Origin: Candidatus Poribacteria bacterium
Lineage (GTDB): Bacteria; Poribacteria; WGA-4E; JAJDTR01
Length of the DNA: 64,000 nucleotides
Assembly (NCBI GenBank): GCA_028820655.1
Contig: JAPPIK010000055.1
Location: forward strand, 1 to 64,000
Direction: 5' to 3'
The stretch's first letter is position 1, and every line of letters begins with the position of its first letter. The notes below the pieces were generated by a model. It was not told the DNA's origin and made no database searches. It saw nothing but the letters and a program-made list of their open reading frames with translations. Below are positions 1 through 64,000 of this stretch, one piece after another. Both the position numbers and the translations under genes were made by a program.

Positions 1-71
1 CCGGTGTAGCTCAGTGGTAGAGCACACGACTCATAATCGTGCTGTCCGGAGTTCAACTCTCCGCACCGGCA
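1..71 (+). tRNA. tRNA with anticodon CAU (Met, or Ile2 substrate of TilS), first base outside window
   Basis: A cloverleaf can be drawn. The acceptor arm ends in CACCGGC at 64-70 and pairs with CCGGTG at 1-6 plus one G that must lie just before the window. The D arm is 9-23, the anticodon stem is CACGA/TCGTG and the T arm is CGGAG/CTCCG. The anticodon loop CTCATAA gives CAU at 32-34. Position 71 is the discriminator A, and no CCA is encoded. The anticodon stem lacks the three G-C pairs of initiator tRNA, so this is elongator Met or the Ile2 isoacceptor whose C34 becomes lysidine. The sequence alone does not decide, but tilS follows directly. Confidence 0.93.
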
Positions 72-93
72 TTTCACCCACTCTGTTTTCTTC

Positions 94-115
94 GCCGCTA
101 TACGCGGCTTTTTTT
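94..115 (+). terminator. Rho-independent terminator after the tRNA
   Basis: A GCCGC/GCGGC stem (94-98 and 104-108) with the loop TATAC is followed by seven T. It sits 23 bases after the tRNA and 33 bases before tilS. The tRNA transcript is therefore probably ended here rather than read into tilS. Confidence 0.8.
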
Positions 116-148
116 ATGCCTATTTAGTGCCCGTTATCGAGACACAGG

Positions 149-1561
149 ATGAGCATATCCTCCGGTTTTCTACAGCGAGCCCATCGGTTCATATTGCGGC
201 ACGATATGATTTGCTCGGGGGAAACCGTAGTAATCGGTTTCTCCGGTGGAGTAGATTCTCTCGCTCTTCTCATCGCTCTACACGAATTACGGCACCACTT
301 TGATTGCAAACTCCACGTTGCCCACCTTGATCATCAACTTCGCCAAGAATCGGCTTTCGATGCACAGCTTGTAAAGCAACACGCCAGCCGTTTGAAATTG
401 CCATTTACAATCAAAAAGGTTGATATACCCGCCTTGCTAAAGCAGCGAAAACAGTCGAAAGAAGCGGTAGCGCGCGAAGTACGCTATAAATTCTTTGAAT
501 CCGTCTGCTCACAGACCGGCGCAACCAAGGTAGCACTGGGACATCACCGTGACGATCAGGCGGAAACAGTGTTGATAAATCTACTACGGGGTGCCGCTAT
601 CACCGGGCTTAGAGGTATACTTCCTGTCAGAGATGGGAAATTCATTCGTCCTCTGCTTCATTTTTCACGGTTAGAAATCGACGAATTTGTCGCCAAGCAA
701 GGATTGCGGCCCTGCGAAGACTCAACCAATTGGAATCGGAGCTTTCTGCGCAATCGGATTCGACTAGAATTGATCCCTCTTCTTAAACGCGATTATAATC
801 ACAATATTCAAAATACACTGGCTCAGAACGCCGAGTTGGTGCGTGAGGAATCAGACTACCTGGAAGAGGAAACTTGCAAGGCGTTCAATGCGTGCTTGGC
901 AGGGTCTCCTACACACGATGTGGTTGCCTTAGACCGCCTGAAATTCCTTCGACAGCACCGTGCTATGCGCCGGCGCATCCTCCGACTTGCTGTCGAACAG
1001 ATACAGGGGGACGCGAAAGACCTGGCTTTCAATCATTCCGAATCCATGCTACAATTGTGCGAGGTTGAATCTCCCAATCGGAGACTCAATCTTCCCAACA
1101 ACCTGGAATTCCTACGAGCATACAATCAGTTAATCATTCAACGCCCCTCAAGCAAGATTGATAACTTTGAGTACACTGTTGCGGCTTCGGGAACAAACCA
1201 TTTTCCAGCCTTGAACACAGTGATGACTTCTACGATTGTTGAAGTATCAAATGGCAGGGATTTTCAGATTCCAAGTGGAAGATTTCAGGCGTTGTTCGAT
1301 GCCGACGAGATTCAAATGCCGCTTAAAATCAGGAATCGGCAATCGGGTGATCGAATTCAACCATTTGGCATGGCAGGAACAAAGAAGGTGAAAGACCTTT
1401 TAATTGATGCAAAGGTACCTCAACTAACGCGGCAGGGCATACCGATTCTTGTCGCGGGTAACGAGGTTTTGTGGGTCGTCGGATACCGCACGAGCGAAAA
1501 GTATAAAGTTAAGGACAAAACAAGGCGAATCCTCCGTCTGAATTATTCCCCAAAATCCTAA
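149..1561 (+). CDS. tilS: tRNA(Ile)-lysidine synthase
   Basis: This enzyme ligates lysine to C34 of tRNA-Ile(CAU) using ATP, so that the tRNA reads AUA instead of AUG. The PP-loop motif SGGVDS lies at residues 32-37 and the HxxDDQAET motif of the family follows near residue 130. A C-terminal TilS domain is visible from about residue 390, with the stretch RNRQSGDRIQPFG. At 470 residues it is the long, two-domain form also known from Bacillus. The ATG is the first in frame after the tRNA terminator; the ribosome site is weak. A GNAT gene and then hpt follow, recalling the widespread tilS-hpt pairing, but no ftsH is present. The family call is firm. Confidence 0.95.
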   Translation: MSISSGFLQRAHRFILRHDMICSGETVVIGFSGGVDSLALLIALHELRHHFDCKLHVAHLDHQLRQESAFDAQLVKQHASRLKLPFTIKKVDIPALLKQRKQSKEAVAREVRYKFFESVCSQTGATKVALGHHRDDQAETVLINLLRGAAITGLRGILPVRDGKFIRPLLHFSRLEIDEFVAKQGLRPCEDSTNWNRSFLRNRIRLELIPLLKRDYNHNIQNTLAQNAELVREESDYLEEETCKAFNACLAGSPTHDVVALDRLKFLRQHRAMRRRILRLAVEQIQGDAKDLAFNHSESMLQLCEVESPNRRLNLPNNLEFLRAYNQLIIQRPSSKIDNFEYTVAASGTNHFPALNTVMTSTIVEVSNGRDFQIPSGRFQALFDADEIQMPLKIRNRQSGDRIQPFGMAGTKKVKDLLIDAKVPQLTRQGIPILVAGNEVLWVVGYRTSEKYKVKDKTRRILRLNYSPKS

Positions 1562-1742
1562 CCAACCCGATGCCATCATATTGTCCAAGCTTCCTCGCAA
1601 CCAAGGAAGATGCAGAATCAAGTATTATGGCAACCGATGGACTTCCTGAATAGAGGCACCCTATCTCCATTCACCGCCGGTTAAACTTTGAGAGGAAACT
1701 AATTGATCGCTAAGTGCCGGTAGCTTAGTTTTACAGTGGAAG

Positions 1743-2570
1743 ATGCCAATCCTAGTTTATTCTCTCGGCGAAGCTTTGGACAGAGAGGCGTGCATCCGTT
1801 GGCTGGCCCGCGACCCGATTCAAAACCTCATGCTATTGGGGGATTTATATCCACCCCTAATTGACGTCTCGGACGTGTATGTCGCAATCGAGGAAGGGGA
1901 TATTGTAGGCGTAGGCAGCCTGTTTCGCGGCTTTCCGACGCCGTCGGTCATCATTACCGAAAGCAACCTGGTAGTTCAAAACACACTTCTGTCGAGGATG
2001 AGCGGAGACCTTGAAACTGAGTGGATGACAGTTTCAAACTCGGCTTCTTCCTCGATTTTCCGTAAATTCGGGAATCTAATTCATTCCCACACCGAACGTC
2101 AAATGCTGCTGCGTAAGCCTATTACGGCACGAGAAAAACCAGCCAGATTAATACAACGGGAAGAGTTCGATTCGCTAGATCAATTTTACGTGGAACATCA
2201 GGCCGAGGCGTGGACGCCACCGATGTTTGAGATGGGCCCCTACTACGGGGTTTGGTGTAATGACCAGCTTATCTCGGCAGCAGGCACACATTTTGTGACA
2301 CCCTTCATCGCCCAGATTGGTAATGTTTTCACACACCCCAAATTTAGGGGGCGAGGATATGCTACAGCGGCAACCATCGCTGTTACGAACCATTTGAGGC
2401 GGATGGGGATTAAGATTATCAGTCTATTTGTAGTCGACCAGAATGAACCTGCAATCCGAATCTACGAGCGACTAGGATTTGTTAAGGAGCGAGAACTCAT
2501 CTTCGCACACTACGCATCTACCGGGAGTCTATATCATGATACCTACCGTGCAGTCGGTTCTAATCAGTGA
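1743..2570 (+). CDS. GNAT family N-acetyltransferase
   Basis: A 275-residue protein whose C-terminal half is a GNAT fold. Near residue 200 it has the acetyl-CoA pyrophosphate loop pattern RGRGYA, followed by a helix and the strand-turn NEPAIRIYERLGF typical of the family's end. The N-terminal 120 residues are not a standard GNAT part and resemble the extra domain of two-domain acetyltransferases. The substrate cannot be told. The gene overlaps the start of hpt by 35 bases, so the two are probably translated from one message. Confidence 0.8.
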   Translation: MPILVYSLGEALDREACIRWLARDPIQNLMLLGDLYPPLIDVSDVYVAIEEGDIVGVGSLFRGFPTPSVIITESNLVVQNTLLSRMSGDLETEWMTVSNSASSSIFRKFGNLIHSHTERQMLLRKPITAREKPARLIQREEFDSLDQFYVEHQAEAWTPPMFEMGPYYGVWCNDQLISAAGTHFVTPFIAQIGNVFTHPKFRGRGYATAATIAVTNHLRRMGIKIISLFVVDQNEPAIRIYERLGFVKERELIFAHYASTGSLYHDTYRAVGSNQ

Positions 2571-3069
2571 ATCCCAGATCGAAAAACGAGTGCATGAATT
2601 AGGGCAACAGATTTCCAAGGATTATGATGACTCAGATTTGGTATTGGTCTGTGTTCTGAAAGGGGCAATCATGTTTTTCGCCGATTTGATTCGCACACTC
2701 GCGGTGCCAGCCCGTTATGAGTTTGTACAACTAGCAAGCTATCACAACGATACCAAGTCTTCAGGAGTGCAGATGATACAAGGACTTTATCAAGACCTTT
2801 TCCGGGCAGATGTGCTGATTGTGGAAGATATTGTCGATACGGGAATGACGTTGGAATTACTATTAAATCACGTCGGTTCCTTTGAACCGACTAGCATAAA
2901 AGTATGCAGCCTGCTGGATAAACCCGACCGACGAGAAGTACCCGTTTCAATCGACTACCTTGGATTTGAGATTCCGAACACATTTGTGGTAGGGTACGGC
3001 TTGGACTACGCGCAACACTACAGGAATTTGCCGTACATCGGAGTTCTAGATGGGGAGGGATTACGCTAA
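2536..3069 (+). CDS. hpt: Hypoxanthine phosphoribosyltransferase
   Basis: Purine salvage enzyme that makes IMP or GMP from hypoxanthine or guanine and PRPP. The PRPP-binding motif VEDIVDTGMT lies at residues 96-105. The N-terminal loop LKGAIMFFADL and the C-terminal motif with VVGYGLDYAQHYRNLPYIG are typical of bacterial Hpt. I chose the ATG at 2536 because GGGAG lies nine bases upstream and the protein then has the usual 177 residues; an in-frame ATG at 2479 would add an unrelated tail inside the acetyltransferase gene. It is translationally coupled to that gene. Confidence 0.95.
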   Translation: MIPTVQSVLISESQIEKRVHELGQQISKDYDDSDLVLVCVLKGAIMFFADLIRTLAVPARYEFVQLASYHNDTKSSGVQMIQGLYQDLFRADVLIVEDIVDTGMTLELLLNHVGSFEPTSIKVCSLLDKPDRREVPVSIDYLGFEIPNTFVVGYGLDYAQHYRNLPYIGVLDGEGLR

Positions 3070-3253
3070 GAATTTCATACTTGTGGCTGCTAGAGAGCAT
3101 ATCTGGCGGGTTGGCTACAGGACAGTTTGTATTAATCTCTTCCAACAACCAAAATCAGGCGTCAAGCATCAGTTTTGGCTTGTGCTTCGGCAGATACACA
3201 AACTTCAAAATGCCGCAACGCCGCCGATGATCAGACTTGCACACGAAATCTCT

Positions 3254-3907
3254 TCACTTCAGAAATTCGTCAAGCGCATCAAGTTCCTCGCCTTTGTTGC
3301 TGGTTGACGCTTGGGGAACTGCACTCACCGCATCAGACTTTGAGACAAACCCATACAATTCGATCTCCGAAATCTTTGCCGGAGCATTGACTTTCCCGCT
3401 ATACGTTCTCCAGCCACGGATATTTTGAACATTCTTGCGACGCTGGCCCGCATCGTCCGAAGTCCGGCGTATCCGAATCTTGATGCCTGAAGTAAACACC
3501 GTCCTGTTAAGTCGGATATCAATAATCTTCTTCTTGTTGCTTTCAACCTCCTTGATTTTCTCCCACCTGCCTTGCGAATCAGTCGTCCAGATATCGAAAG
3601 CTTGCAGGTTGGAAGAGTGTATGATGACGCGATGAATGGATTTGGGTTCTGGGAGAGTAATTATCGACTCGGATTGAGACCCGAAACTCATGATCATGTC
3701 GCCCGTGCTCTCAACGTATTGAGACTGCCCAACCGTCCTAACGTTCCCGTCAATTATTGCCGGATCGTTTGCCCTAACGCCGTCGGCCAATACAAAATTG
3801 CTGCTCCACTGTTGCTCCGCAGAGAATCCCTGTAAACCGAGACAGCCATGTGACGATACCATGACTATCACAACCATCAGAACTGTCATTACCGATTGAA
3901 AATGCAT
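3254..3907 (-). CDS. Exported discoidin-like (F5/8 type C-like) protein, probable lipoprotein
   Basis: 217 residues. A hydrophobic signal runs through residues 5-18 and a Cys at 22 sits in a weak lipobox (SSHGC). The remainder looks like a single beta-sandwich of the galactose-binding or discoidin kind, with the strands SIITLPEPKSIHRVIIHS and KIRIRRT and the closing strand AKISEIELYGF. Such domains bind sugars or other surface ligands. It is last in a four-gene minus-strand run. Its acidic end EELDALDEFLK resembles DELDAIMQ, the end of the protein at 6116-6892, so the two are probably paralogues. The ligand is unknown. Confidence 0.65.
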   Translation of the reverse strand: MHFQSVMTVLMVVIVMVSSHGCLGLQGFSAEQQWSSNFVLADGVRANDPAIIDGNVRTVGQSQYVESTGDMIMSFGSQSESIITLPEPKSIHRVIIHSSNLQAFDIWTTDSQGRWEKIKEVESNKKKIIDIRLNRTVFTSGIKIRIRRTSDDAGQRRKNVQNIRGWRTYSGKVNAPAKISEIELYGFVSKSDAVSAVPQASTSNKGEELDALDEFLK

Positions 3908-3923
3908 CTGGTTTTGCTCCTTT

Positions 3924-4928
3924 CTATCTCTGTCGAGTTGGGGCTGCTATTCGAAGGGCCGACTCAATGTCGTCTCTGGTCAACCGGCGGACATTGAATT
4001 TAAGATTTTCAAAGTAGGGAACAAGATCCTCTCCCGCAGCTTGACTCATATAGTAAATCAGCATACTCGTTTTCATCTCTCCAGGAAGTTGCTGGTGGTA
4101 TCTGTCCGCTTCCATAAGGCGGAAAACCTCGGGATAAAATCCCTCACCGTAAAGATTGTAGAGTTCCTTGACAATTGAGAACGAGTAGCCGTAACCCCAT
4201 TGCGCATCAACCGACGCGTGCCCCCTCCACGATTGTATGGCGTTGACATCGTCCATGTCGACCTTCATGTTCTCCTGAAGATCAAGAGGTCTAAAATCTC
4301 CTCCCCTAGCATACTGTATCTGCACGAAAACGGCAATTCCTTCGGTGAACCATGTCGGCAGGTAGTAATTGGCTGTGAATGCATGAGTGAGCTCATGCGC
4401 CCTTACTTCTCTCTCGTCAAACATAGCCATTGGGAAATGCATCACGATATTCCCGACTGTTTTCAATAGCGCGTTGCCTTGAGGCACCGTCGCATGACGG
4501 GATTCCGTCATTGCCCGCCTTGTGGTTCCTTGAAACGTCTCATACAGTACAATGCCGATGCGGCGAGTTGGCGGCTCGATGTGAAAAAGTTCGTGAATAT
4601 ACTTATAAAGACTCTCCATATAAAGCAATGCGCCATGTCCGAACTCTTGACGTTCTTTGGACTCATCCAACGATCTTCTCTTAAGCAAGTCCTCATGAAA
4701 CGTCAATTCATAGTGATCGCTTCCAATTTTTAAGCCATCGGGAGAAACTGATATTTGCGCGTCGGGACGTGGAAGTGTCAGGTAACGCTTGCTCTGCTGC
4801 TGTTTGATTTTTTCTCGCTGACGTTGTCGAGACTTCTCAAGCGAGGCACAACTGGTTATGCAGATCGCGATCGCAAAATGCACAATCAATAACTTCACGT
4901 GTTTCTTGGATGCTCTCAGTATTCTCAT
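3924..4928 (-). CDS. Lipoprotein metallopeptidase with HExxH motif (peptidase MA-like)
   Basis: 334 residues. A signal sequence ends in the lipobox ITSC with Cys at 27, so the protein should be lipid-anchored. HELTH at residues 178-182 and Glu196 in FTEG form the zinc site of gluzincins; the spacing and the PTWFTEG segment match the peptidase MA-like group. No substrate is known. The segment just after the lipid Cys, ASLEKSRQRQREKIK, closely resembles that of the thioredoxin-like lipoprotein upstream, although the two mature domains are unrelated. It starts 16 bases upstream of the next gene in transcription order, so they are probably cotranscribed. Confidence 0.8.
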   Translation of the reverse strand: MRILRASKKHVKLLIVHFAIAICITSCASLEKSRQRQREKIKQQQSKRYLTLPRPDAQISVSPDGLKIGSDHYELTFHEDLLKRRSLDESKERQEFGHGALLYMESLYKYIHELFHIEPPTRRIGIVLYETFQGTTRRAMTESRHATVPQGNALLKTVGNIVMHFPMAMFDEREVRAHELTHAFTANYYLPTWFTEGIAVFVQIQYARGGDFRPLDLQENMKVDMDDVNAIQSWRGHASVDAQWGYGYSFSIVKELYNLYGEGFYPEVFRLMEADRYHQQLPGEMKTSMLIYYMSQAAGEDLVPYFENLKFNVRRLTRDDIESALRIAAPTRQR

Positions 4929-5033
4929 CTGTCGCTTTTTTGATCGGCGAACGCGTACTGCGCTCTCACCTGTTCAAGTCAAGCCGTCGACTATCAAGCT
5001 GTTGCCATGGAGGAACTCTTTACCGAATTCTCC

Positions 5034-5708
5034 TTACTTGCAGCATCCCGCCGCGATGACCGGACGGCTTATCGGATACGCTACAGTCGGATACGCTTCA
5101 AACTGTGCACGAGAAGAACTGCTAAACAGATTATTGATCTTCCTTTCCATTGCTCCTTCACTATTAAAGCCGACATCTCGATCCCGAATGATCCCGTCTT
5201 TGTCAATATAGTATGTACACGGAATGCCCCCGACATTGTAATCTAGGAATGGCAAGTGCCCATCCAAAAGTACAGTATAGGAAATCTGCGCCTTCGCAAA
5301 GTCTCGAACTGCTTGGTGATCGCTCTCATTGTTCACGCCCAAAACGACTAATCCCCGATCCTTGTACTTCTTGGACAAATTCTCCAAGTGTGGGATCTCC
5401 ATACGACAGGGACCGCACCACGTCGCCCAGAAGTTAATCACGACGCGTTTTCCTCTTAGCTCTGCTAAACTGACCTGATTCCCATTCAAATCTTGTAAGG
5501 TGAACAACGGAGCAGGTTGACCACGCAGGGAAAAATCTTCTACGGGCATTTCCGGTGGAGTCGTGTACCCTGCGAGTTTTCGCTTTATCCTCTCTTGTCT
5601 TCGTTGCTGCGCCTCTTCCAGCGCCGCGCAACTGATGACCGAGGTCAATAGTAGAATAAGGATAGGCATGGAAACCCACTTCTTGTCAAATCGGTTTGAA
5701 TGTGCCAT
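5034..5708 (-). CDS. TlpA/ResA-type thioredoxin-like lipoprotein
   Basis: 224 residues. Signal sequence with lipobox VISC and Cys at 27, then a thioredoxin fold of the AhpC/TlpA type: PAPLFTLQDLNGN, the WCGPC active site at 97-101, and the cis-Pro loop in GGIPCTYY. Such proteins reduce or exchange disulfides outside the inner membrane. I chose the ATG at 5708 because it puts the lipid Cys at residue 27, exactly as in the neighbouring peptidase; an in-frame start at 5813 would place it at 62. The segment AALEEAQQRRQERIK after the Cys mirrors the peptidase. Two adjacent Cys lie at the very end (GCCK). Confidence 0.87.
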   Translation of the reverse strand: MAHSNRFDKKWVSMPILILLLTSVISCAALEEAQQRRQERIKRKLAGYTTPPEMPVEDFSLRGQPAPLFTLQDLNGNQVSLAELRGKRVVINFWATWCGPCRMEIPHLENLSKKYKDRGLVVLGVNNESDHQAVRDFAKAQISYTVLLDGHLPFLDYNVGGIPCTYYIDKDGIIRDRDVGFNSEGAMERKINNLFSSSSRAQFEAYPTVAYPISRPVIAAGCCK

Positions 5709-6115
5709 CGGTTTATTCGCCTTTACCTTTTCTTGATTGCGATGTGAAGAGAACCACTTAGATAGCCTCAGTAGGCTGCGATAACAGAACACTAGGACTG
5801 ACATTAGGGACATCCCGATTCAGATATGCACATATCTGGAAACACATGTTTTAACCCGTGATTTCGGAAAATGAGGCAATATTCATACCGCAATAACTTT
5901 CGCGATTTCAACTGCAATGGAGAATTCCATTCAAAGATTCACGTAAACTCAGTACCTTCCCACTACACACCTTAGGGAGCACTGCGGTTGCCAAATTCAT
6001 CGCAATGCCAATCTCCGGTCGTGGAAGGTTCATGTCTCTGTTTCTTTTATCCCATATCCTTGCGAACATGCAATCTAGTTCCTTCTATAACACATGTCTC
6101 TATGGGGACGAAGCA
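5709..6115. other. Intergenic region, no gene seen
   Basis: The 407 bases between the thioredoxin-like gene and the upstream discoidin-like gene hold no convincing reading frame, hairpin terminator or RNA gene. A promoter for the downstream three genes is likely here, but I see no strong consensus match. Confidence 0.5.
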
Positions 6116-6892
6116 CTATTGCATGATCGCATCCAACTCGTCTTCCGGCTCAATTGATTCCGGTTTCCGGACGACTTCATCAATAGACTCGCTTCCGGTG
6201 ACTTCAATCTCGACAATGCGAGCTGCACTTCGTTCTGTAACCGTGGATAGGCTTTTTCCGGCGATTTTTCGATCGTTACTCCTAAGAACTATAAACTTCA
6301 CTCTGCCGATTGACATCATCGGAAACCGAAACTCAATCTTTCCCCCTGCAACAGATCGAATTGGATTCGTTTTTGTATATTCCACTTTTCCATTTTTCAC
6401 GAGAGCTATGGTTTCCCAACGGTCTCCCGTCCATACACGTAATGCCCCCGAATGAATGCCATACTTAGAAGCCGGAAACTTGTCGGAATCCAAGGTATGA
6501 ATTACTATGCGGTTGACCCGCTTCGGTTCCGGGAAACCAACTTCAATCCATGCCCCACCACGGGCTTCCGCCCGCGACGTGTCCCACTGCCAATTGCGCC
6601 AGTTGTCCTTAAGATTCCGGCGTTCAAATTCGGCTTCCCAGCCTTCCCCTTTGCCCCAGTTTTCGGACGATATTATCCCGTTGATTGCAGTTTCCGGACG
6701 ATGATTAGCCGTCGACCTGGAAGCGCTCACCGTTGCGCCGTTTTCAGATAGAGCGTAGTCTACCAACCTTGACCCACCTGTCCCCTGCTGCATCATTTGG
6801 GCTAGACATCCAAGGAGACTCCCGCATAACACTAGCAATACACCGAGAATCCCCGTATAACAAAATCGCTTCAAATCGCAAATCTCCCTCAT
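6116..6892 (-). CDS. Discoidin-like (F5/8 type C) lipoprotein
   Basis: 258 residues. The signal sequence ends in SLLGC with Cys at 29, a good lipobox. The mature part opens with LSENGATVSASRST and continues with ETAINGIISSENWGKGEGW, WIEVGFPEPKRVNRIVIHTLD and a final RIVEIEVTG. This is the order of elements in F5/8 type C carbohydrate-binding domains. It probably sits on the outer membrane and binds glycans. It is first in the minus-strand group of four exported proteins, and its acidic C-terminus is shared with the last one. Ligand and role in the group are unknown. Confidence 0.78.
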   Translation of the reverse strand: MREICDLKRFCYTGILGVLLVLCGSLLGCLAQMMQQGTGGSRLVDYALSENGATVSASRSTANHRPETAINGIISSENWGKGEGWEAEFERRNLKDNWRNWQWDTSRAEARGGAWIEVGFPEPKRVNRIVIHTLDSDKFPASKYGIHSGALRVWTGDRWETIALVKNGKVEYTKTNPIRSVAGGKIEFRFPMMSIGRVKFIVLRSNDRKIAGKSLSTVTERSAARIVEIEVTGSESIDEVVRKPESIEPEDELDAIMQ

Positions 6893-7155
6893 GTGAATTG
6901 CAACCCAGCATTACTATGTTGCCGGTCAACCAAGAAATGGTCCCCCGAACGAGAACCAAATGAGATGTGGGGTTAGAATTTAGCGATACGCGAACCCAAG
7001 TGTGTCGAACCAATTTATGGCGATTCTTCAGCTCGATTGTATGAAGCAAATCCCGGACTCACCATTACATCGGCGTTAGGCAAGATTGTGATCTATTCGT
7101 CATTAACCGACACGAGATTAAGTTGACGAGGCCTCGAAATGAATGGATTAGCCCG

Positions 7156-8298
7156 CTAATCCGCCGCTATGTCAATCGATTCGACCTGAGCCTCACGGAT
7201 AGCGTCACAAAGATAAGTGATCCCTTCCGGGATGTCGTCTACATGGCAGTAAGCATATGCAAGGCGAATACACTTAATCGGATCGCTTCGATAATGAAAT
7301 GCGCGTCCTTCGCTAAACCCTGCATTGTGTCTGCCCGCAAGCTCTCCAAGAATCTCCATGTCCGTTGTCTCCGGTAGCGTAATCCAGAGAAACAGCCCGC
7401 CTCTCGGCCGAGTCCAACTACATAAACCGGCAACATTGTCCTCGAGAGTATCAATCACAGCTTGACATTTCGCACCGACCGCCGCATTCGTCACGGCAAG
7501 ATGTTCGTCCAAGTGGGTTTTGAAGAACTCTGCGACAATGGCACTAGCGAGTGCGCTCGTTCCACCATCCCAACGATTCTCGTGAATGGCGTTGTAGTGC
7601 GGCTGCCGAGCGACAAAGTATCCCTGTCGTAACCCGGCTCCCAAAATCTTCGAGAACGTTGCAATGAATATCACACGATTGGAGTCGTCAAGTTTGAACA
7701 GTGCATCAGGAGTTGCATTGGGCATGAAGTCAATGTCGCCGTAGCAGTCGTCTTCAACAATCAACGTGTCGTAGGCATCTGCCAATTCAAGCAATCTTTC
7801 GCGCCGTTCCAGCGTGAGAATCGCCCCCGTAGGATTTTGGTGATTCGCCGTGGTATATATCAATTTGGGGCGAATGCCTTGCGCTTTGAGCGCTTTCAGG
7901 CGCGCCTCAAGGGCGTCCACGTCCAATCCATCAACATAATCCATCGGCACGCCGACAATGTTCGCTTTGAGGTGTCTCATTATGCCGAGCGTACCGCTGT
8001 AAGTTAATTCCTCGGTCAGAATTGTATCACCTGGGTCGATAAACGTACCAAGTACAAGATCCAGCGCCTGCATCGAGCCCGATGTAAGAGAGATATTGTC
8101 TACGGGAAGGGGCACTCCTTCTCGCCGCTCGAACCGCATCGAGGCTAGCTCGCGCAGCCCACGGTATCCATCGTCACCAGGATAATTCACGAGACTGCCT
8201 CCGAGATCTCGAAGCGCTTTGGCACTCGCCTCAATCAGGGCCTCGGTTGGAAATGTGAACGGATCGGGGCGGCCTCCGGTAAATGCAAAATCTTTCAT
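7156..8298 (-). CDS. PLP-dependent aminotransferase, class I/II (AraT/LysN-like)
   Basis: 380 residues without a DNA-binding domain. Visible fold-type I marks are SLTSGSMQALDLV, the NHQNPTGA segment that contacts PLP, VEDDCYGDI and the Schiff-base Lys in FIATFSKILGAGLRQGYF. The start pattern FAFTGGRPDPFTFP resembles 2-aminoadipate or aromatic aminotransferases and the catalytic part of MocR regulators. The ATG at 8298 has AAGGA seven bases upstream; an in-frame start at 8400 would add an unlikely hydrophobic tail. The gene stands alone between divergent and same-strand spacers, so the amino donor and product cannot be told. Confidence 0.88.
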   Translation of the reverse strand: MKDFAFTGGRPDPFTFPTEALIEASAKALRDLGGSLVNYPGDDGYRGLRELASMRFERREGVPLPVDNISLTSGSMQALDLVLGTFIDPGDTILTEELTYSGTLGIMRHLKANIVGVPMDYVDGLDVDALEARLKALKAQGIRPKLIYTTANHQNPTGAILTLERRERLLELADAYDTLIVEDDCYGDIDFMPNATPDALFKLDDSNRVIFIATFSKILGAGLRQGYFVARQPHYNAIHENRWDGGTSALASAIVAEFFKTHLDEHLAVTNAAVGAKCQAVIDTLEDNVAGLCSWTRPRGGLFLWITLPETTDMEILGELAGRHNAGFSEGRAFHYRSDPIKCIRLAYAYCHVDDIPEGITYLCDAIREAQVESIDIAAD

Positions 8299-8961
8299 GA
8301 TTTGATCCTTAGACTTGTCTGAGATAATCCAGTTATAGGGTACGTAGGCGGTTAAATTCCAGTGTCTTATCACGAAATATCTTACCACATATGCAGCCAA
8401 AATCCTAGAAAAAGCACCTCATGCGTAGGACACGAAAGAGAGATTTGATCATTCCATGCCTCATCCTCGTTGCAGCAACGTAACGAGGGGAAATGCATCC
8501 AAATTCACTCAGGCGCTCTCGCGTTAAATCTAACCATCATGAATGCCTTTTTCAGGCTCATTGGTTTATCGCTCAACAGGCGCAACGGAGCGGAAGGTAT
8601 GCAATACCAGCAGATGCTTTCATTCCCGTGACTTCAATAGAAAAAATTGTCGTCACGAAGGCTGCTGGTGGGTACGTACAAAGCCTGAGCGCCACTCCGT
8701 TGAAACACAGGAATTCGACGATTTGGGGAATCGCAATTCCACTCCGCCCCCTTATCTGTTCGTTTCAAATTTTTCTATACACATATAAAGTTGTCAATGC
8801 AGGTTCCGCAGCATTAATCCTAGCATTGCAACTGCTAACGATTGACCCGACGGTCCCGTAATGTTAAAATTGAGAGACGTAAATGACCGGTGCTTGTTTT
8901 CCGCCCGTATCAACATTAAATTTGTAATTCTTCCATCTTTTGTGAACCTTCTCCGACAGCA
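8299..8961. other. Intergenic region, no gene seen
   Basis: This spacer separates the divergently transcribed aminotransferase and rimI. A plus-strand open frame of 122 codons (8493-8861) has no ribosome site and no protein-like composition, so I do not call it. Promoters for both flanking genes should lie here, but I cannot point to a clear pair. Confidence 0.5.
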
Positions 8962-9447
8962 GTGCGAATCACGAAACCATTCCCTGACATTGAACTCGAT
9001 TGTATGCGGGAGAGCGATTTACACATAGTCGCTGAAATCGAGCGTCAATCGTTTTCAGATCCATGGAGCATGTGCACACTCCGAGAAGCAATTGAAGGAA
9101 AGAACCCGTATTCCTACTTCCATGTTGTCCGGCTCCGTCAAGTTTTAATTGCATACGTGAATTATTGGCTGATTCTAGACGAAGCCCACATCGTAAATCT
9201 TGCCGTGTCACCCGCATACCGGCGATCAGGTCTGGGGAAATATCTGCTTGCTAAATCGTTAGAATATATCCGAGATAAAGGCGGACGCCAAGTTCATCTG
9301 GAAGTTCGTCTGAGTAATGTAGCAGCCCAAAATCTATACCGCCAGTTCGGATTTCGGCTTGTTCATATTCGGAGGCGGTATTATCAAGATAACGGCGAAG
9401 ACGCTTGCGTCTTCCACATACGGAACTTGCTAGAAGTTGATCTATGA
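8962..9447 (+). CDS. rimI: Ribosomal protein alanine N-acetyltransferase (RimI family)
   Basis: 161 residues, a single GNAT domain. The start CMRESDLHIVAEIERQSFSDPWS is the typical RimI opening, followed by the acetyl-CoA loop RRSGLGKYLL and the end region NVAAQNLYRQFGFRLVHIRRRYY. RimI acetylates the N-terminal alanine of ribosomal protein S18, and homologues may act on other proteins. The start is a GTG at 8962; an ATG at 9004 would cut off part of the first strand. No tsaB or tsaD is adjacent, although rimI often travels with them. Confidence 0.85.
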   Translation: MRITKPFPDIELDCMRESDLHIVAEIERQSFSDPWSMCTLREAIEGKNPYSYFHVVRLRQVLIAYVNYWLILDEAHIVNLAVSPAYRRSGLGKYLLAKSLEYIRDKGGRQVHLEVRLSNVAAQNLYRQFGFRLVHIRRRYYQDNGEDACVFHIRNLLEVDL

Positions 9448-9607
9448 GGTGTGGTGACTGATGATTTCGGTGAAGTTCCGACATCATTCTCAAGCACCGT
9501 TCCACATTTGCACGAAAGTCCAAGCCTCCAATCCAACCTTAAGCATCGTCTGTGCGCTCTTACCTTTCCAATCAAGCTTTAGAAGGCATACGTTGACGAG
9601 ATTTTTC

Positions 9608-9654
9608 TTGCAGGTTGGGAATGGGTGTGATACAATTCGATTGATATTGTATCA
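9608..9654 (+). promoter_or_regulatory. Sigma-70 type promoter with overlapping inverted repeat
   Basis: TTGCAG (9608-9613), a 17-base spacer and TACAAT (9631-9636) make a good housekeeping promoter. A nine-base inverted repeat, TGATACAAT and ATTGTATCA (9628-9636 and 9646-9654), covers the -10 box and could be an operator. It points at the HNH gene and the rnpA block. The rest of the 9448-9808 spacer shows no gene. Confidence 0.5.
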
Positions 9655-9808
9655 ACATTGAGGTGAATTTGACCGGAATTTGTAAGACGGCATAATTGTA
9701 CATGTGTTAGATGCACCAGTGATTTGGGCGTAGTACCGACACCACAATCTCGTAGAATTGCCAATTAAGACATCTTGGATAGTTGTTTTTCCCACCGTGG
9801 GGATAGGC

Positions 9809-10321
9809 ATGAACACATCCGTATTGGTATTGAATGCGAGCTACGAGGCAATTAACGTTTGTAACCTCAAGCGCGCTGTCAAGATGATTGTAAAGGGATC
9901 TGCACGGATGGAGGAAGTCTCCGACCGCGAGATTCATTCTCCAACCGCTGCAATGCCCATTCCTCTTGTGATTCGACTTGTAACCTATGTGCACATTCCT
10001 CACTGCGTTGTGAAGTTTTCTCGCAAAAACGTCTTTATTCGCGACCAGTATACATGTCAATACTGCCACACGGATTTTCCTCCATCCATTCTTACACTCG
10101 ATCATGTCATTCCCCGCTCCCGCGGAGGTGCAACCGTTTGGGAAAACGTTGCAACCGCATGCAAAACATGCAACACCAAGAAAGGGAACCAAACTCCCTA
10201 TGAAGCGAGGATGTTTACCAAACGATCACCGAAAGCCCCTTCAATCCTCACGTATCTACACCTCAACCGCCATTTCCGTGGCTACGATCCTGCCTGGAAG
10301 AAATACCTGTATATCAACTGA
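9809..10321 (+). CDS. HNH endonuclease family protein
   Basis: 170 residues. The opening VLVLNASYEAINVCNLKRAV is characteristic of a small HNH protein group common in cyanobacteria and other environmental bacteria. The zinc and metal site follows: CQYC, then LDHVIPRSRGG, then NVATACKTCNTKKGN, so two CxxC pairs frame the HNH core. The ATG at 9809 lies behind GTGGGGATAGG; an in-frame ATG at 9758 would add 17 residues. The lipoprotein gene starts one base after its stop. The cellular role of this group is not established; neither restriction nor a mobile context is visible here. Confidence 0.85.
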   Translation: MNTSVLVLNASYEAINVCNLKRAVKMIVKGSARMEEVSDREIHSPTAAMPIPLVIRLVTYVHIPHCVVKFSRKNVFIRDQYTCQYCHTDFPPSILTLDHVIPRSRGGATVWENVATACKTCNTKKGNQTPYEARMFTKRSPKAPSILTYLHLNRHFRGYDPAWKKYLYIN

Positions 10322-10322
10322 G

Positions 10323-10994
10323 ATGGCGAGGATTCCAATCTTTAAGTGGTTTGTTTTCCTTGTCGGTCTATCTTTCTTGCTTCCGGCATGCGGTTCGCGT
10401 GCGCCGAAGGACTACTATTTCGAGTTCACGTTAATGGAAGAATGGGGGGACCACAACCGACGGCGGACCGGTCGTGATCTACATCAGACAGTTTCCCACC
10501 CGGAGAAATCTGAACCTCTCGCAGTTGCATTTGAGGCGGGAAAGGCCCCGGCACAACTAATCGGTTTCAAACCGCTCCAAATCCCCGAAACTCCACCAAC
10601 GGACCAATCAACTCAGCGCACACTGCCTAGGGTCCCCATTTCATGGCAACAAGATGCACTCCGCCAGGTCTTTCAAGAGCAGAAATTCGAGGTGACCCAT
10701 TTGCGATCCAAGAATGGGCGGCTGGAGGGCAAACAGAATGTAGTCCAAGTACACTTTATCCCGCGTGCATTCTCGGATCGGGCAATTAAACAGGAATTCT
10801 TGATGATTTGTGCAATCGTACATGGAGCGCAATTAGATCCAGACACAATTGATGTCGTCAGAGCCATAGCCGAAGATGAGGATGGTACGCCAAAATATAG
10901 GTTGGAAACACAAGTGGTCAACTACAAATCTTATCTCGAAAAACAAATTAACTTGGGAGAATGGGAGAGCCATCTGAGATTTGACAGGTTTTGA
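10323..10994 (+). CDS. Lipoprotein of unknown function
   Basis: 223 residues. Basic start MARIPIFK, a hydrophobic stretch and the lipobox LPAC with Cys at 23. The mature protein has no family I recognise. It contains a Pro-rich segment around residues 75-100 and a mixed alpha/beta end with ICAIVHGAQLDPDTIDVVRAIAEDED. The gene begins one base after the HNH stop and ends one base before the rnpA ATG, so it is locked into the operon. A link to membrane insertion by YidC is possible from context only. Confidence 0.72.
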   Translation: MARIPIFKWFVFLVGLSFLLPACGSRAPKDYYFEFTLMEEWGDHNRRRTGRDLHQTVSHPEKSEPLAVAFEAGKAPAQLIGFKPLQIPETPPTDQSTQRTLPRVPISWQQDALRQVFQEQKFEVTHLRSKNGRLEGKQNVVQVHFIPRAFSDRAIKQEFLMICAIVHGAQLDPDTIDVVRAIAEDEDGTPKYRLETQVVNYKSYLEKQINLGEWESHLRFDRF

Positions 10995-10995
10995 C

Positions 10996-11355
10996 ATGAC
11001 ACAAACGCCACATCCTGAACGACTGAAAAAAAGGTGGGAATTTCAGCGAGGTTATAGAAAAGGGCAAAAATATTGGAATCGTGAGTTTGTGATTTACGTG
11101 CACCACAATGCGTTTAATAGCACTCGTTTGGGCATCACAGCCAGTAAAAAAATTGGGAATAGCGTCCGCAGAAATCGCACCAAACGATTGATTCGAGAAG
11201 TGTTTCGACTGTCAAAGGAAAGAATCCGTACCGGCTACGACATTATCGTTGTCGGCAGAACTCCCTCAATCCATCTTGACTATCAGCGTGCCCAAAAAGC
11301 TCTTTTGTACCTCTTTCGGAAAGCGCGTATTCTGGAAAAAAGTGGAAATATTTAA
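10996..11355 (+). CDS. rnpA: Ribonuclease P protein component
   Basis: 119 residues. Protein subunit of RNase P, which trims the 5' leader of tRNA precursors with the catalytic RNA. The RNR-type motif is clear in [25 protein letters not shown], and the start [16 protein letters not shown] is usual. The ATG at 10996 follows the lipoprotein stop directly; a TTG at 10981 is an alternative. The gene normally following rpmH here follows a lipoprotein instead. yidD begins one base after its stop. Confidence 0.93.
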
Positions 11356-11356
11356 A

Positions 11357-11614
11357 ATGAACTTCGTTCTGATCTGCGCTATTCGTTTTTATCGCATATG
11401 TGTATCGCCTCTATTGCCGCCGACCTGTCGTTTCTACCCATCCTGCTCACAGTATGCACTAGAAGCTATTCGGGCATATGGCGCGTTGAAGGGCGGCTGG
11501 CTCGCAATCAAGCGACTCTCAAAATGCCATCCTTATCACCCTGGCGGCTACGATCCACTCCGAGACTCGGACGAAGAGTCTGAATCCAATCCCTGTTTCG
11601 GTACCATCGATTAG
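11357..11614 (+). CDS. yidD: Membrane protein insertion efficiency factor YidD
   Basis: 85 residues. The family signature is complete: an amphipathic start [20 protein letters not shown], then [15 protein letters not shown], then [22 protein letters not shown] with its conserved Cys. YidD is a small peripheral inner-membrane protein that helps YidC-dependent insertion. The ATG at 11357 is one base after the rnpA stop. The position between rnpA and yidC is the conserved one. Confidence 0.95.
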
Positions 11615-11658
11615 CAAATCCTCAATTCCAATTTATCTGCAAGGAGTTTCTAAATTTC

Positions 11659-13533
11659 ATGGGACAACGTTACATCCTGGCATTGGTACTCATGGTTATC
11701 GTGATGTTCGCTTGGAGTCTGTTATTCGGCAACCGTATGTCAAAGCAGAGATCTGAGGAGAAAGAAAGGCAATTAACCGAACAATCTCGTGAAACTCAAT
11801 CTTCACATGGCGGTGAAGACTTTACCGACGCAAACGAACAACAAAGTACTGATGAATCAGGACGTTATACGCAAATTGAACAGAGCACGGAAGCACACGT
11901 TTGGACAGAAAGATACGAGATCACTTTTGCAGTCGAACCTGCAATTGCAAAAAAATGGATTCTGAAGACATATCAAAATCGCTCCGAGACAGGAGAGTTC
12001 CTGAACCTTATTCCATCGACGTCGCTCAATTGGTTGGCGGTTCAATTCTCTCATGCTCAATTACAGTTAGATGCAATGCGCGCTACGTGGACGGCAAATA
12101 AGTCCGAGGTAAATCTAACCGGTGACAGTCCTGAAATGGAGGACTCTATTACCTTTACCACGCAAATTGGAGATGACATAAAGGTTTCAAAAGAGTTTAC
12201 CTTTTATAGAGACAGTTATTACGTCGACCTTAAATTGAGATTCCAAAATCTGTCAGATTCATCCCTGTCCACACTTCAAGTGACAAATGAAAACCAAGAA
12301 AACGGGTACAAACTCCGCTGTGGTCCCGGAATTGACGCAGATCTACTGCTTCACGAACAGAAGCACGGCGGCAAAGGACGATGGGGAAAAAGCGCAGGTG
12401 CAAAGGCTTATACCGGGGTTGGCAAGGCAGAAAAGGAACTCAACGACTCGCAACTTAGGGAACCTTTGCTATGGGCGGGATTAAACAATAACTACTTTGC
12501 AGCACTAATGATTCCCCAGGATGGGCTAAATGCCCAATATCTTATGGAGGATCTCAAGGACAACGGCACGCCGCCAGCGCTCAATGTTGCGGCGCCAATC
12601 GAAACGGCAAGTTTGATAATCCCGGGTTTCCCTTTGGAGGCAAACGCCAGAAAGACACACACTTTTCGTATCTACGTCGGCCCAAAAGATACCGCAATCC
12701 TAAAACAGGTTCAGAGTCCCGTTTCACCCGAAACACCACTCAGACTCTCGAAGATCATCGATTTAGGGTTCTTCTGGCCCGTCGCCTGGGCACTGCTCTG
12801 GCTCCTCAATGGGCTGCACGGAATCTTCCGAAACTACGGCGTCGCCATTATTCTGTTGACTGCGTTAGTGAAGGTAGTTTCATTTCCGTTGACGCACAAG
12901 GGGCACAAATCAATGAAAGAGATGCAGAAGTTGCAACCCCTGATCACTGAACTGCGCGAGAAATACAGAGATGATCCGCAAAAACTGAATAAGGCGACGA
13001 TGCGATTGTACAAGGAACACGGCGTAAATCCACTCGGAGGATGCATCCCCTATCTGCCTCAGATACCAATCTTTATCGCGCTATTTTCACTGCTTGGCAG
13101 CGCGGTGGAACTGCGCGGCGCTCCATTTCTTCTTTGGATAGACGATCTCTCTGCTCCCGACGCCATAGCCGCACTCCCTTTCACAATACCTCTCGTCAAT
13201 ATCGATACGATTCGGCTTCTACCACTACTTAACGGACTAACAACGTGGCTGCAACAGAAGGTAATGGGCAATATGACACCTGTAACCGATAATTTTCAAG
13301 CGAAACTGATGCAGTTCATGCCGCTTATCTTTGTTTTCCTCTTTTATAATTGGGCATCGGGATTCGTGCTTTACTGGTTATGCAACAACGTCTTCACCAT
13401 TGCGCAACAATATCTCCAGTCGCGCGGATCAAACGGTGCCGATGAAACGATCGCGAAACCCTTGGCCTCGACTAAATCGCTTGATGCGTCGAAAAAACCT
13501 TCCCCTTCACCAAAGCAGAAGCGAAAAAAATAA
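11659..13533 (+). CDS. yidC: Membrane protein insertase YidC
   Basis: 624 residues, the long Gram-negative form. Transmembrane segment one spans residues 5-23, and a periplasmic beta-domain runs from about 75 to 350. The conserved insertase core with five further membrane segments starts near residue 370 (FFWPVAWALLWLLNGLH) and holds KMQxLQPxI-like and NPLGGCIPYLPQIPIF motifs. It inserts and folds inner-membrane proteins alone or with SecYEG. The basic tail KQKRKK can contact ribosomes. AAGGAG lies 13 bases before the ATG. The periplasmic domain supports a two-membrane envelope. Confidence 0.96.
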   Translation: MGQRYILALVLMVIVMFAWSLLFGNRMSKQRSEEKERQLTEQSRETQSSHGGEDFTDANEQQSTDESGRYTQIEQSTEAHVWTERYEITFAVEPAIAKKWILKTYQNRSETGEFLNLIPSTSLNWLAVQFSHAQLQLDAMRATWTANKSEVNLTGDSPEMEDSITFTTQIGDDIKVSKEFTFYRDSYYVDLKLRFQNLSDSSLSTLQVTNENQENGYKLRCGPGIDADLLLHEQKHGGKGRWGKSAGAKAYTGVGKAEKELNDSQLREPLLWAGLNNNYFAALMIPQDGLNAQYLMEDLKDNGTPPALNVAAPIETASLIIPGFPLEANARKTHTFRIYVGPKDTAILKQVQSPVSPETPLRLSKIIDLGFFWPVAWALLWLLNGLHGIFRNYGVAIILLTALVKVVSFPLTHKGHKSMKEMQKLQPLITELREKYRDDPQKLNKATMRLYKEHGVNPLGGCIPYLPQIPIFIALFSLLGSAVELRGAPFLLWIDDLSAPDAIAALPFTIPLVNIDTIRLLPLLNGLTTWLQQKVMGNMTPVTDNFQAKLMQFMPLIFVFLFYNWASGFVLYWLCNNVFTIAQQYLQSRGSNGADETIAKPLASTKSLDASKKPSPSPKQKRKK

Positions 13534-13594
13534 TGGCGGGCACGGCGCGATATTCTGATCGAAACGACTGGGCTATTCTAGGAGGAAATCAAGC

Positions 13595-14251
13595 GTGCAA
13601 CAATACATTGAAATGGAAGGAGAAACCACTGAAGAAGCCTTGAACCTTGCCCTTGAGGAACTAGGTGTTGATCGAGATTTGGTCAATGTAAAGGTGCTGC
13701 GTGAACCGACCAAGGGGATCCTAAAGTTGGGCGCTAAACCCGCTCAAGTTAGGGTAACGCTCAAGGAGGATATTTCCGCCACACCCGAAGCGGTGCTAGA
13801 CGAAATCTTTTCCCGCATGGGGATCGAGGCAAGAATCGAGTCTCAAATCATTGATGGAAGCATCCATCTCGCCATTCGCAGCGACAGACCCGGATTGCTT
13901 ATTGGCAGACATGGACAAACGCTTGACGCGATCGAACACGTGTTGAACTGCATTCTGAGTAAGTCGTCTCTCGTGAAGCGCAAAGTATATATCGATGCCG
14001 AAGGCTATCGCGAACGCCGCGAACAAATGCTTGTTGACTTGGCATCAATCACGGCAAAAAAAGTGAGAGATACAGAGGAAGAAGTGGTTTTGGATCCTAT
14101 GCCACCCAGGGATCGCCGAGTCGTGCACCTTGCCTTGCAACCAGACAAAAGTGTCCACACGTATAGCCGTGGTGAAGGCTTAATGCGATACATTGTTGTG
14201 ACGCCGCGCGAAGTACCGAATGGGGACTCGGAGGAAAATGCTGCTGTCTGA
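13595..14251 (+). CDS. jag: Jag/KhpB RNA-binding protein
   Basis: 218 residues with three parts: the Jag_N domain (1-50, with GETTEEALNLALEELGV), a KH domain (about 70-145, with the GRHGQTLDAIEHVLN turn) and an R3H domain (about 150-215, with DPMPPRDRRVVHLAL). Jag binds RNA and, with KhpA, affects cell elongation in Firmicutes; the role elsewhere is less clear. The GTG start at 13595 follows AGGAGG nine bases upstream. It lies in its usual place after yidC and overlaps mnmE by 14 bases. Confidence 0.92.
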   Translation: MQQYIEMEGETTEEALNLALEELGVDRDLVNVKVLREPTKGILKLGAKPAQVRVTLKEDISATPEAVLDEIFSRMGIEARIESQIIDGSIHLAIRSDRPGLLIGRHGQTLDAIEHVLNCILSKSSLVKRKVYIDAEGYRERREQMLVDLASITAKKVRDTEEEVVLDPMPPRDRRVVHLALQPDKSVHTYSRGEGLMRYIVVTPREVPNGDSEENAAV

Positions 14252-15623
14252 CACCATCGCGGCAATCGCAACGCCTCATGGGGAAGGCGGCATCGGGATT
14301 GTTCGTGTCAGCGGCAGCCTCGCCATAGCAATTGCTTGCAAGGTTTTCAGATCTCCGCAACACGCTTCGCTTGTGGATTTTCCTTCGCATACGCTGAACT
14401 ACGGACACATCGTCGATCCAATTGAGGGCAATGTAATCGATGAAGTCATGCTAGGTATTATGCGCGCCCCAAAATCCTACACGGCAGAAGATGTCGTCGA
14501 ATTCAACTGCCACGGTGGGAGTTCAACACTGTCCACGGTTCTTGATTTGACGCTACAGGCAGGCGCACGCCTAGCGGAACCGGGAGAATTTACCCGCCGT
14601 GCTTTTCTCAACGGAAGAATCGATCTTGCCCAAGCCGAAGCGGTTGTCGATCTTATTCGGTCAAAGACCGACCTTGCCCGCCAGATCGCGATGGATAGTC
14701 TGTCTGGTCGGCTCTCCCGGGAAGTAAACTCCCTCAATGACCGGCTTGCCGACCTTCTCGCAGAAGTCGAGGCGTCGATTGATTTTCCCGAGGAAGAGCT
14801 TGATTTTTTGGATTTGACTGCTATGCGTCGAACCGCCCAGGCAATCCAAGATGGATTAGAACAGTTGATAGCCACGGCGTCAGATGGAAAAATCGTGCGA
14901 GATGGGATAAACATCGCAATTCTGGGCAAGCCGAACGTCGGTAAATCTAGCCTGCTGAACAAGCTGCTCAAATCGACGCGAGCAATCGTTACGGAAGTCC
15001 CCGGTACGACACGAGACACAATTCAGGAAACGCTGAATCTCAGAGGTATACCAGTCAACTTAACCGACACAGCGGGCATACGGAGGACGGAGGACATCGT
15101 TGAGAAGCAGGGAGTTGAGCGGAGTAAGAGCTATTTTGACCGCGCAGCCTTGATTCTGATGGTGTTTGACGCGTCGGAACAGTTGACAGACCTAGACATT
15201 GAGTTACTGCGGGAGGCCTCCTCCCGGCACGCTATTCTCGTTTTGAACAAGGTGGATTTGCCCTTCGCAACGTTTCCCAAGGATCTAAAATCCCATGCGC
15301 CTGAAAAAACGGTGATTCAAACCTCAACCCTTCATGGATCGGGGATCGAGGAGTTGAAATCAGCAGTGCTTCGGCATGTCATTGGAGGCGAGTGTGTTCT
15401 CGCAAACTCACCCATCGTCACCAATGTTCGTCATGACGATGCTTTACGCCGGGCACAATCCTCTGTTTCCCACGCGATAGAAAGTCTTGATGCGAAAATG
15501 CCGCCCGAGTTCACCGCCGTTGATTTGCGGAATAGTCTTGACGCTATCGGTGAAATCGTCGGCAATACTACAAGCGAGGATATACTTGATCGCATCTTTT
15601 CGCAGTTCTGCATCGGCAAGTAA
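14238..15623 (+). CDS. mnmE: tRNA uridine-5-carboxymethylaminomethyl(34) synthesis GTPase MnmE
   Basis: 461 residues. With MnmG it forms cmnm5U34 in tRNAs reading split codon boxes. The N-terminal folate-binding domain opens with DTIAAIATPHGEGGIGIVR. The G domain has GKPNVGKSS near residues 228-236, the DTAG switch II and NKVD. The protein ends in CIGK, the conserved C(I/L)GK catalytic Cys motif. I chose the ATG at 14238 because GGAGG lies just upstream and homologues begin here. mnmG does not follow, unlike in many chromosomes. Confidence 0.95.
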   Translation: MLLSDTIAAIATPHGEGGIGIVRVSGSLAIAIACKVFRSPQHASLVDFPSHTLNYGHIVDPIEGNVIDEVMLGIMRAPKSYTAEDVVEFNCHGGSSTLSTVLDLTLQAGARLAEPGEFTRRAFLNGRIDLAQAEAVVDLIRSKTDLARQIAMDSLSGRLSREVNSLNDRLADLLAEVEASIDFPEEELDFLDLTAMRRTAQAIQDGLEQLIATASDGKIVRDGINIAILGKPNVGKSSLLNKLLKSTRAIVTEVPGTTRDTIQETLNLRGIPVNLTDTAGIRRTEDIVEKQGVERSKSYFDRAALILMVFDASEQLTDLDIELLREASSRHAILVLNKVDLPFATFPKDLKSHAPEKTVIQTSTLHGSGIEELKSAVLRHVIGGECVLANSPIVTNVRHDDALRRAQSSVSHAIESLDAKMPPEFTAVDLRNSLDAIGEIVGNTTSEDILDRIFSQFCIGK

Positions 15624-15790
15624 TTATCGGCTCAAAATATACAAGTGCAAATAGGACCAAACTCGCAGAGTGCAACCAAATCGTGAAATCGGTGTTTCAC
15701 TGCAGTAGGACGGGAAGACTCTCCATTTTATCTCTTTCCCTCGGTAGCATTTGGTTGTCTCTTTGGCAAACATTGGCAAAGGAGCAGTTA

Positions 15791-16012
15791 ATGCTAACCC
15801 CAAAAGAACAATGGTGCCATCGTTGTAATCGTTATGTGGCGACTGAGGCAAAGCATGCGAAAGTTGGAAAACTCGGTAGGCTGGCGAAGATCGTTGTCAC
15901 TTGTCGTAAGTGCCGAACTACACTGAGTAGCAAGACAACCAGTGCGTCTATCCTTGAGAAGATTGCGGCGGAGACACCGACGAAAGAAGCGGAAAACCCA
16001 GAAAAGAAATAG
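15791..16012 (+). CDS. Small zinc-ribbon-like protein of unknown function
   Basis: 73 residues. Two CxxC pairs, CHRC at residues 9-12 and CRKC near 38-41, fit one zinc-binding knuckle pair around a basic helix (KHAKVGKLGRLAKI). The end is charged, with EAENPEKK. I do not recognise the family; nucleic-acid or protein binding are both possible. The ATG at 15791 has AAAGGAG seven bases upstream; an in-frame ATG at 15683 has no good site. The gene lies between mnmE and the probable selenoprotein, each separated by over 150 bases. Confidence 0.65.
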   Translation: MLTPKEQWCHRCNRYVATEAKHAKVGKLGRLAKIVVTCRKCRTTLSSKTTSASILEKIAAETPTKEAENPEKK

Positions 16013-16166
16013 GACATTCTGTGTCGTGTAGCCGACAAGCGCCAACATCCGTGACGCGAGTGGTTTCAAAATCCCTTGGCGAACCGAAATCGGCAATAGG
16101 CTTATACCCAAACAAGGATTCAATCTTTTCATCCTGAATGCATTTCAATACATAAGGAGACAATTC

Positions 16167-17075
16167 ATGTTAAGTCAAATCCGAAGACATCATTGGGCGG
16201 CTTTGATTGTGACCATGTCAATGGCCGCCATTGTGGCCTCGCCCCTATACGCAGCACAGCAGGTTAAGTGGGAAAAATCGTTAAAGGCGGGGATGGAAAA
16301 AGCCAAAGAAGCCGGCAAGCCGATGATAATTGACTTCTTCACGGAGTGGTGAGGGTCATGCAAGCGGCTGGATGCCACTACATTCCACAATGAGAAAGTT
16401 GCTGAAGTGTCGAAAAAATTCGTAAACCTGAAAATTGATATTGAAGCCGACCCCGATAATCTCGCTGCCTACAAGAAATATAGCAGGAGCCCCGGGGTTC
16501 CGGCAGTTGCATTCGTTGATTTCGAGGGCAACCTCATCAGCGAACCTCCGATCAATTTAGCATTTGATCCAGAGAAGTTTGTCCTTGAGATGGAAAAAAC
16601 GCTTGAAGTTGAGGAAGATCTGAAGCGGTTAAATGCTAAACTAGGGGAGAACCCGAATGATCCGGAGGCGAATGCCCAAATCGCGCTTATCTATCTGAAG
16701 CGCAACAATTTGGAGAAAGGATCACCGCTCGCTGATAAAGCGTTTAACCTGGATCCGGAGAATAGGACGGGACATCTGCCGGAGTTGCATATTAGCTTGG
16801 GACTCTATTACGGCAATCACATTGATGACGAAAACGCCGAAGAGTATTTTCAAAAAGCGGAAAGCCACTTCAAGGCTGTGATTGAACAATACTCCGACAG
16901 CAAGGATCATGAACCGGCACATTACTATCTGGCTGTAATCTACGTGGCTCAAGAAATGTACGACCAAGCGATTCCACTGCTTGAGAAATTGAGCGACACA
17001 TCAGATGCAGACACGAGAACAGCGGCAATGCAGATGTTGCAAATCGCCAGAGAAGAAGCTAACACACGGAAATGA
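16167..17075 (+). CDS. Exported thioredoxin-TPR protein with probable selenocysteine at residue 62 (in-frame TGA)
   Basis: Read through the TGA at 16350-16352, the frame gives 302 residues. There is a signal peptide (1-30, ending SPLYAAQQ) and a thioredoxin-like domain with DFFTEW, the TGA, then GSCKRLDATTF. A cis-Pro loop GVPAVAFVDFEGN and a TPR region (about 150-300) follow. Thioredoxin-like proteins of this type normally read WCxxC, so TGA falls exactly on the first catalytic Cys, giving UGSC. Homology runs unbroken on both sides in one frame, and a SECIS-like hairpin follows. AAGGAG precedes the ATG. Alternatives are a sequencing error or a nonsense mutation, in which case two fragments (16167-16352 and 16407-17075) would be annotated. 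Confidence 0.8.
16353..16383 (+). promoter_or_regulatory. Candidate bacterial SECIS element
   Basis: The bases directly after the TGA can fold. GGC (16366-16368) pairs with GCC (16374-16376) around the apical loop TGGAT. Below a C-A mismatch come AG/CT and, past a small internal loop, ATG/CAT at 16358-16360 and 16381-16383. The apical loop starts 16 bases after the TGA and has G as its second base, within the spacing and loop rules published for bacterial SECIS elements. The stem is short, so this is support, not proof. Confidence 0.5.
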
Positions 17076-17119
17076 AAACCCTTGCGCCGCCCATTTATTT
17101 CTGGGTTGACGAAAAAATG

Positions 17120-17156
17120 AACGCCTATATCGAATACGGTATAGGCGTTTTTATTT
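17120..17156 (+). terminator. Rho-independent terminator, probably bidirectional
   Basis: Ten-base stem AACGCCTATA/TATAGGCGTT (17120-17129 and 17140-17149) followed by a T-rich run on the plus strand and preceded by A on the same strand. It ends both the thioredoxin-TPR gene and the convergent pseudouridine synthase gene, whose last codons overlap it. Confidence 0.85.
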
Positions 17157-17855
17157 TCGGAGATTATCAGTCTCGGTCGGACTCAGCATCCGATATCGAC
17201 CAACCGGTAAATCGCCCAGCATCAATTCCCCGATTGCAATGCGCTTCAGAAAGGTGACTTCATGCTTCACTGCTTGAAACATACGGCGAATCTGCCGTTT
17301 CTTTCCTTCGCGGATACTGATTCTGAATTGTGTATGGTCTTGGCGATGTGAGATTGGCGCAATCTCCGCTTGAGATGTAAACCCTCCTTTGATTTTGACG
17401 CCCTTGCGCAATCGGTGAATCGCCTTCTTGCTGGGTTTGCCGCGCACCCATGCGATATATGTTTTTTTGACTTCGTGCCGCGGGTGCGTTAAACGATTTG
17501 CGAATTCCCCGTCGTTCGTCAGGAGCAGCAACCCTTCCGTATCCCGGTCCAGTCGTCCTACCGGGTAGATTCTTTCGGGAATGTCCTTGACAAACTCCAT
17601 AACCGTCGGGCGGTGACGTTCATCGCGCACCGTTGTCACGTATCCCGGCGGCTTGTTGAGCATCAAATAGACCGGTTTGGGCGTCCCTTCGACAGGCTGC
17701 CCATCAACTTCGATGAAGTCTCTGTCGAGTTCGATGTGTGTACCTGGGATCAGTACACGTTTATTGTTGACGGTAACTCTGCCCGCTATTATCTGTTTCT
17801 GCGCAGTTCGCCGGGAAGCGACGCCAGATTTGGCCAGATACTTTTCGAGGCGCAT
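17151..17855 (-). CDS. rluB: rRNA pseudouridine synthase, RsuA/RluB/RluE/RluF family
   Basis: 234 residues. An N-terminal S4 RNA-binding domain (MRLEKYLAKSGVASRRTAQKQI, residues 1-60) leads into the synthase domain with the catalytic Asp motif GRLDRDTEGLLLLTNDG near residues 100-116. The end has the REGKKRQIRRMF motif. The family modifies large or small subunit rRNA; length and S4 domain fit RluB best, but the exact uridine is inferred. It faces the thioredoxin-TPR gene and shares its terminator. Confidence 0.88.
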   Translation of the reverse strand: MRLEKYLAKSGVASRRTAQKQIIAGRVTVNNKRVLIPGTHIELDRDFIEVDGQPVEGTPKPVYLMLNKPPGYVTTVRDERHRPTVMEFVKDIPERIYPVGRLDRDTEGLLLLTNDGEFANRLTHPRHEVKKTYIAWVRGKPSKKAIHRLRKGVKIKGGFTSQAEIAPISHRQDHTQFRISIREGKKRQIRRMFQAVKHEVTFLKRIAIGELMLGDLPVGRYRMLSPTETDNLRK

Positions 17856-18070
17856 TAAGCACGTTTGAAGGATGAATTATGCATTTCGAAAGGGATGAAA
17901 AAGGGGATGTTTCAGGGCGTTCCTGCCGGGATTGGCGAATCTGGAGAATCTACACGCGATTCAGTTCCTATTTTTTGCTCAAACGGAATATCTAATTGCA
18001 GGTTAACGTGAAAGAGAATACTTCCAGTGTTCAATCCTATTCGCCACGGAAAACGCTTGAACCTAGTTGG

Positions 18071-19489
18071 CTACCGACCTTCTTTATCCAATGCTTCAAG
18101 CATATCCGACAAGTGCACGAATTTCTGCCGAATCTTTCCCATCGCTTCTCCCTTTTCAATTTCGAGAAGATCCAGCTCTTTCCAATCGGAAAAAGTCAGA
18201 TAGGGAGCGTCTTTAGACTTCAGAAATGACTCAATGGCGTCAGGCTCCTGCTCATTACGCATGGCGGCGGTTTGACCCTGAATGTCCTCTAACATCGCTT
18301 CAACAGTTTCTCCGGAATCACCCTTATTCGTGCCCAAGAGTCCGGTAGGCCCCCGCTTAATCCAACCAACGACGTACTGCCCCCGAACTACCTCCCCGCT
18401 GTCAGGGTCAACGACACGCCCTCGTTCGTTTGGTATGACTCCGTTAGCCTGATCAAAGGGTACGCCCTGTAGAGGGATTCCGTGATAGCCTACAGAGCGG
18501 AAGAGGGTACCGCAAGGGATGGTTTCGAATTCTCCGGATCCTCTAGGCCGCATCTCCCCCGATTCGCTCTTGACTAGCACGTTCCGTTCGATCTTCACGC
18601 CAGCAACGTATCCATTTTCTCCGATGATTTCCACGGGGGAACGCAATAGGCGAAGGTGGACGTTCTTGGGACTTGCTCCAGGCCCTTCTTGAGACTTCTC
18701 GGTCAGGTATTGGACGTTTGTGCGCGCCTGCCTGTCCGTTTCTAGTGTCTTCTCGGATTCATCATCTAGTGCCACATCGGCCGGATCGACCACGAGGTCT
18801 ACCCCTTCGAGCGCACCAATCTCCTTGATTTCTTTAGGAGTAAAGGCTGCTTGTGCGGCGCCGCGCCGGCCTAAAATAACAATCTCTCTTACTTTACTCG
18901 CACGCAAAGTTTCTAGTGCGTAGTCCGCGATGTCGGTGGCAGCCAATTCGTCAGGCGACTTTGCGAGAATGCGCGTCACGTCCATTGCCACGTTACCCAT
19001 TCCAACGACGACGGCGCGTTCGTGCGACAGGTCAAATCGGGAATCCACATAGTCGGGGTGGCCATTATACCATGCCACGAACTCGGTGGCGGTATAGCTT
19101 CCCGACAACATCTCGCCCGGAATATTGAGCCTTCGGTCTGTTTCGGCTCCGACGGCGTAGATTATTTGGTCGTAATGTGCCTGGAGATCTCCCAAATGAA
19201 TGTCTCGTCCAAATTGGATATTCCCAAAGAAACGGAACCGCGGATTTGCCGCAATTCTCTCATATCCCTTGATGATGGCTTTGATGTTCTGATGATCCGG
19301 TGCCACCCCAAACCGAACAAGACCGTAAGGCACCGGAAGTCGATCAAAAGTATCCACCTCAATCAGGACATCTTTTCGCCGCAATAGTGCGTCAACCGCA
19401 TAGAATCCGGAAGGACCCGCGCCAACCACGGCTACTCGCAATGGTCTTTGTTCACTTCCGAGGGGATATTCTGTCCCTGAATTGTTCAC
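18071..19489 (-). CDS. fprA: Ferredoxin-NADP reductase, FprA/adrenodoxin reductase type
   Basis: 472 residues. FAD-binding GAGPSGFYA lies near residues 23-31, then DRLPVPYGLVRFGVAPDHQ, which is diagnostic for the adrenodoxin reductase group. NADP-binding VVGMGNVAMDVTRIL follows near residue 170, and the FAD-contact VVGWIKRGPTGLLGTNKGD lies near residue 375. It moves electrons between NADPH and ferredoxin. No ferredoxin or P450 gene is nearby, so the partner is unknown. A ferredoxin-dependent oxidoreductase (IorAB) is encoded at 37114-40677. Confidence 0.92.
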   Translation of the reverse strand: MNNSGTEYPLGSEQRPLRVAVVGAGPSGFYAVDALLRRKDVLIEVDTFDRLPVPYGLVRFGVAPDHQNIKAIIKGYERIAANPRFRFFGNIQFGRDIHLGDLQAHYDQIIYAVGAETDRRLNIPGEMLSGSYTATEFVAWYNGHPDYVDSRFDLSHERAVVVGMGNVAMDVTRILAKSPDELAATDIADYALETLRASKVREIVILGRRGAAQAAFTPKEIKEIGALEGVDLVVDPADVALDDESEKTLETDRQARTNVQYLTEKSQEGPGASPKNVHLRLLRSPVEIIGENGYVAGVKIERNVLVKSESGEMRPRGSGEFETIPCGTLFRSVGYHGIPLQGVPFDQANGVIPNERGRVVDPDSGEVVRGQYVVGWIKRGPTGLLGTNKGDSGETVEAMLEDIQGQTAAMRNEQEPDAIESFLKSKDAPYLTFSDWKELDLLEIEKGEAMGKIRQKFVHLSDMLEALDKEGR

Positions 19490-19556
19490 GAGATCAACTT
19501 CCGAGGGAAGAGTTCAACTAAGTGTGAGGAGGACCTAATGGATTCGGAGCGGTTTA

Positions 19557-20204
19557 CTACGTTTTGACATGAAATTGCTCGATTTGCCAACCATTTTCCA
19601 TAGCAATTCGGCGTAGTTTGCGATCCGGGTTTACAGCTACAGGGTGGCCCACTAACCGCAGTTTATGCGCATCCGAATGGTGATTTCCGTAAGCGTAGGA
19701 GTCAGCCAAATTAAAGGCGTATGTTTTGGTCAATTCCTTGACCAATAGGGCTTTATTTTCGGCATGCGGATTTAAACCCACTTGATGCCCTGTTATAAAG
19801 CCGTCAACCGTTTCCAACTCGTAGCCAATCATTAGATCGGTTTCCAGGTAGTTGTGAAACAGATAGACGAGCACCTGCAATGATCCGGAGAGAATCACGA
19901 TCGTTCTGCCTTCGGAACGGTGGAATGCCATAAGATCCAAAACACGCGGGGAAATTCGATCTACAAGCCGTTCTTTGAAGCAGGTTTCCGCCAAGTTGCA
20001 CACACGCTGATAATCCAATCCGTGAAGATACATCTTGTACGCTTTCGCTTTGCGCAGATCCTGTGTTTTGAGAAAATAGGAGGTCCAATCCAGCAAGTTG
20101 GACATCGGGAGTTCTCCCTCCTTGAGAAGGTACTTGAGGAAAACCTGCTCCGAAGAGTAATCTATGATTGTCCCGTCAAGATCAAAGATTGCGCAAGAAC
20201 TCAT
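19557..20204 (-). CDS. HAD-IB family phosphatase (SerB-like)
   Basis: 215 residues. Motif I is FDLDGTIID near the start, motif II is VILSGS, and motif III with the acidic loop is YGNHHSDAHKL. The pattern NKALLVKELTK and the helical cap fit subclass IB, which includes phosphoserine phosphatase and related monophosphatases. The second Asp of motif III sits as HHSD rather than the usual GDSxxD. It starts four to seven bases after the pdxJ stop (GTG or ATG), so the two are one operon; a role in vitamin B6 or serine metabolism is only a guess. Confidence 0.8.
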   Translation of the reverse strand: MSSCAIFDLDGTIIDYSSEQVFLKYLLKEGELPMSNLLDWTSYFLKTQDLRKAKAYKMYLHGLDYQRVCNLAETCFKERLVDRISPRVLDLMAFHRSEGRTIVILSGSLQVLVYLFHNYLETDLMIGYELETVDGFITGHQVGLNPHAENKALLVKELTKTYAFNLADSYAYGNHHSDAHKLRLVGHPVAVNPDRKLRRIAMENGWQIEQFHVKT

Positions 20205-20208
20205 CACG

Positions 20209-20931
20209 TCACTTCACCTTCTGCCCTAATGCTTTGCGATAGGCTTTGACAGCGTTTTCAAGGCCCATGTATATTGCGTCGTTAATTAAATGGTGTCCGA
20301 TAGAAACCTCAAGTAGAGGCAGGTTCCGCAGCGGAGGCAAATTGTCCAAATTCAAGTCATGTCCGGCGTTAATGCCGACCCCTACCTCAACAGCCTTTTC
20401 AGCAGCCCTGACAAGCAAGCCGAACTGATGCTCCACTTCTTTGTTTGTCTTCGCGGAGGCGTACGGCTCGGTATAAAACTCGACGCGATCCGCACCAACT
20501 TCTCTCGACAACTCAATCTGTTGAAGATCGGTTCCACTGAAAAGACTTACGCGAATTCCCGCATCTTTGAGACGTTGAATTATGGGCTTCAGTTTGCCGC
20601 CGTCACCAGGAAGATTCCAAACGGTGTGGCTCGTAATTTCCCCCGGAACAACAGGCACAAGAGTACACTGCGTCGGACAAATCTCCGTCACCATATCAAG
20701 AAAATCGGGCCTAGGATCGCCTTCGATATTATATTCGACGGTGACCATCTCCGCAAGTTCGTAAACATCGTGCGGTTTTATATGGCGCTGGTCTTGCCTA
20801 GGGTGAGCGGTGATACCTTGCGCTCCCGCGTCAATACAGGTTTGCGCCGCCTGAGTCACGCTTGGAAGATTTCCACCCCTTGAGTTTCTCAGGGTAGCGA
20901 TTTTATTTACATTTACGCTCAAGTTTATCAT
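20209..20931 (-). CDS. pdxJ: Pyridoxine 5'-phosphate synthase
   Basis: 240 residues, a TIM barrel. It condenses 1-deoxy-D-xylulose 5-phosphate with 3-amino-2-oxopropyl phosphate to pyridoxine 5'-phosphate. Family marks are LSVNVNKIATLRNSRGG at the start, ITAHPRQDQRHI near residues 38-49, ERVEFYTEP-like DRVEFYTEPYA, and the phosphate end motif GINAGHDLNLDNLPPL. The HAD phosphatase follows directly. Upstream lies a repeat-rich spacer. Confidence 0.95.
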   Translation of the reverse strand: MINLSVNVNKIATLRNSRGGNLPSVTQAAQTCIDAGAQGITAHPRQDQRHIKPHDVYELAEMVTVEYNIEGDPRPDFLDMVTEICPTQCTLVPVVPGEITSHTVWNLPGDGGKLKPIIQRLKDAGIRVSLFSGTDLQQIELSREVGADRVEFYTEPYASAKTNKEVEHQFGLLVRAAEKAVEVGVGINAGHDLNLDNLPPLRNLPLLEVSIGHHLINDAIYMGLENAVKAYRKALGQKVK

Positions 20932-21029
20932 CGAATTTTACTCGACGCCGTGCTCATTAGGTTGTCTTCCAGATCTGGAGAATTCGTACGAGATAGAGAC
21001 TAAGAAAAAGTGTAACAGTTTAGTCCATG

Positions 21030-21053
21030 GGTCTGGATTTGCCAATCCAGACC
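21030..21053. repeat. Palindrome GGTCTGGATT-TGCC-AATCCAGACC
   Basis: A perfect ten-base stem (21030-21039 with 21044-21053) and a four-base loop. Nearly the same palindrome lies at 51323-51344 and a diverged one at 34064-34087, so it is a member of a small dispersed family and not just a local terminator. No T run follows on either strand. Confidence 0.75.
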
Positions 21054-21278
21054 GAGCGGGCAAGTAACGCGCCGATCAATGGAACACAGTGCCATTTGCG
21101 GAGAATCGGGAGTTTACATGCCTAGCACGCACGTGCAACGAATGGGAGCTCTTTCGCACTCATTGTCCATTCGCTTGATCACTACTACAAACCGTCATCG
21201 TCGATATAGATTTATAGCCTGTTTGAAATGTAAGATATGTAAGGTGCGCATTAAAAACCTGCGGCATGGTGGTAGAAA

Positions 21279-21468
21279 GAAATCAAGTTTTCAAGAAAAA
21301 ACTTGATTTCGACGGTCTTGACGAAATTACCCGGCCGCGCCATGCTGTTTCAATCCAGAAATCAAGTTTTCAAGAAAAAACTTGATTTCGACGGTCTTGA
21401 CGAAATTACTCGGCCACGCCATGTTGGTCCAATCCAGAAATCAAGTTTTCAAGAAAAAACTTGATTTC
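21279..21468. repeat. Three palindromic units in direct repeat, period 79 bases
   Basis: The palindrome arms GAAATCAAGTTTT and AAAACTTGATTTC enclose the loop CAAGAA at 21279-21310, 21358-21389 and 21437-21468. Each stem is a perfect 13 base pairs. The 47 bases between units one and two and between two and three are nearly identical; after unit three the similarity stops. The array lies between the dehydrogenase stop and pdxJ. It may end transcription in both directions. The 20932-21502 spacer has no gene. Confidence 0.9.
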
Positions 21469-21502
21469 GGTGGTTTTAGGAAATACGCCCCGTAGGCTCG
21501 CA

Positions 21503-22417
21503 TTATTCTAACTTTGACCAATACAATTCTTTTAGGCGGCGAATGTATTCTCTATCTCTCTTCTCCAACGCTTCGTCAAACCGCTCTGGGTCGACAAACC
21601 ACGGGGTGCCTTCTGCCAAGCGATTTCTGATTTTCTCATTCTCTATGCCACGAGGAGACCGTATATCCTCCGGCCATTTCCAAACTCCCGACAAATCATA
21701 GTGTCGGAAAGGCCCCTCATGCGGCATACGGAAACCAAAGGTAGAAACGACACCAAGCTCAATGTCCTCCGCGGATGCCATCCCTTCAGCCCATAATCGA
21801 AGCGCCTCTCGGGCCATAGCTCCCTGTAACCGGTTGAGCAGATAGCCGGGTAATTCTTTGCGTAACCGAATCGGTATTTTCCTCGCCCTATCCATCAGAT
21901 CGCAGGTAATGTCGTACGTTTCGTCGGAGGTTCCCGGCCCCTTTGCAACCTCAACGCCCGGCACAATGTGAGGCGGCACAAAATAGTGAGTTATGACCAG
22001 TTTGTCCTGTCTCTCGACATCGGAGCCGAAATCGCTAAGTACGAGTCCCGATGTGTTGCTCGCGAATATCGTATGGCGCGGACACAAATCATCAAGTTTG
22101 TTGAATAACTCTCGTTTATCTGCGGATCTATCGACAATGGCTTCCGTAATAAAATCGCTGTCCGAGGCAACTTCCGTTAGATCGGTCGTCGTCCTTATCC
22201 TTTCAACGGCGCCCCTAGCTTGTTCTTGGGTTGTCAACTCCTCCTCGACAAAGAGATTCAGAGCTGAGTTGATGTTTGCCATGGATTGCTCGAGGACTTC
22301 ATCGTTCAAGTCGCTGATGACGGTAGGGTAGCCTGCGAGGGCAAAGTTAATCGCAATGCCGAAACCCATCGTCCCGCCTCCGACAACCCCGACTTGATTC
22401 ACATCGCTTAACTCCAT
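21503..22417 (-). CDS. 3-hydroxyacyl-CoA dehydrogenase / lambda-crystallin-like NAD-dependent dehydrogenase
   Basis: 304 residues. The NAD-binding turn GVVGGGTMGFGIAINFALAG begins at residue 9, the catalytic His is in ITHYFVPPHIVPGVEV, and the C-terminal helical domain contains PGYLLNRLQGAMAREAL. The His region and the charged end (KRDREYIRRLKELY) look more like the L-gulonate or L-carnitine dehydrogenase branch than FadB-type enzymes, so the substrate is open. The ATG at 22417 follows GGGGGTGG; an ATG six codons earlier is possible. It is last in the operon with the microcompartment aldehyde dehydrogenase and shell gene, so it may act on the same pathway. Confidence 0.82.
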   Translation of the reverse strand: MELSDVNQVGVVGGGTMGFGIAINFALAGYPTVISDLNDEVLEQSMANINSALNLFVEEELTTQEQARGAVERIRTTTDLTEVASDSDFITEAIVDRSADKRELFNKLDDLCPRHTIFASNTSGLVLSDFGSDVERQDKLVITHYFVPPHIVPGVEVAKGPGTSDETYDITCDLMDRARKIPIRLRKELPGYLLNRLQGAMAREALRLWAEGMASAEDIELGVVSTFGFRMPHEGPFRHYDLSGVWKWPEDIRSPRGIENEKIRNRLAEGTPWFVDPERFDEALEKRDREYIRRLKELYWSKLE

Positions 22418-22460
22418 ACCACCCCCGTTCAGCATTCCCGCTCGAATCGTCGCGAACGCA

Positions 22461-23900
22461 CTAATTTAGTGTATGCCCCGACAGATCGCCTGCAATTGTC
22501 AATCGACGCTGCTGCGTGAAAGTCCGCGGCCGCGTAAACCCCTCTCCGGTTGGCCCCGCAATCGTCATCGCCAGAAACCCTTCTCCGCCCAAGCCGGCAC
22601 AGGCAAATGACGGCGCATTGACCACAACAATGTTACAATCCATCGCTTTGTTAAATTGTGTGATTCTTTTCATGTCATTCGTGTGGAGAATCGCGGTATG
22701 TCCGCGCCCGCCCTCGGCTCTTACGGCGCCCTTAAGCGCTTCCTCGAAGTTTCGCATCCGCGCAACTGGAAGGATAGGCATAAGGTACTCGTCAATGATA
22801 AAAGTGTGGTCGGCAGGGACATCCGCTACAATCGCCACCGTGTTAGCCGATGCCTTGATTCGCGCGGCATCCAAGATTTCACTCGCATCTTTCCCGATGA
22901 GGTCTTTGTTCACATCTCCATCTTTAATCACGGCCCTCTCCACGGCTTTGAGCTCGTTCGCTTTAAGCACATAACCACCGTTTTTCGCCAGTTCGCGAAC
23001 GGTTTCATTGGCAACAGATTCGACCACAAACAACGCCTTTTCGCCAATGCAGAGGAGATTATTGTCAAAGCTTGTGCCGTCGATGGTATGTTTCGCGGCT
23101 TTGGCTATATCCGCGGTTTCGTCAATCAGAGCAGGCGGATTGCCCGGACCCGCCGCAATCGCTTTCTTCCCGCTGGTCAACGCCGCCTTTACCACGCTGG
23201 GACCGCCGGTTGCCACGACCATGGAGATGTCGTCGTGATTCATGATCTCTTTTACGGTGCGGAGCGTCGCGTCGGCAACGGCGGTCAACAAATCCGGTGG
23301 GCCGCCAGACTTTACGACTGCTTCGTTTATAACGTGCATAGTTTCATGCGTGCAGTTTGCTGCATTCGGGTGCGGACTAAATACCACCGCGTTTCCGGCC
23401 GAGAGCATTATTATAGCGTGGTTGATAACCGTTGAGGTCGGATTGGTCGTCGGTGTAATTGAGTGAATCACGCCATACGGAACATATTCAACCAGCAGCG
23501 CTCCCTCATCGCCTGAAGAAGCCTCGGATTGCAAATCTTCCACTCCCGGTGAAAGATTGACCGCACCTTCATTCTTCATCAGTTTGTGTGCGGCGTTTCC
23601 CATTCCCGTGTCTTCAACTGCCAGATCAGCGAGAGATTGAGCGTTTTCGAGAGCGGCGCGCTTGATTGCTTCAATGATCTCCCTGCGCTCGGCAAATCCG
23701 AGCCGCGTAAATTCTTCTTGCGCTTGCTTGGCTGCCATGACCGCTTGATCGGTACTCGGATGGATTCCTGATTGCGATCTGGAACCAACACCGGCTTTCG
23801 ATCTTTCTTCCGACGCGCTTGGAATACGCCCTTCACTTCGAAGATTACTGATGACTTGCGATACAATCTCTTCAATCTGATCAGGGTTAATTTCCGCCAT
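22461..23900 (-). CDS. CoA-acylating aldehyde dehydrogenase of a microcompartment (EutE/PduP-like)
   Basis: 479 residues. Oxidises an aldehyde to acyl-CoA with NAD. The catalytic Cys284 sits in FDNNLLCIGEK, and GNAVVFSPHPNA near 169-180 and TGGPSVVKAAL are typical of the EutE/PduP branch. The N-terminus NPDQIEEIVSQVISNL is an amphipathic helix followed by a low-complexity linker (residues 25-50), the form of encapsulation peptides that dock enzymes into shells. A shell-protein gene lies immediately upstream. The aldehyde is not identifiable. Cofactor NAD is inferred from the family. Confidence 0.92.
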   Translation of the reverse strand: MAEINPDQIEEIVSQVISNLRSEGRIPSASEERSKAGVGSRSQSGIHPSTDQAVMAAKQAQEEFTRLGFAERREIIEAIKRAALENAQSLADLAVEDTGMGNAAHKLMKNEGAVNLSPGVEDLQSEASSGDEGALLVEYVPYGVIHSITPTTNPTSTVINHAIIMLSAGNAVVFSPHPNAANCTHETMHVINEAVVKSGGPPDLLTAVADATLRTVKEIMNHDDISMVVATGGPSVVKAALTSGKKAIAAGPGNPPALIDETADIAKAAKHTIDGTSFDNNLLCIGEKALFVVESVANETVRELAKNGGYVLKANELKAVERAVIKDGDVNKDLIGKDASEILDAARIKASANTVAIVADVPADHTFIIDEYLMPILPVARMRNFEEALKGAVRAEGGRGHTAILHTNDMKRITQFNKAMDCNIVVVNAPSFACAGLGGEGFLAMTIAGPTGEGFTRPRTFTQQRRLTIAGDLSGHTLN

Positions 23901-23997
23901 ATATACCTCCGATTCCAGGGGTTAGGCTTACAGACTTGAGGCTCGGAACGGGAATGGTTGATCACTTCCCGACGACGAATACAGAGCCTCCGCGTCT

Positions 23998-24273
23998 TTA
24001 ACCCTGAGAGAGCATATTTTCCACATCTGCGTGCGGACGTGGGATTACATGGACGGAAATGAGTTCACCAACATCCTTGGCGGCTTCCGCGCCCGCGTCC
24101 GTCGCCGCTTGCACAGCTCCCACATCGCCTCTCACCATAACAGTAACATATCCCGCGCCAATCTGCTCTCTGCCAATGAGCGAGACATTAGCCGCCTTAA
24201 CCATTGTGTCTGCCGCCTCAATTGCGGCAACAAGACCTCTCGTTTCAATCAATCCCAATGCTTCACTTGCCAT
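23998..24273 (-). CDS. Bacterial microcompartment shell protein, BMC-H type
   Basis: 91 residues, one BMC domain: [26 protein letters not shown], then the pore loop QIGAG at 37-41, then [17 protein letters not shown] and [11 protein letters not shown]-like [11 protein letters not shown]. The hexamer tiles the shell and its pore passes substrates; the pore residue pattern is close to PduA (KIGSG). The ATG at 24273 has GGGAGG eleven bases upstream; an earlier in-frame ATG at 24330 would add an odd tail. It is first in the operon. No pentamer (BMC-P), PduL or signature enzyme gene lies in the window, so the shell needs parts from elsewhere. Confidence 0.95.
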
Positions 24274-24780
24274 GTCGTTTGAGACCTCCCAAATGTTCGA
24301 ACTGTAGAAACTGAATTGTGGGTTGACCACTGGACAGACCGTTCATACAGGTCCCTCAACCCGCCCTCATAATAGCATAATCTTCCGGCTCTTGCAACCC
24401 GCACTTTACAATCGCACTCGACCGCATGCATCGAGGCTGATTTTGGCGTGTGCAAGGCAACGTCATAACTGGGATGAACCCTTCGGTTACGAAGGGACAA
24501 TTGTTGAGTGTGCCGTCGTCGTGTATTGGATTTTGATGGGGAAGTGCGGCGCTACCGGTCCATGCGCCGCGAGCTGTCCTGAATCAACGAGCCGTAGGCG
24601 GAAGATATGGACGAGTTCGACTACACATCAACCTGATGTGGATTGGTAGAAAGGCGTGGGGTATGGTATTGATGATTTCGTCGTTATCGCACCCATCCCA
24701 TACCCAGCTCAGACACGAAAATAGATAGGCGAGAAATAATATATCAACTTGACCGATCAGATCGCGGACAGACATCCGGC
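24274..24780. other. Intergenic region before the microcompartment operon
   Basis: About 500 bases without a convincing gene. A plus-strand open frame (24323-24649) is rejected. The promoter of the shell-protein operon should be here or further upstream; I see no strong sigma-70 or sigma-54 match. Confidence 0.5.
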
Positions 24781-25152
24781 TCATTGGGAACCGGGTTGGG
24801 CGCGCGATGGATTCACTTCCCGTCCCCGCGTGTCATCGCCCTGAGTCTCCGCACTTGGATAAACTTTCGGTGGTGAATTGCTAGGTACGTTCGATTCAGT
24901 TCCTTCACCCGGCGAGCCGGATGGCTCGGATTCGGGATCCACAACGGGGCGCCGCACTTTGGGTTCGGGTGGGTCTTTCGCGCGTAATACTTCAGCCCCC
25001 ACGAGGCCCGGGAATTCGGCTAAGGTTTTCTTTAGATACAGACCGTTGACGAAACTAAATGCTACGATAAAGACGGCATACATCGTTGCAACGGTCAGGA
25101 CGACGATGACAGTAGTAATGACTATTCGCTTCACATTTACGCCAGCAAGCAT
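24781..25152 (-). CDS. Single-pass membrane protein with proline-rich tail, unknown function
   Basis: 123 residues. One transmembrane helix (about 10-35, IVITTVIVVLTVATMYAVFIVAFSFV split by little charge) is followed by a short helix and a disordered tail rich in Pro, Ser, Glu and Gly. The ATG at 25152 follows AAAGGAGGACAACATC; the same AGGAG context precedes the neighbouring exported genes. I do not recognise the family. It is last of the five exported or membrane proteins on the minus strand, 98 bases after the first GNRW lipoprotein, with a dispersed repeat between them. Confidence 0.7.
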   Translation of the reverse strand: MLAGVNVKRIVITTVIVVLTVATMYAVFIVAFSFVNGLYLKKTLAEFPGLVGAEVLRAKDPPEPKVRRPVVDPESEPSGSPGEGTESNVPSNSPPKVYPSAETQGDDTRGREVNPSRAQPGSQ

Positions 25153-25224
25153 GATGTTGTCCTCCTTTAACACCGGAAGCGGAGCTAAGAAACGCAGTAA
25201 CCTTACCGACCACTGGTCACTGAC

Positions 25225-25260
25225 CATCAAGCGAATGATTAGCGAGTGCGCTAGAGATCC
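25225..25260 (-). repeat. Dispersed intergenic repeat, copy in minus orientation
   Basis: Read on the minus strand it runs from GGATCTCTAG through ACTCGCTAATCATTCGCTTGATG. It matches the family at 26465, 33841, 33988, 36940 and 59261. Its first bases include the stop codon of the lipoprotein gene ending at 25251. Just beside it is a short run built on CACTGAC. Confidence 0.65.
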
Positions 25261-26345
25261 ACTGCCTTTATCTCGTAGTCAATCAATTCGGCGATGCCGT
25301 TTGGGGTTTCGATTTTCACCGGACCGACCCCCGGGGCGAGCCACATCGTTTGCAATCCTAATCTCGGCATTAAATTCGCCAACAGGTCGGCTAACTCGTC
25401 GCGAAAGGTCAACTCGAAAGCCGCGAGTTCCGCACGCCCGGGTTGGCCCAAAGCTGCAAAAGGGCCAACGTCTACAAACTGTAAAGTTTTAATCGAAATT
25501 TGCCCCGCTTCATATTGAATTTTGAGGCAATTCTCAAATGTGCCGGTAGACGTTGCGACCAATTCGGGGGCGTTGCCGGTCGTTGCGACAATCGTAGTGT
25601 CGACGTAGAATTCCCACAGATAATGTGCATCGGATTTTGATCGCAATCTTAATTCGAGTGCCGTGTAGGACTGGTTTGCCATAAGCGGAAACCGGAGGGG
25701 CGTTAATTCGCTCTGCGAAGCGACATGCGGGGCTGTCTTAAATAGCATGGTCAATATCCCGGGCGGATTGAATACACGTGAGCCCTTATCGATGAGACAC
25801 ACGTGACCATTGAGATCGAATCTGCAAGAGAGCCCGAAATTCCATTCCGGAGTTTCACCTCCGCTATCGAGAACTATTTTCCTAATAGCGTCATTGAATT
25901 CGGTGACTTTAATCGGGCGGACAAGCCGATCGGCATACGTAAAATACTCGGCGGGCCCGACCGAGTCAAAAAGGTCGTGATAGTCGTGTTCGATCGGCCG
26001 GAGCCATCGCGGGATGTTTTCTTCAATCGCGCGATGACGGGCTTTTTTCACTTGCGAATAGCTGAAAGAATGATAGCGATCGGCATCAAACACCTCTGAT
26101 TCGGTAACTTGACGCGACCATTCGGAACCGTCGGGATTGCGGTAAGTCCAACGGTTGCCGAGAGCTATGGGAAAGTAAGGCGACGATGTCGGGGCTGGCG
26201 CAACATCAGGGTTTTCGGCGAAGGGGGTATTGATGGTTTCCTCTCCGCCGCACCCGGACATCAATAGGATGGAACAGAAAATAGCAACCCCGTTAACCCT
26301 GTTCTTTAGAAGGAATTGCCTTGTGAATAACCGATGTATGGACAT
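25251..26345 (-). CDS. Lipoprotein of unknown function, GNRW family (paralogue 1)
   Basis: 364 residues. Signal sequence ending in the lipobox LLMSGC. The mature protein opens with a Pro-rich linker and then YFPIALGNRWTYRNPDGSEWSRQV. It ends with GLQTMWLAPGVGPVKIETPNGIAELIDYEIK. Both segments are shared with the next gene upstream, about 35 per cent or more by eye. The fold is probably a beta-rich extracellular domain; the LAPGVGPVKIE end occurs in many uncharacterised lipoproteins. The ATG at 26345 follows AGGAGG eight bases upstream. The function is unknown. Confidence 0.78.
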   Translation of the reverse strand: MSIHRLFTRQFLLKNRVNGVAIFCSILLMSGCGGEETINTPFAENPDVAPAPTSSPYFPIALGNRWTYRNPDGSEWSRQVTESEVFDADRYHSFSYSQVKKARHRAIEENIPRWLRPIEHDYHDLFDSVGPAEYFTYADRLVRPIKVTEFNDAIRKIVLDSGGETPEWNFGLSCRFDLNGHVCLIDKGSRVFNPPGILTMLFKTAPHVASQSELTPLRFPLMANQSYTALELRLRSKSDAHYLWEFYVDTTIVATTGNAPELVATSTGTFENCLKIQYEAGQISIKTLQFVDVGPFAALGQPGRAELAAFELTFRDELADLLANLMPRLGLQTMWLAPGVGPVKIETPNGIAELIDYEIKAVDL

Positions 26346-26464
26346 ATTTGCCTCCTGACACCAATCTCCAATATAATTTTCCAAGAGTTCACATAATCTT
26401 TCCATTTTGTTGAGTCACGTGCAAACTATATTCCCTTACTGACCACTAATCACTGACTACCAGC

Positions 26465-26500
26465 CATCAAGCGAGTGATTAGCGCGTGCAATAGAGATCC
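26465..26500 (-). repeat. Dispersed intergenic repeat, copy in minus orientation
   Basis: On the minus strand GGATCTCTATTGCACGCG and then CTAATCACTCGCTTGATG. It lies seven bases past the stop of the GNRW paralogue 2 gene, nearly the same place as the copy after paralogue 1, so gene and repeat may have been duplicated together. Short CACTGAC-like runs flank it. Confidence 0.65.
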
Positions 26501-26506
26501 GCGGCT

Positions 26507-27529
26507 TTATTTAATTTCGTAGTCAATCAATTCGGCGATGCCGTCGGCGCGTTCTATTTTGACCGGTCCAACTCCCGGCGCTAACCATACGGTTTCTAAT
26601 CCCAACTCCAGAATTACAGACTTCATCAGATCTACCAATTCCTTGTGAATTTCCGATTCCAGAAGTCTGACGAAACCCTTGCTAACTCCAACCGGAAGAG
26701 GCAGTGGAACCAGATGCTGAAATTCCGTAGTTTTAACTGACTGTAGATCCCCTCGGTATTGAATTCTCAGGCAGTTCTCAAATGTGCCAGCCCGCGTTTC
26801 AACTGGTTCCGGGTGTCCTACGCTTGCTGAAATCACCCCGCTCGCTTCAAAGGAGTGAAAAGAGGTAAGGGTTTCGCGACTCCCGTTCAGTTTCATATTC
26901 AGGACTTTGTATGTCTGGCCTGAAACAAGCGGGAAACGAAGCAATACGAAATCGCCGTGCCTAACCACACGTGTGCGGTAATGCTTCAAGTAAACGAAGG
27001 CACCTTCCGCCTTGGACGATTGCCAAACACCACCATCAAACGTGTGACTTAAATGCCAGTCCGGATCGTCCCCGCCACTACGGAGGATCGTCCGCCACAC
27101 TGCATCGTTAATACTGTTGTTGTTGGCCGAGAGCTCAAGCCGATAGGGAGTTGTGGCATACACCGGCGATTCGAGAAAATCGGAACGCGAATCTTCAATC
27201 GGAGGGTCGTAGTGAATGACATGGAATGTGAGATATGAACCAATCTGCTTGCCGGCAACTTCACGCGCCCACTCGGAGCCGTCAGGATTGCGGTAAACCC
27301 AGCGGTTACCAACCGTTATCGGGTAGTAATCGGGAAACATGATTTCGGACTGTACGGCTTCTTTTGCCTCAACCATGGGGTTGTTGACGGGTGCCTCGGA
27401 CCCACATCCACACAATAATAATACCAGAAAGACACAAAGGACAGTGACAATGAACGCGCAGCGAGTGGTCAATAGACACGTATGTCCTTTTCGAGGATAT
27501 TTGAATCTTAAGAGACGACCTCCGGACAT
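26507..27529 (-). CDS. Lipoprotein of unknown function, GNRW family (paralogue 2)
   Basis: 340 residues. Long basic start, then a strongly hydrophobic stretch ending in LLLCGC. Shares with paralogue 1 the YPITVGNRWVYRNPDGSEWAREV start, ETRAGTFENCLRIQYRG in the middle and ETVWLAPGVGPVKIERADGIAELIDYEIK at the end. The middle of the two proteins has diverged. The ATG at 27529 sits behind AGGAGGTGAAA. Tandem duplication is the simplest origin. Function unknown; the location in a group of exported proteins suggests a surface role. Confidence 0.78.
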   Translation of the reverse strand: MSGGRLLRFKYPRKGHTCLLTTRCAFIVTVLCVFLVLLLCGCGSEAPVNNPMVEAKEAVQSEIMFPDYYPITVGNRWVYRNPDGSEWAREVAGKQIGSYLTFHVIHYDPPIEDSRSDFLESPVYATTPYRLELSANNNSINDAVWRTILRSGGDDPDWHLSHTFDGGVWQSSKAEGAFVYLKHYRTRVVRHGDFVLLRFPLVSGQTYKVLNMKLNGSRETLTSFHSFEASGVISASVGHPEPVETRAGTFENCLRIQYRGDLQSVKTTEFQHLVPLPLPVGVSKGFVRLLESEIHKELVDLMKSVILELGLETVWLAPGVGPVKIERADGIAELIDYEIK

Positions 27530-27669
27530 TTTCACCTCCTAAAACTGTGAAAAGTAGAGAACGAGAGTGATGTCTTGGATTCTCCATTCTCTACTATTCA
27601 CTTGGGAACCATCGCCAGCGGGTGAGATAATCCTCTATATGAAATCAAAGTTCGATTTCGGCGGTTAAT

Positions 27670-28026
27670 TTAATTATCATCTTCAGCATCTTGAACTTGA
27701 AAGACTTCGTCTTCATCATATCCGTGTACGACGGAAAGTGCTTCGCCAGGTGCATCGAAGTCACCGGAAGAATGGGCGGATACCACAACAAATTGATTTC
27801 CAAATCCAGAATCCTCTTCTTGGTGATCAAGACCAACAGTCGTCTCTGCCCGTACGAATCCATTGTGGAGCCCGTGGCTCCCGGCCATCGCGTTAGCATA
27901 ATTGGTTCCATTGCCTGACTCGCCGGTTTTCCAGCAACTTGCCGTGGCACCCCAGCCGTACACTATACTTACTGCCATTACAAGGGCAAAAATACCCGCG
28001 ATTGCCAAAACAAAAAACCCTTTCAT
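27670..28026 (-). CDS. Small secreted protein of unknown function
   Basis: 118 residues. A signal peptide covers residues 1-24 (MKGFFVLAIAGIFALVMAVS), then a Gly-, Asn- and His-rich segment without hydrophobic core, and a strongly acidic end (DEDEVFQVQDAEDDN). The ATG at 28026 has GAAAGGAG eight bases upstream, which decides against an overlapping open frame at 27645-27950. No family is recognised. Asp/Glu and His content would suit metal or calcium binding, but that is a guess. Confidence 0.65.
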   Translation of the reverse strand: MKGFFVLAIAGIFALVMAVSIVYGWGATASCWKTGESGNGTNYANAMAGSHGLHNGFVRAETTVGLDHQEEDSGFGNQFVVVSAHSSGDFDAPGEALSVVHGYDEDEVFQVQDAEDDN

Positions 28027-28065
28027 GATATTGTCTCCTTTCGATTATCCATTAGTTATAAATTG

Positions 28066-28842
28066 CTAATCATCATCGGTGAGAAAGGTGTAAGGGTCGT
28101 ATCCCGCATCGTCATACGCGACAAATTTGGTGCCGGGGTACATGGTTTCCCAATCCCCCGTCACAAAATCTTCCGTAGTGAAGTTGAAGTCTCGCGCATG
28201 CGTCCCCATCGAAGTGGCGATGTACCTATATGGAGTCGGATTCCCTCGCTCGTCATGAGTCTCGCCGTATCCCCATTTGACGTACACCACATCGGGATAA
28301 AGAGGGTAGACTTTGCCGTCATTGTCTCTGAAGGCGCCGTTAATGAATCCGCGTTCCCCCTGATTCCAGAGTTTTATCAACACACGGTAGATTGACTCGT
28401 GCTCGGGCATGTCCCCCTTTTGATATCCGGGGAGAGTTAACCAGACGGGTGTTAAATCCGATGGGAACCCTCCCGGGACTGGCGGGAAATCGCGTTTTTC
28501 CTCGGCGATATCGTCCTCAAGTCCCAAAAGGTATGATTCAAATTCCGCATCGTTGAACTCGGCGTCGTGACTTGACAACTCCGAGTTGAAGGATTCAGAA
28601 CGCTCCTCAGGCCTGTCTTGTACCTGCGCGCTTTCGGACCCGCTAGGTGCGTAGACGAGACTTGTAGGCTGCATAGCACGCTTGAGCATTTCGGCGCGCT
28701 CCGGATTAGGCTCCGGCAGGAGGTAAACCGTCTTGGGTTCGACAGTCTGGTTTGCCCGAATCATCAGGACTGTGCCGATAGAAACGCAAACCGCAGCAAC
28801 CAAAGCGATGATGCATAAGCGGCGTTTCTTGACCAAAGACAT
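28066..28842 (-). CDS. Membrane-anchored exported protein of unknown function
   Basis: 258 residues. Basic start MSLVKKRR, one hydrophobic helix (9-27) that may be an uncleaved anchor, an acidic linker (about 60-115), then a globular part with WLTLPGYQKGDMPEHESIYRVLIKLWNQG and YPLYPDVVYVKWGYGETHDERGNPTPYRYIATSMGTHARDF. I do not recognise the fold. It is the first gene after the sigma-54 type promoter at 28977-28992 and so probably heads the exported cluster. AAAGGATAGGG precedes the ATG. Confidence 0.72.
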   Translation of the reverse strand: MSLVKKRRLCIIALVAAVCVSIGTVLMIRANQTVEPKTVYLLPEPNPERAEMLKRAMQPTSLVYAPSGSESAQVQDRPEERSESFNSELSSHDAEFNDAEFESYLLGLEDDIAEEKRDFPPVPGGFPSDLTPVWLTLPGYQKGDMPEHESIYRVLIKLWNQGERGFINGAFRDNDGKVYPLYPDVVYVKWGYGETHDERGNPTPYRYIATSMGTHARDFNFTTEDFVTGDWETMYPGTKFVAYDDAGYDPYTFLTDDD

Positions 28843-29310
28843 GTTTCCCTATCCTTTCATCACAATGATACAGGTTACAGGTTAAATCGCGGAGAAAGCT
28901 GAATGCTACTCTCGGTTGCGATAACCATTCCCATGTTGCGGAATGGCTATCGACTCACGTTTCACTGATGTTATGGTGCATTAACCGTGCCAAAAACAAA
29001 TGATGGGAACCAATTGGCGCCGGTGAAGGCATTGAATCTAGGTGTAGCGGGGGTTCAGGGGTTTATATTTTCTTGGAAGGAGAAGAGGAAGTGCGATACT
29101 GCAAGATAGAAAGGGTGAGACAATTATTAACACAATTCGGGAGAAATTGGCTTAGAAGGTAGGTGAAGCCTTACCGGATACGGGTTTGCCGCGATAGAGA
29201 CAGAAGTTTACGATAGCGACATTTGTCGCACGCCTTTGAAGCTTTGAGGTGCAGTAGAGAAACAAGCACTCAAGACAGACGGGTTAAAATAGGCACGTAC
29301 TCTTAGCCTC
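28843..29310. other. Regulatory spacer between sigma-54 activator gene and exported cluster
   Basis: 468 bases without a gene. It contains the -24/-12 promoter at 28977-28992. Upstream of that, up to 29310, is room for activator binding sites; a palindromic CCAATTGG (near 29008) and GCGACA-TT-TGTCGC at 29216-29229 are the only symmetrical sequences I see. Confidence 0.5.
28977..28992 (-). promoter_or_regulatory. Sigma-54 (-24/-12) promoter
   Basis: Minus strand TGGCACG, four bases, ATGCA. It keeps the -24 GG and -12 GC at exactly the required distance and matches the consensus TGGCACG-N4-TTGCW in all but one base. It would start transcription near 28965, giving a leader of about 120 bases to the ATG at 28842. 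A gene for a sigma-54 activator lies 330 bases upstream. Confidence 0.7.
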
Positions 29311-30849
29311 TCACGTATCGTCAGTTGTTTTTCGGGCGCGGTGCAATCGCTTGTGCAACGCTTGTCTTGACATGCCCAAGATTCGAGCCGCAATCGTCTG
29401 ATTGCCATCGGCGCGCTCGAGGGCTTCGGCAATCACATGGTCTTGAATTTCTTTCAGCGCCGGGAGCTCCTGCAGCAAAGACAGGGTATCCGAAAACGTA
29501 ACCGCGCCAACTTTAAGCGCACCATCTCTGGCGAAAACAGAAGTGTGCTCGTCAATTTTCCGGCGGAAGGCTTCGGTGGAGAGTACGCCGCCTTCGTGCC
29601 TGCTAACGGCATCATTCACCATCCCCTCAAGCTCCCTGATGTTTCCGGGGAAGTGGTAGGTTGAAAGCAACGTAACGAGTTCCGGTGGAGGCGTAGGCGC
29701 TTTTTTGCTAAGCTCCGCAGCAGCTCGCTTGAGAAAATGGGATAGGAGCAAAGGAATGTCCCCCACCCGCTCACGCAGCGGCGGCAGGTGAATATGATGG
29801 ATTGCGAGGCGATAGTAGAGGTCGCTGCGAAAATTCTCGCTTCCCGTGAGCGATTCAATCGTTTGGTTGGTTGCCGCAACGATCCTTACGTCGCCTATAA
29901 TGGGTGTGTCCTCACCCAGATGACGGTATTCTCCCTCCTGCAAAAAGCGTAGGAGTTTCGTTTGCGATTCGGTACGGAGTTCACCAATCTCATCAAGGAA
30001 TAGCGTGCCGCCCGACGCTCGTTCAATCAAACCCCTGCGAGCCGAATCGGCGCCGGTGTATGCACCCTTTTCGTGACCGAAAAGGGTGTCCGAAAACAGC
30101 ATGTCATCGAGTCCGGCGATATTGACCGTGACAAATTCCCCATGTCTCCCGCTCAGTTGGTGGAGGACCGCCGCAATCTTCTCCTTGCCTACCCCCGTCT
30201 CTCCGGTAATCAACACGGGATTCCCGCTCCCTGCGATGGACTCGACTTGACGAAAAATCGAGTACATCGCCGGGTTTTGAGTGATAATGTCGGAAAACAC
30301 TTCGGGATTTTGGGGTCTATTGGAACGCAGACGCTCTTTGAGTCGAAGGTTTTCTGAGCGCAACTCGCCGAATTCCCCCGAGTGGCGGGTGGTGTCGCGC
30401 CAATCAAATCGAGCCATCGTTGGGTTCCCGTTTTCATCGGGGACGGTTGTGGCATTCAGGCTTACGTGCATTTTGCCTCCATCCCTTTTCCGCAGCGTCT
30501 GTTCGGCGTCGTGGATCTCGCCGGTTTCTGTAAGAACACGAAACTGTTCCTTGGCATCCTCGATCCGGTCTTGATGATAGAACTTAAAGATAGGATGTCC
30601 AACGATCTCTGCTCTACCGTAACCCAATTTGTTAATCATAGCCCTATTGCACCTGAGCACTTTTTCCGTCTCCATATCGACCGATACAACCATATCGTGG
30701 GAATGGAAGTAAATTTCGAAATGCTCAGTCACCGACTCGTCGTTTTCGAGCAACAGTTCCTGCAATTCGGCTTTGTCCCGCTCTAGTTCCACGACGCGCC
30801 GCTGCAATTCACTCATGCGTTGCGCTTGGGATTCATGCTCGTCTCTCAT
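29311..30849 (-). CDS. Sigma-54 dependent transcriptional activator with PAS sensor domain
   Basis: 512 residues. Coiled coil (1-45), one PAS domain (about 45-160, ending in the [12 protein letters not shown] strand), and AAA+ domain with Walker A GETGVGKE (216-223). The sigma-54 contact loop is GAYTGA (262-267, usual form GAFTGA; Tyr is tolerated in known activators), and Walker B is [11 protein letters not shown] (280-290). A Fis-type helix-turn-helix ([20 protein letters not shown]) closes the protein. There is no receiver domain, so the PAS domain is the likely sensor. I use the ATG at 30849; a TTG 15 bases upstream is possible. The exported-protein cluster downstream carries a matching promoter and is the likely target. 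Confidence 0.93.
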
Positions 30850-30927
30850 TTTTACATCGCCCAAGGTTTTCCGCCGTCTTTGGATGCGGTTTTCTGTAGA
30901 CCAAGTTTTTCGTCAAAAACTGCCGCA

Positions 30928-30956
30928 AAATTAGCATAATTGCTCGAAAAAGTCAA
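30928..30956 (-). promoter_or_regulatory. Sigma-70 type promoter of the activator gene
   Basis: On the minus strand TTGACT (30951-30956), 17 bases, TAATTT (30928-30933). Just downstream a seven-base inverted repeat AGTTTTT/AAAAACT (30904-30921) lies in the leader and might be an operator. The remaining spacer to 31181 shows no gene. Confidence 0.45.
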
Positions 30957-31181
30957 TCAATAGGAGCAAGAACACCGGGGGAGAACGCATCTCTTGTCGC
31001 GTGCGATTGGAGATTCATGAAATCACCAATCTCTCTTTTCCTCTCCCGTCCGGTTTTCAATCTTTCTGGCTTCATTTATCAAGTATTCCACTTTTACCCC
31101 TGTGTGCACGTCTGGTCAAGAGTGAGAAAGAGACCACCTGTGCGACGAAGACCCGGAAGCCTTTTCAGGCTAAATCGACAG

Positions 31182-31210
31182 TTGACTCTACCGGTCATCT
31201 ATAGTATAAT
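31182..31210 (+). promoter_or_regulatory. Strong sigma-70 type promoter
   Basis: TTGACT (31182-31187), 17 bases, TATAAT (31205-31210): a near-perfect housekeeping promoter. It starts transcription about 45 bases before the glycosyltransferase ATG and probably serves surE and the DUF368 gene too. Confidence 0.75.
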
Positions 31211-31262
31211 TAGCGTGGCGGTTTAGACTGCGATTGAGACTGATACGATCACGAGACGGAAA

Positions 31263-31928
31263 ATGAAAACCTGCCTTTTGCTGCCAGCCTACAACGTATC
31301 CCGCACCCTAAAACGTGTCATTCGGGAAGCCAATCTATTAATCGGAGACATCATTGTCGTCGATGACGGTTCACGCGATAAAACTTCCCAAATTGCACTC
31401 GCTTGCGGAGCGGTAGTCCTGAAGCATCCTCAAAATTGCGGCAAGGGCATGGCGTTACGCACCGGATTTGACTATGCGATTCGGGCCGGGTACCAACTTA
31501 TCTTCACCATGGACAGCGATGGACAGCATAATCCTCGCGATCTGCCGCGCTTCTTGGATCGCTTTCGCCAGACAAAACCCGATATTCTGATAGGCGGGCG
31601 CATTGAAAACAGATCTTCAATGCCGCTCCATCGTCAATTAAACAACAAGCTAATTTCTACGGTAGGTTCGGCGCTATGCGGACAGCACGTACCCGATTTT
31701 CAATCGGGCTATCGGTTGATAAAAGCCGATGTCCTGAAAGCCGTTTCACTAAATACGGAGCGATACGAGACCGAGTCGGAATTGCTAATCAAAGCCGGCC
31801 GTCTCGGATATCGGATTGAGAGTATTCCGATTCGGGCAGTCTATGGGGACGAAATCAGTAATATCAAACCGTTTCGTGAAATGCGCTTGTTCACCAAATT
31901 ACTCATTGCCAGTTTTCGCCACAGTTAA
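31263..31928 (+). CDS. Family 2 glycosyltransferase (dolichyl-phosphate mannose synthase-like)
   Basis: 221 residues with no transmembrane segments. GT-A fold marks are LLPAYNVSRTLKRVI at the start, VVDDGSRDKT near residues 36-45, KGMALRTGF and the metal-binding MDSDGQH near residue 86. The short form resembles DPM1-like enzymes that transfer a sugar from a nucleotide donor to a polyprenyl phosphate. The DUF368 polyprenyl-phosphate transporter two genes on makes that acceptor plausible. The sugar is unknown. It follows a strong promoter. Confidence 0.87.
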   Translation: MKTCLLLPAYNVSRTLKRVIREANLLIGDIIVVDDGSRDKTSQIALACGAVVLKHPQNCGKGMALRTGFDYAIRAGYQLIFTMDSDGQHNPRDLPRFLDRFRQTKPDILIGGRIENRSSMPLHRQLNNKLISTVGSALCGQHVPDFQSGYRLIKADVLKAVSLNTERYETESELLIKAGRLGYRIESIPIRAVYGDEISNIKPFREMRLFTKLLIASFRHS

Positions 31929-32020
31929 CAGGATTAGATGTAGAGATTCACGCCTTCCTTCGCACCGGGACTTTGACGAAAGCAAAATCTATGTAAATCA
32001 CCTGTGCGATCACGACTTAG

Positions 32021-32761
32021 ATGATTCTTGTAACGAATGACGACGGTATCGAATCTCCCGGATTGACCGCTTTGGCGCGGGCGCTGGAGAGCATTGATAA
32101 AGTATATGTCGTAGCCCCCGATCGCGAACGCAGCGCAATCGGGATGGCAATTACGCTCGACAAACCTCTCAGAGCCGCGCAGGTTGACGGTCGTGCTTGG
32201 GCGATTGACGGCACCCCGGTTGATTGTGTAGACCTCGCAGTGAGTGCATTGCTTCCCAAATCCCCGAGGCTGCTGGTTTCTGGCGTTAATCACGGACAAA
32301 ACTTGGGCCAAGACATCCATTTTTCCGGCACGGTTGCTGCAGCGAAAAAAGGCACCTTCTTGGGAATCCCTTCAATGGCGGTATCGTTAATCTCCGGACC
32401 GCCTTACCATTACGAGACTGCGACCTCCGTTGCTTGTCGGCTCGCGAGGCTTATCCTGGCTAAAGGTTTAACGACGGGGATTCTACTGAATGTCAACGTG
32501 CCAAATTGCCCCGCTTCCATGATAGAAGGCTATGAAGCCGCACGCCAAGATTTGGGGACATACAGCGCAACCGCAATTAAACGCGAGGACCGTTTGGGAA
32601 AACCCTACTATTGGATCGGCGGAGATCGCGCTCAAGTGGATGAACGTGACGACTCGGATCTTAACATCGTCAAGAGGAGGTGTGTGTCGGTTACCCCCGT
32701 CCAGCTTGACTTCACCGCGCACCATGAAATCGAGCCCCTGAAACAGTGGCTGGAAGACTAA
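32021..32761 (+). CDS. surE: 5'/3'-nucleotidase SurE
   Basis: 246 residues. It dephosphorylates nucleoside monophosphates and short polyphosphates with a divalent metal. The opening ILVTNDDGIESPG gives the metal-binding Asp pair at 7-8, VAPDRERSAIG and the SGVNHGQNLGQDIHFSGTVAAA block are conserved. Length is normal. It is read with the upstream glycosyltransferase and downstream DUF368 gene, although the 92-base gap leaves room for a separate start. Confidence 0.94.
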   Translation: MILVTNDDGIESPGLTALARALESIDKVYVVAPDRERSAIGMAITLDKPLRAAQVDGRAWAIDGTPVDCVDLAVSALLPKSPRLLVSGVNHGQNLGQDIHFSGTVAAAKKGTFLGIPSMAVSLISGPPYHYETATSVACRLARLILAKGLTTGILLNVNVPNCPASMIEGYEAARQDLGTYSATAIKREDRLGKPYYWIGGDRAQVDERDDSDLNIVKRRCVSVTPVQLDFTAHHEIEPLKQWLED

Positions 32762-32788
32762 AAGTTGGAAGAGGGATAGAGGTGGACA

Positions 32789-33787
32789 TTGAGCTACCTG
32801 ATTCTAATCGTTAAGGGTTTTTTGATTGGGCTTGCCAACATAATCCCCGGCGTTAGCGGAGGTACATTCGCTCTCATTCTGGGAATTTATGAACGGTTGA
32901 TTAGGGCATTGCACAACATAGGCGTGACCACTGTACGAAGATTGTTGGCTGCCGTAACGTTGAAGAGGGCGGCGGTATCTGATGCGATGTTGGAGTTGCG
33001 TCGGATTGACTTTGGATTTCTAGCGCTTCTGGGAATCGGGGCTGCCATTGCCGTTGTTTGCACCTCAAAACTGATGATTTATCTGCTCAATGAACAACAC
33101 GATCCGACTTACGGTTTTTTCTCCGGGCTGATACTGGCTTCGATCGCCATTCCCGCGAAGTTGGTCAAGGGATTCGGTTGGAAAGAATTGCTGGCTCTCA
33201 TAGCCGCTGTTACCCTTACCATCGGATTCTCAATGAGCGCGGGCGAAAAACACCTCGAGAAGAAAAAACAGAAACAAAGTCTTGAAGCCACAGAATCTTC
33301 GGAACCTGCTTCAACCAAAGCGACAGCAATCGGCAGATTCTCGGTCGGCAAGCTAATACATCTGTTTCTCAGCGGTGCGTTCGCCACGTCGGCTATGATT
33401 CTTCCCGGAATTAGCGGTGCATTCGTATTGCTGCTTTTCGGCTCCTATTTTGACATCCTCACAGCCATAACCAATCGAGATATTCTTGTATTGTTGATTT
33501 TTGCTGCGGGATGCGGCATTGGATTATTGACGTTTACGCGTTTGCTAGATTTCGTTTTCGAGCACTTCTACGACTTGACAATCTCGTTCCTAATAGGACT
33601 CATGGTCGGGTCGCTGTATGGACTCTGGCCTTTTCGCAACTATGAAATTATCGGAGGCGAACGCATTGACCTTGCCCATATCGCTCCCGAAGTGAACGCA
33701 AATCTGTTTATCACCGGTGCGGCATTTCTCGTTGGAGTATTATTGATCCTTTTGTTTTTCCGGTTCGAAAGAAGAGTCAGTGTTTAG
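32789..33787 (+). CDS. popT: DUF368 family undecaprenyl-phosphate translocase (PopT type)
   Basis: 332 residues, about eight to ten membrane helices. The DUF368 signatures GLANIIPGVSGGTFALILGIYERLI and, in the second half, SGAFATSAMILPGISGAFVLLLFGSY form the two inverted repeats of the family. A charged cytoplasmic-type linker (about 155-180, EKKKQKQ) separates them. Members return undecaprenyl phosphate across the membrane; that function comes from studies of homologues. The start is a TTG at 32789 behind AGAGGTGG. It follows surE by 27 bases. Confidence 0.87.
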   Translation: MSYLILIVKGFLIGLANIIPGVSGGTFALILGIYERLIRALHNIGVTTVRRLLAAVTLKRAAVSDAMLELRRIDFGFLALLGIGAAIAVVCTSKLMIYLLNEQHDPTYGFFSGLILASIAIPAKLVKGFGWKELLALIAAVTLTIGFSMSAGEKHLEKKKQKQSLEATESSEPASTKATAIGRFSVGKLIHLFLSGAFATSAMILPGISGAFVLLLFGSYFDILTAITNRDILVLLIFAAGCGIGLLTFTRLLDFVFEHFYDLTISFLIGLMVGSLYGLWPFRNYEIIGGERIDLAHIAPEVNANLFITGAAFLVGVLLILLFFRFERRVSV

Positions 33788-34234
33788 TGGCTAGTGGATT
33801 TCTATGGGAACGTTATAAGGATTTTCTATGGGAGTTCTATGGGATCTCTGTCGCGATCGCTATTCACTCGCTTGATCAGTCATTATTCATTCCCATGATC
33901 CTTCGTTATCCACCAGTTGATCCCTCGTGATTCGTTCGGTTGATCCTCCTTGGCACTCTCAATGGCTGGTGGGCAGAGGATCTCTATGGGATCTCTATCG
34001 CGGTCGCTATTCGCTCCCTTGATCACTCGCTGTCCACTCGCTTGATTCCACCCTACAAATGTGCTGCTGGATTTGTCAATCTAGCAGGAGCGGCTGGTAA
34101 GTTAGTGCCGTAGTTTTCGTTAAAATATGAGATCTATATCGAAAGTTGCTTAAGAAGGTTGAACCAACATCTCGGCATCGCTTCGTGATGTCCCACCTTA
34201 GGACTCACCTGAAGGACCGGCACACAGATAGGTC
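33788..34234. repeat. Repeat-rich spacer: two copies of the dispersed repeat and one palindrome
   Basis: Copies at 33841-33877 and 33988-34024 (GGGATCTCTRTCGCGR followed by TCGCTATTCRCTC) are in plus orientation, each preceded by TCTATG. The stretch between them contains more fragments of the same words (ACTCGCTTGATC, TTGATC). At 34064-34087 CTGCTGGATT-TGTC-AATCTAGCAG is a diverged copy of the palindrome at 21030 and 51323. There is no gene. Confidence 0.75.
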
Positions 34235-35104
34235 ATGAAAACCGTCGGTTTTTTTGTCAATATCTCGAAATCTCAAGCTGCTCAAGTCGTCGTTGAAGCC
34301 TCCAAATGGCTTCAACGCCACGGAATCAAACCGCTCATTCCCGATGAACAGGCAATAGCCCTCGGTATACCTCGCCTTGGGGTAGACGAAAACGAAGTCG
34401 TCGCACAATCGGACGTTCTGTTGGTACTCGGTGGGGATGGCACACTCCTAAGTGTTGTACATACCTCCATGATTGAGAACGTGCCGATACTTGCCGTCAA
34501 TCTCGGTCATCTTGGTTTCCTCACGGAAGTTTCGCTTGATGAACTCTATCCGGCGCTAACCAACATTTTGAACGGAAGTTATGAGATTGATGAGCGGATG
34601 ATGTTGGAGATTAGTGGAGGCAACGATGATCTGGAGCATTCGCGTTCTTTTGCGCTTAACGAGGTCGTCATCCGCCACAACACACGGCTCATCGAGTTAG
34701 ACACATGTATCGATGAAGAACCTTTTATCACCTATAATGCCGACGGTTTGATCATTGCCACTCCCAGCGGTTCAACGGGATACTCACTTGCTAGCGGCGG
34801 GACAATTGTCGAACCGCGTCTTGACGCGATTCTTCTTACCCCAATCGCTCCCCACTCGCTCACCGTAAGACCTTACATTGCACATGGCAATTCCGTAATT
34901 ACGGTTGCGATGAAATCCAACTATAGCAGCGTCAACTTGTTTGTTGACGGCCCGCGTGAAACGCACTCTCTCGCGCCGGACTCTTTAATCCGAGTTCGTA
35001 AAGCGGAGAAGACCATCAAACTCATCCGTTCTCAACGCCGAAGCTACTATGAAGTCCTACGAACAAAACTCATGTTGGGCGAGGGTCGGAAACGCAGTAC
35101 ATAA
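34235..35104 (+). CDS. nadK: NAD kinase
   Basis: 289 residues. Phosphorylates NAD to NADP with ATP or polyphosphate. The GGDGT motif lies at residues 66-70, with the second conserved block YNADGLIIATPSGSTGYSLA near 168-187. The end with RPYIAHGNSVITVAM and SLIRVRKAEKTIKLIR is usual. recN follows 70 bases later, an order seen in many bacteria. No leader element is visible. Confidence 0.95.
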   Translation: MKTVGFFVNISKSQAAQVVVEASKWLQRHGIKPLIPDEQAIALGIPRLGVDENEVVAQSDVLLVLGGDGTLLSVVHTSMIENVPILAVNLGHLGFLTEVSLDELYPALTNILNGSYEIDERMMLEISGGNDDLEHSRSFALNEVVIRHNTRLIELDTCIDEEPFITYNADGLIIATPSGSTGYSLASGGTIVEPRLDAILLTPIAPHSLTVRPYIAHGNSVITVAMKSNYSSVNLFVDGPRETHSLAPDSLIRVRKAEKTIKLIRSQRRSYYEVLRTKLMLGEGRKRST

Positions 35105-35174
35105 AACGCCGGCTGTAAGACACATCAACCGGAAGCGGCGAGTTGGCAGCTGACGTCAAAGTTCGGTTCGTGCC

Positions 35175-36884
35175 ATGATTGAAGAACTCTCTATCCGCAA
35201 CGTTGCCCTCATCGACAAACTCCATTTGGAACTCTCTCCCGGTTTGAATGTGCTAACCGGCGAAACAGGTGCGGGCAAATCGGTTATCCTGCAAGCGGTA
35301 GGTTTGGCACTAGGCGAACGCGGAATAGCCGGTGTCGTGCGCTCTGGTGAATCTAACGCAAAGGTGCAAATTACCGTCGCTCTGCCTCCCGACCATCCCA
35401 TGTGGCAACGGCTCGGTGATTCGGAGTTGATAGACGAACTGGACGCGGCGGACCCCTTATTTCTATCTCGGCAAATCAGTGGGAGCGGGCGAAGCCGTTG
35501 CCATGTCAACGAGGGGGCGGTGAACCTCCGACTCATGCGCGAGGTTGGCGACCTGCTGGTGGACATCCACGGTCAACACGATCACCAATCTCTATTTCGC
35601 TCCGAAGTCCACCTTGATCTGCTAGACGCTTTCGGCGGACTTGAAAAACAACGAGCAAAGATGGAGCAAAAATATAATGGAATCCAAAATATTCAGCAGC
35701 AACTTCATAGCCATACTCAAATTATGGAGCAGAGCCAACGTGAAAGAGAATTGTTGGAGTATCAGAGTAAAGAACTCGACGAGGCGGAACTCCAAGAAAA
35801 TGAAGAGGAATCTCTTGACGAGGAACGCCGCATCTTAAGTAACGCGGAAAACCTCTCTGAAGCTGCCAATCTCGTTTATGAACAGCTTTACGGCGAGGGT
35901 CAACCGGATTCGGCTATTCTGGAAGTTCTGAGAAACGTGAGTGGAAGCGTCTCCAAATTGGAGGAGTTGGATAAACGCTTGAAGGAATTGAGCGAACGCT
36001 TGAATTCCGCGATGTACGAGTTGGAAGATGTAGCTCACCAAGCTCGCGATTATCGTGATTCTGTTGAATTCAATCCATATCGCCTCTCTGAAATTGAAGA
36101 TCGTCTAAACTTGATATATCAACTCAAGCGAAAATATGGCATGTCGATCCCGGAGATACTGGTTTATCAGGCGGAGATTGAAAAAAAATTGAATGATTTG
36201 CAGTTTGGTTCCGAGTATACCGAAGAGTTGACGGCAGATCTTGCCACCGCGATAGACGAAGCACAGGAACTTGCTATCAATTTGTCGGAAAAACGCAGGA
36301 CCGCTGCCTCCAAATTGCAAAAGCTAGTCGAAAAGGAACTTTATACACTCGGGATGGAAAAATCCGTTTTTCAAGTTCTTGTACAACCTGTGCCCTCAGA
36401 AAGCGGTCTTTTGCAACTTGAAAATGACCGATTTGAACTTAGATCGCACGGAATGGATAGGGTCGAATTTTTGATCTCACCCAACGTAGGATCTGAACCT
36501 CAGCCATTGGCAAACATTGCGTCCGGCGGGGAGATTTCCCGCGTCATGCTTGCCTTGAAAACTATTCTTGCGCGAATCGATAATATTCCTACGATGATTT
36601 ACGACGAAATTGACGTGGGAATCGGGGGGCAGACTGCGGATGTTGTTGGCGAAAAACTGAAAGAGTTGGCGAACTTTCGCCAAGTCCTCTGCATTACCCA
36701 TTTGCCGCAGATTGCTTGTTTGGCAGATCGGCACTTTCGTGTCGAAAAATTCGTCAAAGAAAATCAGACGTTTATCACGGCCAAGCAGTTAACGACAAAA
36801 GAACGGGTGGAAGAAATTGCACGGATGCACGGCGGCGAGTTGACCGACGCTACGATGGCACGCGCACGGGAGTTGTTGAGATAA
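35175..36884 (+). CDS. recN: DNA repair protein RecN
   Basis: 569 residues. SMC-like ATPase for double-strand break repair. The N-terminal Walker A is GETGAGKS (residues 29-36), followed by two long coiled-coil arms (about 150-390). The C-terminal signature and Walker B region reads IASGGEISRVMLALKTIL and YDEIDVGIGGQTA, and the CITHLPQIACLADRHF end is typical. nadK precedes it. An LexA box was not seen. Length fits the family. Confidence 0.95.
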   Translation: MIEELSIRNVALIDKLHLELSPGLNVLTGETGAGKSVILQAVGLALGERGIAGVVRSGESNAKVQITVALPPDHPMWQRLGDSELIDELDAADPLFLSRQISGSGRSRCHVNEGAVNLRLMREVGDLLVDIHGQHDHQSLFRSEVHLDLLDAFGGLEKQRAKMEQKYNGIQNIQQQLHSHTQIMEQSQRERELLEYQSKELDEAELQENEEESLDEERRILSNAENLSEAANLVYEQLYGEGQPDSAILEVLRNVSGSVSKLEELDKRLKELSERLNSAMYELEDVAHQARDYRDSVEFNPYRLSEIEDRLNLIYQLKRKYGMSIPEILVYQAEIEKKLNDLQFGSEYTEELTADLATAIDEAQELAINLSEKRRTAASKLQKLVEKELYTLGMEKSVFQVLVQPVPSESGLLQLENDRFELRSHGMDRVEFLISPNVGSEPQPLANIASGGEISRVMLALKTILARIDNIPTMIYDEIDVGIGGQTADVVGEKLKELANFRQVLCITHLPQIACLADRHFRVEKFVKENQTFITAKQLTTKERVEEIARMHGGELTDATMARARELLR

Positions 36885-36939
36885 TTCGGAGATTGAGTAA
36901 GATTCGAGTGTTCTATTGACATCTCACAGGATCTACTAT

Positions 36940-36976
36940 GGGATCTCTATCGCGTTCGTTATTCACTCGCTTGATC
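36940..36976 (+). repeat. Dispersed intergenic repeat, plus orientation
   Basis: GGGATCTCTATCGCGTTC followed by GTTATTCACTCGCTTGATC, between recN and the indolepyruvate oxidoreductase gene. It is the copy closest to the two in 33841-34024 and starts 55 bases after the recN stop. The rest of 36885-37113 shows no gene. Confidence 0.7.
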
Positions 36977-37113
36977 CGCTGGAGTGAAAACCATGCTAAG
37001 TAGGAATGCTTCTTTCAAAATCTGCCGTAGAGCGAAAATGAGTAGTACTTGCTGGAAGAGTCTTTCCAACAGGGATAATGGCGCGGTACTAATGTGACAA
37101 TTAGTCGGATATC

Positions 37114-40100
37114 ATGGATGAACGCTTAATACAAACCAGCGGCGCCAATGTTTATACGGGCTGTGAACTCTTGGTCAAGGGAACACTTGAGAGCAGTGTC
37201 AGCCTGATAACAGGGTACCCCGGTTCGCCGGTTGCTGAGGTCTTTGATGTTCTTGAGCACAACGCCGGCTTGTTCAGAGAGCATGGAATCGTTGCTCAAA
37301 TGGCGAACAACGAAGCGCTAAGTGTTGCTCGGCTCAACGGGGCGCAGATGGCAAATCTGCGAGCGGTCGCATTCATGAAAAGCGTTGGCTTCCATGTGGC
37401 GGCGGATGCGCTCGCCATTGGCAATCTGGCTGGTACTACCGGGGGCGCCGTCGTTGTTGTAGGCGACGATCCCGGTTCCGGGAGCACGCAAGTACCCGCG
37501 GATTCGCGCTACTTGGCTCGCCATGTCTATACCCCTCTTTTGGAACCTAGTACATTTCAAGAAATCAAGGATTGGCTGAGCGCCGCCTTCGAAATCTCTG
37601 TCGAATCGAACCTTTTCGTGACGTACTTGGTCACCGTCAATCAAGCAGACGGGGGAGGAGATGTCCAACTTCGGCCAAACCGTTACCCCGAGATTAACGC
37701 GATGACTCAATTGACGCTTGATACAGATTTGATTGACCCATCAAATCGAGTCGTCTTGCCGCCGGATTCGACCAGGATTGGTGACGAAGCTCTGAAAGAG
37801 CGCTTGCCTAACGCCGTCAAAGCCGCCAGAAAACACAAACTTAATCAGATTTACAACGCGCACGATTCCACTCATGAGTTTGGGTTTGTGTCCTCCGGAG
37901 TAGCATACACCTACCTTCAGCACGCACTCTATGAATTGGGACTCCAAGGTAAAATCCCAATCCTGAAATTCGGGTTGACTCACCCACTCGACGACGAAAT
38001 CCTGCGCGAGTTTGCAGGGCGGGTTCGTGAGATCTGCGTTATTGAAGAAAATCGCCCTCTCTTGGAGAACGAGGTGAAAGCCTGTCTTAGCCAGCTATAC
38101 CAAAACGGTGAAGTCGAACGCTTTGTACAGGTCTGGGGGAAGCAATTTCCCGATGGACTGGAGGGTATCCCCGAAATGGGCGGACTCAATCCATCGGTTA
38201 TCATGCAGAAGCTTATTCCCCTCCTTCGAACCAGATACTTGACGAAATTGAATATAAACGACAGCAATCTGCTTCAGGAAGAGGAACTAATAAATCAAGC
38301 CCTCTCGCACCATGTAGAAATCCCGGGCAGAACACCTACATTTTGCCCGGGATGTCCACATCGCGACTCGGCGAGTGTTTTTCTGGATGTCGTCAAGCAG
38401 TTTATGGACGCCGGGTACATGAAGAAGCACTACGATTCGCCCCCAATCGATCTCGTTTTTCACGGAGACATCGGTTGTTATTCCATGTTGAAGTACGAGC
38501 CTTACCCACGACTGATGCATAATCTGTCGGCTATGGCTTTAGGGGGAGGCACCGGCGCCGGGATTGATCCGTTCATCAAGAATAAACAGGTGGTATTTAT
38601 GGGCGATTCAACGTTCTTTCATGGCGGCATGGCAGCGATCTCGGACTCGATCAAGAATGGTCAGGATATCGCCTATGTAATCTTGGATAACCAAACCACT
38701 GCGATGACAGGGCATCAGCCGACTCCCTCGACCGGCGAGGACATTCTGGGAAATCCGACATTTGCGCAAGACATCGAAAGAGTGGCGCGTGGTCTTGTTG
38801 CAGACTCTGACACACTTGTTGCCCGCGTTGATCCCGAGAACCGATATGAATACAAGAGTTTGCTTGAAACATCTATTCTCAAGCCGGGGGTCAAAATTTT
38901 CATTGCCGACAAAGAGTGTGGAATCACCTACCACCGACGAGTCCGGCGTGAACAGCAGCAAACCGTAAAGGAACACGGTTTCGTAAAGATCGAAAAACAC
39001 ATCAACATCACTGAAGAAGTTTGCGAATTCTGCTTGGAGTGCACGAAAGCAACGGGATGCCCGGGTCTAAAGATTGTTGAAACGGAATATGGTCCCAAGA
39101 TTGGTATTGACCAATCCGACTGTGTATCCGATGGCGCCTGCGCGAGAATAAAGTGGGCGTGTCCATCCTTTGAGGAAGTAACCATCACCCGCAAACGTCC
39201 GCCGCGAAAGTCTGTAGAATCTAGCCTGATTCAATTAGGCGAACGTAATATGTCTACGCAGCACCTCCCGCCGCCAAGAACCCCCAGTTTTGATAAGACA
39301 TGGAATGCATACGCCGCAGGCGTCGGCGGCATGGGAATCGGCACAATCTCAAAGATCCTTGTAGTTGCCGGGCACATTCAAGGATATCATGTTCAATTCT
39401 GTGACAAGAAAGGCCTCGCTATCAGGAATGGGGGCGTCTACACCCATGTGGTTTATTCAAAGACGGATAACCACATGTCACCGCTCATTCCATACGGAAA
39501 AGCGGACTTGCTGCTTGGACTGGACATTTTGGAAGCTGTTCGGGGTATTGATCCAAAGGCGGGTTTCAACGTCGCCTCTCCGGATCTAACAGCCGCGATC
39601 GTTAATACGGCGAAAACCGATACTGTCCGATCGTTAATCGGGAAGGATGGTTTTGAAGTTGCGAATCTTGAGGAGTGGCTACGGATGTACACCCAAACCG
39701 ACGAATATTTCGGCGTTGATCTCTTCAATGTTGCCGAGAAACACTTGGGCAGCAAACTTTACGCGAATATTATGCTACTCGGTGTCGCGTTTCAACGTGC
39801 GCAATTGCCGCTTGAGCTCGGGGCGATACAATTGGCGTTGAAGCAAATGGTGAGACCAAGCGATTTGGAATCCAATCTTCGCGCTTTTGAAATCGGTCGT
39901 TGGCTCGCTCTGCATCCTGATGCATTTGTCGAAACACGCGAAAAAGAATCCTATGAGCACGCAGTTCGCGAAAAGTGCCAAACCCTGAGGAAACAGTGGC
40001 GAGGTAGAAGTATCGCCAGTGACTACTCGACGTTGGTCAAAACAACCGTGAATTTCATGCAGTTGGATGATGAGACTAACCGTGGGTTGGCGGTGCGAAT

Positions 40101-40677
40101 TTATGACCTGATCCAGCTTGAAAATTTGAGGTACGCACGTCTATATGTCGAGAAAATCAAACGTGTTCACGACAACGATTCTAGCGACCAAAATTACCGA
40201 GCTACCAAAGCCGCCATTAAATATCTGCACAAGGTCATGCTAATAAAGGATGAGATTTATGTGTCGCATCTGCTAACAAGCCAAGAGAAACTCCAACGAG
40301 ATAAAGAACGTTATGCTATTGACGAATCCAATGGCGACAAGATCAAATATGTCCACCTCAATCGTCCGCACTTTAGAATCATGGGGATAGACCTTGAAGG
40401 CGAGTTAAGTACGCGCAACTGGCAGCTGAGTTTGATGAAACGCATGAAGTTTCTTCGGCGTTGGCTTTCGCAGTGGCATGCCAATGAAAAGTCTTTCCGA
40501 GACTGGTATATTTCGGAGGTAGTCGATACTTTCGCGCCGGCGGATACGGAAAGTTACGAAAAGCATGTAAACGCTCTTGAAACTCCCGAGGAGGTCCGTG
40601 GCTATCGAGAAGTACGTTACCCAAAAATGAAAATCGCCAAAGACAAGGTTGAAGAGTTGATAGGGCTTGGAAACTAG
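37114..40677 (+). CDS. Indolepyruvate ferredoxin oxidoreductase, fused alpha and beta subunits
   Basis: 1187 residues. Converts aryl pyruvates and related 2-oxoacids to acyl-CoA with reduction of ferredoxin. Order: PFOR-type N-domain with GYPGSPVAEVFD, a thiamine-diphosphate domain with FCPGCPHRDSA near 411 and GDIGCYSM near 452, and a Cys-rich iron-sulfur segment from 637 (CEFCLEC) to about 690 (CARIKWACP). The IorB-like gamma domain starts at 735 with GVGGMGIGTISKIL. A further helical part (about 920-1187) has GIDLEGELSTRNWQL. Fusion of IorA and IorB in one chain is known in aerobic bacteria. FprA at 18071 could re-oxidise the ferredoxin. Confidence 0.9.
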   Translation: MDERLIQTSGANVYTGCELLVKGTLESSVSLITGYPGSPVAEVFDVLEHNAGLFREHGIVAQMANNEALSVARLNGAQMANLRAVAFMKSVGFHVAADALAIGNLAGTTGGAVVVVGDDPGSGSTQVPADSRYLARHVYTPLLEPSTFQEIKDWLSAAFEISVESNLFVTYLVTVNQADGGGDVQLRPNRYPEINAMTQLTLDTDLIDPSNRVVLPPDSTRIGDEALKERLPNAVKAARKHKLNQIYNAHDSTHEFGFVSSGVAYTYLQHALYELGLQGKIPILKFGLTHPLDDEILREFAGRVREICVIEENRPLLENEVKACLSQLYQNGEVERFVQVWGKQFPDGLEGIPEMGGLNPSVIMQKLIPLLRTRYLTKLNINDSNLLQEEELINQALSHHVEIPGRTPTFCPGCPHRDSASVFLDVVKQFMDAGYMKKHYDSPPIDLVFHGDIGCYSMLKYEPYPRLMHNLSAMALGGGTGAGIDPFIKNKQVVFMGDSTFFHGGMAAISDSIKNGQDIAYVILDNQTTAMTGHQPTPSTGEDILGNPTFAQDIERVARGLVADSDTLVARVDPENRYEYKSLLETSILKPGVKIFIADKECGITYHRRVRREQQQTVKEHGFVKIEKHINITEEVCEFCLECTKATGCPGLKIVETEYGPKIGIDQSDCVSDGACARIKWACPSFEEVTITRKRPPRKSVESSLIQLGERNMSTQHLPPPRTPSFDKTWNAYAAGVGGMGIGTISKILVVAGHIQGYHVQFCDKKGLAIRNGGVYTHVVYSKTDNHMSPLIPYGKADLLLGLDILEAVRGIDPKAGFNVASPDLTAAIVNTAKTDTVRSLIGKDGFEVANLEEWLRMYTQTDEYFGVDLFNVAEKHLGSKLYANIMLLGVAFQRAQLPLELGAIQLALKQMVRPSDLESNLRAFEIGRWLALHPDAFVETREKESYEHAVREKCQTLRKQWRGRSIASDYSTLVKTTVNFMQLDDETNRGLAVRIYDLIQLENLRYARLYVEKIKRVHDNDSSDQNYRATKAAIKYLHKVMLIKDEIYVSHLLTSQEKLQRDKERYAIDESNGDKIKYVHLNRPHFRIMGIDLEGELSTRNWQLSLMKRMKFLRRWLSQWHANEKSFRDWYISEVVDTFAPADTESYEKHVNALETPEEVRGYREVRYPKMKIAKDKVEELIGLGN

Positions 40678-40715
40678 GAATTGCAGATGCTCAACTAAAC
40701 CATAGCACTATTGTA

Positions 40716-41573
40716 ATGATGCAGATTACGGGAAAAACCAAAATTGTCGGAGTGATAGGCGATCCGATTGAGCACTCCCGGTCTCCGCAAATGCATAATG
40801 CCGCTTTTGCAGAGCTGGGTATAAACTACGTCTACGTTCCATTTCGCATACATCCGGACGCCCTACCCGCAGCGATTGAAGGGTTCAAGGCAATCAACGT
40901 GGTTGGGCTTAATGTGACAATTCCGCACAAACAGGCGGTCATACCGTTCTTGGATGAAATCTCGCGCGAGGTCGAGCTAACCGGAGCTGTTAATACACTG
41001 ACCTTTGAGAATGGCCGAATCAAGGGTGACAACACGGATGGGTTGGGTTTCTTGGAAGGGATGCGAGAAACCGGGCTGGAGTTACCTCACGGCGAATCTG
41101 CTCTCGTGATTGGCGCTGGCGGCTCTGCGAGGGCGGTCATCGTAGCATTAACGTCAATTGGACTTGAAACCATTTTCGTAGCGAATCGCACGAAATCGAA
41201 AGCCGTTAAACTTGCGGAAGACCTTTCTGATACGAGCGGCACAGCTATTCATGGGATCGGACTTGACGATCCGCAATTGGCGGATCGCGTTAACCGTGCC
41301 GCTTTAGTGGTCAACACGGCGTCGGTCGGTATGGATATATCAAAGCCTCCATTAATACATGCCGAATGGCTGCGACCACAAACTGCCGTCTATGATATTG
41401 TATATACCCCTCCTGAGACGCGTCTCTTGTCAGTGGCCGCCGAACGAGGGTGTCACACGATTCAAGGACTGAGCATGCTTGTGTACCAAGGAGCAATTGC
41501 ATTTGAAAAGTGGACGCATGTAACACCGCCCGTCAAAACGATGAAGGATGCACTTCAACAAGCGTTGTATTGA
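40716..41573 (+). CDS. aroE: Shikimate dehydrogenase (NADP)
   Basis: 285 residues. Reduces 3-dehydroshikimate with NADPH in aromatic amino acid synthesis. The substrate site is GDPIEHSRSPQMHNAAF and NVTIPHKQAVIPFLDE with the catalytic Lys and NTDGLGF. The NADP turn is VIGAGGSARAVIVAL, followed by VANRTKSKA. Both ATG codons at 40716 and 40719 are possible. zapA follows on the same strand after 105 bases. Confidence 0.95.
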   Translation: MMQITGKTKIVGVIGDPIEHSRSPQMHNAAFAELGINYVYVPFRIHPDALPAAIEGFKAINVVGLNVTIPHKQAVIPFLDEISREVELTGAVNTLTFENGRIKGDNTDGLGFLEGMRETGLELPHGESALVIGAGGSARAVIVALTSIGLETIFVANRTKSKAVKLAEDLSDTSGTAIHGIGLDDPQLADRVNRAALVVNTASVGMDISKPPLIHAEWLRPQTAVYDIVYTPPETRLLSVAAERGCHTIQGLSMLVYQGAIAFEKWTHVTPPVKTMKDALQQALY

Positions 41574-41678
41574 ATAAACGTTAGGTTGCAATAGGAACAG
41601 GGGATTACGTTGCAGGTGTATTTGCCGTTGCTTCATGCAGTACTCCGGGAGATTAGCAACATCTCCAGAAGGTGATTT

Positions 41679-41984
41679 ATGGACTCTGAAGAACTTGACG
41701 CAGTGAAAGTTGATATTTTCAATAATCAGTATCTCATAAAACCTACTGATAATTTGACCGAGGACGACATTCGGACGCTAGCGAGTTATGTTGACAAACT
41801 GATGCGTCAGGTTAGTCGAAAGGGTTATGACCAACTCAGTGTAGCAATTCTTGTTGCCTTGAACTTGGCTGAACAGATGTATAAAGAACGAAAAAACTCG
41901 TCGGATTTCCTACAGGGTCTGATTCAGGGTATAGACAAAGTTGTAGAACTGGAGGAGGATCCATCAAATGGCGAGGCTGTTTAG
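41679..41984 (+). CDS. zapA: Cell division protein ZapA
   Basis: 101 residues. ZapA crosslinks FtsZ filaments at midcell. The N-terminal beta-hairpin domain is VDIFNNQYLIKPTDNLTEDDIRTLASYVDKLM, followed by a dimer-forming coiled coil (SVAILVALNLAEQMYKERK). The length is right. AGAAGGTG lies four bases before the ATG. In many genomes 6S RNA follows zapA; I could not identify one in 41985-42235. Confidence 0.85.
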   Translation: MDSEELDAVKVDIFNNQYLIKPTDNLTEDDIRTLASYVDKLMRQVSRKGYDQLSVAILVALNLAEQMYKERKNSSDFLQGLIQGIDKVVELEEDPSNGEAV

Positions 41985-42235
41985 AAACGTACGCTTCACG
42001 CGGCGAAATTGCCTCATCTCGGCGGTGCTACGAAATCTCGCCGTTGCGGCCAGCAATTGATCCTCATCGACGAGCCAATAGTCGTCCCTTCTTGATGCGT
42101 TCAAATTTCCTCTTTCGAAACTCGCACTGTCCCAATCTTAAGTAACCGCATAATCGTCTAACTTCGCAAAGATAATTTTCCATTCCAAATCGCTACGGCA
42201 TACGAACGGCGAATTCCGCTCTCTTCGTCAAGCGA

Positions 42236-43147
42236 TCATGGCGCAATAGCCTCTGTTCCCAGGTGACCGCTCAGCCATGTCTTCAGCGGAACATCTTCGT
42301 CGCTCGGCGACGTATATCCATAACCGCCGGTGCTAGCGCCTAACAACTGCTGCCGAATTGGATCGCATTGATCCATAAAATGGGATACGGTCATGTCATC
42401 TCGCGGTCTCAGCCACCGGTAACCATAGCCGTAGAAGAGTACCTTCCTCGTAATGTCCGAGTGATTCGGACTCGCGGCATGCCACAGCCGCCGATCAAAG
42501 AACACCGCCGTCCCGGGCGCGACACGCACCTCAAGCGTGCCGTCAGGATTTGACACTCCATCGGGGGGATACTCCAACTCATTCTTCAGATGGCTGCCGG
42601 GTACGATATAGAAATTGGCACAACCTGGCGTTCTCGTGTCCGTAAGGAAAAAACCTATCTTTAGGGAAACCCGTGGGCGTGGATTGCCCTCCAACTCGAT
42701 GTTCAGCCTACCGCTATCCTGATGCCATCCGAAGGGTTTGTGTACCTTGGTCTCGTCAGGAAAAGATGGAGGAGTGACGGTAAGATGCGAATGGTATAGT
42801 TGAATGTTCCAGCCCAAGAGATCCCAGACCTTCGGGAATGTCTTGGGCCAATCGAGTAAATCCAGGAAAATCTCATCTTTCCCCACAAAGTCGGAGAGAT
42901 TCAATCGCTCGTGGGGAGCTAACAATTTACCCGGCGGGCGATTGGGGTTTATGACGCTTGATGGCGATGGCCCCGTATCCTGCGCTCCGACCGGAGCCCG
43001 ATATAGCGAATCCAACCGGTCTACTACAGCGATGAGATTGTCTACCATCGCCGGTGGAAGAGCATCTTCGACAATGAAAAACCCCTTTTCTTCAAATCCG
43101 AGACGTTCATCGTCACTCAGACAGTAATCAAACCATCCGGCGTCCAT
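42236..43147 (-). CDS. Phytanoyl-CoA dioxygenase (PhyH) family protein 1
   Basis: 303 residues. Non-haem Fe(II)/2-oxoglutarate oxygenase fold. The iron triad is His142 and Asp144 (GWHQDSG) and His223 (LWHAASPNHSD), with the 2-oxoglutarate Arg probably in the TRKVLFYGYGYRWL stretch. The family hydroxylates many small substrates, so this one's target is unknown. The ATG at 43147 sits behind GGGAGGATGT. The second PhyH gene lies upstream in the same direction with a 31-base gap, so both are probably one operon. Confidence 0.88.
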   Translation of the reverse strand: MDAGWFDYCLSDDERLGFEEKGFFIVEDALPPAMVDNLIAVVDRLDSLYRAPVGAQDTGPSPSSVINPNRPPGKLLAPHERLNLSDFVGKDEIFLDLLDWPKTFPKVWDLLGWNIQLYHSHLTVTPPSFPDETKVHKPFGWHQDSGRLNIELEGNPRPRVSLKIGFFLTDTRTPGCANFYIVPGSHLKNELEYPPDGVSNPDGTLEVRVAPGTAVFFDRRLWHAASPNHSDITRKVLFYGYGYRWLRPRDDMTVSHFMDQCDPIRQQLLGASTGGYGYTSPSDEDVPLKTWLSGHLGTEAIAP

Positions 43148-43178
43148 ACATCCTCCCTTCATTTATCCGAGATTTAAA

Positions 43179-44114
43179 CTACTCCGGCGCCAACTCGCCA
43201 AGCGAGGTTTGACCTGGTGAAATAAATTCACACTTGGGACTCTCGATTCGCCCGTAACCTTGCCACACTTTGAATCCAAGCAACCTCAATAGCTCAGGTG
43301 GTGCATCCCTCAAGACTGCCGGATCCGTGCCGACCGTCAGGTTCTCCTGCTGGCGAAATTGGGGGGCGCAGAAATAACTCAAAGCGCCTAACCGTGGAGC
43401 ATTGCTAACATTAGAACCGGTGCTATGCCACAATCGTCCCTCAAATACCATCGCAGTGCCGGCAGGAGCCACAACGGGGATCGATTCCACATCCTTATCC
43501 AAATCCGCGTCCGGCTGCATTCCGCTTAAATGACTTCTCGGAACGACGTGAGTCGCGCCATTCTCCTCGGTGAAATCCGTAAGCATCCACATGATGTTGC
43601 ACGCGACTGCCGGCGACATTGAATTTGAAGGCACTGCCTCCTCTCCGCTCAGACGTCTGCCCCTGAAGTGAGCCCCTGTCATCGATCCGGGTTTAACCGC
43701 TGTCCGAAGAGGTTGGATGGGTCTCGGCATCCACCATTGGTCGGTGTGCAGCCCCATTACCCCTCCCGGCTTCGCGATATTGGCGGTGAAACTCGACAAC
43801 AGGAATTCGTCGCCCAGAATATGCTTAACCAGTGTTTTCACGATTTTGTGTTTCAACAGATCGCGAAACACCTTTCCCTTGTTGACCAAGAACCAGACTC
43901 GCTGATTCACTCCGGTCTCATTTGGTCCCGCATCTTCAGAGGCGAACCCGCGTTGCTTTTCACCGGCCGCCTGCTCTTCCAATCTGCTCCGCAGCTTAAT
44001 GACCTCTTCTTCGCTGAGTGCATTTTCAATCAAGCAGTAGCCGTATTCGTCCAGATTCGCCGCGGCAAACGCAAAATCTGTTGTCAGCGTCGGCAACTCA
44101 TCAGTGGTTTTCAT
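43179..44114 (-). CDS. Phytanoyl-CoA dioxygenase (PhyH) family protein 2
   Basis: 311 residues. Iron triad His123 and Asp125 (GLHTDQWW) and His230 (LWHSTGSN), with NGATHVVPRSHLSG and PAGTAMVFEGRLWH as family marks. It is only distantly like the PhyH protein downstream, so the pair is not a recent duplication. An insert (about 140-165) separates the two metal-site halves. The ATG at 44114 follows GGAGGTGCCAAA. The substrate is unknown. Confidence 0.88.
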   Translation of the reverse strand: MKTTDELPTLTTDFAFAAANLDEYGYCLIENALSEEEVIKLRSRLEEQAAGEKQRGFASEDAGPNETGVNQRVWFLVNKGKVFRDLLKHKIVKTLVKHILGDEFLLSSFTANIAKPGGVMGLHTDQWWMPRPIQPLRTAVKPGSMTGAHFRGRRLSGEEAVPSNSMSPAVACNIMWMLTDFTEENGATHVVPRSHLSGMQPDADLDKDVESIPVVAPAGTAMVFEGRLWHSTGSNVSNAPRLGALSYFCAPQFRQQENLTVGTDPAVLRDAPPELLRLLGFKVWQGYGRIESPKCEFISPGQTSLGELAPE

Positions 44115-44252
44115 TTTGGCACCTCCATCATCCCTGTTTGCCCCTTTGTACTCCGCCAAAGAAATTCGTGTATGCAGATACCACGTCTTGCGTTACGTGG
44201 GAAACTACCCTACTATATCCTGCCGTTTTTTCCGGTCATCGTGTCATATTGA

Positions 44253-44261
44253 ATTATAGCA
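44253..44261 (-). promoter_or_regulatory. Extended -10 promoter of the PhyH pair
   Basis: On the minus strand TGCTATAAT is a perfect extended -10 element. No -35 box is clear, as is usual for that class. Transcription would start near 44246, about 130 bases before the first PhyH ATG. The rest of 44115-44511 contains no gene and should also hold the cold-shock gene leader. Confidence 0.55.
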
Positions 44262-44511
44262 CAGATTTCAATCCTATCGTATAACATTCCCCATATACCT
44301 AATTTCACGAAAATCTTTCATAATACAGGGAGAATTTTATGTTTTTTGTGGCTTTATTCAAGATATTCTGGAAATCTTGTGGAAAAATACGCTAAAATTA
44401 AGAACCATTGGGGATGAACGCTTGATTCCCAATTCGTCGTCTATCGTACCGGTGACAAATGAACTAACTCTCAAAGAGTCCTGAATGGGACTTAAGGAGA
44501 CATAGGATATA

Positions 44512-44712
44512 ATGGCAACAGGTCGAGTCAAATGGTTCAGCGACCAAAAAGGTTACGGATTCATCGTGACTGATGATGGTCAAGATGTCTTTGTGCACTA
44601 CTCCAACATTGAGGGCGAAGGATTCAAAACCCTCGATGAAGACCAAGATGTCGAGTTCGATATTGTCCAAGGGGACAAAGGTCTTCAGGCTGAAAATGTG
44701 GTCAAGATCTGA
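44512..44712 (+). CDS. Cold-shock domain protein, CspA family
   Basis: 66 residues, a single cold-shock domain. RNP1 is KGYGFIV (residues 13-19) and RNP2 is VFVHYSNI (about 27-34); [14 protein letters not shown] is the standard start. Binds single-stranded RNA and DNA and helps translation in the cold or during growth. AAGGAG lies ten bases before the ATG. A long leader and a strong terminator (44752-44787) make it a single-gene unit. Whether it is cold-induced cannot be told. Confidence 0.94.
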
Positions 44713-44751
44713 AACGCTTAGTATTCATTCACCCAATTGAGTGTCGCGAAG

Positions 44752-44787
44752 AAAAGGCTCTTAATTAATTTGAGAGCCTTTTTTTTG
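44752..44787 (+). terminator. Rho-independent terminator of the cold-shock gene
   Basis: Stem AAGGCTCT (44754-44761) with AGAGCCTT (44773-44780), extended by A/T pairs, and a run of T after it. It lies 40 bases past the stop. Confidence 0.9.
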
Positions 44788-44896
44788 TCACAGGATTTTG
44801 AACGGAAAATCCGCTCCGATGCGGCGATTCACATTTCTGATTATTATATGCAACTAGCAACAACACATGCTCGTGGGCCATGACATCCTTCTGTAC

Positions 44897-44939
44897 CACA
44901 ATCTGTTAGATTGTGATATACGCAAACTAACAGTTTGCG
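44897..44939. repeat. Twin hairpins with complementary loops
   Basis: CACAATCT-GTT-AGATTGTG (44897-44915) and CGCAAACT-AAC-AGTTTGCG (44921-44939), five bases apart. Each has an eight-base stem and a three-base loop, and the centres CTGTTAG and CTAACAG are reverse complements. Neither is followed by T. They lie alone in the spacer before the GT9 gene. The remaining spacer (44788-45002) holds no gene. Confidence 0.65.
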
Positions 44940-45002
44940 CTACGAGGGCGTGTCCGATTTTCTGGGTTATGCACATCTCGTCATCGTTCCTTAATATACA
45001 AC

Positions 45003-45995
45003 ATGCCGTTTAGTAAAAACATTGACGTTGAGCAATTCCAACGCATCATAATTATCCGCCTTGCCCCGCTGGGCGAAACCGTCCTGATGACGCCTGTGAT
45101 TCGTGCGATGCGGCAAGGATTCCCGCATGCACATATTGCGTGCATGACCGATTCGATCCGTACGGATCTTGTGCGTGCAAATCCAAATCTTGACGAGGTC
45201 CTCCCTTATCAATCGTCGATTCCAAGACTGATTGTTGGCATGGCAAAAAGGTCTTTCCAATTGGCTGTCGTGCTTCAACCGACATTTCGCCTCGTGCTTC
45301 ACACCTTTCTCGCCGGGATCCCTTATCGGATCGGGTTTGAGACAAACTCCGGCGGACGAAGACTGCTACATCTTTCCGTACCAAACAACACCAACCAACA
45401 TGAAACCGCCAGATACTTGGACGTTGCGCGCCTACTCGGAATCGAGCCGGAGAGTGATGAGCCGGAAGTTTTTGTGGATGAAGAATCGCAGGCATGGGCA
45501 ACCGTATTTCTTCGTGACGCCAAGATCGACGGCGATTGCCTGCTAATTGGTCTCAACCCCGGTTCCGGCACAACCTACCGACGATGGGCGATAGAACGGT
45601 TCGCAAATGTGGGCAATTCGCTTCAGTCGGACTATAGTGCCCAACTGTGCATCTTGGGAGGACCGCGGGAGGACAACCTACCCCATGAATTGGCAGCGTT
45701 AATTCACGGCGAAACAACCGTCATCACTGGTACGACGCCCATGCAACTTGCCGCCATTATTCAGAAGTGTAATTTGTTCATAAGCAATGACACGGGGCCC
45801 ATGCACTTGAGCACGGCACTCAAAACGACTACAATCGCTCTTTTCGGTGCATCAAATCCTGTTCAGTGGGCGCCCATTTGGCCGCAGCACACAGTTATAG
45901 CTCGTAACAACATGGGGGAGATTTCCGTTGAAGACGTATTATCTGCGGTGGAGGAATGTCTAAACGCTACCACTGTAGCTAGGGAGCAATTTTGA
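45003..45995 (+). CDS. Family 9 glycosyltransferase (heptosyltransferase-like)
   Basis: 330 residues, GT-B fold. Marks are IIIRLAPLGETVLMTPVIRAMR at the start and the donor-site LIGLNPGSGTTYRRWAIERFANVGNSL with the conserved Gly-rich motif, then FISNDTGPMHLSTALKTTTIALFG near residue 260. GT9 enzymes add heptoses to lipopolysaccharide core. No other lipopolysaccharide gene lies near, so both sugar and acceptor are open. The ATG has no visible ribosome site. Confidence 0.88.
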   Translation: MPFSKNIDVEQFQRIIIIRLAPLGETVLMTPVIRAMRQGFPHAHIACMTDSIRTDLVRANPNLDEVLPYQSSIPRLIVGMAKRSFQLAVVLQPTFRLVLHTFLAGIPYRIGFETNSGGRRLLHLSVPNNTNQHETARYLDVARLLGIEPESDEPEVFVDEESQAWATVFLRDAKIDGDCLLIGLNPGSGTTYRRWAIERFANVGNSLQSDYSAQLCILGGPREDNLPHELAALIHGETTVITGTTPMQLAAIIQKCNLFISNDTGPMHLSTALKTTTIALFGASNPVQWAPIWPQHTVIARNNMGEISVEDVLSAVEECLNATTVAREQF

Positions 45996-46080
45996 AACAA
46001 GCCGCGGCTTATAGAGTAAAAAACAGATCGTCCTTCATCAGAATCCATATATGGCAAGGAAATTGATAGAGAGGTTGTCT

Positions 46081-47643
46081 ATGAAAACAAGTGAGCGCCC
46101 ATCATCGGCAAAAACACAATCTCGCACGCCCGGACCGCCAGTGAGTCAACAACAAATAATTCAAGCCCTGCTGTCTATCCTTCAGCGTCGTATGCGGGTA
46201 CAGTCTCTTTATTCACAGTTAGCTCGAACTGCGTTCTGGGGGTTGTTGCTAACGAGTGGGATAGTTCTCCTTAGCCGATTTGTACGGCTGCCGAACATTC
46301 CTAGCATGGTTTTGCTGATGCCAATCATTGTTGCCGCCGTATTGGTTACGGTATTGTCGTTCGTGCGGAAAGTTTCCTCCTCCGCCGTTGCCGTTTTCGT
46401 TGACAAGCAAATGAACCTGAAAGAGCGCTTCAGCACCGCGGTCGAGTTGATTCAAAGGGATTCAACGGACGAACTCAGCCATTTACAGATACGAGATGCC
46501 GCAAGCAGTTGCACGGCGACTTCTCCCTCGGCGATTGTACCATATAGGCTGCCATCGATCTTCAAATGGTTACCGATTCCCTTATTACTACTGACTGCCT
46601 CCTTCGCTATGCCGCGCATGTATCAACTGCCCCTCCCACCAACAGCCTCCGAGAAGAAAGCAATCGAAAAGACCGTTGAGAATTTCAATCGTTTGATAGG
46701 TGAAACAGACGACCCTTTACTAGCCAAGAAGCTCCAAGACGCTATGAACGGGCTTAAAGACACCGATAGTCTCTCGGTTCAAGAACGATTGAGCAAACTC
46801 CGCGATGAGGTGCGCGCCCGGAAGCAAGAATTCAATGAGAACGAAATCGATGAGGTAGGTGAAGTTTTTGCTGAAGTCAGCGGGGAATCCAATCGTTTCA
46901 AGAACATTGATCTTAGCAAACTCTCCGACGAGTTAGAAAAGCTAGCGAATGAGGAAATTCTCGATCCCGAGCTCCAAGAGGAACTCCGAGCGCTATTCAG
47001 AAAAATTGCCGAACGATTGGAAGGGAACCGTGCCGCCAAAAATCTCACGGAAGAATTCGTGGGACTTGAAACACGAACGGTCAGTCCCGATTTCCTGAAG
47101 AAAATTGCACGCCGGTTGGAGGATGTGGCCAAATTGGCGAGGAACCGTGAGCAGTTGGAACAGATGCTGGAACAGATCGCGGCAAGTCGTAAAAGCATAG
47201 CGTTGGCAAGCTTGGATCTCCATATCGGACGGGATTCCGGCGGAACTGCAAATAGCCAAGGCGGCGCCGGCAACGAAACGGCAACCGGAGAAACGCAGGG
47301 GACGATTGCCGCAGCGGATTCAGACTTCGTGCCGGACAAAACGGTTGAAGAGGCAGAATTTAGAAACAATCCAATGACTACGGAACCAACCCACGATCTA
47401 CGAACAGATGGGCCGGAACTGAGGTTGAAGGATGTCTCACCGAATGCAGATGCCATTGGCGACACGGATGTCTATGTGGGAAGCGACGCTCCAAACGTCG
47501 AAGAGGAAGCCGGATATATTCCATACCGCGAGGTGTTTCTCAATGCCAAACAGGACTATGCCGAAGCAATTGGGAAAAATCGAATCCCTTTGCGGTATCA
47601 ACAGCTAATTAATAACTATTTGGAGTCGATTAGAAATCCCTGA
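46081..47643 (+). CDS. Membrane protein with long coiled-coil/acidic region, unknown function
   Basis: 520 residues. Two hydrophobic segments at about 50-75 and 80-105, another at about 165-185, then a 200-residue helical region full of Glu, Lys and Leu (about 190-390). A Gly/Thr/Pro-rich linker and the end YREVFLNAKQDYAEAIGKNRIPLRYQQLINNYLESI follow. That end occurs in uncharacterised envelope proteins of several environmental phyla, often near von Willebrand (Bat-like) genes, but none is seen here. The ATG at 46081 has AGAGG upstream; one at 46051 is in frame. The TVP38 gene follows after 43 bases. Confidence 0.72.
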   Translation: MKTSERPSSAKTQSRTPGPPVSQQQIIQALLSILQRRMRVQSLYSQLARTAFWGLLLTSGIVLLSRFVRLPNIPSMVLLMPIIVAAVLVTVLSFVRKVSSSAVAVFVDKQMNLKERFSTAVELIQRDSTDELSHLQIRDAASSCTATSPSAIVPYRLPSIFKWLPIPLLLLTASFAMPRMYQLPLPPTASEKKAIEKTVENFNRLIGETDDPLLAKKLQDAMNGLKDTDSLSVQERLSKLRDEVRARKQEFNENEIDEVGEVFAEVSGESNRFKNIDLSKLSDELEKLANEEILDPELQEELRALFRKIAERLEGNRAAKNLTEEFVGLETRTVSPDFLKKIARRLEDVAKLARNREQLEQMLEQIAASRKSIALASLDLHIGRDSGGTANSQGGAGNETATGETQGTIAAADSDFVPDKTVEEAEFRNNPMTTEPTHDLRTDGPELRLKDVSPNADAIGDTDVYVGSDAPNVEEEAGYIPYREVFLNAKQDYAEAIGKNRIPLRYQQLINNYLESIRNP

Positions 47644-47686
47644 AAGGGGCAGTCGACTTTCAATTGTTCTTCGGCAACGAGTTCCT

Positions 47687-48361
47687 ATGAACAAGAATGT
47701 GATTAAACTACTTTGTTTTGTCGTGCTAATTATCGCTGTGTACCTTCTTCTGCAATATATTGGCATCACTAAAAACCTTTCCCGCGACGATATCCCTAAA
47801 CTTAAAGCAGAAATTAGCAACTTCGGCGTCTTTGCACCCCTTGTCTACATCGGATTTTACGTGCTGGCGACTATCTTCTTCCTGCCCGGCTTGCCGGTTA
47901 CCATGCTTTCCGGCCTGGTATTTGGGCCCCTCTGGGGTGTGGTTTATGCCTCAATCGGATCGGTAATTGGCATTTCGTGCGCTTTTCTTATTGCACGCTA
48001 TGTTGCCCGCGGCATGATTGAGGGGTGGGTTAACCGCAACGCACAATTTCGGCGGATTGATGAAGGTGTGAGGCGTCAAGGTTGGCGAATGCTGATGATT
48101 ACCCGGCTGGTCCCGGTATTCCCGTTCAATCTACAAAACTACGCGTACGGTCTCACGAAGATCGGGTTCGTCACATTTGTCTCTGTTTCATGGGTCTGCA
48201 TGCTACCGGGGACCGCAGCCTATGTGCAACTAGGCGCGGCGGTAAACGTCGGTGAGGGAAACATAAAGAAGACCTTGTTTTATCTTGCTGGAGCGGCCCT
48301 ATGTGTCGTCTTGGTATCATTGATTCCAAGCATTGTCCGGAAGCGGCAGTCAATGTCTTGA
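47687..48361 (+). CDS. TVP38/TMEM64 family membrane protein (DedA-related)
   Basis: 224 residues with five to six membrane helices. SNARE-associated (PF09335) marks are FLPGLPVTMLSGLVFGPLWGVVYASIGSVIGISCAFLIARYVARG and, later, RLVPVFPFNLQNYAYGLT with the conserved Arg and Pro. Family members act as lipid scramblases or membrane-maintenance proteins; the bacterial role is not clear. It shares the direction of the coiled-coil gene upstream and may be cotranscribed. The next gene lies 350 bases on. Confidence 0.85.
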   Translation: MNKNVIKLLCFVVLIIAVYLLLQYIGITKNLSRDDIPKLKAEISNFGVFAPLVYIGFYVLATIFFLPGLPVTMLSGLVFGPLWGVVYASIGSVIGISCAFLIARYVARGMIEGWVNRNAQFRRIDEGVRRQGWRMLMITRLVPVFPFNLQNYAYGLTKIGFVTFVSVSWVCMLPGTAAYVQLGAAVNVGEGNIKKTLFYLAGAALCVVLVSLIPSIVRKRQSMS

Positions 48362-48677
48362 AACATGAAAGCGGTTTTCTTGCGTTAGATGTTATGTATC
48401 CGGCAGAATTTTGGTTATTTTTGTCGAAACCAAAAAAGACTTTTTGAGCTTCACGCCTTATGAGAATATTCGCTTCAATACTCGATCTAAACACATTTAA
48501 AGAGTTCATTGAATACGCCAGATTGACAGAGGAATGAGCATCATTGCCAATCTGACACAGGGTAAAATCCTTGTAACGATGATTTTTTGTCACAAGCCAG
48601 TTCCGAGTTGTCCAAGATTCGACACAGCGCTTCATGATTCGGGCATTGGACGGTACTTTGTCGTGCAGCCTATTCTC
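48362..48677. other. Spacer upstream of the response regulator
   Basis: About 316 bases without a gene between the TVP38 gene and the sigma-54 type promoter at 48678. If that promoter is used, activator sites would be expected here; I see no obvious symmetrical site. Confidence 0.45.
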
Positions 48678-48693
48678 TGGCACAGATATTGCT
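48678..48693 (+). promoter_or_regulatory. Sigma-54 (-24/-12) promoter before the response regulator-dnaK pair
   Basis: TGGCAC, five bases (AGATA), TTGCT. All core bases of TGGCAC-N5-TTGCW match, with correct spacing between GG and GC. Transcription would start near 48704. That leaves about 50 bases to the ATG at 48756, and makes the ATG at 48714 too close to be the main start. Confidence 0.65.
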
Positions 48694-48755
48694 CCCCTTT
48701 ATAAAGGTTATAGATGCCGGTGCGAATCGGCCGAGAAGAGAAGGGAATATGTCCA

Positions 48756-49217
48756 ATGGCCGGGCAGGCACATCGAATTTTGATTGTTGATGATGACAAC
48801 GCTTCATTAGAAGTATTGAGCGAAGTGTTGACCCGTGCCAACTACGAGATATATTCTGCATCAACCGGATACGACGCCGCAAAGATAATCCAAGAGAATA
48901 CGCTAGATATGGCGATTCTGGATTACGATCTTCCGGACACTACCGGCTTGGATCTACTTCAGCACATTAAGCGAACTAGACCTCGTATTTTAGTCATCAT
49001 TATGAGCGCAAACACCTCGACCAACGTCAAGTTTGACGTGTTTGAGGCTGGCGCGTTTACGTTCATTCCGAAACCGATAGATCTACGCCGTTTCCTGCAA
49101 TACGTCAGGCGTGCATTGGGTTTCAGAGAGCAGTCTACTGCAAGTTCTCGGCGACGCACTAACACCGTTCAGATAAAGAAGTCAACTTTCTTTCGATGGA
49201 CTCGCATCGTCAAGTAA
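48756..49217 (+). CDS. Stand-alone response regulator receiver protein
   Basis: 153 residues, one CheY-like receiver domain. Acidic pocket Asp12-Asp13, phosphorylated Asp56 (AILDYDLP), Ser84 and Lys106 (IPKP) are all present. No output domain follows, only a basic tail of about 30 residues (RRRTNTVQIKK). No kinase gene is adjacent. I chose the ATG at 48756 because it lies a normal distance from the sigma-54 type promoter; an in-frame ATG at 48714, with AAAGG upstream, would add 14 residues. dnaK follows 26 bases after the stop, an unusual neighbour for a receiver protein. Confidence 0.85.
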   Translation: MAGQAHRILIVDDDNASLEVLSEVLTRANYEIYSASTGYDAAKIIQENTLDMAILDYDLPDTTGLDLLQHIKRTRPRILVIIMSANTSTNVKFDVFEAGAFTFIPKPIDLRRFLQYVRRALGFREQSTASSRRRTNTVQIKKSTFFRWTRIVK

Positions 49218-49243
49218 ATTAAAATCAAAAAAGGACATACAAA

Positions 49244-51193
49244 ATGAGCAAAGTCATTGGAATTGATTTAGGAACAACCAACTCGTGTGTCGCCATCTTG
49301 GAAAGCGGCGACGCAAAAGTGATTGAAAATGCCGAGGGTGTGCGCACGACTCCCTCCGTTGTCGCTTTCACGAAAGACGGAGAGCGGCTCGTGGGCCAAG
49401 TTGCCAAACGCCAAGCGATTACAAACCCAACGAATACCGTGTTCTCAATAAAGAGATTCATGGGTAGAAAACATGGTGAGATTGGGGAGGAACTTAAACG
49501 CGTACCGTATGACGTAATCGCTGACAACGACGGTGATGCCGCGGTAAAAATTGAAGATAAAAACTATTCGCCTCCCGAAATCTCCGCGATGACGCTGCAA
49601 AAAATGAGAGAAACGGCGGAAGCCTACCTCGGCGAAGATGTCACACAGGCGGTCATCACCGTACCAGCTTACTTCAACGATTCGCAACGGCAGGCAACGA
49701 AAGATGCGGGTAGAATCGCCGGATTGGAAGTTCTGCGGATTATCAACGAACCGACTGCCGCGTCGTTGGCATACGGCCTGGAAAACAAAAAAGACCTCAA
49801 AATTGCTGTTTACGACTTGGGGGGTGGAACCTTTGACATCTCAATCCTAGAGATTGGCGAAGGTGTTTTTGAAGTGAAAAGTACAAATGGCGACACCCAC
49901 CTTGGTGGTGATGACTTCGATCAGCAGATTATAGATTGGCTCGCCGAAGAGTTCCAAAGTGAACAGGGTATCGACTTGCGTAAAGACACCATGGCACTTC
50001 AAAGGCTGAAGGAAGGCGCCGAAAAAGCGAAGTGCGAGTTGTCAACAGCACTCCAAACCGATGTAAATCTGCCCTTTATCACTGCCGACGCAAGCGGACC
50101 CAAACACCTGAATGTCTCTCTTACTCGCGCAAAACTTGAACAACTCACTGACGATCTTGTCGAGCGCACCTTAGGACCGTGTCGAAGAGCACTTGCCGAT
50201 GCGGACTTATCTCCGCAGAATATCGATGAAGTCATTCTTGTCGGTGGCCAAACACGGATGCCCAAAGTGCAGGAAGCAGTCCAGGCTCTTTTCGAAAGGG
50301 AACCGCACAAGGGAGTAAATCCGGACGAAGTGGTCGCAATCGGCGCAGCCATTCAAGGCGGAGTTCTCTCCGGTGATTCCGAGGTTAAGGACATCCTGTT
50401 GCTTGACGTGACACCACTCTCGCTGGGCATTGAGACTTTGGGTGGGATGTCTACCAAACTGATCGAACGAAACACAACCATACCCACAGAGAAGTCGCAG
50501 ATTTTCACTACCGCGGATGACAACCAAACGTCCGTAGATGTGCACGTTCTGCAGGGAGAGCGTGAGCAATCGGCTTACAACAAGACAATCGGTCGTTTTC
50601 GTTTAGATGGGATACCGCCGGCACCCCGAGGAATGCCGCAAATTGAGGTGTCCTTCAACATTGACGCCAACGGGATTCTCAAAGTATCCGCTAAAGACAC
50701 CGCTACCGGAAAGGAACAGCACATTACCATCACCGCTTCGTCCGGTTTGTCCGAGGCGGAAATCGACCAGATGGTCAAGGATGCTGAAACCCATGCCGAC
50801 GAAGATAGACTCAAACGCGAGGAGTTTGAAGTCCGCCATCGCGCAGATTCTCTTGTCTACGAGACTGAAAAGAGTTTAACGGAATTCAGCGACAAGATTG
50901 ACGCCGAGACCAAGGGAAAGGTCGAAGGCGCAGTTGAACGAGTCAAAGAAGCCTTGAAAGGAGAGAATCAGGAGGAGATAAAATCCGCCTCTGAAGACTT
51001 GACGCAGATTTGGCATCAAGCGTCCGCCGAATTGTATCAACAAACGGCTTCCGGGCAACCTGGCGAAGCGCCGACTGACGATCACCCTCGCAGCGCTCCC
51101 ACCGATGAATCCGCAGCGCCCGGTGGTGAAGGCGAAGTCATCGACGCTGATTACGAGGTCGTCGATGAAGACGCCGACAAAAACAAGAAGTAA
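49244..51193 (+). CDS. dnaK: Molecular chaperone DnaK (Hsp70)
   Basis: 649 residues. ATP-driven folding chaperone. The nucleotide-binding domain has [14 protein letters not shown] at the start, [21 protein letters not shown], and [12 protein letters not shown]. The interdomain linker lies near [10 protein letters not shown], and the substrate-binding domain and helical lid follow. The end is acidic ([16 protein letters not shown]-like) as usual. The ribosome site AAAAAGGAC lies before the ATG. grpE and dnaJ are absent on either side, and no CIRCE operator is seen; the gene seems coupled to a response regulator. Confidence 0.97.
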
Positions 51194-51248
51194 GATCTGT
51201 CTGCAATTGCAACCGTTGCACGATGTCTTTATAGACCTGCTTACCCCG

Positions 51249-51282
51249 AGAAACCGAGTTTTTTCCCGAAAACTCGGTTTCT
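51249..51282. repeat. Palindrome AGAAACCGAGTTTT-TTCCCG-AAAACTCGGTTTCT
   Basis: A perfect 14-base stem (51249-51262 with 51269-51282) and a six-base loop. The arm has the pattern GAAA-C-AGTTTT of the three units at 21279-21468, differing by compensated changes. It lies 56 bases past the dnaK stop and might help end its transcript. Confidence 0.75.
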
Positions 51283-51322
51283 ACACTTTCCCTCTTCTCT
51301 CACTACACATCCTAACTGCTCC

Positions 51323-51344
51323 GTCTGGATTGCCAAATCCAGAC
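51323..51344. repeat. Palindrome GTCTGGATT-GCCA-AATCCAGAC
   Basis: A nine-base stem with four-base loop, nearly the same as the palindrome at 21030-21053. Here too it lies next to a GAAA...TTTC palindrome. The rest of 51345-51757 contains no gene; at 51591-51637 fragments of the dispersed repeat (GGGATCTCTATCG, and inverted CATAGAGATTCC) are seen. Confidence 0.75.
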
Positions 51345-51757
51345 CAATAAGCGATCGGATACTGAGCGATCAAGGAATATCAAATGAACAGGCAGTGCGT
51401 GGGACAGAGATGCCACTAAATGGTTTGTTTTCCAAATAGAATGGATGTCTTGGTGATTGTCCAAACAGTGATTTATAGGATCATAAGGTTTCCTTGATTG
51501 TCTGTGGCAAGTTGCCGGTGATGAGTCCGCCAGACCGTTATCTCGAAGCCATGAGCATTTAGGAATAAACCAAGTATTTTTGGGGAAAAAGGGATCTCTA
51601 TCGATCAACTGAGCGCAAGAGATCTCATAGAGATTCCGTTCCAACCATACCACCGTGAATGAACAAACTCCTGTTTGGATAGGAAACCGAACCCACCGCG
51701 GTGTATCGATAAGAGCGACCCCACGCTATAAGAACCCTCATATTGAATCCTAGCCCC

Positions 51758-51806
51758 AAAAAAAGCGCCTTCCATCGGTAGAATATTTACCGAAAAGAAG
51801 ACGCTT
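51758..51806 (-). terminator. Rho-independent terminator of clpB
   Basis: On the minus strand AAGCGTCTTC pairs with GAAGGCGCTT over ten bases (one G-U), with an inner TCGGTA/TACCGA stem, and a run of T follows. It ends about 30 bases past the clpB stop. Confidence 0.8.
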
Positions 51807-51832
51807 GCTGTTACTCTCGTATCAAAGAAGAA

Positions 51833-54403
51833 TTACATCTCGCGAAAGACAAATTCCCCATCCTCGAAATCAACCTCTATTCCGACCCCGTCGCCGAAGC
51901 GTCCTTCAAGCATTTCGATCGCAAGCGGATTCAGGATGTCGCGCTGAATTGTCCGGCGCAGCGGCCGCGCACCGTAAACTTCGTCATAGCCGCGAGTCGC
52001 GAGTTCCTCCTTTGCCAGCTCCGTCATGGACAATGCAATCTCTTTGTCCGCAAGACGACCGCTAAGCACATCCAGTTCAAGCGTCACAATTTGCTTAATT
52101 TCTTTTATGCCTAACCGATCGAAAATGATGAGATCGTCGATACGGTTCAGAAATTCGGGACGGAACTGTTGCTGCAATGCCTCCAATACGCGAGAGCGGA
52201 GTTCCTCGTGCCCCAGTTTGCTATCGCTAATCCACTGGCTGCCGATGTTCGAAGTCATCACTACCACGGTGTTCTTGAAATCCACCGTACGTCCATGTCC
52301 GTCCGTTAATCGACCATCGTCGAGCATCTGCAACAGAATGTTGAACACGTCGGGATGCGCCTTTTCAATTTCGTCGAACAACACGACGCAGTACGGGTGA
52401 CGCCGAACGGCTTCCGTCAGTTGTCCGCCTTCGTCAAAGCCAACATACCCCGGAGGAGCGCCGACCAATCTTGACACAGAGTGCTTCTCCATATACTCAC
52501 TCATGTCGATTCGCACCATGGCGTCCTGATCATCGAACAGAAATTCCGCAAGCGATTTTGCGACGTGGGTTTTGCCTACGCCCGTTGGTCCCATGAAAAC
52601 AAATGAACCAAGTGGCCGGTCGGGATCTTGGAGTCCAACGCGGGAGCGTCGTATGGCGTTCGAGATGGCTTCGACCGCTTCATCTTGACCAATCACGTGT
52701 TCTCTAAGCCGATCTTCCATGTGAAGCAGCTTTTTAACCTCGCCTTCCATCAGCCGGAAAACCGGTATTCCTGTCCATCTTGACACGATTTCGGCGATGT
52801 CCTCCTGATCGACTCTCTCCTTGAGCATGTGAGACGATTGTTCGCCTTCCTTCGCCCGATCAAGTTGGGTTTCAAGCTCGTACAGTTCCCCATATCGAAT
52901 CTGCGAAGCCTTGGCGAGATCGCCTGCACGTTGCGCCTGTTCCTCCTCAATCTTTAGCGCTTCGATCCGCTCCATCAGGTCGCGAACTCGCTGGATTCCC
53001 GCCTTTTCATTCTGCCAATTCGCCTTGAGATGATTTCTCCGTTCATTCAACTCGGCAAGCTCTTCCAGTAGTTTTGCCAAGCGTTCCATAGAGGAAGCAT
53101 CCTCCTCCTTTTCAAGTGCTTGCCTTTCCATCTCCAACTGAATGATGCGGCGCTCAACCTCATCAATCGCTTCCGGCACACTATCAATTTCTATCCGCAA
53201 TCGCGAAGCTGCTTCATCGATAAGGTCGACGGCTTTGTCGGGTAGAAATCGATCGGCGATGTAACGCTGCGAGAGCACGGCCGCCGCAACAATCGCGTTG
53301 TCTTGAACTTGGACACCGTGATGCGTTTCATAGCGCTCTTTGAGACCCCGCAGAATTGCGATTGTGTCTTCTACCGACGGCTCCTCAACCATAACGGGCT
53401 GAAAGCGCCGTTCCAATGCCGCATCCTTTTCCACGTGCTTGCGATATTCATCAAGAGTGGTTGCCCCGATGCAATGCAATTCGCCGCGTGCCAACGCGGG
53501 CTTCAGCATATTTGAGGCGTCCACGGCGCCCTCTGCTCCCCCGGCACCGACGATTGTATGGAGTTCATCAATGAACAAGACTACCTGTCCACCAGATTGC
53601 TCAATGTCCTTAAGTACAGCTTTAAGCCGGTCCTCAAACTCGCCGCGGTATTTAGAACCGGCAATCATTGCTCCGAGATCAAGACCAATGAGTCGTTTGT
53701 TTTTCAAACTCTCGGGCACATCGCCGTCGACGATCCGTTGCGCAAGTCCTTCAACGATGGCAGTTTTGCCGACTCCCGGTTCCCCAATCAACACCGGGTT
53801 GTTCTTGCGCCGACGAGACAGTACCTGCATGACGCGACGGATCTCGTCATCCCGTCCTATAACAGGATCGAGTTTGCCAGACATCGCTTCTTGAGTTAAA
53901 TCCCGCCCGAACCGCGTTAGCGCTTGATACTTGTCCTCGGGATTCTGATCGGTAACACGTTGCCCGCCGCGAATGTCAACCAACGCTTTAAGAACCTTTT
54001 CTTTCGTGACACCATGTACTTTTAAGGTCTTTCCAACGGAGGAGTTTTTATCCTCAACACATCCGATTAGCAGGTGTTCCGTGCTGACGTACTCATCTTT
54101 CAGGTTGGTTGCCTCTTTCCAAGCCCTTTCAAACACCGCATTCAGTGCTGGCGAAAGGCGCAGTTCGTGGCCGTTTCCTTGTACCTTGGGTCCCTCTCGA
54201 ACCGCATCATCAACCTCGGATCTAATGGCTTGCACATCCGCGCCTATTTTTTGGAGAATCGGCGTAACAACGCCGTCTTGCTGATCGATTAGAGCGAGCA
54301 GTAAATGGTCGACATTGAGTTCGGGACTCTCCACTTGGCTCGCGAACTCTTGCGCGGTCTGCAAGGCTTCTTGTGATTTTATCGTTAATCGGTCAAATCT
54401 CAT
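51833..54403 (-). CDS. clpB: ATP-dependent disaggregase ClpB
   Basis: 856 residues. Hsp100 hexamer that pulls proteins from aggregates together with DnaK. The N-domain starts [18 protein letters not shown], then NBD1 with [16 protein letters not shown] near residue 205. The coiled-coil middle domain is about 400-520 (rich in Glu, Arg, Leu), and NBD2 has [19 protein letters not shown] near residue 605. All Walker, arginine-finger and pore ([17 protein letters not shown]) motifs are present. It faces dnaK tail to tail across 640 bases. A weaker sigma-54 type sequence lies upstream. Confidence 0.97.
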
Positions 54404-54465
54404 CGTGGTATTCCTCTCTTTTTCAGATTTGTGGTTTTACGCTAAATATTAGCTATCCATTCTAG

Positions 54466-54481
54466 TGCAGAATAAATGCCA
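54466..54481 (-). promoter_or_regulatory. Possible sigma-54 (-24/-12) promoter of clpB
   Basis: On the minus strand TGGCAT, five bases, CTGCA. GG and GC are correctly spaced and 9 of 11 core bases match the consensus. Transcription would start near 54455, giving a 50-base leader to clpB. Two mismatches make it a candidate only. Confidence 0.4.
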
Positions 54482-54613
54482 ACGTTTTCGAGAGGAAAAA
54501 GGCGGGTTTTCGGCAGTCTACTTGCTACGCGACGTGCCAGATTGACAGAATTAAATCTAATGGATAGGAGGTGTGCCGATTTGGCGTATTTTTTTGGCGG
54601 GTAATTTTTGGGT

Positions 54614-56272
54614 TCACTCCTCAACCACAATTAGTTGATTCGGTGCCACATCGGTAAGTTTATCTAGGGCTCCGCTTGGCCACGTGACCTCAATCGACTC
54701 GATTCGGCTGTCATCCGCAACTCCGAAGATGGCAGAGAGTTCACTCTGAGAACAGTAGCTGCAACCGCTCTTGATGGTCCGTGTCTGCATGCCGGCTGCG
54801 GTATATATCGTAATCTTCGCGCCGATACCATTACGATTGCTTTTCGTCCCTTTGAGTTTCAGTTTAATCCAATTGTTGTTTCCTCCATCATTGCGATAGA
54901 GATGTGCCGGCCCATTGGATGTGGTAACGAGGAGGTCCCAGTCGCCGTCATTGTCGATATCTCCGTAGGCTGCTCCCCGTCCAACTATCGGAATCGAAAA
55001 GTCCGCACCGACGCGCATTGCAACGTCCGTGAAGGTGCCCTTCCCCAGATTGCGGAATAGATGGGGTGATTGTGCATAAGTAACCTCGCTTTGAACAGCA
55101 TTAATCTCGTTTTCGACATGCCCGTTAGCGGCAAAAATGTCGAGTCTTCCGTCAAGATCGAAATCGAAAAAGAAGCAGCCAAACGTGAGTGTCAATAGGC
55201 TCGGGCTCCCGATATGTGCAACCGGGGCATCGTCAATGAAGAAGTCCCCTTCGTTGTGATAGAGGTTCATCATCTCGTTAGAAAAATTCCCGATAACAAG
55301 ACTTTCTCTGCCGGATCCATCGTAATCCCCGGCGTCGATGCCCATAGCGCCCGTAGCGACGCCGTTTTCGCTGTAGGCGATACCGGCAATCATCCCCATT
55401 TCGATAAAGGTTCCATCTCCGTTGTTGCGATAGAGTTTGTTGGGTTGGGTGTCGTTTGCCTCGAAAATGTCGGGAAAACCATCGTCGTCAAAATCGAAGA
55501 TACAAACCCCCAGCGACTTGCTCTCCGGGTCCTCAATTCGAGCGATTCGTGACACATCTGCAAACGTCCCGTCACCCCGATTCCTGAAAAGTCGGCTGGA
55601 CTGTCCTTTGTAGGATTCAGGCGTACAGTAGGATTTGTTCGTGCCATCTAGCGTACAAAAGATGTCTGTCTCAATTGTCCATTCAACGTAATTGGCAACG
55701 TACAAATCTAAATTGCCATCACGATCATAATCGAACCATGCGCAACTCGTCCCGAACCCGGGATTTCTGATTTCTGCCTCCGTGGTCACATCGGCAAATG
55801 TGCCATCTCCCTGATTCTGGAACAAGCGATCATCTCCTAGACAACTGATATAGAAATCGGAATCACCATCATTGTCATAGTCAGCCACCGCAACTCCCAG
55901 CCCGTACAAGGGTACATCAAGTCCCGCCCATTTGGTCACATCGACGAATGTACCATTCCCCCTGTTCCGGTAGAGGATCATTGTTTGGGGCTTTCCGGTC
56001 GGATGCCCCTCCCAGTCTTTACCGTTCACCAGCAGCAGGTCTTGCCAGCCATCGTTATCGAAATCGATGAACGCGCACCCCGTTCCCATTGTCTCCGGGA
56101 GATATTTCTCACCGAATGCTCCGCTGTTATGGACAAAATTGATACCCGCTTCAGCCGTTATGTCAACAAATTGGGGAAGCTGGTTTGAGGCATCTGAAGA
56201 CTGGATAATAAGGAAAAGTATAATGTTGAAAATGCAGAATAATACCCGGTATATCTTAGTTTTAACTCTCAT
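54614..56272 (-). CDS. FG-GAP/VCBS repeat protein with UnbV/ASPIC domain, exported
   Basis: 552 residues. A signal peptide (about 10-28), then a beta-propeller of FG-GAP type. Repeated blades have the calcium-binding pattern DxDNDGxxD (DFDNDGWQD, DYDNDGDSD, DYDRDGNLD, DFDDDGFPD, DFDLDGRLD, DIDNDGDWD), each preceded by GDGTF-like GNGTFVDVT. A C-terminal ASPIC/UnbV domain (about 465-552) has NGIGAKITIYTAAGMQTRTI and ESIEVTWPSG. Such proteins are cell-surface or secreted binding proteins of uncertain ligand. It follows fxsA by eight bases. Confidence 0.9.
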   Translation of the reverse strand: MRVKTKIYRVLFCIFNIILFLIIQSSDASNQLPQFVDITAEAGINFVHNSGAFGEKYLPETMGTGCAFIDFDNDGWQDLLLVNGKDWEGHPTGKPQTMILYRNRGNGTFVDVTKWAGLDVPLYGLGVAVADYDNDGDSDFYISCLGDDRLFQNQGDGTFADVTTEAEIRNPGFGTSCAWFDYDRDGNLDLYVANYVEWTIETDIFCTLDGTNKSYCTPESYKGQSSRLFRNRGDGTFADVSRIARIEDPESKSLGVCIFDFDDDGFPDIFEANDTQPNKLYRNNGDGTFIEMGMIAGIAYSENGVATGAMGIDAGDYDGSGRESLVIGNFSNEMMNLYHNEGDFFIDDAPVAHIGSPSLLTLTFGCFFFDFDLDGRLDIFAANGHVENEINAVQSEVTYAQSPHLFRNLGKGTFTDVAMRVGADFSIPIVGRGAAYGDIDNDGDWDLLVTTSNGPAHLYRNDGGNNNWIKLKLKGTKSNRNGIGAKITIYTAAGMQTRTIKSGCSYCSQSELSAIFGVADDSRIESIEVTWPSGALDKLTDVAPNQLIVVEE

Positions 56273-56280
56273 TCTTTCCT

Positions 56281-56670
56281 TTAATGATGTATGTGGCTCC
56301 CTCCATAAAACAAACGCTTTCTGAGTTGCGATTTCACTTTTTCACGCACCAACCTCCGCGTCCATGGCAAGATCAGGACAATTCCAAGGATGTCGGTTAA
56401 CACCCCTGGTGTGATGAGGAGCGCACCTCCGACGAAGAGCAGAAGTCCTTCAATCAGATGATTATGCGGCAGCTCCCCGTTATACAAAGACCTTGTAAGA
56501 TTCCTGTACACCTGTAATCCTTGTGCTTTTGCAAGAGAGGCGCCGATAAAACCGGTCAAGAGGACGATTCCTATGGTGTGCCACGTACCAAAACGTCCGC
56601 CTAACTCAATCAGTATTGCCATTTCAATCAAGGGGGTGACGATGAAGAGTAGCAGGATTTTGAGAAACAT
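56281..56670 (-). CDS. fxsA: FxsA family membrane protein
   Basis: 129 residues. Two to three membrane helices with ILLLFIVTPLIEMAILIELGGRFGTWHTI and GLLLFVGGALLITPGVLTDILGIVLILP, the FxsA hallmark. The basic tail with a His-rich end (GGSHIHH) is cytoplasmic. In E. coli FxsA affects exclusion of phage T7; the general function is unknown. It lies between the alpha/beta hydrolase and UnbV-type genes, eight bases from each, so all three form one operon. Confidence 0.88.
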   Translation of the reverse strand: MFLKILLLFIVTPLIEMAILIELGGRFGTWHTIGIVLLTGFIGASLAKAQGLQVYRNLTRSLYNGELPHNHLIEGLLLFVGGALLITPGVLTDILGIVLILPWTRRLVREKVKSQLRKRLFYGGSHIHH

Positions 56671-56678
56671 TAATAGTC

Positions 56679-57557
56679 TTAATCCAAGAATTCCTTTAGA
56701 ACAGGATACGTGAGACTAGGGCGCTCAACAAAAGGCACATGCAAGCAACCCGGAACCTCATGGAATAAACTCCCGAGCATCTCTGCGAGTTGAATCGCGG
56801 CATGACGGGAACAAAAAGGATCGTGTTGGCCGCGCAAGATGAATGTAGCCGATTCGGGACAGCGCAATCCAGAATCTACCGACGCTAGTTCCCGTGAAAC
56901 TTCCTTATGTAGGATGTCCAGTTCGCCAAAGAGATTGTAATTGCATGTCTGCTTCAGTAGGATGGCAGCCGTAAGTGCATCCGCGTAAGCATCAGGCAGC
57001 ATTCTTCGGCGATGCTTTGGAAACTCGGGCATTCCATGAGCGCCCAAGGTGATTCGCTCGGAAGAAAGTTTTCGAATTCCCGCTCGAAATGCTTGAAAAA
57101 CACTTAGGCATGTAGCGACAAAGCGCGTACGATTGGCTAAAGGCTTCAAGTAGTGCACGCCTTCGATGGGCGGCCCGCACGCGATGATTCGTTTCGCGGC
57201 AAGGCGCGGCGCTCGGAGGAGTAAGAGTGACAAGATCCCTCCCATTGAGTGGCCTATGACGCCGTGCAGCCCGTTTCCTTCAGAGATTTGCTCTGATAGA
57301 CTCGTGACAATCTCTGCGTACAACTTTAGCGTTGCGTGACGTTGCGGAATCAGTGGAGTGTGACCGCAGCCGGGCAAATCCAATGCCCACACCTCGTATT
57401 GAGATGCCAGGTAAGGGGCGAGACGATGCCATCTCCGGCTTGAATCCATCCATCCGTGGACGAGAAGCACTTTTCTTGTGTCCCCGCCCCATCTTCTTAC
57501 AAAAACAGAAACCTTGCCAATTGGTGGAACTTCAACATCTATATGGGATGTTTCCAT
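56679..57557 (-). CDS. Alpha/beta hydrolase
   Basis: 292 residues. The oxyanion-hole strand is VLLVHGWMDSSRRW, the nucleophile elbow GHSMGG puts Ser104 in place. A likely acid lies in LRGQHDPFC near residue 245 and the His in GCLHVPFVERP near residue 278. The substrate cannot be read from the sequence; esterases, lipases and hydrolases of ring-cleavage pathways share this outline. First gene of an operon with fxsA and the UnbV-type gene. Confidence 0.88.
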   Translation of the reverse strand: METSHIDVEVPPIGKVSVFVRRWGGDTRKVLLVHGWMDSSRRWHRLAPYLASQYEVWALDLPGCGHTPLIPQRHATLKLYAEIVTSLSEQISEGNGLHGVIGHSMGGILSLLLLRAPRLAAKRIIACGPPIEGVHYLKPLANRTRFVATCLSVFQAFRAGIRKLSSERITLGAHGMPEFPKHRRRMLPDAYADALTAAILLKQTCNYNLFGELDILHKEVSRELASVDSGLRCPESATFILRGQHDPFCSRHAAIQLAEMLGSLFHEVPGCLHVPFVERPSLTYPVLKEFLD

Positions 57558-57885
57558 TAAACCCGATCTTTCCCCTTCAAGTCATCATGGCTCCCACGCT
57601 TCAGTTCGTGCATTCTTGCTTTTCACTTGGAGGAAAAACTGTTATACTCAACGTAGTTCCCAACGTCCCCTGATTTTGCTTGAGTGATCGGTGGTGTAAT
57701 TCCTTGACCGCACGGGAAAATTATAACATTACAATCGGTATGCGCTCAAGTCGATTGTCGTGCCATCGGTCTTGACTAAAATTGCTGTCTCAAGATTGTT
57801 ACGAGGGATAAACCAATGCCCAACCCCATCGTCAAATATCGCCGATATTTGACCCACTGATGACCCATCACGCTGGAGGAATCGG
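57558..57885. other. Intergenic region, no gene seen
   Basis: 328 bases between divergent genes. It should hold the promoters of the alpha/beta hydrolase operon and the first permease. CTGTTATACTCAACG near 57640-57655 resembles a -10 box on the plus strand, without a clear -35. Confidence 0.4.
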
Positions 57886-59184
57886 ATGAGGCTGGTAGAA
57901 GGAATTTCAGTTGGATTTGCCGCAATCCGCATAAACAAGATGCGTTCGCTTCTGACCATGTTCGGCATAATCATTGGCGTGGCATCAGTTCTCGCGATGA
58001 TAGCGATCGGCGACGGCGCCAAGCAAGTTGTCCTCCAAGATGCGGAAAAGTTGGGCGGCCTGAACCAGTTCACGATGTATCGCAGCTCTCATATGAGAAA
58101 AGGCAATCGATGGGTCCCGAACCGAAGCGCCGAATACTTTGAATATGAGGACGTATTAGCCATCGAAGCCGATTGTCCTTCCGTAAAATTGGTCGTCCCC
58201 AGAATACCCCAGTGGCGCGGGGTCCTCGTTCAATCGTCCGACGGTTCAGAAACTCGCGCCGGATACAACGGTGTCAATGATTCTTTCCCCGCTTCAATGA
58301 AGTGGGATGTCCACCAAGGACGATTCATCTCGACTGAAGACATCGACAATCGCACCAAGGTATGCGTTCTCGGTTCAGAAGTTGTCAAAGAGCTGTTTGG
58401 CAACCGAAATCCCATAGGGGAGGAGATCAAAATTGCGCGGGGTACCGGGTACCGCCGTTGGGAAAGAGAGAAGCAGGACCGGAGCACTGAACGCTTCACC
58501 GTTGTCGGCACCATGATGTCGCGCGGAAGAAGCCTCCGTTTCGGCTGGAACCTTGACAACATTATATTCATGCCGCTAACGACCGTTCAACAGCGGTTCA
58601 CCGGAAATGATCGCGTTGTCATGCTCTCTGTCCATGCGAAGAGCGCCGACCTGCTCGACAAAGCAACCGAGGAGGTAAAATCTGTCATCAGGAAGAGACA
58701 CAATAATCAAGACGATTTTTTCAACGTCTGGGTTTTGAAAGAGGGAATGGAACAACTCGAAAAGATTAGCAGGGTGATAAAAATCACGCTTGGCATCATA
58801 GCAGGATTTTCCTTGCTTGTCGGCGGGATCGGGATCATGAACATAATGTTGGTGTCGGTCACCGAGCGTACCCGAGAAATTGGCCTTCGAAAAGCGATTG
58901 GTGCCAAGCGGTTAGACATTCTCTTTCAGTTCTTGGTCGAAGCTGTCTTGATGTGCAGCGCAGGTGGTTTGATCGGCCTCGGCTTAGGGGTTCTCGCCGG
59001 CAAAGGGATGGCGCACATCGCCGTCAGCATCGTAAAAATTGTCCCCGAGTGGCCTGCCGTAATTTCAACGGATTGGATGATTATCTCAGTTGCAGTTTCA
59101 GCGGCTATCGGTATATTTTTTGGCCTGTATCCCGCAATTCGAGCGTCCGAACTATCACCGGTGGAGGCATTGAGAACAGAATAG
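57886..59184 (+). CDS. MacB-like ABC transporter permease 1 (no ATPase domain)
   Basis: 432 residues. N-terminal MacB_PCD layout: transmembrane helix (about 17-40, in MRSLLTMFGIIIGVASVLAMIAIGDG), a periplasmic domain (about 50-300) and three C-terminal helices of the FtsX type with GGIGIMNIMLVSVTERTREIGLRKAIGAKR. No ATP-binding domain is fused or encoded nearby; the ATPase must come from elsewhere. Together with the similar gene downstream and a MacA-type adaptor it could form an export or mechanotransmission complex. The substrate is unknown. The start ATG is the first to give a complete helix. Confidence 0.9.
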   Translation: MRLVEGISVGFAAIRINKMRSLLTMFGIIIGVASVLAMIAIGDGAKQVVLQDAEKLGGLNQFTMYRSSHMRKGNRWVPNRSAEYFEYEDVLAIEADCPSVKLVVPRIPQWRGVLVQSSDGSETRAGYNGVNDSFPASMKWDVHQGRFISTEDIDNRTKVCVLGSEVVKELFGNRNPIGEEIKIARGTGYRRWEREKQDRSTERFTVVGTMMSRGRSLRFGWNLDNIIFMPLTTVQQRFTGNDRVVMLSVHAKSADLLDKATEEVKSVIRKRHNNQDDFFNVWVLKEGMEQLEKISRVIKITLGIIAGFSLLVGGIGIMNIMLVSVTERTREIGLRKAIGAKRLDILFQFLVEAVLMCSAGGLIGLGLGVLAGKGMAHIAVSIVKIVPEWPAVISTDWMIISVAVSAAIGIFFGLYPAIRASELSPVEALRTE

Positions 59185-59260
59185 TCGAGTCACATCCAAT
59201 TTTGGGGATTTCGCGAACTGAATCCTATGCCCTGCACATCAAAATCCGTAGGCGGGAACC

Positions 59261-59294
59261 AAGGGAGTGAATAACGACCGCGATAGAGATTCCC
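59261..59294 (-). repeat. Dispersed intergenic repeat, minus orientation
   Basis: On the minus strand GGGAATCTCTATCGCG, then GTCGTTATTCACTC, a member of the family at 33841 and 36940. It lies between the two permease genes; no gene or promoter is seen in the rest of 59185-59418. Confidence 0.65.
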
Positions 59295-59418
59295 TTGCCC
59301 CGCATTGCATAACCTTGATGGTCCCCATCATTACGCTGCAATTATAGGGAAATGGCATTTACAGACTCAATAGTTAACCTTTAAATGTATAACCACGGTA
59401 CAATCAAAGGCGATCAAC

Positions 59419-60726
59419 ATGAATATTATCGAATGCGTTACCGTAGGGATTTCCAGTCTTCGTCGCCACACATTGCGCACCTCGTTGACCATTTTGGGCA
59501 TAGTTGTTGGTGTGGGCGCCGTGGTGAGTATGGTATCCGTCGGCGATGGCTCACGTGCTATGGTTCTGAGAGAGATTGAGCGTACCGGCGGAATCAACAT
59601 GATCGAGATCTACCGAGACGATTGGGACAAACAGTCGGGCACATTGACCCGCGCAGCCGGTCGAACCGTTCGAAACAGACGCTGGAGACGCAACCGCGCG
59701 GAACACTTGGAAACTTCCGACGCATACGCCATTCTGGAAAATGCGAAAGGGGTGACACATGTGATTGCCGAAGACGACATGGGAGGTTGGAACGTCAACT
59801 ATCAGGGCATTAGCAAAGACTCACGCATTGTTGCATCAACCGCGGGGTACGATCACTCGCACAACTGGTACCCTCAGATAGGTCGGTTCTTTTCGGAAGA
59901 AGAGGTGGACACCGCCAGTAATGTCGCCGTAATCGGCTCTAAAATCTACGAAGAGGTTTTTAGACACGAGAATCCAATCGGCGAAGAAATTAAAGCGACA
60001 CGCACGAGTTCGCGGAGTGGGCGTCGTTATGACGTGCGTCTCACGGTAATCGGGGTAATGGAAGAGAAAGGTGACGCCATGGACACTCAAGGGTGGGACA
60101 ATCGCTTTATCATCCCGATTACGACACTCCAACAAAGATTTAAGGGAAGAAAGGACATTGAGCGTATCCGGGTTGAGGCCGAAGACGTGGACGATGTCGC
60201 GTCCGTAAAAGAGAATTCGAAACGCATACTGGGAAGAATACATAACAACTCGGGGGATGAGTATCAATACTGGACAGCGACCGAGGAACTTGCCACGGCT
60301 GAAAAAATCGGTGGAACTATGAAAGCATTAATGGGAGGTATTGCTGGAATCGCACTCGTCGTGGCAGGGATCGGCGTGATGAACATAATGCTGGTTTCCG
60401 TTACGGAGCGAACGAAAGAAATCGGTTTGCGCAAGGCGCTTGGCGCCAAGCGGCGCGATATATTGTTGCAGTTCCTAATAGAAGCTGCTACTTTAACCTT
60501 GGTGGGAGGAATCCTTGGAGCAACATTGGGCGTGTTCATGGGACAAGGCACCGCCGCGATTATCGAGAAGTATGTTTGGCCCGGGAGCAATTGGCCCTCG
60601 ATAATCTCCCTGTCCACCATTATCCTCGCAATGACTGTCTCCATAAGCGTAGGCATATTTTTCGGATTGTATCCCGCCAATAGAGCTGCCAAATTGACTC
60701 CGGTGGAAGCGCTAAGATCAGAATAG
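59419..60726 (+). CDS. MacB-like ABC transporter permease 2 (no ATPase domain)
   Basis: 435 residues, clearly homologous to permease 1: RTSLTILGIVVGVGAVVSMVSVGDG at the first helix, a periplasmic domain with an Arg-rich insert (RRNRAEHLE), and AGIGVMNIMLVSVTERTKEIGLRKALGAKR before the last helices. The pair could form a heterodimeric permease. It lies 234 bases after permease 1 and 45 before the adaptor gene. No ATPase gene is adjacent. Confidence 0.9.
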   Translation: MNIIECVTVGISSLRRHTLRTSLTILGIVVGVGAVVSMVSVGDGSRAMVLREIERTGGINMIEIYRDDWDKQSGTLTRAAGRTVRNRRWRRNRAEHLETSDAYAILENAKGVTHVIAEDDMGGWNVNYQGISKDSRIVASTAGYDHSHNWYPQIGRFFSEEEVDTASNVAVIGSKIYEEVFRHENPIGEEIKATRTSSRSGRRYDVRLTVIGVMEEKGDAMDTQGWDNRFIIPITTLQQRFKGRKDIERIRVEAEDVDDVASVKENSKRILGRIHNNSGDEYQYWTATEELATAEKIGGTMKALMGGIAGIALVVAGIGVMNIMLVSVTERTKEIGLRKALGAKRRDILLQFLIEAATLTLVGGILGATLGVFMGQGTAAIIEKYVWPGSNWPSIISLSTIILAMTVSISVGIFFGLYPANRAAKLTPVEALRSE

Positions 60727-60771
60727 CATTCGATATAGCCAATTGTCACTCCAAGGAGGAGTTCGTACAAC

Positions 60772-62724
60772 GTGAATAAGAAGATTTTAGGTGTCATAGT
60801 CATCGTATTTATCGTGGCTATCGTGGCCATTCTAAGGTTGAGAGGAGTAAACATCCAGTTCGGGGTTAACATTGTGCCACCCGCAGCCTCTGTGAACGAT
60901 GGAAAATCCGCCGAGAAGAAGGTCGAGATTGTCAAGCTCGGCGATTTCCAAACGCGAATCAGTGCAACCGGTAATCTTGAACCGTTGGTTGATGTTGAAG
61001 TAAAGTCAAACGTTGAGGGTGAAGTCGTGCGGTTGTATGTCAGCGAAGGGCAATTGGTAGAAAAGGATCAGGTGTTACTTGAGATTGATCCGGAGCAAAT
61101 CCAAGAAGGTGAAAGACAAGCCAAGGCCAATGTCAAAGCAGCCGAAGCGCAACTCGCGCAAGCCGAACTGAGCATTAATCTGAAAATTGAAGAACTCAAC
61201 AGCCGATTGAGGCAGGCGAAAGACAGCGTTGAGATCGCAAAAGCAAACTTGATTACGACCAAGGCGACGTCCGGCACACAACTTACACAAGCTGATACAC
61301 AAATTCAAACCACGAAGAACGATTTGGCGCAAGACAATATTGCTTTAGAGCAGGCGAAGATAGCACTTACACAGGCGGAATTAAGGTTGGCTGAACTTGA
61401 GGTGGAGCGCGACTCCGCGAAAGTAGCGCTGGATACCGCTGCAGCCGAATTGAAGCGTAGTCGGGAACTGTTCGATAAGAAACTCATCGCCAAAAAATCC
61501 GTTGAAGAGGCGGAAACAAGGCATGCGACTATGCTGTCCCAATACAATAGTGCCGGGAAGCGTCTTGAATCTCAGCAGCAAGCTGTAGACTCTCAGAATA
61601 AGACTATTACGGCTAGGCAGAAAGCGATTGAGACCCGCAAGGCTACACTATCGTATCAAGAACTGAATCGCACAAAACTAGGTCAAATGCGAGAGGCGCA
61701 AGAAAAAGAATCAGAACTCCAGTTGCAAATCGCAGAAACCCGCCTCATTGAAATTCAGGAATCCATTGATGAGGAGGAGATGATCACCGAGCAGACGAAA
61801 GTCGGCGCGGAAGCCAACCTGCTGCGAAACGAAAGCAACTTGAAAAACCAGCAGGAGCGACTGGAGTGGACAACAATCAAGGCTCCGATGGCTGGCGCGG
61901 TCACCTTGCTGGAGATAGAGGAGGGCGAGATTGTCACCTCCGGTCGCTCCGCGTTTTCTCAAAGCCCCCCGCTTATGACAATCGCTGACCTGTCAAAGAT
62001 GGTTGTAAAGACTTTCATCAACGAAGTCGATATGGAACGCCTTCGTTTGGATCAAGAAGCCGATATCAAGGTTGACGCATTTCCAAAAAAGAAATACAAG
62101 GGGCGCGTCGCAGAGATATCTCCGAGCGGAGAAGAACGTGACAACATTATTACGTTTGAGGTGATGGTCGAAGTCGTCGGCTCCCCGTCCGAGTTGATGC
62201 CCGGAATGAGCGCCGATGTTGACATCATCACCTACAAGGAGAATAACGTCCTCCTATTGCCAATCGATGCAATCGAGGACAAAACCTCCGTCACGGTCAC
62301 AGCGGCAGTTAACGACATGTCTCCCTTCAAAGAAAAGCAGCCAATTCAGATCATGACGCCGACCGAGAAAACCTTCAAGGGTCAAGTGGAGTCTATTAGC
62401 GGCACGGAGTTAATCATCAGCCTTGATAGTACGCAGCGGGGGATAAGGCCCGGAAAAATGACACTTGCGCTTCTGGCCAAAGGAAAACAGGTAGCAGATG
62501 GCGTCGCCGGTACGATTGACATAGTCAAGGAAAAACTCGTGACTTTGGATTCGGGAGAAACGAAAGAAAAGCGCAAGGGCCCGCCGAAGGGCAAAAAAAT
62601 TGCGATTGAAACAGGCATGCAAAACGAGACTGAAGTCATTATAGAGAGTGGTTTGTTTGAAGGCGACCGCGTGATTCTTCCACCTCGAAAAAAACCTGCC
62701 GAAGGTAGGTGGGGAAGAGGTTAA
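60772..62724 (+). CDS. MacA/HlyD-type periplasmic adaptor protein, unusually long
   Basis: 650 residues; MacA proteins are usually near 370-400. One membrane helix (4-22), a biotinyl-lipoyl half-domain with TRISATGNLEPLVDVEVKSNVEGEVVRLYVSEGQLV (about 62-98), a long alpha-hairpin coiled coil (about 105-370). Then comes the second lipoyl half (APMAGAVTLLEIEEGEIV) and beta-barrel and membrane-proximal parts with MPGMSADVDIIT. An extra C-terminal domain (about 500-650) has two similar segments of the barrel kind. The GTG start has AAGGAGG about 13 bases upstream. It should link the permeases to an outer-membrane channel not found here. Confidence 0.88.
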   Translation: MNKKILGVIVIVFIVAIVAILRLRGVNIQFGVNIVPPAASVNDGKSAEKKVEIVKLGDFQTRISATGNLEPLVDVEVKSNVEGEVVRLYVSEGQLVEKDQVLLEIDPEQIQEGERQAKANVKAAEAQLAQAELSINLKIEELNSRLRQAKDSVEIAKANLITTKATSGTQLTQADTQIQTTKNDLAQDNIALEQAKIALTQAELRLAELEVERDSAKVALDTAAAELKRSRELFDKKLIAKKSVEEAETRHATMLSQYNSAGKRLESQQQAVDSQNKTITARQKAIETRKATLSYQELNRTKLGQMREAQEKESELQLQIAETRLIEIQESIDEEEMITEQTKVGAEANLLRNESNLKNQQERLEWTTIKAPMAGAVTLLEIEEGEIVTSGRSAFSQSPPLMTIADLSKMVVKTFINEVDMERLRLDQEADIKVDAFPKKKYKGRVAEISPSGEERDNIITFEVMVEVVGSPSELMPGMSADVDIITYKENNVLLLPIDAIEDKTSVTVTAAVNDMSPFKEKQPIQIMTPTEKTFKGQVESISGTELIISLDSTQRGIRPGKMTLALLAKGKQVADGVAGTIDIVKEKLVTLDSGETKEKRKGPPKGKKIAIETGMQNETEVIIESGLFEGDRVILPPRKKPAEGRWGRG

Positions 62725-62744
62725 CCGTTTCGTTCCTCCTCGTC

Positions 62745-62777
62745 AAAAGCGTCTCATTTCACAGAGGCGCTTTTTTT
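62745..62777 (+). terminator. Rho-independent terminator after the permease-adaptor operon
   Basis: Stem AAGCGTCTC (62747-62755) with GAGGCGCTT (62764-62772), one G-U pair, then seven T. It lies 22 bases past the adaptor stop. Confidence 0.85.
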
Positions 62778-63003
62778 GTTTCCGAAACAACTATAGCCTA
62801 TCCATCCGGAGGCGGAAGTCCCGCGGTAGGAATTCTCGATCATCATTTCTCCGATTTCCAAGCCCATCTGCTTTCATTGCGCGTTGCCCCACTCTTAAGT
62901 ATACAAGTCACTACACTTTCCCAATTTCGTCGTTGCATTCCGGCCCATCCTGATATATCATAAACCGTGATTCCCACCACAATCTTGAATCAAGGAGTCA
63001 CGT

Positions 63004-63801
63004 GTGAAGATCACGATTCTCGGTTCAGGCACTTCCACGGGAGTACCAGAATACAAATGCGAATGTGACACCTGCGAAGACGCTCGACGTATCGGCTCGA
63101 AAAACTATCGCACCCGCCCCTCGATTCACCTTGAAAAAGACGGAAAGCACATACAGTTCGATTTGGGGCCCAACTTTATGGACCAGATCGACCGTAATAA
63201 GGTCGATTGGATTGATGCAGTGGTGTTTACGCACTGCCATGCAGACCATGTCAGTGGAACAAATGACATCGTAATGCCGTGCCGCAAGCAACAGATGGAC
63301 ATGCCCATTTTTGGGCCCGAAGAGACCATTCGCATTTTGCAGCGCAATTTTGATTATATGTTCAGCAAGGATTCTTATCAAGGCGGCGGAATCGCCCACC
63401 TGATTCCAACCATAGTTGAGGAAAGATTCCGGATTGACGGGTGTGAACTGTTACCGGTTCCAGTCGAGCACGCTGCCGTGCAAACCTACGGCTACCGAAT
63501 CGACAATTTCGGTTACGTTCCCGATGTTAAGCGGCTTCCTGATTCTTCAAAAGATCTGCTGCGCGGAATTGACGTGCTAATTGTAGACGCACTGAGCTTT
63601 AATTCGCGGCATCCAACCCATTTCTCAGTCCACGAGGCGATCGCGGTTAGCAACGACTTGCAGCCGAAAGAAACATACGTCACCCACATTATGCACCGCC
63701 TCGATCACCGCTATTTCTCCGCACAGTGCGAAGAACAGAACATCGATCTTCCCGACAACGTCCATCTCGCTTACGATGGTCAGGTTATTGAGATTTCCTA
63801 G
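63004..63801 (+). CDS. MBL-fold metallo-hydrolase (PhnP-like phosphodiesterase)
   Basis: 265 residues. The metal motif THCHADHVSG lies at residues 76-85, with the opening LGSGTSTGVPEYKCECDTCEDAR, which carries the Cys triplet of PhnP-type enzymes. A further metal Asp lies near DALSF and the last His in THIMHRLDH. PhnP cleaves cyclic ribose phosphate in phosphonate use; related enzymes act on other cyclic phosphodiesters, so the substrate is open. GTG start with AAGGAG upstream. It stands alone. Confidence 0.88.
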   Translation: MKITILGSGTSTGVPEYKCECDTCEDARRIGSKNYRTRPSIHLEKDGKHIQFDLGPNFMDQIDRNKVDWIDAVVFTHCHADHVSGTNDIVMPCRKQQMDMPIFGPEETIRILQRNFDYMFSKDSYQGGGIAHLIPTIVEERFRIDGCELLPVPVEHAAVQTYGYRIDNFGYVPDVKRLPDSSKDLLRGIDVLIVDALSFNSRHPTHFSVHEAIAVSNDLQPKETYVTHIMHRLDHRYFSAQCEEQNIDLPDNVHLAYDGQVIEIS

Positions 63802-63878
63802 TGCGGACACCGTTAAATGGTGATTGCGCTAGAATCCATGTGTCAGTCCGTCCAATTTTTCAGCATGGCACAGCGCTT

Positions 63879-64000
63879 TTAAAACTTGTGCAAACCGATG
63901 TTGTTCCCGGCCGGATCGACGAACACACCAATCTCTCCCATGCCGCCAGGAACAGCCGTCGGCGGCACAACCGTTTTACCGCCAAGACTCTATGCTCTGT
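63879..64000 (-). pseudogene. C-terminal end of a VOC (glyoxalase-like) family gene, with in-frame TAG
   Basis: The minus strand encodes GGKTVVPPTAVPGG, then MGEIGVFVDPAGNNIGLHKF and a stop (TAA at 63879-63881). This is the usual end of glyoxalase/bleomycin resistance fold proteins. Reading upstream, the frame meets a TAG at 63990-63992, before any full first half could fit. The gene may therefore be broken, or the base there may be an error; the rest lies outside the window. Confidence 0.5.

Follow-up and report, generated by a model that had tools for sequence, protein, structure and literature searches.

Several described systems come close to the protein studied here. In the bacterial Sec-thioredoxins and thiol:disulfide interchange selenoproteins (the PF00085 and PF13098 rows in Table 1 of PMC13188914), selenocysteine (Sec) replaces the first cysteine of a CxxC motif within a thioredoxin fold, giving UxxC, and the SECIS element lies right after the UGA. 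These are thioredoxin-domain families, and none of those listed joins thioredoxin to TPR repeats. The 119 prokaryotic selenoprotein families catalogued in 2026 include no thioredoxin-TPR protein, and the catalogue does not mention Poribacteria. TsoB (NF045694), a rhodanese/DsbD fusion-like selenoprotein, has two Sec residues in a UxxxxU motif, while trx7_PDZ_seleno (NF041199), a Thioredoxin_7 selenoprotein, combines CxxU with a PDZ domain. Among proteins without Sec, CnoX/YbbN carries a thioredoxin domain followed by C-terminal TPR, with SxxC in E. coli and CxxC in Caulobacter, and is a partner of cytoplasmic GroEL. The C-terminal (gamma) domain of DsbD has a Cys-Cys pair and is anchored to a membrane reductase. 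SelA and SelB have been noted in symbiont bins of the sponge microbiome (PMC5649159), where no Sec-thioredoxin/TPR protein is mentioned, and our literature search of open-licence PMC papers found no earlier description of such a protein.

The window (the whole stretch of Candidatus Poribacteria DNA that was analysed, 64,000 nucleotides) carries a gene that combines features of these systems. Its product resembles the UxxC families in the thioredoxin fold, in the placement of Sec and in the predicted SECIS, but is Thioredoxin_7/DsbD-gamma-like, apparently exported and extended by TPR repeats. TsoB gave the best NCBIfam match, at its DsbD-gamma end (E 1.1e-21; 76.5 bits, cut-off 805), but our protein has a single UxxC and lacks the rhodanese and membrane parts. 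The trx7_PDZ_seleno model scored 31.4 bits (cut-off 300), its CxxU and PDZ contrasting with UxxC and TPR here, and none of the NCBIfam models reached its cut-off. The domain order is that of CnoX/YbbN; compared with DsbD-gamma, a Sec-Cys pair linked to TPR replaces a Cys-Cys pair anchored to a membrane reductase. Family and architecture are new, while the kind to which they belong is well known; the family is well supported, and it adds the combination of an apparently exported UxxC thioredoxin with TPR to the known selenoproteins. We hold with high confidence that the gene encodes a true selenoprotein in which UGA62 is read as Sec; the product would act as an exported thiol-disulfide oxidoreductase whose TPR repeats may bind clients or partners.

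The coding sequence (16167–17075, + strand) runs from ATG 16167 to a TGA terminator at 17073–17075 and is preceded by a Shine-Dalgarno sequence, AAGGAG (16154–16159, +), which is kept in most orthologues. It contains exactly one internal stop, the TGA of codon 62 (16350–16352, +), and with this codon read as Sec the product has 302 residues. As the earlier note on this DNA had claimed, the TGA falls on the first residue of a thioredoxin CxxC motif, immediately after a Trp (DFFTEW-U-GSCKRLD, that is, WUGSC). The resolving Cys65 of the UxxC (16359–16361, +) is invariant in the orthologue alignment. The frame also proved continuous on both sides of the TGA, as claimed, and the Thioredoxin_7 match extends across it. 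Since the gene's own terminator is TGA as well, UGA would have both meanings inside a single gene.

Of 59 genomes searched from the same order, 58 contained the gene; its 62 copies are 31–78% identical to the window protein, and all of them have TGA at codon 62, never TAA or TAG. One member of the order, G002, lacks the gene. The search extended to the phylum recovered the TGA form in 72 of the order's 73 genomes and in a single genome from a different family of the class (locus L134 of G070), where the site reads DTUPACRKLDATTF. The same TGA is present in an independent assembly of a Candidatus Poribacteria member of the same genus (L054). Both searches showed similarity across the TGA. When the window gene was compared with a 78%-identical relative, pN/pS was 0.203 5′ of the TGA and 0.215 3′ of it, and the two sides were likewise alike in seven other pairs. 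A column invariant in 62 of 62 orthologues, together with equal purifying selection on both sides, excludes a TGA that arose by chance. A single in-frame stop is a classic sign of a sequencing error or a decayed gene, but these 72 genomes were assembled separately and selection is the same before and after the codon. Thus the cross-genome and selection comparisons refute a base error or pseudogene, a reading to which we assign a negligible probability.

The earlier note had raised the replacement of TGA by a Cys codon in homologues. This was not seen: the searches of the order and the phylum found no Cys orthologue, and Sec is invariant in the order. Cys forms occurred only in other thioredoxin families or paralogues, such as a DsbD-like protein of 638 aa on contig 4 of the host genome (L052) and homologues in other phyla (L055–L062). 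In six genomes that hold the nearest Cys relatives from other phyla, thioredoxin domains were found, but no full-length orthologue with either Cys or Sec. Sec that is invariant in the sampled order, not alternating with Cys, makes this family well suited to studying why selenium is needed outside the cytoplasm.

If the TGA were a real stop, the locus would yield a 61-residue exported peptide and a separate TPR protein started at the internal GTG 16407. Gene callers would give just this split, and a 222-aa ORF from GTG 16407 does exist. However, the internal ORF leaves out the helix of the resolving Cys, although few parts of the protein are as well conserved as the residues between the TGA and the GTG (GSCKRLDATTF). 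Two separate products also fit poorly with a Thioredoxin_7 match that spans the TGA and with 62 genes that never use TAA or TAG at this site, and they leave the frozen codons of the hairpin described below unexplained. We therefore consider a split gene very unlikely and prefer the selenoprotein reading. Standard annotation splits or shortens the gene, so that its annotation in public Poribacteria genomes is probably wrong.

The components needed for Sec insertion, selA, selB, selD and tRNA-Sec, were all present in the host genome, a draft of 5.88 Mb that is 95% complete. The tRNA-Sec (76.6 bits, cut-off 47; anticodon TCA), selB (351 bits) and selA (591 bits) are clustered within 3.5 kb on contig 51. 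The selD gene (363 bits) lies on contig 22 and itself carries one in-frame TGA. SelD is a well-known selenoprotein, so UGA seems to be decoded as Sec in this organism for at least one family that is already established. Among the relatives, selA scored above the cut-off in 55 of 59 genomes; its absence at full score from the other four (G021, G034, G043, G051) is most simply explained by gaps in draft assemblies.

A frame that is open on either side of the UGA would also be compatible with its translation as an ordinary amino acid, through reassignment to Trp or Gly or through general readthrough. Release factor 2 is present in the genome, and among the 47 open frames of at least 200 codons in the window, counted purely mechanically, 17 end in TGA, 16 in TAA and 14 in TAG; UGA is thus not reassigned. 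The gene itself ends in TGA, the Sec machinery is complete, and the UGA stands at the position of the catalytic Cys of the thioredoxin fold, all of which argue against an ordinary amino acid and leave that reading extremely improbable. The proposal that the codon is decoded as Sec is supported by the machinery, the invariant TGA and the similarity across it. Judged from these sequence comparisons, the gene very probably represents a genuine, previously uncatalogued selenoprotein family.

Just downstream of the TGA we predict a bacterial SECIS hairpin (16358–16383, +), based on codon constraint, pair counts, RNAalifold and the published model (PMC13188914). With the T of the TGA numbered 0, the core stem spans +15 to +27 (16365–16377, +) and reads CGGC-UGGAU-GCCG in most genes, with the pentaloop UGGAU at 16369–16373 (+). 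Synonymous variation is strongly reduced here: among amino-acid-conserved columns, normalised codon entropy is 0.05 for R67, 0.00 for L68, 0.22 for D69 and 0.23 for A70, against a gene mean of 0.82. The codons concerned are CGG (55 of 56 genes), CTG (62 of 62), GAT (60 of 62) and, for the Ala, GCC in 56 genes and GCT in 6. The third positions +5 and +8, directly 3′ of the TGA, vary freely, and the codon freeze is therefore not general to the active site.

At pair +16/+26, 56 genes have G-C and six have A-U. In the latter, which are the only six with GCT, an Arg-to-Gln change and a synonymous Ala change occur together. In one control of the pair count, five cells changed on both sides were observed against 0.5 expected, and none of 500 shuffles reached this value, in a comparison that leaves kinship uncontrolled; the compensatory change may have arisen just once, within one subclade. 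Some of the conserved pairs fall on invariant amino acids. L134, the distant Sec homologue, retains the loop motif GCUGGAUGC; the Cys paralogues do not have it and lack the hairpin stem except by chance.

The published bSECIS model (PMC13188914) describes a G in the first two loop positions, a loop of 3–9 nt, a stem of at least 4 bp, a spacing of 16–37 nt and an MFE of at most −7.5. The consensus hairpin fits this model, with a 5-nt loop, G as its second base and a distance of 16 nt from the UGA. The MFE is at or below −7.5 in 54 of 62 genes (−8.5 in the window); the predicted fold keeps UGGAU as the loop in only 46 of 62, and the folding energy is not below that of shuffles. The hairpin is short, and of its four core pairs one is mismatched in the window and one in its sister (C15-A27; A17-C25), so that RNAalifold retains only three pairs. 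Rfam at gathering thresholds gave no SECIS match in the window; bacterial SECIS elements are poorly covered by Rfam. Applied to the whole genome, a covariance model of the hairpin convincingly matched only the Sec-thioredoxin gene. Three weak matches (E 0.8–4) had no plausible frame and were rejected as selenoprotein sites; the model thus reveals no further selenoproteins. The organism's own selD (L018) has its in-frame TGA in the context GUASKLD, with CUGGAU shortly downstream at a spacing unlike that of the Sec-thioredoxin hairpin. Judging by this motif, selD and the Sec-thioredoxin may share a SelB-recognition loop in the Poribacteria lineage.

The domain layout agrees with what the earlier note had proposed, namely a signal peptide and the first strands of the thioredoxin before the TGA, and the cis-Pro loop and TPR repeats after it. 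Residues 1–29 (16167–16253, +) look by eye like a probable Sec-type signal peptide, with a basic n-region, a hydrophobic core and cleavage near LYA-AQ, and the layout is similar in most orthologues. A Thioredoxin_7/DsbD-gamma-like domain covers residues 35–118 (16269–16520, +), as indicated by the structure model and by the Pfam match to PF13899 (E 1.1e-17; 64.3 bits, gathering cut-off 27). The invariant Pro112 (16500–16502, +), in a GVPAV loop, occupies the cis-Pro position of the fold. The TPR region extends over about residues 150–284 (16614–17018, +), according to Pfam and to the helical repeat in the model. Further Pfam matches on the read-through protein were Thioredox_DsbH, Thioredoxin and several TPR families. 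An AlphaFold model built from a 10-sequence alignment had a pLDDT of 75 overall and about 90 in the thioredoxin domain, the remainder being helical repeats of lower confidence; the single-sequence model was poor (pLDDT 45). Among solved structures, DsbD-gamma and other exported disulfide reductases of this type are closest to the thioredoxin domain.

The resemblance to CnoX/YbbN allows for another function, which competes with the functional part of our explanation and not with Sec decoding. As a chaperedoxin, the selenoprotein would hold unfolded exported proteins by its TPR and repair or protect their cysteines by its Sec-thioredoxin. The order of the domains is the same as in CnoX/YbbN, Foldseek lists YbbN (3qou) and a Salmonella homologue (3qdn), a profile search matched E. 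coli CnoX (8e-7), and Caulobacter CnoX has a CxxC and oxidoreductase activity (PMC8129009). Yet the CnoX match covers only the thioredoxin domain and the start of the TPR, so that homology over the full length, including the TPR of CnoX, was not obtained, and the TPRs are not superposable (rmsd about 20 Å). Additionally, CnoX is described with cytoplasmic GroEL/ES whereas our protein appears exported, and the thioredoxin domain is nearer to DsbD-gamma. A chaperedoxin function is thus possible but rather unlikely. We would be equally tentative about the wider proposal of an order-wide, obligately selenium-dependent extracytoplasmic chaperedoxin, in which a Sec-thioredoxin is joined to a TPR client holder, no Cys orthologue is found and the UGGAU-loop SECIS is lineage-specific.

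The role that we infer as most likely is that of a thiol-disulfide oxidoreductase outside the cytoplasm, which would dock its clients through the TPR repeats and work in the reductase direction (not as an oxidase or isomerase). SelB and Sec-tRNA(UCA) would read UGA62 as selenocysteine, directed by the small hairpin whose UGGAU loop begins 16 nt after the UGA, and the product is predicted to be exported to the extracytoplasmic space. There, Sec62 would attack a disulfide or an oxidised thiol, and Cys65, within the DsbD-gamma-like thioredoxin domain, would resolve the selenenylsulfide; attack by Sec and resolution by Cys are established for other UxxC thioredoxins. The C-terminal TPR repeats would be the putative binding site for client or partner proteins, and electrons may perhaps come from the DsbD-like paralogue on contig 4.

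The gene occupies a conserved locus with the order mnmE, small CxxC ORF, Sec-thioredoxin, rsuA-like. In the window, mnmE (14220–15623, +) lies upstream, as it does for 49 of the 62 orthologues. Between it and the Sec gene is a zinc-ribbon-like ORF of 73 residues with a CxxC...CxxC pattern (15791–16012, +), conserved in this place throughout the order and found at 68 loci when redundant loci are counted, with a Zn_ribbon_19 Pfam match below the cut-off. Downstream, an RsuA-type pseudouridine synthase (17151–17855, −) is convergent in 47 of 62 cases. This common position supports orthology and vertical inheritance.

Several variants of the protein were observed in related genomes. A second, truncated Sec copy (L135, contig C50 of G071) has a lipoprotein-like N-terminus (SSGCTA) and keeps the TGA and the same hairpin. 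Second copies in genus g2 (L089, L091, L092, L094) extend further in the TPR part, show no evident signal peptide and are possibly a cytoplasmic form. In G018, a 789-aa frame (L133:1428–3794, +) combines ECF sigma-factor regions 2 and 4 with a Cys-type Thioredoxin_7 with TPR homology and a PD40 beta-propeller; this sigma-factor/redox fusion is related to the Sec protein and has no Sec. Elsewhere in the window (22461–24330, −), a BMC-domain-like shell protein adjoins an aldehyde dehydrogenase, which, read by eye, suggests a bacterial microcompartment locus.
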